38,136 nt of DNA from Bdellovibrionales bacterium GWB1_55_8 (GTDB lineage: Bacteria; Bdellovibrionota; UBA1018): positions 32,366-70,501 of the forward strand of contig MEPR01000021.1 in the NCBI GenBank assembly GCA_001769835.1, written 5' to 3'. Made by a program: the position numbers and the translations under genes. The notes under the pieces were generated by a model. It was not told the DNA's origin. It searched no databases and saw only the letters and a list, made by a program, of their open reading frames with translations. How positions within the stretch are numbered: position 1 is the stretch's first letter; each line of letters starts with the position of its first letter. Positions 1-38,136 of this stretch are shown here, one piece after another.

Positions 1-1
1 T

Positions 2-727
2 GAAGGCACGTTAGTAAAAGAGGCGCACCCCTCGCCGGAAGGCTGTTTCCTTCCGATCATCTACGAAGACGATACGCTGCTGATACTCCATAAGCATTCA
101 GGCGTTCCATCCCTGCCCCACACAAACAGCGAAACACATACTGCAGTCAGCGCCGCCTTGGCGCGATACCCTGAATTGCCTCGTTCTCCTGAAAAACCAC
201 TGGAACCCGGCTTGCTTCATCGACTCGACACTCTCACGAGCGGCATTCTCGCTTTTGCGAAAACCCCGACTGAATATGCACGGCTACGCGCTCTCTGGAA
301 GACTCCCGACGTGAAAAAGATTTATCGCGCGGTAGCGACTTCAGCTCCCGAGACGCCGCCCCCCCCGAACCTGATCCAGTGGCCCATTGCCCACGACGCA
401 AAAAAAGCAAAACTCATGCGCGCGATCAAAGAAAAAAACGGAATTCGCGGCATACGCGGAGAACCTCTGCCCGCAAAGACCAGAATCATCTCACATCAGT
501 CGATTTCGCCGGTTTCCCGTGATTTCGAAATCGAGATCACGACGGGCGTCATGCACCAGATACGTTGCCATTTTTCCGCAGCTGGGTGGCCATTAGCCGG
601 AGATCCCATCTACGGAGGAACTCCAGCTCCTCGACTCTGGCTACACGCCTGGAGACTCTCACTTCCGCTTTCATCGGGAGAGCTGCTTCACTTGGAAGCA
701 GCCCTTCCCCCTGAATGGCCTGTTTAG
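2..727 (+). CDS. RluA-family pseudouridine synthase, 5' end outside the window
   Basis: This enzyme isomerises specific uridines to pseudouridine in rRNA or tRNA. The frame is open from base 2, so the gene begins upstream of the window. The visible part opens with the family's first motif (YEDDTLLILHKHSGVPS) and then has HRLDTLTSG, which holds the catalytic aspartate. The C-terminal part shows the MHQIRCHFSAAGWPLAGDPIYGG block typical of RluA enzymes. Any N-terminal S4 RNA-binding domain would lie outside the window. Without it I cannot tell RluA, RluC and RluD types apart, so I give no symbol. It is convergent with nrdJ, with only one base between the two stop codons. Confidence 0.9.
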   Translation, partial: EGTLVKEAHPSPEGCFLPIIYEDDTLLILHKHSGVPSLPHTNSETHTAVSAALARYPELPRSPEKPLEPGLLHRLDTLTSGILAFAKTPTEYARLRALWKTPDVKKIYRAVATSAPETPPPPNLIQWPIAHDAKKAKLMRAIKEKNGIRGIRGEPLPAKTRIISHQSISPVSRDFEIEITTGVMHQIRCHFSAAGWPLAGDPIYGGTPAPRLWLHAWRLSLPLSSGELLHLEAALPPEWPV

Positions 728-728
728 A

Positions 729-3700
729 TCAGCTGCAGCCCATGCTGTTGCCGCAGTTCAAGCATTTGTAGCAGGCGCCGTTTCGCACGGTCGTGTGGCC
801 ACAGCTGTCACAAGGAGGCGCGTCGCCCATCATCTCAGCGAGATGTCCCGATTGTGCTGATACGGCGACGGTCGCCGCTTCATGGGCGATGATCTTGGAC
901 GGTTCTTTCGGATACACCTGGGAGGCGGCACCTTTTTCGGCGGTGAGATCCACGGCGGGCTTCACTTGAACGAAATCCGTCCTTCCGAGGTATTCCATAC
1001 CGACAACGCGGAAAATGTAATCCACGATCGAGGTCGCCATCTTCACGTTCGGGTGCCCCTCCACGAAACCTGAGGGCTCGAAGCGCGTAAAGGTGAACTT
1101 ATCGACGAACTCCTTGAGCGGCACCCCATATTGCAGTCCCAGACTCACGGAAATCGCAAAGCAGTTCATCATGGAACGATACGCAGCGCCCTCCTTATGC
1201 ATGTCGATGAAGACTTCTCCAAGCGTTCCATCCTCATACTCACCCGTACGAAGATAGACCTTGTGTCCGGCGACGGACGCTTCCTGCGTGAAGCCCATGC
1301 GCTTGGCCGGGAGCTTGCGACGGCTCGGCTTCAGAGCCTGCTGCGGATCAACTGAAGCGGCCGATGAGACAACCGTTGCGGCGACGACCTGCGGAACATC
1401 AGTCTTCTCTTCCGTCTTTTTATCGCTCTTCGCCGAAAGAGGCTGCGACAATTTGCATCCATCCCGGTAAAGAGCGATTGCCTTCAGACCCTTTTTCCAG
1501 GCCTGATAATAAATATCGGCAATTTCGTCCACCGTGGTTTCGTTCGGGACGTTTACCGTCTTCGAGATCGCGCCCGAAAGGAACGGCTGAACAGCCGACA
1601 TCATGGACACATGGCCCATCGGTGCGATGAATCGCTTGCCCTTGATGCCGCACTTGTTGGCGCAGTCGAATACCGGCAGGTGCTCATCGCGAAGATGGGG
1701 AGCGCCTTCAATGGTCATCGTACCGCAGATCGCCTCGTTGGCCTCGGCCAGCTGCTTTTCCGTCATGCCGGACCAGCTGAGCAGGTTGAACGTGGGCTTC
1801 TCGAACTCCGAAACCGGAACACCAATGCGTTTCAGCATCTCATCACCCATACCGAAACGGGTGAAAGCGCTGGTGAGCTCAAAAGTTCCCGGAAGTCCTT
1901 TTTCAATCTTCGCGATCTCCGCAGTGGTCAGACCCAGCTTCGCGAGTGATTCACGATTCACGTGAGGCGTACCTTCGAGGTTCATCGCGCCCAGAAGATA
2001 ACGGATGATGTCCGAGATCTGCTGATCCGTATAGTTCAGGTTTTTCAAAGCCAGTTGAACGGACTGGTTCACGATTTTGAAGTAGCCACCGCCAGCAAGC
2101 TTCTTGAACTTGACGAGGGCGAAATCCGGTTCAACGCCGGTGGTATCGCAATCCATCAAGAGACCGATGGTTCCCGTAGGAGCCAGCACGCTCACCTGTG
2201 AATTACGGAACCCATGCTTCGCCCCCAGTTCCAGGGCGAGATCCCAATCCTCTTTCGCGGCTTTCGTCAGCTCAGCCGGCACCTTTGTCGCATCGATCTG
2301 GGTGGCAGCATCGCGGTGTTTCGCGATGACCCGAAGCATGGCATCCCGGTTCTTCTCATATCCATCGAACGGACCCATGACCTTGGCTTCTTCAGCACTG
2401 ACGGCATAAGCATGCCCCGACATGATCGCTGTCAAGGATGCGGCCCAGGCACGGCCTTCGTCGCTGTCATAAGGAATGCCCATCAACATGAGCAACGTTC
2501 CAAGGTTCGCGTAACCGAGACCGAGCGGGCGATACTCATAAGAATTCTTGGCGATTTTTTCGGTCGGGTAACTCGATAGGCCGACGAGAATTTCCTGCGC
2601 GATGATGAATACGCGGGAAGCCCTGCGATAAGCTTCAATGTCAAAGCTTCCATCCTTGTTCAGGAACTTCACGAGATTCAAGGAAGCCAGGTTGCAGGCC
2701 GTGTCGTCCAGGAACATGAATTCCGAGCAGGGATTGGATGCGTTGATTCGATCCGTCCCGAGGCAGGTATGCCAATCGTTAATGGTGGTATCGAACTGGA
2801 GTCCCGGATCCGCACACGCCCAGGCAGCTTCAGCGACCATCTTCCAGAGATCTTTGGCCTCATACGTATCGATGATTTCGCCATTCGTCCGAGCGCGCGT
2901 ATGCCACTTCCCGCCCGTTTCCAGGGCCTTCATGAACTCATCCGTGACACGAAGTGAATTGTTCGCGTTCTGGCCTCCGACTGTTTTGTAGGCTTCACCA
3001 TTGAAGTCAGAACTGTAGCCCGCCGCAATCAAAGCGGCGACTTTCCGCTCTTCACGGCTCTTCCAGGTGATGAAATCCACGATCTCGGGATGATCCATCT
3101 CAAGACAGACCATCTTGGCCGCGCGCCGGGTGGTTCCACCGGATTTCGTGGCTCCCGCGCCTTTATCGAAGACTTCGAGGAAGCTCATCAGACCGGAGGA
3201 GAGTCCCCCACCCGAAAGCTTTTCCTGCCTGCCTCGGATCTTCGAGAAATTGGTGCCCGTGCCCGAACCATACTTGAACAGGCGGGCTTCATTTTTAACG
3301 AGCTGGAAAATGGACATCAAATCATCGTCCACTGACTGAATGAAACAGGCTGAACACTGGGGACGCGAATAAGCGTTCTTGGTTTCCACAAGACGACGAG
3401 CCGCAGGATCCCACGCAAAGCTGCCGCCAGTGCCTTCAATTCCATACTGGTGATAGAGGCCCAGATTGAACCAGACCGGCGAATTGAACGCGCCCATCTG
3501 ATGAATGAGAAGATAGGAAAGCTCGTCTTCGAAAACCTCGGCCGTTGCCGCGGAGAAGTAGCCCATTTCTTCGCCTGCGGTGCTGAGCGTATGCGCGAGG
3601 CGACGGACGACCTGGCGGATGGATGTCTCGTGATTCGTGACGGGGACACCGGCTTTGCGGAAGTACTTGGAGACCAGAATGTCCACCGCGAGCTGACTCC

Positions 3701-4001
3701 AGGCGGCTGGAACTTCCACGTCCTTCATTTCGAAAACGCTCCGACCTTCCGTATCCTTGATCTTGGAGGAGGACTTCACATACTCAACCACTTCCAAGGG
3801 GCGTTGGCCGCGTTCGTGAAGGTCCTGGGTGAAATAGCGATCCACACTCACGACGGCAGCCGCTGACCGCTGCGGTTCAGTGCGGCGGGTCGTTTTTTTC
3901 ACCTTCCCGACTTTGGTTGAAAGGACATCCCCGAACGGGAGTTCCGAAACGTTTTTATCGACATTCAAATTCACTGGCGTCTTCTCCACAATCTTCTCCA
4001 T
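729..4001 (-). CDS. nrdJ: Vitamin B12-dependent (class II) ribonucleoside-diphosphate reductase
   Basis: This enzyme reduces ribonucleotides to deoxyribonucleotides for DNA synthesis, with adenosylcobalamin as radical generator, and works with or without oxygen. The 1090-residue protein has the class II core: a FNSPVWFNLG block, the glycine-rich GSGTGTNFS region, the NPCSEFMFLDDTACNLASLNL active-site segment and PTGTIGLLMDCDTTG. The C-terminus is a zinc-ribbon-like tail with two CxxC pairs (CDSCG and CYKCLNCG), which in the family carries electrons to the active site. The start is the ATG before EKIVEKTPVN. A palindrome resembling an NrdR box lies about 150 bases upstream, so NrdR repression is likely. 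No NrdAB or NrdDG gene is in the window. Confidence 0.96.
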   Translation of the reverse strand: MEKIVEKTPVNLNVDKNVSELPFGDVLSTKVGKVKKTTRRTEPQRSAAAVVSVDRYFTQDLHERGQRPLEVVEYVKSSSKIKDTEGRSVFEMKDVEVPAAWSQLAVDILVSKYFRKAGVPVTNHETSIRQVVRRLAHTLSTAGEEMGYFSAATAEVFEDELSYLLIHQMGAFNSPVWFNLGLYHQYGIEGTGGSFAWDPAARRLVETKNAYSRPQCSACFIQSVDDDLMSIFQLVKNEARLFKYGSGTGTNFSKIRGRQEKLSGGGLSSGLMSFLEVFDKGAGATKSGGTTRRAAKMVCLEMDHPEIVDFITWKSREERKVAALIAAGYSSDFNGEAYKTVGGQNANNSLRVTDEFMKALETGGKWHTRARTNGEIIDTYEAKDLWKMVAEAAWACADPGLQFDTTINDWHTCLGTDRINASNPCSEFMFLDDTACNLASLNLVKFLNKDGSFDIEAYRRASRVFIIAQEILVGLSSYPTEKIAKNSYEYRPLGLGYANLGTLLMLMGIPYDSDEGRAWAASLTAIMSGHAYAVSAEEAKVMGPFDGYEKNRDAMLRVIAKHRDAATQIDATKVPAELTKAAKEDWDLALELGAKHGFRNSQVSVLAPTGTIGLLMDCDTTGVEPDFALVKFKKLAGGGYFKIVNQSVQLALKNLNYTDQQISDIIRYLLGAMNLEGTPHVNRESLAKLGLTTAEIAKIEKGLPGTFELTSAFTRFGMGDEMLKRIGVPVSEFEKPTFNLLSWSGMTEKQLAEANEAICGTMTIEGAPHLRDEHLPVFDCANKCGIKGKRFIAPMGHVSMMSAVQPFLSGAISKTVNVPNETTVDEIADIYYQAWKKGLKAIALYRDGCKLSQPLSAKSDKKTEEKTDVPQVVAATVVSSAASVDPQQALKPSRRKLPAKRMGFTQEASVAGHKVYLRTGEYEDGTLGEVFIDMHKEGAAYRSMMNCFAISVSLGLQYGVPLKEFVDKFTFTRFEPSGFVEGHPNVKMATSIVDYIFRVVGMEYLGRTDFVQVKPAVDLTAEKGAASQVYPKEPSKIIAHEAATVAVSAQSGHLAEMMGDAPPCDSCGHTTVRNGACYKCLNCGNSMGCS

Positions 4002-4386
4002 GACTCAGCTCTCCGAACTGTGTTTCTTAACCTCAAAGCGGACTGTTTCGCCACCTGCTAATCGCGCTTTGCTCCATTTTGGAACCTATCGCAACCAGTC
4101 CTGCTCTTTGAAACCAGCGTGCACCGAACATGGGGCGTCTGTCAAAAAGGACCACAATAGATTGTGGTGCTAAAAAATTAACCCCCTATTAGTGGAATGC
4201 TCGCACCTGCGTTAGGTGCCGATGCTGCTTGGGTTTTTTTGTATTTCGGGCTGAATATAAGACAATTTCTAAGGTTTTACGCGTCGCATTCATCAGAATG
4301 GGGATTGACGAAAAATCCTTTTTTTGAGCCCCGAGAGCTGCTCCGAATTTTTGGCTTATTTTTGAAAATATGCGGCTCGATGCAAC
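4002..4386. other. 385-base gene-free stretch upstream of nrdJ
   Basis: No convincing reading frame is present. The stretch holds the NrdR-like palindrome at 4151-4168 and a hairpin-capable repeat at 4202-4218 (GCACCT, five-base loop, AGGTGC). A T run follows that hairpin on the plus strand, but about 16 bases away, too far for a standard terminator. It also has AT-rich segments that could hold the nrdJ promoter on the minus strand. I saw no clear cobalamin riboswitch: no B12-box-like core and no multi-stem leader. Confidence 0.5.
4151..4168. promoter_or_regulatory. NrdR box-like palindrome upstream of nrdJ
   Basis: The sequence ACCACAATAGATTGTGGT has perfect 8-base arms around a 2-base centre. 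It matches the known NrdR consensus acaCwAtATaTwGtgt at about 13 of 16 positions. NrdR is the zinc-finger/ATP-cone repressor of ribonucleotide reductase genes and usually binds two such boxes. Only a degenerate right half (TATTAGTGG, ending near 4195) is visible as a possible second site. Confidence 0.75.
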
Positions 4387-4989
4387 TCAATAAGACACGC
4401 CGAGGGTGAGACGAAAACCGGCCAGCTGAAAGCCGCTGACACCCGCGAGGGAACTGCTGACGGACCAAAGCGAACCGTGGATCCGGATCGCCTGACCCTC
4501 CAAATTCCCGAAACGAAGATCCACTCCCGCACTGGCCTGATACCCGAGAGATAGGCCTTGGGTGTTCGGTTCTGTTCCGGCAGGCGGGGTCGGAAGTTTC
4601 AGAAAGTTCCAGGCCAGGACCCCACTTCCGCCAAAAAATGGCTGAAAACGGCCGGTGGTGAACGGGAAAACGTGAATGCCCCCCAGGAACCCAGCTCCCA
4701 TCATCGTGAAACCAGGCAATTCAGCTCCGATGGAAGCGGTGCCTGAAGTGTAACCGAGATCTGCGGCAATTGAGGGCCGAAACATGCCTTTTCGTTTTTC
4801 TGCGCGAAAAGTCACCACATAAGTCATCGCTCCGCTGATGCTCTTACCGGAATCCCCGGTATGCATGTTCGCGCCAAGCTCAACAATCGGGGCATAGAGG
4901 CCTCCCCCTCCTCCGGCAGCAAAGGCGCCCGAAGGGACCAACAAAAGAGCTGAAACAAAAAAACTCAAGAAAATCGGGATGGAACGCAT
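4387..4989 (-). CDS. Small exported protein, probable outer-membrane beta-barrel
   Basis: I do not recognise a named family. The 200-residue protein starts with a clear signal peptide: a short basic start, a hydrophobic core and an AFA cleavage site before a glycine run. The rest alternates polar and hydrophobic residues with many Gly and aromatic residues, as in transmembrane beta strands. It ends in GFRLTLGVSY, with an aromatic last residue typical of the final strand of outer-membrane barrels. It lies upstream of nrdJ on the same strand but 385 bases away, so it is probably a separate unit. It diverges from the sulfur operon. The protein at 21476-22147 has the same general design. Confidence 0.6.
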   Translation of the reverse strand: MRSIPIFLSFFVSALLLVPSGAFAAGGGGGLYAPIVELGANMHTGDSGKSISGAMTYVVTFRAEKRKGMFRPSIAADLGYTSGTASIGAELPGFTMMGAGFLGGIHVFPFTTGRFQPFFGGSGVLAWNFLKLPTPPAGTEPNTQGLSLGYQASAGVDLRFGNLEGQAIRIHGSLWSVSSSLAGVSGFQLAGFRLTLGVSY

Positions 4990-5050
4990 TCTGTCTTCTT
5001 ATCGACCGTTCTGCGCGCACTCCTTAGTTTTTATGACTTTACTGAAATAA

Positions 5051-5080
5051 TTGACCTCCCTGGTTATCGAGATATATAAA
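5051..5080 (+). promoter_or_regulatory. Sigma-70-type promoter of the sulfur operon
   Basis: TTGACC at 5051-5056 matches a -35 box at five of six positions. It is followed at 16-18 bases by overlapping -10 candidates TATATA (5073-5078) and TATAAA (5075-5080). Transcription would start near 5085, giving a leader of about 40 bases before the regulator gene. Confidence 0.6.
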
Positions 5081-5095
5081 TAAGTAAATATAACC
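5062..5095. promoter_or_regulatory. Candidate operator over the -10 region of the sulfur operon
   Basis: GGTTAT at 5062-5067 and ATAACC at 5090-5095 form an inverted repeat with 22 bases between them. The AT-rich centre (TATAAATA, 5075-5082) is itself partly symmetric. The dyad covers the -10 box, where an autoregulating ArsR-family repressor would be expected to bind. Assignment to the adjacent regulator is inference. Confidence 0.4.
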
Positions 5096-5125
5096 CAAAC
5101 CCGGAAATGCATTGGAAATGCTCTT

Positions 5126-5419
5126 ATGGAAGACCTCGCTTCAAACATGTCTCATTCCGCCCATGTAGCCGAAATATTGAAAGCAGTGGCCCACCCGCTG
5201 CGAATCAGGATTGTGGCCCTGCTCTGCCAAAAAGAAGAGCACGTTAACGGTCTGGCGGATAAACTCGGAGTGAACCAGGCGATCGTTTCTCAGCAGCTTC
5301 AGATACTGAGGATGCGGCGCCTTGTCGGAGCAACCCGAGTGGGTGGGTTCGCGCATTACAGAATTCTCGAACCTCAGCTCCGCAATTTGATGAAGTGCAT
5401 GGAGAACTGCTCAGCATGA
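5126..5419 (+). CDS. ArsR-family regulator, candidate persulfide or thiol sensor
   Basis: This is a 97-residue winged-helix repressor of the ArsR/SmtB family. It shows HPLRIRIVALL, the recognition segment LGVNQAIVSQQLQILRMRRLV and the wing ending in AHYRIL. It lacks the metal-binding CxCxxC of arsenic or cadmium sensors. Its three cysteines are Cys34 (ALLCQ) and Cys91/Cys95 in the last helix. That layout resembles SqrR/BigR, which sense reactive sulfur by linking a helix-2 cysteine to one in the last helix; the spacing here is 57 or 61 residues against about 66 in those proteins. It is the first gene of the operon and couples to the next by an ATGA overlap. The Shine-Dalgarno is weak. An alternative ATG lies at 5147. 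Confidence 0.85.
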   Translation: MEDLASNMSHSAHVAEILKAVAHPLRIRIVALLCQKEEHVNGLADKLGVNQAIVSQQLQILRMRRLVGATRVGGFAHYRILEPQLRNLMKCMENCSA

Positions 5420-7650
5420 AGAAGCTCACCCGACGGGATTTCATTAAAATCAGCGCAGCCGGAACAGGAGCTCTTGCTGTCACCTCCGGCCTCGGAACGA
5501 AATGGTGGGGGTTGGACGGCAATTCGATTCCCGACCCCGCGACTGATGGCGATCAGGTGGTCCCCACCTTCTGTGAAATCTGCTTTTGGAAATGCGGCGT
5601 CCTGGCGCATGTGAAAAACGGTGAAGTGACGAAGCTCACCGGAAACCCGGCGCACCCGCTTTCCAATGGAAAACTCTGTCCTCGCGGTGCCGGCGGAGTG
5701 GGAATGCTCTACGACCCCGACCGCCTTAAAAAGCCCTTGCTCCGCACGAAAAAGCGCGGAGAAGAAGTGTTCTCGGAAGTGGACTGGGGCACAGCTCTCG
5801 ACAAGGTCGCGCACGAACTCGACCTCGTCCGGAAAAAACATGGCCCCGAAGCACTAGCCCTTTTCACACATGGATTCGGCGGCTCCTGGTTCACCCAGCT
5901 CATGAAGTCCTACGGCTCACCGAATATCGGCGCCCCTTCCTATGCGCAATGTCGTGGCCCTCGTGAAGCGGGCTACTTGCTGACCTTCGGTTCAGCCCTG
6001 GGTTCGCCCGAAGGTATTGATATCAAAAATGCCCGCTGCATCACGCTGATCGGAAGTCACCTCGGCGAAAACATGCACAACACGCAGGTCCAGGAATTCG
6101 CGGATGCGCTTGATTCCGGTGCGCAGCTGGTTGTTGTCGATCCCCGTTTTTCGGTGGCTGCCGGCAAAGCTCGTTACTGGCTGCCGATCAAGCCCGGAAC
6201 CGATATCGCGCTTCTTCTGGCCTGGATGCACGTCATCGTGACGGAAAAGCGCTATGACGTGGATTATCTCGCTAAACATGCCGTGGGCTTTGATGAACTC
6301 AAAGCGCACGTCGCGGACAAAACTCCTGAGTGGGCTTACCCCATCACCGGAATCAAACCGGAACTCATCCGCGAAACCGCGCGTTTCATTTCAGGCTTCA
6401 AACCCGCTTCGCTGATACATCCCGGAAGGCACGCGACGTGGTATGGTGATGACAGCCAGCGCGCGCGGGCCATGGCGATCGTGGCCGCGCTTCTCGGAAG
6501 TTACGGCCGCAAGGGTGGCTACATCGCGCATCCGAAAATGAAGCTTCCGCCGTTTCCAGGACCCGCCTCGAAGCACAAACCTCGTCCTCCGGCGGACAAA
6601 CCTAAAGCCGGCGGCTATCCGATCGCCGACGAAGTTCTTGCCTCTGGCCTCTGCGAAGCGACGATGTCCGGCAAATCCGAGTACGACATCAAAGCCTGGC
6701 TCGTTTACGGGACGAATCTGATTCAGTCGCTTCCGAACGCGGCCGAAACGATCCGCGCCATCCAGGCTCTCGATTTCATCGCGACGATCGACACCATGCC
6801 CGCAGAAATCTGTGGCTGGAGCGACGTCGTGCTGCCGGAGTGCACGTACCTGGAGCGTGACGACGACATCTACGCAGCCAGTTACAAACAGCCGTTCCTT
6901 GCCATTCGTCAGCAGGTGATTCCTCCCCTGTACGACTCGAAACCAGGATGGTGGATCGCAAAAGAACTCGGGCAACGCCTGGGCCTTGGCGAAAATTTCG
7001 CGTGGCACGACGCCCGAAATCACGTTCACAAGAGGATCGACCTGGGCGGCTATGACTGGAACGAGTTGACACGCACGGGTGTGATTCTCGGGAAAAAGGA
7101 GCCGGTTTGCGAAGAAGAAGGTCTAATCCCCTCTTTTGGAACTGAAAGCGGGAAGATCGAACTGCACAGCGCCGCTCTCAAGAAAATGGGGTTTGATCCC
7201 ATCCCGAACTTCTACCCGCCAGAGGAGCCACCTCCCGGCATGTTCCGGTTGCTGATGGGCCGCTCCCCCGTTCACACCTTTGGTCGGACCACGAACAACC
7301 GCATTCTGCTCGAGAGCTATCCGGAAAATGAGGTCTGGATCAACGCCAGCATCGCGAAAACAATCCCGGTACTCGGACGCCCCTTGAAATCAGGCGATAA
7401 GGTCGTGCTCGTGAATCAGGACGGCGCGCGTTCGAATTCCGTGAAAGTAAAGGTCACCGAACGCATTCGCGGCGATTGCGTGTATCTTGTCCACGGCTTC
7501 GGACACACAGCTCAAGGTCTTACGCTTGCGAAAGGGAGGGGCGCTTCCGATAGCGGGTTGGTGACCCGCTACAAGATCGACCCTCTCATGGGTGGAACCG
7601 GAATGAGTGTTAATTTTGTACGACTGGAGAAGCCGGAGGTGAAATCGTGA
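5416..7650 (+). CDS. Tat-exported molybdopterin oxidoreductase, PsrA/PhsA-like catalytic subunit
   Basis: This is a 744-residue catalytic subunit of the DMSO-reductase superfamily, most like polysulfide/thiosulfate reductases. It begins with a Tat signal (LTRRDFIKI, then AAGTGALAVTSG), so it folds before export and acts in the periplasm. A [4Fe-4S] motif follows with Cys53, Cys56, Cys60 and Cys88. Cys179 (SYAQCRGPR) is at the position of the molybdenum ligand. The later GRSPVHTFGRTTNN and C-terminal beta-barrel segments bind the molybdopterin cofactor. The ATG at 5416 was chosen because it starts the Tat peptide and overlaps the regulator's stop codon. The ferredoxin and NrfD subunits downstream complete a PsrABC-type complex. 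Substrate and direction (polysulfide, thiosulfate or tetrathionate, reduction or oxidation) cannot be read from sequence. Confidence 0.9.
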   Translation: MKKLTRRDFIKISAAGTGALAVTSGLGTKWWGLDGNSIPDPATDGDQVVPTFCEICFWKCGVLAHVKNGEVTKLTGNPAHPLSNGKLCPRGAGGVGMLYDPDRLKKPLLRTKKRGEEVFSEVDWGTALDKVAHELDLVRKKHGPEALALFTHGFGGSWFTQLMKSYGSPNIGAPSYAQCRGPREAGYLLTFGSALGSPEGIDIKNARCITLIGSHLGENMHNTQVQEFADALDSGAQLVVVDPRFSVAAGKARYWLPIKPGTDIALLLAWMHVIVTEKRYDVDYLAKHAVGFDELKAHVADKTPEWAYPITGIKPELIRETARFISGFKPASLIHPGRHATWYGDDSQRARAMAIVAALLGSYGRKGGYIAHPKMKLPPFPGPASKHKPRPPADKPKAGGYPIADEVLASGLCEATMSGKSEYDIKAWLVYGTNLIQSLPNAAETIRAIQALDFIATIDTMPAEICGWSDVVLPECTYLERDDDIYAASYKQPFLAIRQQVIPPLYDSKPGWWIAKELGQRLGLGENFAWHDARNHVHKRIDLGGYDWNELTRTGVILGKKEPVCEEEGLIPSFGTESGKIELHSAALKKMGFDPIPNFYPPEEPPPGMFRLLMGRSPVHTFGRTTNNRILLESYPENEVWINASIAKTIPVLGRPLKSGDKVVLVNQDGARSNSVKVKVTERIRGDCVYLVHGFGHTAQGLTLAKGRGASDSGLVTRYKIDPLMGGTGMSVNFVRLEKPEVKS

Positions 7651-8198
7651 TCTTTGGCGAAAAGAAGCGATATGTGATGACCGTCGACACAAAACGTTGC
7701 GTGGGTTGCAATAGTTGCGTGATCGCCTGCAAACAGGAAAACCGGCTTCCACCGGGGGCCACGCGCGATTGGATCGTGACCGAAACCCAGGGAATATTTC
7801 CCGCGCTGTCACAGGAGATCCGTTCCGAACGCTGCAACCATTGCAGCAAATCACCGTGCGTCAGCGCGTGCCCGACCGGGGCGAGCTATGTTTCCACAGG
7901 CGGAATCGTCCTCGTGAATCATGACAAGTGCACCGGCTGCAAGGCATGTATCGCGGCATGTCCTTACGAGGCACGTTACGTCCACCCCAAAGGGCATGTC
8001 GACAAATGCACCTTCTGTATTCACCGGGTGCAGAAAGGCGGACTCCCCGCCTGCGTCGAAACATGCCCGACGAAGGCGCTTCGATTCGGAGATCTCAACG
8101 ATTCAGAAAGCGAAGTTGCACGCCTCCTCAGTTCACGAGAATGGAAGACGCTGAACCCGGGAACCGGAGCGCGTCCGAACGTTTATTTCCTCATTTAG
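7647..8198 (+). CDS. Four-cluster ferredoxin electron-transfer subunit, PsrB/PhsB-like
   Basis: This 183-residue iron-sulfur protein should pass electrons between the molybdenum subunit and the membrane subunit. It has four cysteine groups for four cubane clusters: CVGCNSCVIAC, CNHCSKSPCVSAC, CTGCKACIAAC and CTFC with CVETC. It has no signal peptide of its own, as is usual when such subunits are carried out with the Tat-exported partner. The start is a GTG that overlaps the previous stop (GTGA), a coupling used elsewhere in this window. The cluster count and 20-kDa size fit DmsB/PsrB/NrfC relatives. Confidence 0.92.
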   Translation: MIFGEKKRYVMTVDTKRCVGCNSCVIACKQENRLPPGATRDWIVTETQGIFPALSQEIRSERCNHCSKSPCVSACPTGASYVSTGGIVLVNHDKCTGCKACIAACPYEARYVHPKGHVDKCTFCIHRVQKGGLPACVETCPTKALRFGDLNDSESEVARLLSSREWKTLNPGTGARPNVYFLI

Positions 8199-8209
8199 GA
8201 GTCATGGGC

Positions 8210-8725
8210 ATGAAAGATTCAGAAAAATTCTGGCATCCTTACGTAGCTGGAGTGGCACTCGGACTGGTGCTTCTTTCCTCGCTCGTTCTCATGAGCAAAG
8301 GTCTCGGGGCTTCGGGAGCCGCGCACCGGCTAGGGGTCGCCGCATTGAACTCGGTGGCTTCGTCTCACGTTGACGCAAGTGCGGCCATGTCGGGCTTCAA
8401 AGCCGACGGTGCAAGTCCGCTTGACGACTGGCTGATCTTCGAAGTGCTTGGCGCATTACTGGGCGGCTGGGTCGCCGCCTATTCCGCCGGGCGTTTGAAA
8501 TTGGGAATTCAGAAAGGACCGAACGTTTCTACGAAGAAGCGCCTTGTTCTGGCGCTTACGGGCGGCATTATCATGGGAATTGCCGCGCGACTCGCACGCG
8601 GGTGTACCTCAGGACAGGCGCTTACCGGGGGGGCGATGCTTTCGGCCGGCAGCTGGTTGTTCATGTTCTCGGTTTTCGCGGGCGGTTATGCACTCGCGAA
8701 ACTGACGAGGAGACAATGGTTATGA
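8210..8725 (+). CDS. YeeE/YedE-family membrane protein, first half-transporter
   Basis: This 171-residue integral membrane protein belongs to the YeeE/YedE (sulfur transport, TsuA-related) family. After an N-terminal hydrophobic helix it has the conserved cysteine motif ARLARGCTSGQALTGG inside a membrane segment. In TsuA, such cysteines line the thiosulfate path. Full-length members carry two such halves; here the second is the next gene. The ATG at 8210 was chosen over 8204 because AGGAG at 8197-8201 is then eight bases away. Its place between the ferredoxin and the membrane subunit suggests movement of a sulfur compound tied to the redox enzyme. Substrate is inference. Confidence 0.85.
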   Translation: MKDSEKFWHPYVAGVALGLVLLSSLVLMSKGLGASGAAHRLGVAALNSVASSHVDASAAMSGFKADGASPLDDWLIFEVLGALLGGWVAAYSAGRLKLGIQKGPNVSTKKRLVLALTGGIIMGIAARLARGCTSGQALTGGAMLSAGSWLFMFSVFAGGYALAKLTRRQWL

Positions 8726-9945
8726 TATTCCCAATCGACGCTCTCCTGACCTCGCAAAGGGAACTGGGGCTGATAATGGCCGTCCTCATAGGTTTCGGCT
8801 TCGGATTCGTTCTGGAACGCGCGGGCTTTGGACGCGCGAAAAAGCTCGCGGCGCAGTTCTACCTCTATGACATGACCGTTTTTAAAGTGATGTTCACCGC
8901 GATCGTAACGGCCATGCTGGGCGTGATCGTGCTTTCCGGCTTCGGAATCGCGGATCTGAAGGCGATCTCTGACTATGCGACCAGTACGACCCTGCTCTGG
9001 CCGATGCTGGTCGGCGGTCTCCTGCTTGGCGCAGGATTCATCATCGCAGGGTATTGTCCGGGAACGTCCATAGTCGCGAGTGCTTCGGGCAATCTGGATG
9101 GGGTTGTTGCCTTTGCGGGCGTGGTTTTGGGTACGGTGCTTTATTCTGAGGGCCTCGATGCGTTCACCTCCCTGTCAACCTTTCACAACAGCAGTAATTT
9201 CGGTCACGTTTATCTCTATGATCTGCTTGGAGTGCCGGCTCCCCTCTTGGCGCTAGCGGTAACCCTGATGGCTGCAGGGTGTTTCATGGGCGCGGAGAAA
9301 GTGGAGCAGCTGTTCCGCGCGAAGCTTCACGGCTCGTCCGATGGAATCGTGGATACCCGTTCCAATCCGGTTCTAAGCGGTGCGCGTCGGCTGGCTTTTG
9401 GAAGTTTTGCGGGCCTCGCGGCACTCGGGCTCGGTTCCCTCCTGATGACTCAGACTCCGGTTTCGGCCGCTGCCGCAGGCAGCGTCACGGCGACAGAAGT
9501 CGCGCGCAAAGTACTCGAACAACCTTGGGATCTCAGAATCATTGACTTGAGAGCCCTGGAAGCCTGCACCAGAGTACGAATTCCCGGTTCGGAATGCGTT
9601 CCGATGGAAAAGCTCGGCGAACTGGATCTTCAGAATGCACCCGGAACCCAACTGCTCGTACTCGTGGGCGAAAGCGATTTGACAGAAGTTCCGCCTGCCG
9701 CGCGGGATTATCCGGGAAGGATAAAACTCCTCAGCGGCGGATTTTCGAATTGGAAGTCCTTTGCCCTGAGCGCACCGATTTTTCCGGGAAATGGCGCGAG
9801 CGAAGCGGAGATCGAGGAATTCCGATTCAGAAGCACCTTGCACGCGACCTTGACCGGAATGAAACAAGCCCCCCCACCTCCGCCTGCGCCGTCATCAGGA
9901 GGCGGATTCAAGAAAAAGAGTGGCGGCGGCGGTTGCAGCGGCTGA
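8722..9945 (+). CDS. YeeE/YedE half-transporter fused to a cysteine-less rhodanese-like domain and a Gly-Cys tail
   Basis: This is a 407-residue protein. The first ~230 residues are a YeeE/YedE membrane domain with the second family motif IAGYCPGTSIVASASGN. After a last membrane helix (LAFGSFAGLAALGLGSLLM), preceded by arginines that suggest an inside-to-outside crossing, comes a rhodanese-like fold (LRIIDLRALEA, RIPGSECVP, LLSGGFSNWKSF). The usual CxxGxR active loop is replaced by LLVLVGESDLTEVPP, so classical sulfurtransferase chemistry at that site is unlikely. A Pro-rich linker leads to SGGGFKKKSGGGGCSG, with Cys405 third from the end, like the GGCGG arm of SoxY. The start at 8722 overlaps the previous stop (ATGA) and lies nine bases after AGGAG. 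The domain probably faces the periplasm (inference). Confidence 0.85.
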   Translation: MIFPIDALLTSQRELGLIMAVLIGFGFGFVLERAGFGRAKKLAAQFYLYDMTVFKVMFTAIVTAMLGVIVLSGFGIADLKAISDYATSTTLLWPMLVGGLLLGAGFIIAGYCPGTSIVASASGNLDGVVAFAGVVLGTVLYSEGLDAFTSLSTFHNSSNFGHVYLYDLLGVPAPLLALAVTLMAAGCFMGAEKVEQLFRAKLHGSSDGIVDTRSNPVLSGARRLAFGSFAGLAALGLGSLLMTQTPVSAAAAGSVTATEVARKVLEQPWDLRIIDLRALEACTRVRIPGSECVPMEKLGELDLQNAPGTQLLVLVGESDLTEVPPAARDYPGRIKLLSGGFSNWKSFALSAPIFPGNGASEAEIEEFRFRSTLHATLTGMKQAPPPPPAPSSGGGFKKKSGGGGCSG

Positions 9946-9958
9946 ACTGGAGAGAGCA

Positions 9959-10879
9959 ATGAACGAAATAGATCTGATCCGCACAAATCCTTCCATCGAC
10001 CCACAGCTGCATATCTGGGGGTGGGAAATCCCGGTATATCTGTTTCTCGGTGGGATGGCGGCAGGAGCAATGATCCTTTCCGCTAGTCTCGGGAAAAAGA
10101 ACAACTCCACCTGGGTTCGCTTACTGCCTTTTGCCGCTCCAATCCTGCTTTCAATCGGCATGGGAGCGCTTTTCCTGGACCTTGCGAACAAGCTGCACGT
10201 CTACAGGTTTTATCTCGCGTTCAAATGGAGTTCTCCGATGTCCTGGGGCGCATGGATTCTCTTGGGCATTTATCCGGTGGCGATGCTTCTTGGCGTTCTG
10301 CGACTTTCGCCGTCGGAGTTGAACTGGCTGGGTAACAGGCTTCGCTCCGCAAACGTCCTTGCCTCTATCAGACAATTTGCCGAGGAACACGAAGGACTGA
10401 TCCGGGCAGCGAACATCGGCTTGGGCGCTGCACTCGGAATCTATACCGGGATTCTGCTGAGCTCTACGGGTCGGCCAGTATGGAACTCGGCGATTCTCGG
10501 TCCGTTGTTTCTCGCGTCCGGGATTTCAGCCGGGGCGGCACTCGCGCTTCTGTTCCCGATGAAAGACGAGGAACACCATTTTTTCCGTCGCTGGGACATG
10601 GCCGCGATAGGAATCGAACTTCTCCTTATCCTCATTTATCTGCTTGGTTTGGCGACCATCAGCGGCCCTGATGGTGCCCTGGCGAACGAGGCATTTCTGG
10701 GCGGAAAGTACACCGCGCCTTTCTGGTCGCTTGTCGTTCTGGGCGGCCTGCTCGTGCCTTTTACCCTGAAACTGATCGAGTCAGCGCGCGGCCTGAAACC
10801 GACCTTGGTTGCACCCGTATTGGTTCTTTGCGGTGGTTTTGCCCTTCGCTGGATCCTGGTTTACGCCGGACAGGCGTAA
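9959..10879 (+). CDS. NrfD/PsrC-family membrane subunit
   Basis: This 306-residue polytopic membrane protein should anchor the molybdenum and ferredoxin subunits and exchange electrons with the quinone pool. The N-terminus (LHIWGWEIPVYLFLGGMAAGAMIL) is the characteristic first helix of NrfD/PsrC proteins. About eight hydrophobic helices follow, ending in APVLVLCGGFALRWILVYAGQ, another family hallmark. The ATG at 9959 has GGAG six bases upstream and lies 13 bases after the YeeE-rhodanese gene. It is the last gene of the six-gene sulfur operon; no terminator is visible after it. Confidence 0.9.
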   Translation: MNEIDLIRTNPSIDPQLHIWGWEIPVYLFLGGMAAGAMILSASLGKKNNSTWVRLLPFAAPILLSIGMGALFLDLANKLHVYRFYLAFKWSSPMSWGAWILLGIYPVAMLLGVLRLSPSELNWLGNRLRSANVLASIRQFAEEHEGLIRAANIGLGAALGIYTGILLSSTGRPVWNSAILGPLFLASGISAGAALALLFPMKDEEHHFFRRWDMAAIGIELLLILIYLLGLATISGPDGALANEAFLGGKYTAPFWSLVVLGGLLVPFTLKLIESARGLKPTLVAPVLVLCGGFALRWILVYAGQA

Positions 10880-10921
10880 CGCCGTTCGCCATCGGCACCG
10901 GATTTTGCAGATACTTCGGGA

Positions 10922-11512
10922 ATGAAGATCCCGATAAAGATCGCCTTCCGGGACTTTTCGCCGACAGATGCGGTCGTCCTTCAGATCCGCGAACGAGCGG
11001 ACAAGCTCGAGCAATTCTTTCACCAGATCACCAGCTGCCGCATCACGGTTGGAAAGGCCCATCGAAAACACCACAAAGGAAACCTCTATTACGCGCGCAT
11101 TGATATCACGGTGCCCGGCGAGGAAATCGTCGTGGGAAATTGCCACGATTTCGACGGGGCCCACGGAGATGTGTACGTTGCGTTACGTGACTCGTTCGCG
11201 ATCGCACAGCGTCAGTTGCAGGATTACGTCCGGCGTCGACGCGTGCGCACCCACCTGAAAGAGCGAGCCGGGCCGTTGCACGGCCGGGTAACGCAACTAC
11301 TTTGGGATGATCGTGGCGCATTCGGTTTTATCCGCAGCATGGATAACCGTGACTTCTACTTCCATAGCAACAGCCTGGTGAATGCCGACTTTGACAGACT
11401 CCAAGTGGGCGTGGAGGTTCGTTTCTCTGAGGAACTCGGCGAGGAGGGTCCTCAGGCAAGCACGGTGGAACTCGCGCACCCGAAACTCCATCGGCCGGCT
11501 CCCGCCGCCTGA
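10922..11512 (+). CDS. Ribosome hibernation factor (HPF/RaiA domain) fused to a cold-shock domain
   Basis: This 196-residue protein has two domains. Residues 1 to about 105 form an S30AE/HPF domain, which in the family binds the decoding centre of idle 30S subunits. Residues about 118 to 180 look like a cold-shock OB fold, with the RNA-binding motifs GAFGFI and DFYFHS. The fusion is known from database HPF relatives, but its role is less studied than that of stand-alone HPF. No Shine-Dalgarno precedes the ATG. A GATACT hexamer lies six bases before it, so the message may be leaderless. It is convergent with the TadC-like gene, with four bases between stops. Confidence 0.85.
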   Translation: MKIPIKIAFRDFSPTDAVVLQIRERADKLEQFFHQITSCRITVGKAHRKHHKGNLYYARIDITVPGEEIVVGNCHDFDGAHGDVYVALRDSFAIAQRQLQDYVRRRRVRTHLKERAGPLHGRVTQLLWDDRGAFGFIRSMDNRDFYFHSNSLVNADFDRLQVGVEVRFSEELGEEGPQASTVELAHPKLHRPAPAA

Positions 11513-11516
11513 ATTT

Positions 11517-12431
11517 TTACGGTACTCCGTTCGGGTAGCGGAAACTGAGGACAAACGGACCGATCACCATCACGAAAACCGCGAAGACGATGAACATGAG
11601 CGGGATAAGGATCTTCTGCCCCGCTTTCGCACCCTCCTTCTCCGCTCGAAGCATTCGCTCGCCTCGAATCGCCTCGGACTGCGCACGAAGGATTTTGCCA
11701 ATAGAGGCCCCCATCTGGTCCGCGGAAATAAGAATCGCGACAAACGAGTTCATCTCCGTCATGTCTATTCGGAGGGACATTTCCCGTAATGCCTCCTGAC
11801 GTGAAGACCCGACTTTGATCTCCTTCAACAGCTGGGCTAATTCCTCCACCAATGGACCTGGCTGTGACTTTTCAACCACCTTCCCGATCGCACCGATGAA
11901 ATCCAGGCCCGCTTCCATTGAAAGCGCCAGCAAATCGACGACAAACGGCATGGATACCAGAATTTTTTTCTGTCTGGCCTGCAGGCGTTGTCTCACCCAG
12001 AGGTCCGGATAAAACCATCCCGCGGCGGCCGAACCGACCAGCGTTTTCAGGTCCAGATCAAGGAGATCCATCGCATTCAGAATACCCCCGACAATCGGAA
12101 AGAAGAGAATCAGGAAAAGCTTGAAGGAAATGAATTCATCGGGAGTGAGTTCATCCTTCAATCCGGCTGCCACTATTTTTCGGCGATATTTCTTACGTTT
12201 CTTGTCCCAGTACGGCTTTCCGCGGACGATGGGCATGACGTACTGAGTGAAAAAGGGTCGAGTGATCTTGACCAGGCCGTTGCTGGGTTCTTTCGAGCCG
12301 GCTTCCAGGTTCTCCTGGGCAGCTCGGACCTCGCCTTCCTTGAGCAACATGCGGGCAAAGATGAACGTGGCAAGAAACACCAGTCCATACCCGACATAGA
12401 TAACAAGTTGTTCAGAGTCAGCCAAATCCAT
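11517..12431 (-). CDS. Type II secretion system F-domain protein, TadC-like, orphan
   Basis: This 304-residue inner-membrane protein resembles TadB/TadC platform proteins of Tad (type IVc) pilus machines. It has an N-terminal membrane helix (YVGYGLVFLATFIFARMLL) and a middle pair of hydrophobic segments around FKLFLILFFPIVGGIL. The cytoplasmic F domain contains FVVDLLALSMEAGLDFIGAI, followed by a helical GSSRQEALREMSLR region. The last helix is LIPLMFIVFAVFVMVIGPFVL. I chose the ATG at 12431, with GTGAGG six bases upstream, over the GTG at 12449. No TadA ATPase, TadB partner or pilin lies in the window. The gene appears monocistronic. Confidence 0.8.
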   Translation of the reverse strand: MDLADSEQLVIYVGYGLVFLATFIFARMLLKEGEVRAAQENLEAGSKEPSNGLVKITRPFFTQYVMPIVRGKPYWDKKRKKYRRKIVAAGLKDELTPDEFISFKLFLILFFPIVGGILNAMDLLDLDLKTLVGSAAAGWFYPDLWVRQRLQARQKKILVSMPFVVDLLALSMEAGLDFIGAIGKVVEKSQPGPLVEELAQLLKEIKVGSSRQEALREMSLRIDMTEMNSFVAILISADQMGASIGKILRAQSEAIRGERMLRAEKEGAKAGQKILIPLMFIVFAVFVMVIGPFVLSFRYPNGVP

Positions 12432-12554
12432 GAGCAGCCTCACAGGCACGCATTGCAGTACTCTTGATCACTCTTAGGATTTTATGGGCTTTCTCTTAAA
12501 TTGACCCGAAAAAAAGCGGCTTGAGGTCGCTTGCTGCGATCGACTCGCCAATTC

Positions 12555-12583
12555 TTGCGAAAAGGTCTCTCTAGGTCTACCGT
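12555..12583 (+). promoter_or_regulatory. Candidate promoter giving a near-leaderless mRNA
   Basis: TTGCGA at 12555-12560, a 17-base spacer and TACCGT at 12578-12583 lie seven bases before the ATG at 12591. The -10 is poor (three of six), but the layout matches two better cases at 21441 and 27001. Confidence 0.35.
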
Positions 12584-12590
12584 TGAGGGG

Positions 12591-13325
12591 ATGAGATATA
12601 AAAAAGCCCTTCTATTTCTGTTGGTTATCAGCCTTTTCACCTCTTCGCTCGCTTTTGGCGCAGACAAGACCCTCCGCGACACCTGGTACACCATCACCAT
12701 TGGGGGGAAAATTCCCTACGGCTATTACAACGAGAAGCTCGAACTGAAAAAAGATCGGCTTTTCCTTCAAAGCCACGTGTGGAAGACGGAAGAGGATTTC
12801 CTCAACGAGGAGCAGATCGGGGCTTTCGCCGAAGACACGTTGGATCTGAAACCCCTCTTCTTCAATTTTCACGCGACCTATCGAAGCACGGAAATCGCAA
12901 TTGATGGGACGGTGAAGAATGGCAATGTCCTGTCGGTCCGGACGAAAAAAGGAAGCGAGCAATTGCCGATAGCGAAACGAAACCTTCCTAAAGCTGCGTT
13001 CTTCTCCCAGTTTTTTCCCGTGTGGATTTCGAAGCATCTGCCTGAGCTGAAAAATGGCAAGAGCCTCGCCTTCACCACGATTCCGGAGGATGGCTTCGAG
13101 AACGGATTCTCTCCCGCTCTTGGCCGGGTAAAACCAGAGAAGCCGGATGCGTTCGCCAAGGAATCGAAAACACAGAAACTGGGAGTCACTTATCGCGATG
13201 TCCAGAGTTTCTGGTGGGTGGAGGACTCGGGTGAGGCCGTGCGCATCGAGATGCCCGCGATGAGAACCGTGGTTGAACGAGTCCAGAAGTCCGTAGCACT
13301 TCAATTCCTGAAAACGTCGGAGTGA
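12591..13325 (+). CDS. Exported protein of unknown function
   Basis: I do not recognise a family with confidence. The 244-residue protein starts with a signal peptide (MRYKKALLFLLVISLFTSSLAFGA). The mature part is rich in predicted beta structure. Its N-terminal pattern WYTITIGGKIPYGYYNEKLE and the late WWVEDSGEAVRIEMP segment loosely recall exported beta proteins found beside transglutaminase-like domains. That similarity is weak. GAGGGG touches the ATG at 12591 with no spacing, so it cannot act as a normal ribosome site. A TTG at 12531 would give a longer but less likely N-terminus. The gene couples by a GTGA overlap to the permease pair, so it may belong to the same uptake function. Confidence 0.7.
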   Translation: MRYKKALLFLLVISLFTSSLAFGADKTLRDTWYTITIGGKIPYGYYNEKLELKKDRLFLQSHVWKTEEDFLNEEQIGAFAEDTLDLKPLFFNFHATYRSTEIAIDGTVKNGNVLSVRTKKGSEQLPIAKRNLPKAAFFSQFFPVWISKHLPELKNGKSLAFTTIPEDGFENGFSPALGRVKPEKPDAFAKESKTQKLGVTYRDVQSFWWVEDSGEAVRIEMPAMRTVVERVQKSVALQFLKTSE

Positions 13326-14218
13326 ATCTGCTGACCAGAGTCGCATCACTTCTGCTTCTTCTCATGGCGCTGTTCCTGGCGACGCGTGCGACCATTCGCG
13401 CTCTTCCCGGCGATCCCCTGGAAGCAGTGATCGCGGAAACCGGAACCACCATACCTCCAGAGGTTTTAAGATCCGAACTCGGGCTGGACCGCCCCTTTCT
13501 GCTTTCGGCCCTTAACGATCTCCGTTCCGCCTTCCAGGGTGACTTTGGCACCTCGCTCGCCTCGCGGAACCCGATTGCACCCGACCTTGCTCGACGCTTC
13601 AGAAACACGCTGATGCTCACGACAACAGCCCTGCTCCTCGCAGCGGGCTTCAGCCTCTGGCTCGGCCTGGCCGCCGCGGCGCGCCCAGGCGGCTGGGCCG
13701 ACCGCTTCTGCACCCTGCACGGTGCAATCAGTGCGGCTGTACCGACCGCCTGGTCTGGCCCGATCTGGATACTCCTGCTCGCGGTGTGGATCCCGATTTT
13801 CCCGATCGGGGGACACATCGGCCTTCCCGCTTTGGCCCTGGCCGTCAGTGTCTCTGGTTTATGGGCCCGCCTGGTTCGCGTCCGCGTTGTCGAGAGCCTG
13901 AACTGGGGCGCCGCACCGGGCGCTCGCGCCAGAGGCGTACCTGAATGGAAGGTGCTCGTGAAATATGGCCTGGCCCCTGTTTCAGGAGCACTCCTCGGAT
14001 ATCTGGGTACCCAATTCGGCGGACTTCTGGCCGGCGCCTTTGTAACTGAAATCGTATTTGACTGGAACGGACTTGGCTCAGGAATCGTCGAGGCCGTGCT
14101 GCAACGTGATTATCCGATGGTCGAGGCCGGAGTCTTCACTGCGGCAGCCGCGTGTCTCGTCGCCAATAGTCTCGGAGATTGGCTTCAAAGTCGGTGGGAA
14201 CCATGCAAAGACAGTTGA
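13322..14218 (+). CDS. Peptide-type ABC transporter permease, OppB/DppB-like
   Basis: This 298-residue inner-membrane permease is of the OppB/DppB type, which imports oligopeptides, dipeptides or nickel with a partner permease, an ATPase and a binding protein. Visible signs are the LPGDPLEAV and LGLDRPFL segments after the first helix and FQGDFGTSL. The EAA-like loop GAAPGARARGVPEWKVLVKYGLAP contacts the ATPase in this family. The C-terminal FVTEIVFDWNGLGSGIVEAVLQRDYPMVE is highly typical. The start is a GTG overlapping the previous stop. No ATPase or binding-protein gene is in the window, so those parts must be encoded elsewhere. Confidence 0.88.
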   Translation: MNLLTRVASLLLLLMALFLATRATIRALPGDPLEAVIAETGTTIPPEVLRSELGLDRPFLLSALNDLRSAFQGDFGTSLASRNPIAPDLARRFRNTLMLTTTALLLAAGFSLWLGLAAAARPGGWADRFCTLHGAISAAVPTAWSGPIWILLLAVWIPIFPIGGHIGLPALALAVSVSGLWARLVRVRVVESLNWGAAPGARARGVPEWKVLVKYGLAPVSGALLGYLGTQFGGLLAGAFVTEIVFDWNGLGSGIVEAVLQRDYPMVEAGVFTAAAACLVANSLGDWLQSRWEPCKDS

Positions 14219-14988
14219 GGAATGTTCCAGCCGCCTGGATCGTGCTTTGGTCGATCGCTGCCGCCAGCATGCAGCTGACCACTTTATCGCATGAACTTGT
14301 AAACCGTCTTTTGCCACCAGCAGGCGCTCACCTCTTCGGTTTCGACGCATTCGGAAGGGATCTCCTGATGCTGACGCTCAGGGCCTCGTTCGTGAGCATT
14401 CTGTTCGCGAGCTTTGCAACCGCGCTCTCCTGCATCCTCGCGCTCGGGATCGGCTGCGCGGTCGCATTGCTCCCGAATCGGATACGTTTTCCCTTCCTGC
14501 GCCTGCTGGAGGCTTTTCTTGCCTTTCCGTCGCTCCTTTTTTCCCTGTTGCTTGCTGCTGTACTGGGACCCGGGTGGACAACTCTTTCAGCCGCCCTGCT
14601 CATCGGCATCGCTCCGGGAATGGTCCGCCTTGTATACGTGCGCAGCCGTGAATTGCTGGCCGAAGATTATATCGTGGCAGCCAAAAGCCTGGGAGCCCCC
14701 CCTCTCTCCATCATCAGACGCCATCTTTTTCCCGCTGCGGCCTCTCTCTGTGCTGTTAAAACCCCCAATCTGTTCGCCCAAGCCCTGATCGCGGAAGCCA
14801 CGCTCACTTTTCTTGGAATTGGAGCCCCCTACGCGCAAGACACCTGGGGATCCCTTCTGGCGCAAGGAAAGGAATACCTGATCGAAGCTCCCCATGTCGC
14901 TTTGGGCTCGGGATTACCGCTTGTACTCACTGCACTTTCCCTGCAGCTTTTGACGCAGAAATTATCCGGATACCGCGCTCAGGTTTGA
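14203..14988 (+). CDS. Peptide-type ABC transporter permease, OppC/DppC-like
   Basis: This is a 261-residue partner permease of the preceding gene, overlapping its end by 16 bases. The family signature FGFDAFGRDLL follows the first membrane helix. The EAA-like loop AEDYIVAAKSLGAPPLSIIRRHLFP and the FAQALIAEATLTFLGIGAPYAQDTWGSLLAQG block are classic for DppC/OppC. The ATG at 14203 has GGGA four bases upstream. The two genes probably form the membrane channel of one importer. With NagZ next door, murein peptides are a plausible substrate (inference). Confidence 0.9.
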   Translation: MQRQLRNVPAAWIVLWSIAAASMQLTTLSHELVNRLLPPAGAHLFGFDAFGRDLLMLTLRASFVSILFASFATALSCILALGIGCAVALLPNRIRFPFLRLLEAFLAFPSLLFSLLLAAVLGPGWTTLSAALLIGIAPGMVRLVYVRSRELLAEDYIVAAKSLGAPPLSIIRRHLFPAAASLCAVKTPNLFAQALIAEATLTFLGIGAPYAQDTWGSLLAQGKEYLIEAPHVALGSGLPLVLTALSLQLLTQKLSGYRAQV

Positions 14989-15030
14989 AAAGAAGGCCAA
15001 AAATCTAGCTGTTCCGTTAATTCCTGGCGT

Positions 15031-16134
15031 ATGATGACGAGCATGTCCAACAACGTCGATCTTGCGCGCCAGGTACTTGGGCGCCTCTTCATCACAGGCT
15101 TCAGCGGACTGGAACTTTCAAACGATACTTCGGTTTTCATTTCCCAAGCTGATATTGGCGGCGTGATTCTGTTCGCGCCTAACTACGACAGCCCTGCCCA
15201 GGTGGCAGAACTGATCAACCAGGTGCAGGAGTGCCGCAGGGAGCTCCCCCTTTGGGTCTGCGTGGATCAGGAAGGCGGTCGTGTTCAGCGCTTTAAGAAA
15301 GGTTTCACCCGGATTCCGGATGCCTGGTCGATCGGCGTGAAAAATTCGCCGAAGCTTGCCTTCGAAATTTCCGAGATGATGGCCAAAGAACTGAAAGCTG
15401 TCGGCGTGAACGTCAATTTCTGCCCCGTGACGGATATTGTCACGAATCCTAAAAACCAGGTGATCGGGAATCGGGCTTACGGGGACACGGAAGAGCTGGT
15501 TACGAAAATGAGCAGCGCCGTCGTTCGCGGGCATCTTGTACATGGGGTACAACCCTGCGTGAAGCATTTTCCAGGACATGGCGATACGAGCACCGACTCT
15601 CACATGGCCCTTCCAAAAGTGGATGCGGATTGGTCGTCCCTCCTGGATCGCGAACTGAGGCCGTTTACCCGGGCCTTCAAGTCGCATTGCTCGATGGTCA
15701 TGACAGCCCATATCCTGAACCCCAGGATTGATCCCAAATTCCCGGCAACTCTCTCCCGAAAAACACTTCGGGAGCTTCTGCGCGGGGAACTGCGGTACTC
15801 GCGCCTGATCGTCACGGATGACATGGAAATGAAGGCCATCGCGGATCATTTCGGCCAGGAAGAAGCACCCTGTCTCGCCATCGAAGCGGGATGCGACCTT
15901 CTGATTTACCGTTCGGAAAACGGCACCCGACGAGCATATGCCGCGGTCGCGCAAGCACTCGAGAACGGCAGGCTCGCTCCGGAGCTTGTGATCGAAGCCG
16001 CTGCACGTATTTCCGAGGTAAAAAAAGAATTCTTCAAAGAAGCCTATCGCCCGGTCGCTGTCGCGGACGTAGGAAGGAACATCGGATTGCCTGAACACCA
16101 GGCGCTGGTGGACCGCATCACGTCCCAGAGTTAA
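15031..16134 (+). CDS. nagZ: Beta-N-acetylhexosaminidase, glycoside hydrolase family 3
   Basis: NagZ removes N-acetylglucosamine from anhydromuropeptides during cell-wall recycling, normally in the cytoplasm. The 367-residue protein shows [13 protein letters not shown] near residues 77-89. The NagZ signature [18 protein letters not shown] (178-195) contains the loop histidine acid/base pair. The [10 protein letters not shown] segment (261-270) contains the nucleophile aspartate. There is no signal peptide. Three in-frame ATGs (15031, 15034, 15043) are possible starts and none has a strong Shine-Dalgarno. The gene follows the peptide-permease pair by 42 bases. It is convergent with the mutase, and both stop codons share the bases TTAA. 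Confidence 0.93.
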
Positions 16135-17738
16135 TAACCCGCGTACTCCTGGTAAACGCCGAAAACTTTCCTCAGACTGTCGGACACTTCGCCCAGTGTG
16201 GCACCGGATTTCACGGCCAGGAGGATAAGCTGCTGCAGGTTTTCACCGGATTTCACTCCGGCCTCCAGGCGATTCAGACTTTCCTTCAAAGCGCCCGCGG
16301 AACGTTTCGAACGATAGGCGCGAAGCCGTTCCACCGCCTTCACCTCGAGATCAGCGGAAACCTTGAGAAGGTCAACACCCTCTACTTCCTGATCTTCGTT
16401 AAAGCAGTTTACGCCGACTACCCGGATAACCCCTTGGTCTATTCTCTTCTGGTCCAGGTAGGCTGAAGATGCGATCTCCCCCTGAATGAACCCGCTCTCG
16501 ATGCACTTCACGGTTCCACCGCGCTTTTCGATGTCATCGATCAGTCGACGAGCACGCTCCTCGAGTTCGTCCGTGAGTTTTTCCAGATACCAGCTGCCAC
16601 CGAGGGGATCGACTGTCTGCGTGACGTTCGTCTCATTCGCGATCACCTGCTGGGTTCGCAGCGCCAGGCGCGCAGACGCTTCCGTCGGGAGCGCGAGCGC
16701 CTCATCAAGCGAATTCGTATGCAACGACTGTGTTCCACCCAGAACCGCTGCCATCGCCTGAAGAGCCACGCGCACGACGTTGTTCTGAGGTTGCTGAGCT
16801 GTCAGCGTGGACCCTGCCGTCTGCGAATGAAAACGCAACATGCAGCTTCTCGGGTCTTTCGCGCCGAATCGCTCTTTCATGATTTTCGCCCAGATCCGCC
16901 GGGCTGCGCGAAACTTCGCAATCTCCTCAAAAAAGTCACTGTGGACGTTGAAAAAGAACGAGAGCTGCCCGGCGAATTGATCAACCGAGAGGCCCTGGCG
17001 CACGGCTGCTTCCGTGTACGCGATCGCGTTTGCGAACGTGAAGGCCAGCTCCTGCACGGCCGTCGAGCCGGCCTCACGGATATGGTAGCCCGAGATACTG
17101 ATCGGGTTCCATCGAGGCGTATTCTGCGAACACCAGGCGAACATGTCAGTCGCGAGCCGAAGCGCTCCTTCGGGCGGATAGATATAATTCCCGCGCGCGA
17201 CGTACTCCTTGAGTACGTCGTTCTGCACGGTTCCGCGGAGCTCCGGGACCGGAACCCCCTTCTCTTCCGCGACCGCCACGTACATGGCCAGGAGCACGGC
17301 AGCCGTCGCGTTGATCGTCATGGATGTCGATACTTTCGAAAGGTCGATCGCATCGAACAGAATTCGCATGTCATCCAGAGTGGAAACCGAAACTCCGACC
17401 TTACCGACCTCCCCTTTGGCACGCGGATGGTCCGGGTCATAGCCCAGTTGAGTGGGCAGGTCGAACGCAACGGAAAGTCCCGTTGTTCCCTGTGAAAGCA
17501 GGTAGCGGTAGCGTCGATTGGATTCTTCCGCCGTTCCAAATCCCGCGTACTGGCGCATGGTCCAGTGCCGTCCGCGATACATATCCTTCTGAACGCCGCG
17601 GGTGAACGGAAACTCTCCCGGGTTCCCAAGCACCCCGTCCGGATCTTCAGGTGACCAATCTTCCGAGCGATATACCGGCTTCACGGCGATCCCGGAGCGT
17701 GTCGCAAAATCAGGCGTCTCTTTCGATTTTTCAGACAT
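16131..17738 (-). CDS. Methylmalonyl-CoA mutase catalytic (large) subunit without B12-binding domain
   Basis: This subunit interconverts (R)-methylmalonyl-CoA and succinyl-CoA with adenosylcobalamin. The 535 residues cover the TIM-barrel and linker only; the C-terminal cobalamin-binding domain (DxHxxG) is absent and must be a separate subunit. Substrate residues align at a constant offset of 25 with the Propionibacterium enzyme: Tyr64 (Tyr89), Arg182 (Arg207) and His219 (His244). Isobutyryl-CoA mutase has Phe and Gln at the first two, so methylmalonyl-CoA is the likely substrate. [18 protein letters not shown] is another conserved block. It is the last gene of the carboxylase-mutase operon, 11 bases after the biotin carrier. 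Confidence 0.93.
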
Positions 17739-17749
17739 AGGATTCCTCT

Positions 17750-18283
17750 TTAAACGGACTCGATCAGAAACAGATCTGCGCCTGTTTCCACAGCCTGGCC
17801 GGGAATGGCGGAAACCTTTGTCACGCGCCCTTGCTGAGGCGCTCGAATTTCATTCTCCATTTTCATGGCTTCCATCACGGCAAGTGGCTGATCTTTTTCG
17901 ACGATCACATCCACATCGACGTGAACTTTCAGAATCTTTCCGGGCATCTGAGCACGAACGCGAATTCCCTTTTTCTTCACTCCTGCCGCCGCTCCTGCCG
18001 CTTCGCGACCCAGTCGATCAAAGGAGAAGCCCTCCCATTCCTGATCAGATCCGCGTTCGAGGACGCGATAGCTCACTCGTCCATCATCATCTTTTTCAGC
18101 CTCGAAATCATAGCCGTGTGCGCCCTGAGGAAGCTCGATCCAGATTCCCTGACCATCACGACGCCAGCGCACCTCAAGGACGTCTTTGCCGTTGACCGTC
18201 ACCTGACCGGTCCCGCTTGGCCCATGTGGCGCCGTTTTCCATTCGAGTTCCCATGGCCCTACTTTGCCTTTCAGCTGACTCAT
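17750..18283 (-). CDS. Biotin carboxyl carrier subunit of an acyl-CoA carboxylase
   Basis: This 177-residue protein carries biotin between the carboxylase and transferase subunits. The C-terminal biotinyl domain has [10 protein letters not shown], with Lys141 as the biotin attachment site. The N-terminal ~95 residues ([28 protein letters not shown]) look like the BT barrel that bridges subunits in propionyl-CoA carboxylases. Here it is split off from the biotin carboxylase. The ATG at 18283 overlaps the previous stop (ATGA) and has GGAAGGAG seven bases upstream; a longer GTG start at 18319 is less likely. Confidence 0.92.
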
Positions 18284-19842
18284 GAGCGGACTCCTTCCCG
18301 ACGGGCAAGCAGCGACCACCCGCTTGCAGAGGTGCTGGGTACCTGAGCCTGCGCTGTTTCCCCTGACTCGAAAATGAGCTGATTCAGTGAAAGTGCGATA
18401 GCCGCTGAAAGCGGCAGCGCTCGTTGCGTGCGTTCCGTCAGGTCCGGATTTTTCGAGACCACGTCCGTCGTGGTATCCCCGCCAATCACTACCGGATGAC
18501 GAGCGAGCTTTCTCAAAAATGACAGGTTTGTACGAAGTGACCCGATCCGGGTTCCATCAGTCTTTTTAGGCGGCTGAACACGAACCTCGTCCAACGCGAC
18601 GCGGAGCCGATCCACGGCCGCTGCTCGCGAGGGTGCCCAGACCGAGACCTTCGCGATCATCGGGTCGTAATGGACGCTGACTTCTCCCGGTCCGGTGAAA
18701 GAGGTATCCGTTCTGACGAACGGGCCGTTCGGAAATTCAATTTCCCCAAGAGGCCCCGGCGCGGGAAGAAAATGCTGTGGGTCCTCGGCATACAGCCGAA
18801 CTTCAATCGCGGATCCGGTCCGAGCCGGAATGGAGGGCAGAGGGAGTTCACCGGCCGCCAGTAAAAGCTGCCACGCGACGAGATCCACTCCGGTGACCCA
18901 TTCGGTCACCGGATGCTCGACCTGCAGGCGGGTATTCATTTCAAGGAAGTAGAAGTTCCCGTTGCCGTCGACGATGAATTCAATGGTTCCGGCCCCCGCG
19001 TATTTCACGTGTTTCGCGATTCGTACGGCCGCTTCAAACATCTTTTCACGAGTGGCGGGATGGCGGTCCAGGATCGGTGCGGGCGTCTCCTCCCAGACTT
19101 TCTGGTGCCGCCGCTGAATCGAGCATTCTCGCTCACCGAGGTGAATGGCATTTCCCTTTCCGTCTCCGAAAACCTGAATTTCCACGTGATGTGGTTCGAG
19201 GATGTATTTCTCAACGTAAATAGCCCCGTCTCCAAATGACGAAAGCGCCTCGCGTCCAGCGGAGTCAAACGCGGACTGTGCTTCCGCAGCACTATCCACG
19301 CGCCGCATACCTTTTCCGCCACCGCCCGCGGCAGCCTTGAAAAGCACCGGATAACCGATCTTCGCGGAAATTCTTTGAGCTTCCTCTGCATCAGTTACGG
19401 CAGCCGCACTTCCAGGGACCCGCGGCACTCCGATTTCATCCACAGTCGCGCGAGCGCTGATCTTGTCACCCATCAGACGCATACTGTCAGCAGACGGACC
19501 GACGAAGATCAGTCCCTCTTCAACGCAGGCATCCGCGAAATGAGGCCGCTCACTAAGGAAGCCATAACCTGGATGCACGTACCTGGCTCCGGAAGCCTTC
19601 GCCGCCGCGAGTACCCGCTCGACGTTCAAGTAGCTGTCCTTCGGCGCCGGTCCACCCAGATAAAACGCCTGATCACAGGCCTTCACGTGCTCTGCGAGCC
19701 GATCCGCATCGGAATACACGGCTACGGTCGGGAACCCGAGCGCCCGGCAGGTGCGCGCAATCCGAATCGCGATTTCACCACGATTGGCGATCAGGACAGG
19801 AGCCCTTTTCTTCCCTGAATTCATTGTGAGAGAAGCGCTCAT
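18280..19842 (-). CDS. Biotin carboxylase subunit of propionyl-CoA carboxylase
   Basis: This subunit carboxylates biotin with ATP and bicarbonate. The 520-residue protein has the family start ([23 protein letters not shown]), [10 protein letters not shown], the ATP-grasp glycine loop [13 protein letters not shown], and the active-site stretch [18 protein letters not shown] followed by [20 protein letters not shown]. It lacks the biotinyl domain, which the next gene supplies. The ATG at 19842 overlaps the stop of the transferase gene. Context with a carboxyltransferase and a methylmalonyl-CoA mutase favours propionyl-CoA over acetyl-CoA as final substrate. Confidence 0.93.
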
Positions 19843-21398
19843 AGAGGAATATTCCCGTGCTTTCTGGAAGGCCCGCGCTCACGCTTCCCGGCAAGAACGC
19901 TCAGGCTGCTGATCAGGATGCGCCTGGTCTGCTCCGGTATGATGACCTCGTCGACGTATCCGAGCTCAGAAGCCTTATAAGGATTCGCGAACTTGCTGCG
20001 ATAAAGCTCAGCCAGGCGGGCACGTTCATCGTCGAGGCGACCCTGCTTCTCCGCGGCCGCGATTTCTTTCCGATAAAGGATATTGATCGCGCCCTCGGGG
20101 CCCATCACGGCGATTTCCGCTGTCGGATATGCGAAGTTGAAATCCGCTCGGATGTGTTTTGAAGACATCACGTCGTAAGCCCCTCCGTACGCCTTTCGCG
20201 TGATCAAGGTGAGTTTCGGAACCGTGGCTTCGGCGAAAGCATAGAGAAGCTTCGCCCCATGTTTGATGATCCCGCCATACTCCTGGTTTGTTCCCGGAAG
20301 GAAGCCCGGTACGTCCACGAAGGTCAGAAGAGGAATATTGAAGGAGTCACAGAAACGAACAAACCTCGCTCCCTTTAGAGAAGCCGCAATATCCAGGCAT
20401 CCGGCAAGATGAGCGGGTTGGTTGCCGACTATGCCGACAGTCTTCGTTCCAAGGTGCGCAAAACCCACGACGATGTTTTTTGCGTAGCCGGCGTGCACTT
20501 CCATGAACTCACCATCATCGACCACATCGACAATGATTTTTCGGATGTCGTAAGGCTTGTTCGAAGTATCGGGAAGGATCTTTGGAATCTCAAGACAAAG
20601 CCTGTCGACGGGATCATTGGAGGCTTTTCGGGGCGCATCGTCCAAGTTATTAAAAGGAATATAGGACAAGAGCTTTCGCACGTCCTGGAGGCATACGCGC
20701 TCGTCGGGAGCGACAAAGTGACAAACACCGCTCTTTTCAGCGTGCGTTTCCGCGCCTCCCAGAGCCTCCTTGGACACGTCTTCGTGAGTGACAGTCTTGA
20801 TCACGTCCGGACCGGTCACAAACATGTAGGAGGTGTTCTCCACCATGAAGATGAAATCCGTGATGGCGGGACTGTAAACCGCACCGCCCGCACACGGGCC
20901 AAGAACAACGCTGATCTGCGGGATAACTCCACTCGCCTGGACATTGCGCCAGAAGATCTCGGCATACCCTCCCAGACTCTCCACTCCCTCCTGAATCCGG
21001 GCGCCGCCGGAATCGTTCAGACCGATCACGGGGGCTCCGGTTTTAACCGCGAGATCCATGATTTTGCAGATCTTGGCTGCATGGGCGCCAGAGAGGCTTC
21101 CGCCGAAAACGGTGAAATCCTGCGAAAACACGTAAACCGTCCGGCCCGCCACGGTCCCGTAACCGGTAACAACTCCGTCACCGAGAATTTTCTGCTCTTC
21201 CATGCCGAAATCAGTGCATCGATGAACGGCGAACTTATCCAGCTCCGTGAAACTTCCCGGATCAACGAGAAGCTCGATCCGTTCCCGAGCGGTCAGCTTA
21301 CCGGTTTGATGCTGCTTCGCGATACGCTCGGCACCACCACCGAGCTCCGCAAGTTTCTCCCGTTCAGCGAGTTCCCTGAGTTTATCCATGTAGGTCAT
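19839..21398 (-). CDS. pccB: Propionyl-CoA carboxylase beta (carboxyltransferase) subunit
   Basis: This subunit transfers the carboxyl group from biotin to propionyl-CoA, giving methylmalonyl-CoA. The 519-residue protein contains both crotonase-like halves. The N-half has [38 protein letters not shown] and [24 protein letters not shown]. The C-half has [53 protein letters not shown] and [17 protein letters not shown]. These match PccB rather than the shorter split AccA/AccD. The ATG at 21398 was preferred to the GTG at 21413. It leads the operon pccB, biotin carboxylase, biotin carrier, mutase, each nearly overlapping the next. Confidence 0.94.
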
Positions 21399-21440
21399 TG
21401 TCTCTAAATACACGCTTTCCCTACTGTTTCAAACCTTCGT

Positions 21441-21469
21441 TTGCGCAGGCCATTTCAGGGCGCTACGAT
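21441..21469 (+). promoter_or_regulatory. Candidate promoter giving a leaderless mRNA for the beta-barrel gene
   Basis: TTGCGC (21441-21446), a 17-base spacer and TACGAT (21464-21469, four of six) end six bases before the ATG at 21476. A start site seven bases after the -10 would fall on the start codon. The bases between (AAAGAA) hold no Shine-Dalgarno. Confidence 0.4.
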
Positions 21470-21475
21470 AAAGAA

Positions 21476-22147
21476 ATGCGTTATTCCGCGCCTATTTACT
21501 TGGCAATCGGTCTCCTCGGAGTTCTACCCTGGATCACCCGTCCTGCAGAGGCATCCTCGTTTTACTACGAGCTTCAAGGAGGGTTGGGCCAGGTCCGCTC
21601 AGCCTCGCCGTTTTTCGGAACCGATGCCCCGAGTTCCGGCTTTGGCCCCAGTTTCAATCTCGCGCTTGCCTACAGCTTCAGCGGAGGCGAGATCCCGCTG
21701 GAGTTCCAGCTGGGCCTGCAGTCCAGGCTGAGCACCAGCTCAGTGGACAATGGAATGACCTATTATGGAGTGCTTGCGCCCTACCCTATGGTTCGACTTC
21801 AGCTCAGCCAGTTTTTCATCGGAGGCGGTGTAACCCCCGTTTTATGGAGGCGAGTGGCGACAAGTCCCGGCGTGGACTCATTTAAAATGGTCTCAGGCAG
21901 TCTCTCTTTCCTGTCCGAGGCCGGATTCCTCTGGGCGGTAACCCCGACTTTCTCATTGGGAGCGGCTGCTGCGGCTCAGTTCGTGAGCACGGGCGGGACG
22001 CTCAGCCCGAAGCCGATCCTTGAGGCCACCGCAGTTCTGCGCTTCTACTTTGGTTTTTCAAAAAAAGGCGCCAGCGCTTCGTCATCGTCCACATCGAACG
22101 AATTCAAAGGCTGGCGCTATCCATTCGGATCGGATCTGAAGGACTGA
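21476..22147 (+). CDS. Exported protein, probable outer-membrane beta-barrel
   Basis: I cannot assign a named family. The 223-residue protein has a signal peptide (MRYSAPIYLAIGLLGVLPW..PAEA) and then alternating strands rich in Gly, Ser and aromatics, such as FYYELQGGLGQVRS, FNLALAYSF, VRLQLSQFFIGGGVTPVLWRRV and LEATAVLRFYFGF. These look like antiparallel transmembrane strands. A short Ser-rich hydrophilic tail follows the last strand. The ATG at 21476 starts the signal peptide. The stop abuts the stop of the sigma-54 activator, forming the palindrome TGATCA. It diverges from the propionyl-CoA operon across 77 bases. Confidence 0.65.
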   Translation: MRYSAPIYLAIGLLGVLPWITRPAEASSFYYELQGGLGQVRSASPFFGTDAPSSGFGPSFNLALAYSFSGGEIPLEFQLGLQSRLSTSSVDNGMTYYGVLAPYPMVRLQLSQFFIGGGVTPVLWRRVATSPGVDSFKMVSGSLSFLSEAGFLWAVTPTFSLGAAAAAQFVSTGGTLSPKPILEATAVLRFYFGFSKKGASASSSSTSNEFKGWRYPFGSDLKD

Positions 22148-23731
22148 TCAGGCCGCTTCGCCGGCCCCCGGCCTTGCGAGCTTGCGTTTGTCGAGCCCGT
22201 ACTTCTCCACTTTCATGATGAGGCCTGCTCGCGAAATACCAAGTTCCTTCGCAAGACGGCTCTTGTTCCAGTTCGTGCGACGGAGTCCCTCGCGAATCAT
22301 TGTCTTTTCGAGCTCCTCAAGAGCGTCTTTCAGCTTACCCGCAACCCGTACACCCTGGACCTTCGACTGTTCGCCGAAATCCCGAATGCGCTGAGAAAGA
22401 AGATCCACCGAGACCCTGACTTCATCGCCCGAGAGCACCAGCACACGTTCCATTTCATTTTCAAGTTCACGGATATTGCCGGGCCAGGTGTAATCGAAGA
22501 TCTTTTCCATCGCACGCTTGGCAAAGGACTTCATGGGAAGGCTCTTTTCCTTGCAGCCGCGGGAAACGAAGTGATCCACCAGGATCGGAATATCCTCCTT
22601 GCGATCACGCAGCGGCGGGACCACCAGGTTAATGACGTTAATGCGATAATAAAGGTCTTCACGGAACGTTCCCATCTCGATCATTTCCTTCAGATCGCGA
22701 TTGGTCGCCGCAACGACCCGGACGTCCACCTTCCGCTGCTCTGTCCCGCCTACGTACGTGAAGGTCCCCTCCTGAAGAACACGCAGGAGCTTCACCTGCA
22801 TCGTCGGAGACATGTCGCCGATTTCGTCCAGGAACAAAGTACCGCGGTCCGCGACTTCGAAAAGGCCCTTCTTGTCCTTGATCGCACCGGTGAACGCACC
22901 TTTGACGTGGCCAAAGAGCTCGCTATCGAGCAGGTTCTCATTGAACGCCGAGCAGTTCACGGTGACGAACTGGGATTCTTTCCTCGGCGAATTGTAATGA
23001 ATCGCGCGCGCGATCAGTTCTTTACCGGTACCGTTCTCGCCCTGAACCAGCACGGTCGATTCGGAATTCCGAATCTTGTCCAGCATGGAGTAGAGCTCCT
23101 GCATGGGCTTGGATTTCCCGATCATCGAATCGTAGCTGTACCGATTTCCAAGCTGGTTGTTCAGAGCGTTGATCCGCTCTTCGCGTTTGCTGATTTCGGT
23201 GTGGAACGTCACGATTTCCTGAGCGACCAGATCCACGAGCGCATAGAAGTAACGCTTCTCGCCCGGGCTCAATACTTTAAGTCGGCTCAAAGCCGCATCG
23301 AACAGCTCGCCATCCATTCCGGCGGCTTCCACCGCGGCACGAGCTTGTGATTTCTGATCATCGGTGATCTGTGCGTCGATATAGCTGTAAGCGCAGACAC
23401 TTCCCAGAAAGTCCTGGTCAACGCTGATGCGGGAGACCACGATGTTCTCGACTCCCGCCGGCCCCGGAATTGAAAGATGGGGCTGGTCGCTTTTAAAAAT
23501 CTTCTCGTTCGCTTCGGCGATCGATTTGAGGACCCATTCCCTGCCCCTGTCCTTCGGAAGGAGATTGGCCGTCAGCGGATTCTTGAATTCCCGCTGCCGA
23601 TCAAGCGGATCGTAATTCCGCACCTGGCCCCGTTCATCGACAAAGAAGATGTCGGTATGGAACCACTGGGCGAGGATCGCCTCGAGTTTTCGGATCACAT
23701 GAATGTGTTTCAGCTCTTCCCAATTGATCAT
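22148..23731 (-). CDS. Sigma-54-dependent transcriptional activator with N-terminal sensor-like region
   Basis: This is a 527-residue bacterial enhancer-binding protein. The AAA+ domain spans about 203-440, with Walker A GENGTGKE (231-238), the sigma-54 contact loop GAFTGA (278-283) and Walker B TLFLDEIGD (298-306). The sensor and arginine-finger region includes FREDLYYRINV. A Fis-type helix-turn-helix closes the protein (NWNKSRLAKELGISRAGLIMKVEKYGL). The first ~190 residues hold no CheY-like receiver; they look like a small-molecule or GAF/PocR-like sensor followed by a coiled coil, but I cannot name the ligand. The ATG before INWEELKH was chosen, with GGAG nine bases upstream. No convincing sigma-54 promoter was seen in the window. 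Confidence 0.92.
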   Translation of the reverse strand: MINWEELKHIHVIRKLEAILAQWFHTDIFFVDERGQVRNYDPLDRQREFKNPLTANLLPKDRGREWVLKSIAEANEKIFKSDQPHLSIPGPAGVENIVVSRISVDQDFLGSVCAYSYIDAQITDDQKSQARAAVEAAGMDGELFDAALSRLKVLSPGEKRYFYALVDLVAQEIVTFHTEISKREERINALNNQLGNRYSYDSMIGKSKPMQELYSMLDKIRNSESTVLVQGENGTGKELIARAIHYNSPRKESQFVTVNCSAFNENLLDSELFGHVKGAFTGAIKDKKGLFEVADRGTLFLDEIGDMSPTMQVKLLRVLQEGTFTYVGGTEQRKVDVRVVAATNRDLKEMIEMGTFREDLYYRINVINLVVPPLRDRKEDIPILVDHFVSRGCKEKSLPMKSFAKRAMEKIFDYTWPGNIRELENEMERVLVLSGDEVRVSVDLLSQRIRDFGEQSKVQGVRVAGKLKDALEELEKTMIREGLRRTNWNKSRLAKELGISRAGLIMKVEKYGLDKRKLARPGAGEAA

Positions 23732-23858
23732 AGTGGCGTTCTCCAACTGACCTATCGGAACAAACTGCCCAATCATTGAGCAAAAGGTTCCAATATATTG
23801 ACAGCCACTCTTTTTGGTGTGAGTTCGATGTGTTATGGACAGATAAACTGTTAACACC

Positions 23859-23874
23859 CCGACCCCAAGGTCGG
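23859..23874 (+). promoter_or_regulatory. Hairpin in the leader of the cysteine desulfurase gene
   Basis: CCGACC, the loop CCAA and GGTCGG form a perfect six-pair stem. It ends at the alternative GTG start (23874) and lies 53 bases before the preferred TTG. No T run follows, so it is not a terminator. A regulatory role is only possible. Confidence 0.3.
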
Positions 23875-23927
23875 TGAAATACACCAGGATTCCAGCCACC
23901 TGGCCGCCTGGCAAGGGAGTTAAACGC

Positions 23928-25130
23928 TTGGCACCGGCTTTCCATTTTTTTGACAGCGCGTCCACCACACCGTGCATTCCTGAAGCGGCCGACCTGGTTC
24001 GCCATTTCTGCGCCGATTCTTATGGCCATCCCTCTTCGACGCACGCCCTTGGACAGCAATCCGCGCGCGCGATTCGCGAGGCACGGCTGTTTTTTGGCGA
24101 AATTTTCCAGGTAGCCCCTGAGCAAATCATCTTCACCGGAGGTGGCACGGAATCGGACAATCTTGCCATCTACGGGCTGACGGTTCCTTACTTGGCCTCA
24201 AAACACTCCTCGAGCGTCGGCACTCCGCGCGCGCTGGCCTCCGCAACGGAACATCCGGCGGTGAAGAAAACGATTCTCTCGTTAAAAGACATCGCAGTGG
24301 ACTCCTTGCTCATCCCGGTGAACGAGCAAGGCCAGATCGAGACAGAAAAGCTTTGTTCCCGTCTGAATCCCTCTACGTTCCTGGTCAGCATTCATCAGGC
24401 CAACAACATCACCGGAGCTATTCTTCCTGTTGAAGAGCTCGCACGCGAGGTCAAGAAACAGGTCCCCGGCGCTCTCTTTCATACGGACGCTGTCCAGTCT
24501 TTCGGAAAAATCCGAGTTCCAGCCGCACCATCTCCCGTCGATCTGATTTCGATCTCCGGGCACAAGGTGGGCGGCCCGAAAGGAATCGGGGCTCTGGTCG
24601 TCCTGAATTCGAAACTGCTCACCTCCTCGCGCTTTCGTCCGATGATCTGGGGCGGAGAGCAGGAGAACGGCTGGCGCTCAGGAACTCAAAATGCCGGTCT
24701 GATCGCTGCTTTCCACTATGCCGCGGAACGAACGCTTCGGAACATGAAAGCATCCCGCGAACATGCGTTGCTTCTGCAGACCCGACTCAAAGAACGCCTC
24801 AGCGCTGCGAGTCCTTCAGTTCGCTGGAATTCACCGGAATCGGCTCTGCCTCAGATTGTCAGCCTCAGTGTCCCCGGCTTCTCTGCAGGCCCCCTTGCCA
24901 GGCTTCTCGAAGAACGAGGCTTCCTTGTGGCAACCGGCTCTGCCTGCAGCTCCAAAAAACCTGAACCCGATCCGACTCTCACGGCCATGGGACTTCCAGA
25001 GGCCGTTTGCACTTCCTCTCTTCGAATCAGCTTCTCACGTCCCAATCAAGCCGAGCATGTAGACGCCCTTGTCGATGCCCTAAACGATTCGATCTCGTGC
25101 ATGCGCCGCCTGGGAGGCGGAGCCCTATGA
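23928..25130 (+). CDS. Cysteine desulfurase, NifS/IscS family
   Basis: This PLP enzyme takes sulfur from cysteine as a protein persulfide for tRNA thiolation or iron-sulfur assembly. The ~400-residue protein shows FFDSASTTP near the start, the conserved segment HTDAVQSFGKI, the PLP lysine Lys213 in SGHKVGGPKG and the catalytic Cys340 in ATGSACSSKK. The start is uncertain. A TTG at 23928 has AAGGGAG eight bases upstream and gives the normal N-terminus; a GTG at 23874 would add 18 residues that do not look like protein. It is coupled by ATGA to thiI, so its main job is probably supplying sulfur for 4-thiouridine, like NifZ beside ThiI in Bacillus. Confidence 0.9.
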   Translation: MAPAFHFFDSASTTPCIPEAADLVRHFCADSYGHPSSTHALGQQSARAIREARLFFGEIFQVAPEQIIFTGGGTESDNLAIYGLTVPYLASKHSSSVGTPRALASATEHPAVKKTILSLKDIAVDSLLIPVNEQGQIETEKLCSRLNPSTFLVSIHQANNITGAILPVEELAREVKKQVPGALFHTDAVQSFGKIRVPAAPSPVDLISISGHKVGGPKGIGALVVLNSKLLTSSRFRPMIWGGEQENGWRSGTQNAGLIAAFHYAAERTLRNMKASREHALLLQTRLKERLSAASPSVRWNSPESALPQIVSLSVPGFSAGPLARLLEERGFLVATGSACSSKKPEPDPTLTAMGLPEAVCTSSLRISFSRPNQAEHVDALVDALNDSISCMRRLGGGAL

Positions 25131-26332
25131 ATAAACGCGCCATTGTTCTCCGCTATCATGAAGTGGCATTAAAAGGTGCGAACCGGGGATGGTTTGAAGA
25201 ACGCCTTGCGATCAATGCGAGAAAACTCGTAGCGCGAGCCGCGAAGATTCAAGGGGAAGGGCCTGATTCCCCGGGTAAGGTGGAAGTGACACGGCAGCAC
25301 GGCCGGATTCTTCTGCACATCGAATGCGATGCGTCCGTAAGACAATCCATGAAACGCCTCTTCGGCATTTCAAGCGCCAGCCCTATCCGTTTCGTGCCGA
25401 CAGACAAGGAAGCCCTGCTCGCCGCCGCGTTCGAGGAGGTTCGTGATTACATGGCACTTCACGGAACTCCGAAAAGTTTTCGCGTGCTCACCAAACGCAG
25501 CGACAAGGCCCTTCCTGAAACCTCGATCGAGCTGGATCACTTCATCGGAGGAAACCTGAAGGAGGCTTTTCCAGAGATCGCGGTCGACCTGGAAAACCCG
25601 GAGATGATCTTGGGCCTCGAGATTCGCAGGGGAGAATCCTTCATCTGGACGGAAAAGATCCCGGGGCCAGGCGGGCTTCCGGTGGGAACGAATGCGAGAA
25701 TACTGGCGTTGCTCTCGGGTGGCATTGATTCGCCGGTGGCAGCGATTCAAATCTTGAAGCGCGGGTCACCGGTCTCATACGTCCATTTTCACGGTGCTCC
25801 GTTCGTAGGCGAGGACGTTCTTGAGAAAATCGAGGATCTGGTCCGCGTGGTGAACCGTTATCAGCCGGATCCCGAGCCTCTCCAAATCGTTCCATTCGGA
25901 AAATTGCAGGAACAGATAGCGCTCGTGACAAATCCGAAAATGCGCACGGTGCTCTACCGTCGCATGATGATCCGCATCGCGTGCCGTCTCGCTCGGACCA
26001 TTGGCGCGCACGCCCTTGCAACCGGTGAAAGCCTGGGTCAAGTGGCGAGCCAGACGGTCGAGAACATCGCCGCAGTGGACTCAGCCGCGGACCTTCCGAT
26101 CCTCAGGCCCCTGATCACTTATGACAAGGACGACATCATCGTTGCCGCACGAAAATGCGAAACGTTTGACATCTCCATCCGACCAGGAATTGACTGCTGC
26201 ACGCTTTTCGCCGATCGGCACCCCTCGCTTCGCACGACTCATGCCCTGGTGCAGGAGCAGGAATCGCGCTTCGATGTCAACGGGCTGATGGAGCAGGCGC
26301 TGGCATCGGTGGAGACCCGGAGGGTTCGGTAG
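25127..26332 (+). CDS. thiI: tRNA 4-thiouridine synthetase ThiI, short form
   Basis: ThiI adenylates uridine 8 of tRNA and inserts sulfur. The 401-residue protein has an N-terminal ferredoxin-like and THUMP region (VLRYHEVALKGANRGWFEERL and onward). The PP-loop SGGIDSPVA (from residue 197) binds ATP, and ATGESLGQVASQTVENI is the ThiI signature. The C-terminal rhodanese domain of the E. coli enzyme is absent, as in Bacillus-type ThiI, which receives sulfur directly from a dedicated desulfurase. That fits the adjacent desulfurase gene. The ATG at 25127 overlaps its stop. The last 56 bases overlap the 3' end of the opposite-strand thioredoxin gene. Confidence 0.94.
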   Translation: MNKRAIVLRYHEVALKGANRGWFEERLAINARKLVARAAKIQGEGPDSPGKVEVTRQHGRILLHIECDASVRQSMKRLFGISSASPIRFVPTDKEALLAAAFEEVRDYMALHGTPKSFRVLTKRSDKALPETSIELDHFIGGNLKEAFPEIAVDLENPEMILGLEIRRGESFIWTEKIPGPGGLPVGTNARILALLSGGIDSPVAAIQILKRGSPVSYVHFHGAPFVGEDVLEKIEDLVRVVNRYQPDPEPLQIVPFGKLQEQIALVTNPKMRTVLYRRMMIRIACRLARTIGAHALATGESLGQVASQTVENIAAVDSAADLPILRPLITYDKDDIIVAARKCETFDISIRPGIDCCTLFADRHPSLRTTHALVQEQESRFDVNGLMEQALASVETRRVR

Positions 26333-26894
26333 CTTTCTTGCTCTGGATAATCGCCTTGCTCACGGCGAACCTCACGCGGGGACTCTTCCAATCCACAACT
26401 CCCATCCACTTATCGACGATCCGGAGTTCCGTGTCGAGGAGATAGGATTCCGGAAATTTCGTCGTGCCGAAAGCACGCGCCGTGGCGCTCTCCGGATCGA
26501 GAAGAGAGATCATGTTGGGCGGTACATTCGCCTGCGGCAATACTTTCAAAGCCTGCGGCCACTGCTCGTCAACGCTGATCGCAACAAGCTTCACCGGCAG
26601 CCCACCAAACTGCGAAGCAGCGGCGACCCAGCGCGGAATCTCATCGAGACACGGAGGACACCAGCTCGCCCAGAAGTGGATCAAAACCACGTTTCCTCGC
26701 AAATTTTCCAGGCCGTGGCTTTTTCCGGCTGAATCCTTCAATTCGAAACGAGGCGCAGACGCCCCCTTGGCTGGGGCCGGTGCGCGTTCACAAGCGGAAA
26801 ACGCGAGAAAAACCGCGCCGCATACAATTACGGCCGTTGTGAAACGCCTTAAAATGGCTGCCCGCCGGGCAATTCCTAAAAAGGTAAGCATCAT
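26277..26894 (-). CDS. TlpA/ResA-like thioredoxin, membrane-anchored or lipoprotein
   Basis: This 205-residue exported thiol-disulfide protein has an N-terminal hydrophobic segment ending in AFSACERAP, a plausible though not ideal lipobox, so it should sit in the envelope facing the periplasm. The thioredoxin fold follows: FWASWCPPC carries the redox pair, and TKFPESYLLD holds the cis-proline region, slightly altered from the usual TxxPxTFLID. Such proteins reduce cytochrome c apoproteins or other periplasmic disulfides. The tail is Pro- and Ser-rich and is encoded opposite the end of thiI. A TATGAT hexamer lies eight bases before the double ATG, with no clear -35. Confidence 0.88.
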   Translation of the reverse strand: MMLTFLGIARRAAILRRFTTAVIVCGAVFLAFSACERAPAPAKGASAPRFELKDSAGKSHGLENLRGNVVLIHFWASWCPPCLDEIPRWVAAASQFGGLPVKLVAISVDEQWPQALKVLPQANVPPNMISLLDPESATARAFGTTKFPESYLLDTELRIVDKWMGVVDWKSPRVRFAVSKAIIQSKKATEPSGSPPMPAPAPSAR

Positions 26895-27000
26895 GCATTG
26901 TTATCATAAGATTCTTGATTCGTCTTCAGCCGATCAGCCAAATCCTTGGCGCTTTCGCTTGATGAAACAGACACTTAGACCGCAAAAAATAGCCTGAAAG

Positions 27001-27030
27001 TTGCGAAGTGCCGAATTTCACCGGTATAAT
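27001..27030 (+). promoter_or_regulatory. Strong promoter placing the start site at the HNH start codon
   Basis: TTGCGA (27001-27006), an 18-base spacer and a perfect TATAAT (27025-27030) end six bases before the ATG at 27037. There is no Shine-Dalgarno between them. The expected transcription start falls on or next to the start codon, so the mRNA should be leaderless. Confidence 0.65.
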
Positions 27031-27036
27031 GTAATT

Positions 27037-27588
27037 ATGAGCCATGCATTAGTGCTCAACGCCTCTTTCGAACCTCTTCTGATCGTCACCTGGCAGCGAG
27101 CCATCCAACTGCTGTTCCAGGGAAAGGTAGAGGTCATTGAAGAATCAGACCGGGAAATTCACTCAGTCCGCGTGAGCATTAAAGTCCCGGCAGTGCTTCG
27201 ACTCCTGAAATACGTCCCCCTCAACAAGAAAAAGCAGCTGATTCGTTTTTCACGTGCCAACATCCTGCTCCGCGATCGGGACATCTGCCAATATTGCGGG
27301 GGTAAGTTTGCGAGGACACAGTTGACACTGGATCACGTGATTCCGATCGTCCAGGGTGGACGCAAGTCCTGGGAGAATATCGTCACGGCCTGCAAACCGT
27401 GCAATCAGAAAAAGGGCGGCCGCACTCCGATCCAGGCCCACATGCACCTGATTCGCCAACCACAGCAGCCAAACTGGCTCCCTTCGGTGCAACTGCGGCT
27501 CGGTGTCTCTCGAGCGCCCGAGCGATGGAAGCTCTATTTCAAGTTTGTTGATCGATCATCAGGTGACCCCGAGCCCGATACCGGGTAA
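27037..27588 (+). CDS. HNH-family endonuclease-like protein
   Basis: This 183-residue protein belongs to a widespread group of stand-alone HNH proteins that begin with ALVLNASFEPLLIVTWQRAIQLL. The nuclease motif is intact: CQYCGGKF, LDHVIPIVQGG, the WENIVTAC segment and CKPCNQKKGG. The two CxxC pairs would bind structural zinc, and the histidine of LDHV is the usual general base. The group's cellular function is poorly defined. There is no toxin, restriction or phage context here. It starts a three-gene unit with an ECF sigma factor and an anti-sigma factor, from a strong promoter with no leader. Confidence 0.88.
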   Translation: MSHALVLNASFEPLLIVTWQRAIQLLFQGKVEVIEESDREIHSVRVSIKVPAVLRLLKYVPLNKKKQLIRFSRANILLRDRDICQYCGGKFARTQLTLDHVIPIVQGGRKSWENIVTACKPCNQKKGGRTPIQAHMHLIRQPQQPNWLPSVQLRLGVSRAPERWKLYFKFVDRSSGDPEPDTG

Positions 27589-27598
27589 GATTTCAAAC

Positions 27599-28078
27599 GT
27601 GGCCGCCAAGTCGAAGACCAGTCCTGCCGAACAGGTTGTTGAACGCCATGGAGCGCTCGTGGTTGACCTTTGCGAAACCGTGCTCTGGGACCAGAGTCAT
27701 GCGCAACAGGCCTATCATTGGATCTCCAAACAACTTCGCAAATCAAAAGAGGCTTTCGAGGTTCACGAGCGAAGCTGGGTCCTGCAAATAGCATGTTCCC
27801 GGATTCAGGAGATCGACGCTCGACACAAGATTCAACTCACCCCCTCCGAGCAGATCGAACTGGATTCCGCATCCAATCCCGTGAGTCGGAGAGAGCGGTT
27901 CCGTTACTATTTTCATCGGCTCACGACAGAGCAGCGCATCCTGCTGACGCTACGAGAACGTCACAAGGTCCCCTACTCTGAAATCGGAGCCGCTCTCGGC
28001 ATACCGATCGATTCCCTGAAAATATTGCGGCAGCAGGCGCTACGCACGATCGAAGATTGGATCTGGGAAGGCAAATGA
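27599..28078 (+). CDS. ECF-like RNA polymerase sigma factor
   Basis: This 159-residue sigma-70-family protein is small, as in the extracytoplasmic-function group. The C-terminal region 4 is clear: LTTEQRILLTLRERHKVPYSEIGAALGIPIDSLKILRQQALRTIEDW, with the helix-turn-helix in the middle. The N-terminal half should be region 2 but is divergent, without the usual DAEDLVQ block, so this may be an atypical sigma factor or a region-4 relative. The start is probably the GTG at 27599, ten bases after the HNH stop. It couples by ATGA to a zinc anti-sigma gene, which supports the call. Confidence 0.75.
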   Translation: MAAKSKTSPAEQVVERHGALVVDLCETVLWDQSHAQQAYHWISKQLRKSKEAFEVHERSWVLQIACSRIQEIDARHKIQLTPSEQIELDSASNPVSRRERFRYYFHRLTTEQRILLTLRERHKVPYSEIGAALGIPIDSLKILRQQALRTIEDWIWEGK

Positions 28079-28968
28079 ACTGTTTTGAATTCCAGAATCA
28101 CGCCTCTGATTACCTTGATGGCGAACTCGGCGCCACCGAGTCCCGTGTATTTCAGGAGCATCTCGACCAGTGCGGAGAATGCAAGGAACGAATAGATCGG
28201 TTTCAGATCATCATCCAGGAAATCGCCCTCCGTCCCCGGTCGCCACTACCTGATTTTTCAGGCAAGTTGCCGCGAAGAATCTCACTCAAGCCAGGAGTCA
28301 TCCGCCGCTCGAGCAAGTCTCTCTGGATCAGCATCCCCTGGTACATTCGAACGACGATTGAAGGAGTGAGCGTCGTGCTCCTGGTTTTGGCCGCAGTGTC
28401 CACCGGCCCGAAGCTCAGGCTTCTTTATGAAAGAAGCATTGAACGCAGCATGACGGAATTCAACGAGACATTCAATGACACTCAACTGGCCTCGTCAGAC
28501 CTTCCCCCACTGGCTCGCGGCACCAGCGCAGGCGCTCCGCTTCCCGAGTCGGGCTCGGAAGAAGAGTTCATGGACGATGCCGAAGTAACTATAGAAGATG
28601 CACCAGACGTGGTTACCGCGAACAAAGACGGCGATCCTCGCGTAGGCAGTTCCGAAGTCTGGCGTTTCAACCTGAAGACCGACAGTCCTCATGAAATTCG
28701 TGCAAAACTGGTTCAGATTTTCTCCGAACTCAGGATTCCTGGCGACACCCCGGGAATTGGCGGAGTTGAGGCACCCGGAGGAATCCAATTCGACCTGTTA
28801 TTGTCTCAGAATTCCGTGGCACCGCTCAAACGTGAACTGCAGAAAATAGCGCCGCGAGCACTGAACAATTCTCCAGTGGGAGAAACCTTTGCCTGGTACA
28901 AGAACAAATCCAGAAAGAAGATCCCGAACGGGAAAACCCGCGTCGTGATCTGGCTGTCGCAAATGTAA
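28075..28968 (+). CDS. Zinc-dependent anti-sigma factor with one membrane helix
   Basis: This 297-residue protein should hold the preceding sigma factor inactive. The N-terminal zf-HC2/ZAS domain has CFEFQNHASDYLDGELG and the zinc motif HLDQCGEC (HxxxCxxC). One membrane helix follows near residues 95-115 (EGVSVVLLVLAAVSTG). The ~180-residue outer part has an acidic stretch (SGSEEEFMDDAEVTIED) and a beta-rich end that I do not recognise; it may be the signal-sensing part. Release could occur by oxidation of the zinc site or by proteolysis, neither of which can be read from sequence. Confidence 0.85.
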   Translation: MNCFEFQNHASDYLDGELGATESRVFQEHLDQCGECKERIDRFQIIIQEIALRPRSPLPDFSGKLPRRISLKPGVIRRSSKSLWISIPWYIRTTIEGVSVVLLVLAAVSTGPKLRLLYERSIERSMTEFNETFNDTQLASSDLPPLARGTSAGAPLPESGSEEEFMDDAEVTIEDAPDVVTANKDGDPRVGSSEVWRFNLKTDSPHEIRAKLVQIFSELRIPGDTPGIGGVEAPGGIQFDLLLSQNSVAPLKRELQKIAPRALNNSPVGETFAWYKNKSRKKIPNGKTRVVIWLSQM

Positions 28969-28986
28969 TCTACGAGACGACTGCTC

Positions 28987-30186
28987 TCACTTTTTAGGTT
29001 TCAGGAGCCGTGTAGCCTCTTTCTCGATGGCGTCGGTCGCCCACACCGGGTTCACCATCGTGTCTCTTTCGGCAGAACCGTCGACTTTTCTAACCTCGTC
29101 ATTCGCCGACGTATCCCATGGCTCATCGGAATCTTTACTGCTCGCACTCGGAGGCGCGGAGGGCTCAGTAACCCTTGCCGTCGCATTCAACGGTTTCGCG
29201 GGCGGCTTCGGAGGAGTTTTTTCGCTGCCCTTCGCGGAAGCAGTGGACCTGTTCGGACCGCTGGTGCCGGTTTTGGAATCACTTTTGGATTCGCCCTTGC
29301 TCACTAACTTGAGTTCTTCCAGTTTGCCGTTCACCGCGCCAATGATGGATCGGCGAGCGCGCTGAAACGCTCTCTCCTGGTTTCCGCTGGGCTCCGCGTT
29401 GGGGTTTACGGTGACAGCCTTGGCGCTCTTCTCGAGTGACTTCCACTCAACCGCGAACTTGCCATATCGCTCAAGATACGCCGCCGTAGCCTTATCGAAG
29501 GCCTCCTTCTGGGCTTTCTTTCCCTTTTCGGAAGTATCAACAACAGTGAGTTTCTCGGAGGATGGATCAGAAGGATCCCTGGGGACCTCTTTAAAAATAT
29601 AGAAATCTTCGAGTAATGGCGGCCGAGGTGTTGCGTCGCGTTTCCAATCAGCCATTGTCGGTGTTTTAGCGTCCTTCTTCACCTTCTCCTTCACCCGATC
29701 CCAGGTAATCACGGTGGGTATCTGCGGCTTCAGCTTCTTCGTAACCGGCTTTGCCGTAACCGTTCCCTTGTCGGAATACAGGGAACTTGCCGACATTTCG
29801 TTTTTTCCGATCGCGTTCCGGGATTCATACAGCGCACGAGTGGCTGCCGTCACGTAACGCTGCTGGCAGGCGTCGGCACTTTCCAGTTCGGCGCAGAATC
29901 CGCCGAGTTCTCGCAAAATGTCGTCTCCGTCAGTAAGCGCGTCCACCTGCTGGATGCGCTCGTAGGTATATCGCGCATCGAGGCTCAGTGCTTCGTTGCT
30001 CTTCTTGAGCATGCAGGTTTGACCGCATTCGTGGTACTCGTTTTCGTTTGCCCATGGGGTGTCCGACGGGGCGAGGGCACCTCCGGCTGATTCCGCCCAA
30101 GCGGCGTTTTGCGGAACCCCGACCAGGACGCCGGCGAAGGTCGATAAAATTGCAAGAAAAGCGCGCGTATGATTCTTCCGGAACAT
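28987..30186 (-). CDS. Exported protein of unknown function
   Basis: I recognise no family. The 399-residue protein has a signal peptide (MFRKNHTRAFLAILSTFAGVLVG, cleavage after AAWA) and a strong ribosome site, AAGGGGA five bases before the ATG at 30186. The first ~100 mature residues contain four cysteines (ECGQTCMLKK, GGFCAEL, ADACQQR) and look helical, suggesting two disulfides in the periplasm. The remainder is Lys-, Ser-, Thr- and Pro-rich and probably mostly disordered, with a final short helix. It diverges from the hydrolase-phospholipase operon across 265 bases that hold two palindromes, so the two units may be co-regulated. Confidence 0.7.
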   Translation of the reverse strand: MFRKNHTRAFLAILSTFAGVLVGVPQNAAWAESAGGALAPSDTPWANENEYHECGQTCMLKKSNEALSLDARYTYERIQQVDALTDGDDILRELGGFCAELESADACQQRYVTAATRALYESRNAIGKNEMSASSLYSDKGTVTAKPVTKKLKPQIPTVITWDRVKEKVKKDAKTPTMADWKRDATPRPPLLEDFYIFKEVPRDPSDPSSEKLTVVDTSEKGKKAQKEAFDKATAAYLERYGKFAVEWKSLEKSAKAVTVNPNAEPSGNQERAFQRARRSIIGAVNGKLEELKLVSKGESKSDSKTGTSGPNRSTASAKGSEKTPPKPPAKPLNATARVTEPSAPPSASSKDSDEPWDTSANDEVRKVDGSAERDTMVNPVWATDAIEKEATRLLKPKK

Positions 30187-30366
30187 GGCTTCCCCTTGGC
30201 TCGTGTGATTACTGATAAAAGAAGCAAGTTTCACACCTAAGAGCCCCTTCTCAACTGATCGGAATCTTATGGATTTCCTGAAGCTCTGCCCCCCCAGCCC
30301 TACGAAAACTGTTTACTTCCAGGACACTGTCAAAATTTTGATCATTGAGCCGGAAAAGCAGCTAAA

Positions 30367-30399
30367 AACCCGAAGGGTTGAGCAGCATTTCCAAATGCT
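30367..30399. promoter_or_regulatory. Two adjacent perfect palindromes upstream of the hydrolase/PLD operon
   Basis: AACCC-GAA-GGGTT spans 30367-30379 and AGCATTT-CC-AAATGCT spans 30384-30399. They lie 53-85 bases before the start codon at 30452, a usual place for operators, and between two divergent units. No matching regulator is identifiable here. No convincing -35/-10 pair was found, so the promoter itself is unresolved. Confidence 0.45.
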
Positions 30400-30451
30400 T
30401 CCGCGCCAAAACGCATGCACAATAGAGTCTGTTCCCAAGGAGGGAAACACC

Positions 30452-32041
30452 ATGGCGACGGCCCTTATCTTCCGTTTTGCTTTTATTCTCACCTTCATTG
30501 CCACGACTGCCGGCATCGGTTGCTCCACCTTGAGAAAAACCCCAGGACAGCGCTTACCCGCTTCCGCTGAACAAGAGCTCTCGGAAACGGATCGAGCGAT
30601 TCTTCAATTTCAGGAGCTCGCTGAAGAAGCACTCGTGTGGCGTGCAATTGCGGCGAAATACGCTCCTATTCTTGCTGGAGCGAGTAAATCCGGGCACCTC
30701 ACGCATGATCAGCTGGAAGCACTTCACAAGAGTGGTAGCGAATACCTTGAGCTTCGAAAGAAAATCATGGCACTCGCCAAAGACTCCGAATGGATGGTCG
30801 ACTCAAAATCCAAGGTGAAGTTCAATCCGGGTAGCGGCACCAGTGTCGTGACCGAAGACGGCTTCTTCACCAGGAAGCGTACGGTCGTTAACCTGGACCC
30901 GAGCGATGCTGAGGGCAGGAAAATCCTGACTGAACTCAAGATGTCCGCCGCCGCCGCCCTGCTGCTCTATGACAATTACCTGATCGGAGTTTATCCCTAC
31001 TGGGAAAATCGCAAACTGCGCTACCTGCTGAACAAGGACCATCTGGAGAAATCGAATCAGCTCAAGAAAGTGACGGAAAGCTTTCTCAATAAGAAATCAC
31101 GGAAAAAAGTGGCCCGCGCTCTCGGGATCATCGAAAAAGATCTGGAATGGAAAACAGCTCAGGGACAGCAAACAGGAAAACCTGAACAGTATCTCGAGCT
31201 CCTCATCCAACAAAGCCCGACCTTTTCCTATTTGGAAGCGGGAGCCTTCAAGAAAGTCGGACCCAAGCGCGATGCCGCCGTTCTGGTCGCGATCACGGAG
31301 GACCTGGGGTTCCTCGGCAAGGCGTTCTCTTACGTGACGAGCAAACTATTCGGAAATTCTGTCGGGCTCATCGAGTTCCGAAAAGGCTATCTGACGAAAC
31401 TTTCCGATAGCGAACGTGCCGGAATCGCAAACCAGCTCGAACCACTCGACGTCCTTCTTGAGAAAACACCGTTCCGGCTCACGGATAAATTCATTCCAGG
31501 ACATTGGGGCCATGTGGCGATCTGGGTAGGAAATGAGCAACAGCTCACGGAGCTCGGAGTCTGGAACGACCCTGCCGTCGTCCCCTATCAAGACGCAGTC
31601 AGAAACGGGCACATGATAGTCGAAGCCTTGCGTCCAGGCGTTGAGATCAACACGCTCGAACACTTCCTGAATATCGACGATATCGGGGCATTAAGGCACC
31701 GCAATCTGACGATGGAACAAAGACGTGAATACGTCATCCGCACGTTCCAGCAGATCGGGAAAGCGTACGACTTCAACTTTGACGTGGAAACCGACAAAAG
31801 GATCGTCTGCTCCGAGTTGGCCTACGTGGTTTACCACAACGTGGACTGGCCCACTTCAAAGGCCCTGGGCCGCTACACGATCAGTCCGGACAACGTCGCA
31901 GTGCAGGCCATTGGCGGCGGCCCCTTTGATCCGGTCATCATTTATCACGAAGGCAAGCGGGTACCCGATCAAAGGCTGAACGAGATCCTGCCGCTGCTCC
32001 TCGAAGAACGTTACAAAGAAGTTGATAGAATTTTGAACTGA
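30452..32041 (+). CDS. Lipoprotein with C-terminal YiiX/YebB-like NlpC/P60 cysteine hydrolase domain
   Basis: This is a 529-residue envelope protein. The signal peptide ends at GIGCSTL, probably a lipidation cysteine. About 320 residues of mostly helical, unassigned sequence follow. The C-terminal part (about 345-500) matches the permuted papain-like YiiX family: PGHWGHVAIWVG with His354, a conserved acidic position at Glu391 (MIVEALRPG), and the nucleophile Cys453 in RIVCSELAYVVYH. Circularly permuted members act on amide or ester bonds, including lipids; the substrate here is unknown. The ATG at 30452 has AAGGAGG eight bases upstream. It heads an operon with another lipoprotein and an exported phospholipase-D-type enzyme. 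Confidence 0.85.
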   Translation: MATALIFRFAFILTFIATTAGIGCSTLRKTPGQRLPASAEQELSETDRAILQFQELAEEALVWRAIAAKYAPILAGASKSGHLTHDQLEALHKSGSEYLELRKKIMALAKDSEWMVDSKSKVKFNPGSGTSVVTEDGFFTRKRTVVNLDPSDAEGRKILTELKMSAAAALLLYDNYLIGVYPYWENRKLRYLLNKDHLEKSNQLKKVTESFLNKKSRKKVARALGIIEKDLEWKTAQGQQTGKPEQYLELLIQQSPTFSYLEAGAFKKVGPKRDAAVLVAITEDLGFLGKAFSYVTSKLFGNSVGLIEFRKGYLTKLSDSERAGIANQLEPLDVLLEKTPFRLTDKFIPGHWGHVAIWVGNEQQLTELGVWNDPAVVPYQDAVRNGHMIVEALRPGVEINTLEHFLNIDDIGALRHRNLTMEQRREYVIRTFQQIGKAYDFNFDVETDKRIVCSELAYVVYHNVDWPTSKALGRYTISPDNVAVQAIGGGPFDPVIIYHEGKRVPDQRLNEILPLLLEERYKEVDRILN

Positions 32042-32063
32042 ATCAATCAGTGAGGGACCATTC

Positions 32064-33335
32064 ATGATCACCCGAAGTCAGGCCTCGTTGGGGCTATTGT
32101 TCTTTGCACTCGCGCCAGGATGCGCCCATAAGGGTATCGATAGCCGGCAAGAGGCCGCCCGACAGCCCGCAGCCGCAGCAACAGCGAAACCTCCTCTTTC
32201 TGACCTGGACACGGTTCTATGGGGAGACCTCCTGCACGTCGATACCCACGGAAAACAGGTACGTAGGACGATGCAAACCCGCTTCTGGACGGACATGGAT
32301 TCAAGCCATCTCCGGGAAGGCGCCGGGGATGCCCTGAAGAACGCGCTCATGAAAAGTCTTACCGATGAATCGGACCCTTCCATCGGGTTTGCCAAAAAGC
32401 TTCAGGCAAACCTGATAGAGAACATCCTCAAGGAGTTCGTCCTCACCCTGAAGGTCTACAAAATCATCAACAAGACGCTCCAATTCGATGTCTACTTTCT
32501 TCCCGAATTGGATTCTCCCGCGAGTCTCTCGAACGAATTTTCGAGCAACGGCTTGGTTCTGCTTGAGAAAACCGGGCAACTCTCCCGAAAACTCGACCTG
32601 CTCGATAAACGGAAGATCACGTCTTCCCTGGCAGACTTCGCCAGAGATTCCCGCGAGATCGCTCCGCCAGATCGTTCAGGCGCCCGCCTGATTGGAAGCA
32701 TGCTTACAGTCCACATCAAGATCCTGGACATGAACTGGGATCCTTCGAAACCGATTCCGCTGCCCAAACGCAACGCCGTAAAAGGCTTTCTCCGCATGAG
32801 ACGCTATTTCGCGGTGAACGAGCCTTCGGCAGGGGGCTCCGAATGCGGTAATGGCGTCAAGATCCACGCCATCAAGAACAGCGCCGGCGAGGGTCCGCAT
32901 GAACAATGGCTGACGGTTGATGCCTTCTCGACCTTCAACCTCGCTTCTTTCGCACCCAAGGCGGATCGCATTGAAATCTATCCTGGCAGATTGATGGCAT
33001 CCAACCGGGGTTCACGCGACCTTCTCCCGAATAGGTCCGACTTTACAGGTAAAACCCTGAAGAGCGGCGAACTCACGTTGGAGCTTCAGGCTCCGGGCAC
33101 TCCATTATTCAAGGTCGCCGCAAAAAAGCTCACGTTCACTCTGCAAGGGGAACTCAATCGGATCGACTCCGACCTCACACTCTATCCCACCTACGATCCA
33201 GAAGAAGGGAACTGGAACATCCCTGCAGCTCACGAGCAAGCCATTGATTCTTGCGGCGAAGAAATCATCCAACAACTACGCTGGAACCGCCTGTTTTCCC
33301 GCTGGCAGCCCCTCGGCCAAGGAGATTTACAATGA
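32064..33335 (+). CDS. Putative lipoprotein of unknown function
   Basis: I recognise no family. The 423-residue protein begins with a short signal peptide ending in ALAPGCAHKG, a likely lipidation site, followed by an Ala/Gln-rich linker. The mature part mixes helices (DALKNALMKSLTDESDPSIGFAKKLQANLIENILKEF) with beta-rich segments in the C-terminal half (ELTLELQAPGTPLFKVAAKKLTFTLQGEL). GAGGGA lies about seven bases before the ATG. It sits 22 bases after the cysteine hydrolase and couples by ATGA to the phospholipase-D gene, so it probably works with them, perhaps as a scaffold or inhibitor (inference). Confidence 0.75.
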   Translation: MITRSQASLGLLFFALAPGCAHKGIDSRQEAARQPAAAATAKPPLSDLDTVLWGDLLHVDTHGKQVRRTMQTRFWTDMDSSHLREGAGDALKNALMKSLTDESDPSIGFAKKLQANLIENILKEFVLTLKVYKIINKTLQFDVYFLPELDSPASLSNEFSSNGLVLLEKTGQLSRKLDLLDKRKITSSLADFARDSREIAPPDRSGARLIGSMLTVHIKILDMNWDPSKPIPLPKRNAVKGFLRMRRYFAVNEPSAGGSECGNGVKIHAIKNSAGEGPHEQWLTVDAFSTFNLASFAPKADRIEIYPGRLMASNRGSRDLLPNRSDFTGKTLKSGELTLELQAPGTPLFKVAAKKLTFTLQGELNRIDSDLTLYPTYDPEEGNWNIPAAHEQAIDSCGEEIIQQLRWNRLFSRWQPLGQGDLQ

Positions 33336-35497
33336 AAACTTTTCCACAAGGTCTGATCCCCGGTACCGCAGCTGCAGTACTTTCCACGCTTCTCGCAAGT
33401 ACCTCGTTCGCGGCGCCGGCTCTCATCAACGTCTCCGACAGAGTGACGACAACGACCTATTTCCGGGATCGCTACGCCTCCACATTCGGGAACCCCAGTT
33501 TCGGCGTTCTCGAGGAGTTTCACTCGGAACTTCAGCAACTCCCGAAAAAGGTTCGTAAACGCGCCCGGAGTCTGATTGCGCAGCTCGATCCCATCGTCCC
33601 CGAACGCATACTCTTACCACTCGTGCATTGGCGCGTTGCCCAGCGCGATCCTGGCAAGGTGGCTCAGGTCCTTCAGCTCCTGGCCGCGACACGACTTTTG
33701 ACGTTGCGCGATTTCGTCGATCATCCGACGCTGGGCACACCTGAACAGAAAACCGCCGCGCTTGCCGCGCTCCGCGAACTGACCGGAAATCCGGGCGCGG
33801 AGACCCTTTCGTTTTTCGAGCCCGCAAGCGCCCTGATCAACACGCGCTCGGAGCGAATTGCAGCCCTTACGGATGATGCTGATTTCATCCGCACCTTGGG
33901 CCATGAGCGCCTGTTCGCCGAACGGTTCAACGAAAGGCTCCCTTTTCTTCCGGACCGTTCCTATTCCTGGCAGGGCTTTATTCCTGGGAACAGGGTTGAA
34001 CTCGTCAGCCACAATCGAACTTCAATGGATCGCCTCGAGTGGTTGAATCAGCGCGTAATTTTCGGGGGCGCCATGCTGGATTGGTCGGCACCCCATATGC
34101 GCATGTCAGGACCGGGAGCTCATCCGGCCTTTAACGAGGACCCGATCTTCATGCGAATCCGCGAAATGATCGATCGAGCGGAAGACTCCATCTTCATCGA
34201 CATCTTCCTGTTCGGCGGTACGATGGGCGGAACACTTGCCCGTCACCTGATTGACAAAACTCTCGAGAAGCGCGCCGTCAACCCGAAATTCCGTACTCTG
34301 CTTCTTCATGATTTCGCGACGAACTACAACATGAAGGAAGAAATGATGCCGGTTTTCGAATACATCAGGGACCGCATCCGCAACGAGCCCGAGGTCCGAA
34401 AAAGCGTCCTGCTGATTCAAGCGAACATCCAACGTCATCCGCCGGGCATTCCTTTCAATCTGACTTCGATCGTACCCAAGACGGATGCGGTGTTTCGGGA
34501 GATCGAAAAAAGAAATACCTATTTCGAGTCCAAAATCGATCACTCCAAAGTGATCGTGATCGATGCAAACACGCAAAAACCCGAAGCCTATTTCGGCTCG
34601 AAAAACTGGAGCGATCATAGCGGCGCCTACTATTACGATAATGCGCTTTATGTCGCGGGGCCGGCAGCCGCCGCCGTCCAGGCCTCCTATTACGAAGACC
34701 TCGCCGCCGCCCTCACCAGTGATTCGCAGGAACGCAAATGGTTTTACTTCAAGGAGCAGGGCTTTGGTAACGACCATCACCTTCCCGCTCGCGACGAAAT
34801 TCTAAATTGGTTCCGGATCAAACAGGCGAACTATCCGGCCCAAGGAAATCAGTCCGTTCGCCTGGCTGAAGCGGATGTGGATGGAACAGTCAAAGACGTA
34901 AGAAACATCCTGATCGACATGATTGCTCGCGCGCAGCACCACATCTACATGGAACAGCTCTTCCTCTATGACAAGTACATCGTGGATGCTCTGATCAAGC
35001 GAAAACTGCAGAACCCGAACCTGGACATTAGAATCCTGGCTGACCACAACGGTAACTTCGGAATGAATGGCTTTCCCAATACCATTTTCCTTCGCGAACT
35101 CGCATCCTACGGCATCACGGTACGCGCAAGGCGCACGGTGGGCATCACCACAACGCTGCCAAATGGCGAAAAGCGGACATACCATCAGGAAAATCATCGA
35201 AAAATCACGTCTGTGGATGGAGCCGAACTCCTTGCGGGGTCATCCAACCTGAACCCGGATACGCTACAGGGAAGCTTCCGCGAATTTGGCGCCCAGGTTT
35301 TCGATCCTTCGGCGATTCAGAGCTTTGAATCCTACTTCATGGAGGATTGGGCCTCTGATGACACGATGGAACTCGAAACGGAAAACATGGAGCTGAAGGT
35401 AGGCACCAAGGAACTATCCCCGCAACTCTCTGCGCTTTTAAATGACCTTGGGGCAATGCTCTTACGGTCGAAAGACGCTATCGAAAAGCGGGATTAA
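33332..35497 (+). CDS. Exported phospholipase D-superfamily enzyme with two HKD motifs
   Basis: This 721-residue protein has a signal peptide (cleavage near SFAAPALIN), so it acts in the periplasm or outside. Both catalytic motifs are complete. The first is HSKVIVID from His404, followed by YFGSKNWSDHSG; the second is HRKITSVD from His622, followed by LLAGSSNLNPDTL. The pair forms one active site for phosphodiester transfer or hydrolysis, as in cardiolipin synthases and phospholipases. The first ~220 residues are helical and unassigned. AAGGAG lies eight bases before the ATG, which overlaps the previous stop. Its stop shares TTAA with dapF on the other strand. Export argues against an ordinary inner-leaflet cardiolipin synthase. 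Confidence 0.9.
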   Translation: MKTFPQGLIPGTAAAVLSTLLASTSFAAPALINVSDRVTTTTYFRDRYASTFGNPSFGVLEEFHSELQQLPKKVRKRARSLIAQLDPIVPERILLPLVHWRVAQRDPGKVAQVLQLLAATRLLTLRDFVDHPTLGTPEQKTAALAALRELTGNPGAETLSFFEPASALINTRSERIAALTDDADFIRTLGHERLFAERFNERLPFLPDRSYSWQGFIPGNRVELVSHNRTSMDRLEWLNQRVIFGGAMLDWSAPHMRMSGPGAHPAFNEDPIFMRIREMIDRAEDSIFIDIFLFGGTMGGTLARHLIDKTLEKRAVNPKFRTLLLHDFATNYNMKEEMMPVFEYIRDRIRNEPEVRKSVLLIQANIQRHPPGIPFNLTSIVPKTDAVFREIEKRNTYFESKIDHSKVIVIDANTQKPEAYFGSKNWSDHSGAYYYDNALYVAGPAAAAVQASYYEDLAAALTSDSQERKWFYFKEQGFGNDHHLPARDEILNWFRIKQANYPAQGNQSVRLAEADVDGTVKDVRNILIDMIARAQHHIYMEQLFLYDKYIVDALIKRKLQNPNLDIRILADHNGNFGMNGFPNTIFLRELASYGITVRARRTVGITTTLPNGEKRTYHQENHRKITSVDGAELLAGSSNLNPDTLQGSFREFGAQVFDPSAIQSFESYFMEDWASDDTMELETENMELKVGTKELSPQLSALLNDLGAMLLRSKDAIEKRD

Positions 35498-36360
35498 GAA
35501 GCCGTGCGAGGCCAGGTGCCGCGATAAGTTTCAGTTGCTGGCCCCTCCAGAACGACGGGAGTCCCCTCGCCTGCCCAACTGGTATACAGGGTGCCGCCAT
35601 CGAGTACCAATTCGACCTTATCGGATTGCACCTTACCGGTCACTCGAGCAGCGACGGCTGCGGCACAAGCTCCCGTCCCACAGGCCAAAGTGACTCCGGC
35701 ACCTCTTTCCCAGACCCGCATTCGCAAGGAAGAAGACCCATTTGATCGAACTCGAACCTCAACGAATTCAACATTGGTGCGCCCTGGAAATCGCGGATGG
35801 CACTCAATGATGGGCCCGAACTTTTCAACGGGGTAGCCTTCCAGGTCCGGAACAAAGAGAACTGCGTGCGGATTGCCTACGTTTACAGCGAGAAATGGGA
35901 GTTGAGCGCCATCCCGCAATGTGAGCGTCTCTCCGGCATGAGACGGGCTCGAGACTGTGGGCACTCCCATGCTCACCTGAAAACCATTCCCGGCGGCCAT
36001 GAGCTTTTTCATTCCCGCCAACGTCTCAACGACGAACTCGGCACGTGAAGGGTATTTTCTCGCCAGAAGAATCCCCACTGCCCGGACTCCATTGCCACAC
36101 ATTTCGGCAACTGACCCGTCCGCGTTTCGAATCTCCATCCGCACGTCTGCCGCGTCGTCATGCGGCTTCCGAAGCCAAAGCACCTGGTCAGCGCCGATTC
36201 CGAAGCGCCGATCGCACACTGCCTTCGCGAGATCCGCTGTCATCGGCGTACTTGCGGGGGTATCCAGCTCCGCCTCCACAAAATCGTCAAAAACAATGAA
36301 ATCGTTCCCCAGCCCATGCATCTTAATGAACGGAAAACCTGGCTCCAAGCTCATCCCCAT
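35494..36360 (-). CDS. dapF: Diaminopimelate epimerase
   Basis: DapF converts LL- to meso-diaminopimelate for lysine and peptidoglycan synthesis. The protein of about 288 residues starts with FIKMHGLGNDFIVFDDF, typical of the family. It has both active-site cysteines, in AEMCGNGVRAVG and TLACGTGACAAAV, on the two mirror-image halves. NVGNPHAVLFV and GRTNVEFVEV are further conserved blocks. Three ATGs are possible (36381, 36360, 36354); I chose 36360 with low certainty because none has a good ribosome site. It lies just after the rplQ terminator, so it needs its own promoter or read-through. Confidence 0.94.
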   Translation of the reverse strand: MGMSLEPGFPFIKMHGLGNDFIVFDDFVEAELDTPASTPMTADLAKAVCDRRFGIGADQVLWLRKPHDDAADVRMEIRNADGSVAEMCGNGVRAVGILLARKYPSRAEFVVETLAGMKKLMAAGNGFQVSMGVPTVSSPSHAGETLTLRDGAQLPFLAVNVGNPHAVLFVPDLEGYPVEKFGPIIECHPRFPGRTNVEFVEVRVRSNGSSSLRMRVWERGAGVTLACGTGACAAAVAARVTGKVQSDKVELVLDGGTLYTSWAGEGTPVVLEGPATETYRGTWPRTAS

Positions 36361-36389
36361 ACACTGCACCAAATGGCTCATTCGAGGCC

Positions 36390-36424
36390 AAAAAAAAACC
36401 CGCCCTTCCCAAGGGAAGGACGGG
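36390..36424 (-). terminator. Rho-independent terminator after rpoA-rplQ
   Basis: Read on the minus strand, a 12-pair stem (CCCGTCCTTCCC against GGGAAGGGCGGG, one G-U pair, two-base turn) is followed directly by nine T residues. It starts 24 bases after the rplQ stop. On the plus strand no T run follows, so it acts for the minus strand only. It is the only convincing intrinsic terminator in the window. Confidence 0.92.
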
Positions 36425-36447
36425 TTCAAAAATTCGAAAAGAATAAA

Positions 36448-37035
36448 TCAGCTGCTGCCGCCAGCTTTGCTGCCGCCGCCACCGGCCGCAGGAGTCTTGC
36501 GAGCGGCTTTAGTCTTGGTGGCTTTTGCCGCAGACTTCGGGCCTGCAGTCTTTTCCTGCTTACCTGCAAAGATCTTCCGGAAGCGATTGAAGGGATCCTT
36601 CGGGGCCTGCTCGGCCTTGGTTTCCTTCTGGTCGCCTTCGGTTGCTGCCTTGGGCTTCCGCTTACGATCGAGCACAGGATGGTCCACGAGCTCCAGGACA
36701 GCCATTTCAGCGGCATCGCCCCAGCGGCGATCAGAGAGCTTCAGAACGCGGGTATAACCCCCGTTACGGCCCTTGTAACGCTCGCCAAGCGTATCGAACA
36801 GCTTCTTCACGACTTGGTCGTCACGAGTGCGATCGAAAGCCAAGCGGCGCGCAGCCGGCGTGCCCTTCTTAGCTAATGTAATCAGTCGATCCACCACACG
36901 GCGAGCTTCTTTCGCCTTCTCGATCGTCGTGGTGATTTGTTCTTTCACGATCACCGAATTAGCCATATTGCGGAACATGGCCGTCCGGTGGGAAGTATTC
37001 CGGCCGAATTTGCGACCGTCAACTTGGTGTCTCAT
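36448..37035 (-). CDS. rplQ: 50S ribosomal protein L17 with long C-terminal extension
   Basis: L17 is a structural protein of the large ribosomal subunit near the exit tunnel. The family core is clear: [29 protein letters not shown], the helix ending in [17 protein letters not shown], and [25 protein letters not shown]. The core ends near residue 125; E. coli L17 is 127 residues. A further ~70 residues rich in Lys and Ala follow (for example [20 protein letters not shown]), probably disordered and RNA-binding. The ATG at 37035 has AAGGAG eight bases upstream. It follows rpoA by 47 bases, the conserved end of the alpha operon. Confidence 0.97.
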
Positions 37036-37082
37036 ACTACTGCTCCTTAGCAAAACCGTGCGACCCTAGGCCGCATCGGCAA

Positions 37083-38136
37083 TTAATCTTCCAAATCGCC
37101 TTCTTCGTCTTCTTCGGACTTCGTCCGATCGCTCATGATGCGGTTTTCATCCACATCAGAGTCAGCCGGCTTCGGAGGCTGCGAAGGAGGTACAAATCCG
37201 TCGAGTTTCATGCCCAGGCTAAGACCCATCTCGGCCAGGATGTCTTTGATCTCATTCAGCGACTTACGGCCGAAGTTCTTTGTCTTGAGCATTTCGGCTT
37301 CGGTCTTCTGAACCAGTTCGTAAATGTGCTTGATGTTAGCATTTTGCAGACAGTTCGCGGAACGAACCGAAAGTTCCAGCTCTTCCACTGACCGATAAAG
37401 GTTCGGGTTGAACTGTGCCGAGCCTTCTTCCTTCATCTCCGCCACAGGTTCAGCTTCTTCTTCGAAGTTCAAGAAGACAGAGAGCTGATCCTTGAGAATC
37501 TTCGAACCGAGGGACACGGCATCTTCAGGATTCACTGAACCATCGGTCCAGACTTCGAGCGTCAGCTTGTCATAGTCGGTGCGCTGACCAACGCGACTCT
37601 GAGTAACGGTGTAGTTCACTCGAACAATTGGAGAGAAGAAGCTGTCGATTGCAATCCAGCCAACCGGCATGTCTTCCGTCTTGTTGTTCTCGGCCGGGCG
37701 ATATCCGCGGCCACGAGCCACAGTGATTTCCGCGCGGAACTTTCCACCTTTACCAATCGTTGCAATGTGCTGCTCAGGATTCAGAACGCTGACCTGCTCA
37801 GAAACAATAATGTCGGAAGCTTTGATATCGCACGGGCCATTCTTTTCGATCACCACCGTAGCCTGCTCCGCGTACAGCTTGAATCGAACTTCCTTCAGGT
37901 TCAGGATGATTTCAGAGACATCTTCCTTCACTTCTGGAATCGGAGTGAACTCATGAACAACACCGTCAATTTTCACCGCGGTGACGGCAGCACCCTGAAG
38001 AGACGAAAGAAGCACACGACGAAGCGAATTCCCCAAAGTGAGGCCAAATCCGCGCTCAAGGGGCTTCGCAACGAACTTTCCGTAGGTTGTGTTCAGCGAC
38101 TCTTTATCGACGTCCAGAGCCTTCGGTTTGATCAAA
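37083..38136 (-). CDS. rpoA: RNA polymerase alpha subunit, N-terminus cut by the window edge
   Basis: RpoA starts RNA polymerase assembly and contacts activators and UP elements. The visible 350 residues include the dimerising N-terminal domain ([34 protein letters not shown]) and the C-terminal DNA-binding domain ([45 protein letters not shown]). A hydrophilic, strongly acidic tail of about 30 residues ends in [10 protein letters not shown]. The first codon in the window is TTG for Leu in LIKPK; homologues have several residues before this, so the true start probably lies outside. It is transcribed with rplQ. Confidence 0.97.

Follow-up and report, generated by a model that had tools for sequence, protein, structure and literature searches.

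A Cys- or Sec-tipped arm on a cysteine-free rhodanese-like domain attached to two-part YeeE-type transporters: a likely periplasmic sulfur carrier

Introduction

What is the role of a rhodanese-like domain that lacks its catalytic cysteine, ends in a Gly-rich arm with a cysteine close to its tip, and is fused to one half of a membrane transporter within an operon for a molybdenum enzyme? The question is raised by a gene of Bdellovibrionales bacterium GWB1_55_8 found in the window, i.e. the whole stretch of 38,136 nucleotides that was analysed, and it touches on a step, the hand-over of sulfur between the periplasm and YeeE-type transporters, which PMC11582611 calls poorly understood. A sequence-only reading of the locus had compared the arm with that of SoxY and had proposed a tethered carrier that hands substrate between the transporter and the molybdenum enzyme. 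With a carrier joined to its transporter and a single testable residue at the tip, the hand-over step would become directly accessible.

The operon and its gene products

The operon encodes, in this order, an ArsR-type regulator, a Tat-exported PsrA-like molybdoenzyme, an Fe-S protein, YeeE half A, the fused protein and an NrfD protein:

5126..5419, forward strand: ArsR/SmtB-family regulator with a Cys pair (LLC ... KCMENC); Pfam HTH_5, E 4.2e-10
5395..7650, forward strand: PsrA-like molybdopterin oxidoreductase with Tat signal; Pfam, PDB match 2vpw
7647..8198, forward strand: PsrB-like 4Fe-4S protein; Pfam Fer4_11, E 8e-25
8195..8725, forward strand: YeeE/YedE half A (PmpA-like); PF04143, E 7e-21
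8716..9945, forward strand: YeeE/YedE half B (PmpB-like) with extra transmembrane helix, rhodanese-like domain without catalytic Cys and Cys-tipped arm; PF04143, E 9e-16
9959..10879, forward strand: PsrC-like NrfD membrane subunit; PF03916, E 4e-41

A PsrABC/PhsABC-type set, formed by the PsrA-type catalytic subunit, the Fe-S subunit and the NrfD subunit, is therefore complete in the window, and the Tat-exported molybdenum enzyme noticed on first reading is indeed a PsrA-type molybdoenzyme of the same operon. Its top PDB match is the Thermus thermophilus PsrA-type enzyme 2vpw (E 8e-220, 737 residues aligned), with which it shares, in the alignment, the Cys of SLC/AQC-x-x-PRE; polysulfide or thiosulfate is the putative substrate. 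The Mo, Fe-S and NrfD subunits are those of the Thermus PsrABC polysulfide reductase, but the window operon also holds a transporter and the arm.

Both transporter halves belong to PF04143 and bring one pore Cys each, as in the PmpAB and YedE1E2 pairs, and by analogy the PmpAB-type YeeE/YedE pair is suggested to be a putative transporter of thiosulfate or zero-valent sulfur. Half A, whose start codon is not fixed (an ATG near 8204 is likely), aligns to the C-terminal half of the PF04143 model, and its pore Cys lies in an ARGCTSGQ motif. Half B differs from YedE1E2, PmpAB and SoxT, as far as the available portions of their descriptions go, by the addition of a transmembrane helix, a rhodanese domain and a Cys/Sec tip.

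The regulator scores above the cut-off of the NCBIfam HTH_metalloreg model and below that of the sulfite-sensing BigR model (E 6e-14); from the sequence, its cysteines in LLC and KCMENC are reminiscent of sulfane-sulfur sensing repressors. An Rfam scan of the window gave no match.

Anatomy and predicted topology of the fused protein

Counted from the ATG at 8716, the fused protein has 409 residues, and its terminal cysteine is residue 407; the number 405 that it had been given applies only with the alternative ATG at 8722 as start. Otherwise the earlier description of reading frame, domain and tail holds:

9055..9057, forward strand: pore Cys114 (GYCPGT); invariant in the alignment
9370..9444, forward strand: extra transmembrane helix, residues 219-243, with positive charges before it; secondary structure of the model, charge count
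9478..9855, forward strand: rhodanese-like domain without catalytic Cys, residues ~255-380; AlphaFold2, PDB matches, alignment
9868..9942, forward strand: flexible Pro/Gly/Lys arm ending GGGGCSG; sequence, low tail pLDDT, conservation
9934..9936, forward strand: terminal Cys407 codon (TGC); invariant column C407 in the 50-row alignment

The protein ends in ...QAPPPPPAPSSGGGFKKKSGGGGCSG followed by the stop codon, with the Cys third from the end; the tail of the product of the 8716-9945 open reading frame is ...APPPPPAPSSGGGFKKKSGGGGCSG.

Against the window copy alone, the Pfam rhodanese model PF00581 gives an E-value of 0.024, below the cut-off, and it matches most relatives with E-values of 1e-16 to 1e-10. 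The AlphaFold2 model, a check that had been called for, has a pLDDT of 85 overall, of about 95 in the confidently predicted rhodanese region and low values in the tail; its PDB matches (Foldseek) are mostly rhodanese domains, with TM-scores up to about 0.74 on the target, and no whole-chain YeeE match for the full-length model is among the PDB matches listed. Taken together, the relatives and the structure prediction make the rhodanese fold certain. The active-site loop is cysteine-free, as first read, throughout the family: the catalytic position is never a Cys in the 50 fused homologues, where it is Ser, Gly, Asp, Ala, Thr, Asn or Lys, nor in the 15 split ones (see below), where it is Ser, Gly or Ala. 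Two loci that seemed to retain the rhodanese Cys, L045 and L058, were rejected, their Cys being one residue before the catalytic position.

The side of the membrane on which the domain lies was predicted from charge counts (positive-inside rule), not from reporter fusions. In the fused forms the Lys plus Arg count is 0.24 for the N-terminus (outside), 2.30 for the first loop (inside) and then 0.42 (outside), 0.76 (inside, with no acidic residue), 0.88 (outside) and 3.24 (inside), the last value, that of the loop before the extra helix, being the highest among all loops. This distribution supports the periplasmic side already favoured by the sequence-only reading, so that the rhodanese domain and the tip of the fused forms are predicted to be periplasmic. 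In the split forms there is one N-terminal anchor, and the charge counts on its two sides are not decisive alone.

Conservation of the tip in fused and split forms

Lack of conservation of the terminal Gly-Cys tail in orthologues had been set beforehand as a finding that would refute the carrier proposal. A scan of GTDB species genomes gave 474 relatives, for which 80 loci were fetched; these contain 62 distinct complete fused proteins, i.e. 63 minus one duplicate (L010 and L017 are one contig). A Cys is found among the last three residues in 61 of the 62, in the form G-(x)-C plus zero to two residues, and the sole exception (L083) has an in-frame UGA at the tip. The tip is kept in relatives from the same GTDB family as the window copy, and G-x-C-type tails occur in only 3 of about 590 unrelated open reading frames of the same loci (about 0.5%), on which ground chance or lineage drift was rejected as the origin of the tip. 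The tip is constant while the linker, nearly always rich in Lys/Arg, is otherwise very variable. By record title, members are found in at least nine phyla, Anaeromyxobacter strains included, the 80 loci coming from Bdellovibrionota, Myxococcota, Gemmatimonadota, Acidobacteriota, Verrucomicrobiota, Chloroflexota, Ignavibacteria/Bacteroidota, Planctomycetota, Latescibacterota, KSB1 and others. Surveys of whole phyla agree: the Cys is at the end in 27 of 28 loci of Bacteroidota (the remaining one being a truncated frame) and, for Myxococcota, in each of the 27 tails that could be read. UGA counts among the Myxococcota matches were rejected as Sec codons, being ordinary stops after a Cys-bearing tip.

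The tip variants include GGCGG, GGCSG (window), GGLCS and EGC. The exact GGCGG end known from SoxY is found in a few members (L023, L030, L032 and L065), and other members end in EGC or GGC, with the Cys as the last residue. No SoxY model was found among the Pfam matches, whether for the window protein or for the scanned relatives, and no SoxZ among the neighbouring genes in the window operon. Since there is no SoxY domain or SoxZ and many tips are EGC or GGC, the resemblance to SoxY is convergent: of the SoxY-like arm that had been proposed, the Gly-Cys tip stands, and this tip is not in general the SoxY motif as such.

Half B is short in 20 loci, stopping directly after the YeeE part. These were at first sight homologues without a tip, an interpretation that was rejected, the tip being on the following gene: in 17 of the 20, the next gene encodes a separate protein of about 200-220 residues, made of one N-terminal helix, a rhodanese fold and a tip that is usually KKKKKEGC. 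The AlphaFold2 model of the split form has a pLDDT above 90 in the domain and a low-confidence tail, and rhodanese domains make up most of its PDB matches. Since fused and split forms both have the tip, it is a feature of the rhodanese-like domain. L090 is also a split form, with an in-frame UGA in the linker (L090:3378-3380); it was rejected as a tip Sec codon, for the KKKKKEGC tip is intact after the UGA, which is probably a sequence error. In L081 half B is short and the locus runs off the contig, and in L052 there is no rhodanese, and a small Lys-rich signal-peptide protein ending in SGC is found.

As side observations, the small protein of L052 (L052:7974-8216), which follows the Mo and Fe-S genes of the YeeE cluster, is made almost only of Lys, Ala and Glu, ends in KKGKKEASGC and is possibly the arm alone; a carboxymuconolactone-decarboxylase/AhpD-like gene is often found 3' of the split rhodanese gene (L047, L051, L064 and L087).

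Selenocysteine at the tip and in the pore

The tip of L083 reads GGG-TGA-GGC-TAA. In a class-wide search (Chloroflexota-class; 396 genomes, 72 with matches), four more genomes have a UGA in the column of the tip Cys, with one Gly codon and then a stop behind it, bringing the total to five, which form one clade in the tree (support 98/94). Loss of the Cys of L083 by error or nonsense change was rejected on the basis of these four genomes and of the two-sided changes in the hairpin described below. The L083 genome encodes selA (E 2e-141), and a tRNA-Sec whose anticodon is TCA was found in it, the search for the latter covering this one genome (G058); selA is present in all five UGA-tip genomes and absent from 4 of the 15 Cys-type Chloroflexota-class genomes tested.

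Each of the five copies has, 19-20 nt after the UGA, a hairpin of 7 bp whose 3-nt loop begins with GU or GG; among 24 Cys-coded relatives no hairpin of this kind (7 bp, 3-nt G-loop) occurs at the same distance (some have longer stems elsewhere). Two of the seven pairs are changed on both sides with pairing kept, and the pairing is destroyed when the partners are slid. Bacterial SECIS elements have been modelled with a loop of 3-9 nt, a stem of 4-16 bp, a G in the first two loop positions, a spacing of 16-37 nt and a minimum free energy (MFE) of at most -7.5 (PMC13188914). The tip hairpins of the five genomes satisfy this model, with MFE values of -10.6 to -15.7 kcal/mol; because the z-score of the L083 hairpin in its 61-nt context is not significant, the case for a SECIS element at the tip rests on position, conservation and covariation.

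In three of the five genomes (L108, L109 and L111), which nest inside the Sec clade, the codon of the pore Cys is UGA as well (GGF/Y-UGA-PGT) and is followed by the hairpin GGTAGC-GGTC-GCTACC. This hairpin falls within the coding sequence, does not vary among the three copies and is a non-dominant fold in two of them; for these reasons Sec in the pore is less firmly supported than Sec at the tip. Both YeeE-family Sec, in the PmpA-type motif GUxSG, and rhodanese-family Sec have been listed (PMC13188914); in the proteins described here, by comparison, the Sec positions are the UPGT motif of half B and the C-terminal end of the arm. The Sec-bearing family is not covered above cut-off by any NCBIfam model.

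The evidence for Sec comes from a single clade with at least one metagenome-assembled genome among its members. In selenoproteins, Sec takes the place of nucleophilic, redox-active cysteines, and for this reason the tip is very probably catalytic and almost certainly a working nucleophile; the Cys/Sec exchange thus marks the likely catalytic atom ahead of experiment.

Instead of carrying sulfur, the arm could be a thiol-disulfide or persulfide reductant, acting on a disulfide or persulfide of the transporter or of the enzyme, in keeping with the use of Sec in redox catalysis, with the predicted location of the tip in an oxidizing compartment and with the C-terminal redox arms of other enzymes. 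A single Cys or Sec is found on the arm, though, with no conserved partner Cys in the rhodanese domain, and what the conserved neighbours deal with is sulfur compounds, not thioredoxin-type electrons; we hold this alternative to be unlikely.

Enzyme partners of the module

Genes for Mo, Fe-S and NrfD proteins adjoin the fused forms of class A and the split class. Class B forms a conserved cluster with a cytochrome of the octaheme tetrathionate reductase (OTR) family (TIGR04315 above cut-off, E 4e-165; 1sp3, E 1.5e-145; eight CxxCH motifs) and a multiheme/cytochrome b membrane protein. The module plugs in beside two unrelated periplasmic enzyme systems, PsrABC-like and OTR-family. The proposed hand-over between transporter and molybdenum enzyme agrees with the PsrA gene of the operon and was too narrow, the same module being found also beside a heme enzyme; the Cys-to-Sec exchange, the split form and this second, unrelated partner strengthen the case past the first reading. 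The OTR family in turn gains a candidate physiological partner. In lucinid symbionts a divergent soxY directly adjoins the octaheme tetrathionate reductase gene (PMC11237559), so that a Gly-Cys carrier next to OTR has an independent precedent.

The presence of PsrABC genes recalls Wolinella Sud, a periplasmic rhodanese-like protein that supplies polysulfide sulfur to PsrABC (PMC10092268). The domain described here is likewise rhodanese-related, predicted to be periplasmic and found beside PsrABC, and it might, like a scavenger of this kind, bind polysulfide on its arm and feed PsrA or OTR only, the transporter fusion being a mere membrane anchor, a role for which the split forms have a transmembrane anchor only. 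Unlike Sud, the fused protein is attached to the membrane, tethered to a YeeE-type transporter, with its active-site Cys gone and the nucleophile on a C-terminal arm. Moreover, the transporter halves adjoin even beside OTR and in the split forms, and pore Cys and tip are both UGA in one lineage, which ties the tip to the pore. A function confined to scavenging is accordingly quite unlikely.

Weak similarity of the pair to YedE putative selenium transporters and the ArsR-family regulator of the operon would fit carriage of selenium or arsenic species by the YedE-like pair and the tip. This is very improbable, given scores below cut-off for all selenium-transporter models, conserved operon partners from sulfur-enzyme families and the Cys-type genomes without selA noted above. 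Terminal cysteines can also be modified or cross-linked, but a structural role of Cys407, as a disulfide dimer link or lipid attachment site, is scarcely credible, a swap to Sec with a dedicated SECIS element being unexpected for such a residue.

Proposed mechanism and comparison with known carriers

The C-terminal domain is likely to be a periplasmic, membrane-tethered sulfur carrier that exchanges its cargo with the PmpAB-type pore. Anatomy, conservation, Cys/Sec exchange, predicted topology and gene partners come directly from the computation; from them we infer that sulfur is probably carried, as one of the chemical species named below, and that the flow is probably inward. The rhodanese fold, without a catalytic Cys of its own, would serve as scaffold or binding platform, and the nucleophile (Cys, or Sec in one lineage) would be borne on the tip of a tail that is both mobile and positively charged. 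The tip would take sulfane sulfur (as persulfide) or thiosulfonate from, or offer it to, a periplasmic sulfur oxidoreductase, which would be the PsrABC-like enzyme in the window and the OTR-family cytochrome elsewhere, and would exchange it with the pore cysteines (Cys114) of the attached YeeE transporter; the cargo moving between enzyme and pore is possibly sulfane sulfur or thiosulfate.

Import of zero-valent sulfur has been described for the YedE1E2 pair, which depends on a Cys in both of its halves (PMC10812762), and PmpAB has counterparts only of cysteines two and three of TsuA (PMC11582611). On the simplest view, the arm would provide with its tip the outermost Cys that two-part YeeE transporters, matching only these two, lack, and the tip would thus substitute for the first, periplasmic-entrance Cys. 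An extra carrier Cys beside the pore is known from TsuA-TsuB (YeeE-YeeD), where the Cys of YeeD is a fourth one, on the cytoplasmic side, that receives the cargo (PMC11073785). YeeD is, however, a TusA-family, cytoplasmic protein, whereas the added Cys is here on a rhodanese scaffold and on the predicted periplasmic side.

The names of the PsrA and OTR families point to reductive chemistry, and the transporter family points to import. As a counterpoint, PsrA and OTR reductases act on periplasmic sulfur compounds, so that import is not obviously needed; reduction and import would be compatible with each other if they concerned different sulfur atoms, one being reduced and a second imported. The tip sequence is, furthermore, not uniform, and the exact chemistry may differ among members.

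The carrier is analogous, not homologous, to SoxY, the function of whose tip is stated in PMC6067878. With the SoxY of SoxYZ it shares a Cys close to the C-terminus, a Gly-rich flexible tip and a periplasmic location (predicted here), and it differs from it by the rhodanese scaffold, the membrane anchor or transporter fusion, the Lys-rich linker and tips that are mostly not GGCGG. By sequence, the family is that of a YeeE half with an added domain, and neither SoxY nor an active rhodanese nor Sud. No model of NCBIfam 20.0 or Pfam scores above cut-off for the fused family beyond the general transporter and rhodanese models, and no description of it was found in open-access full-text literature, which is weak evidence of absence. 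Swinging-arm sulfur carriers are already known, and these searches suggest that the tethered form on a dead rhodanese, with its strongly supported active residue, is previously undescribed. It seems somewhat probable that the proteins form a class not found described, in which a dead rhodanese scaffold with its nucleophile on a Lys/Gly arm, either fused with a two-part YeeE transporter or lying next to it, serves as a plug-in for two unrelated respiratory sulfur enzymes, and which in one lineage, with Sec at tip and pore, would amount to a selenium-based sulfur relay across the membrane.

Two further observations concern related or similar tails. In Anaeromyxobacter, a second, paralogous Mo/YeeE cluster adjoins the first (L019:10003-15203; L020:763-2685), and in L020 it includes a split rhodanese ending in KKKISGGCG. 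Elsewhere in the window, the product of 729-4001 (reverse strand), ribonucleotide-reductase-like by eye only, has the C-terminus CLNCGNSMGCS, another Cys-bearing end that is unrelated to the arm.
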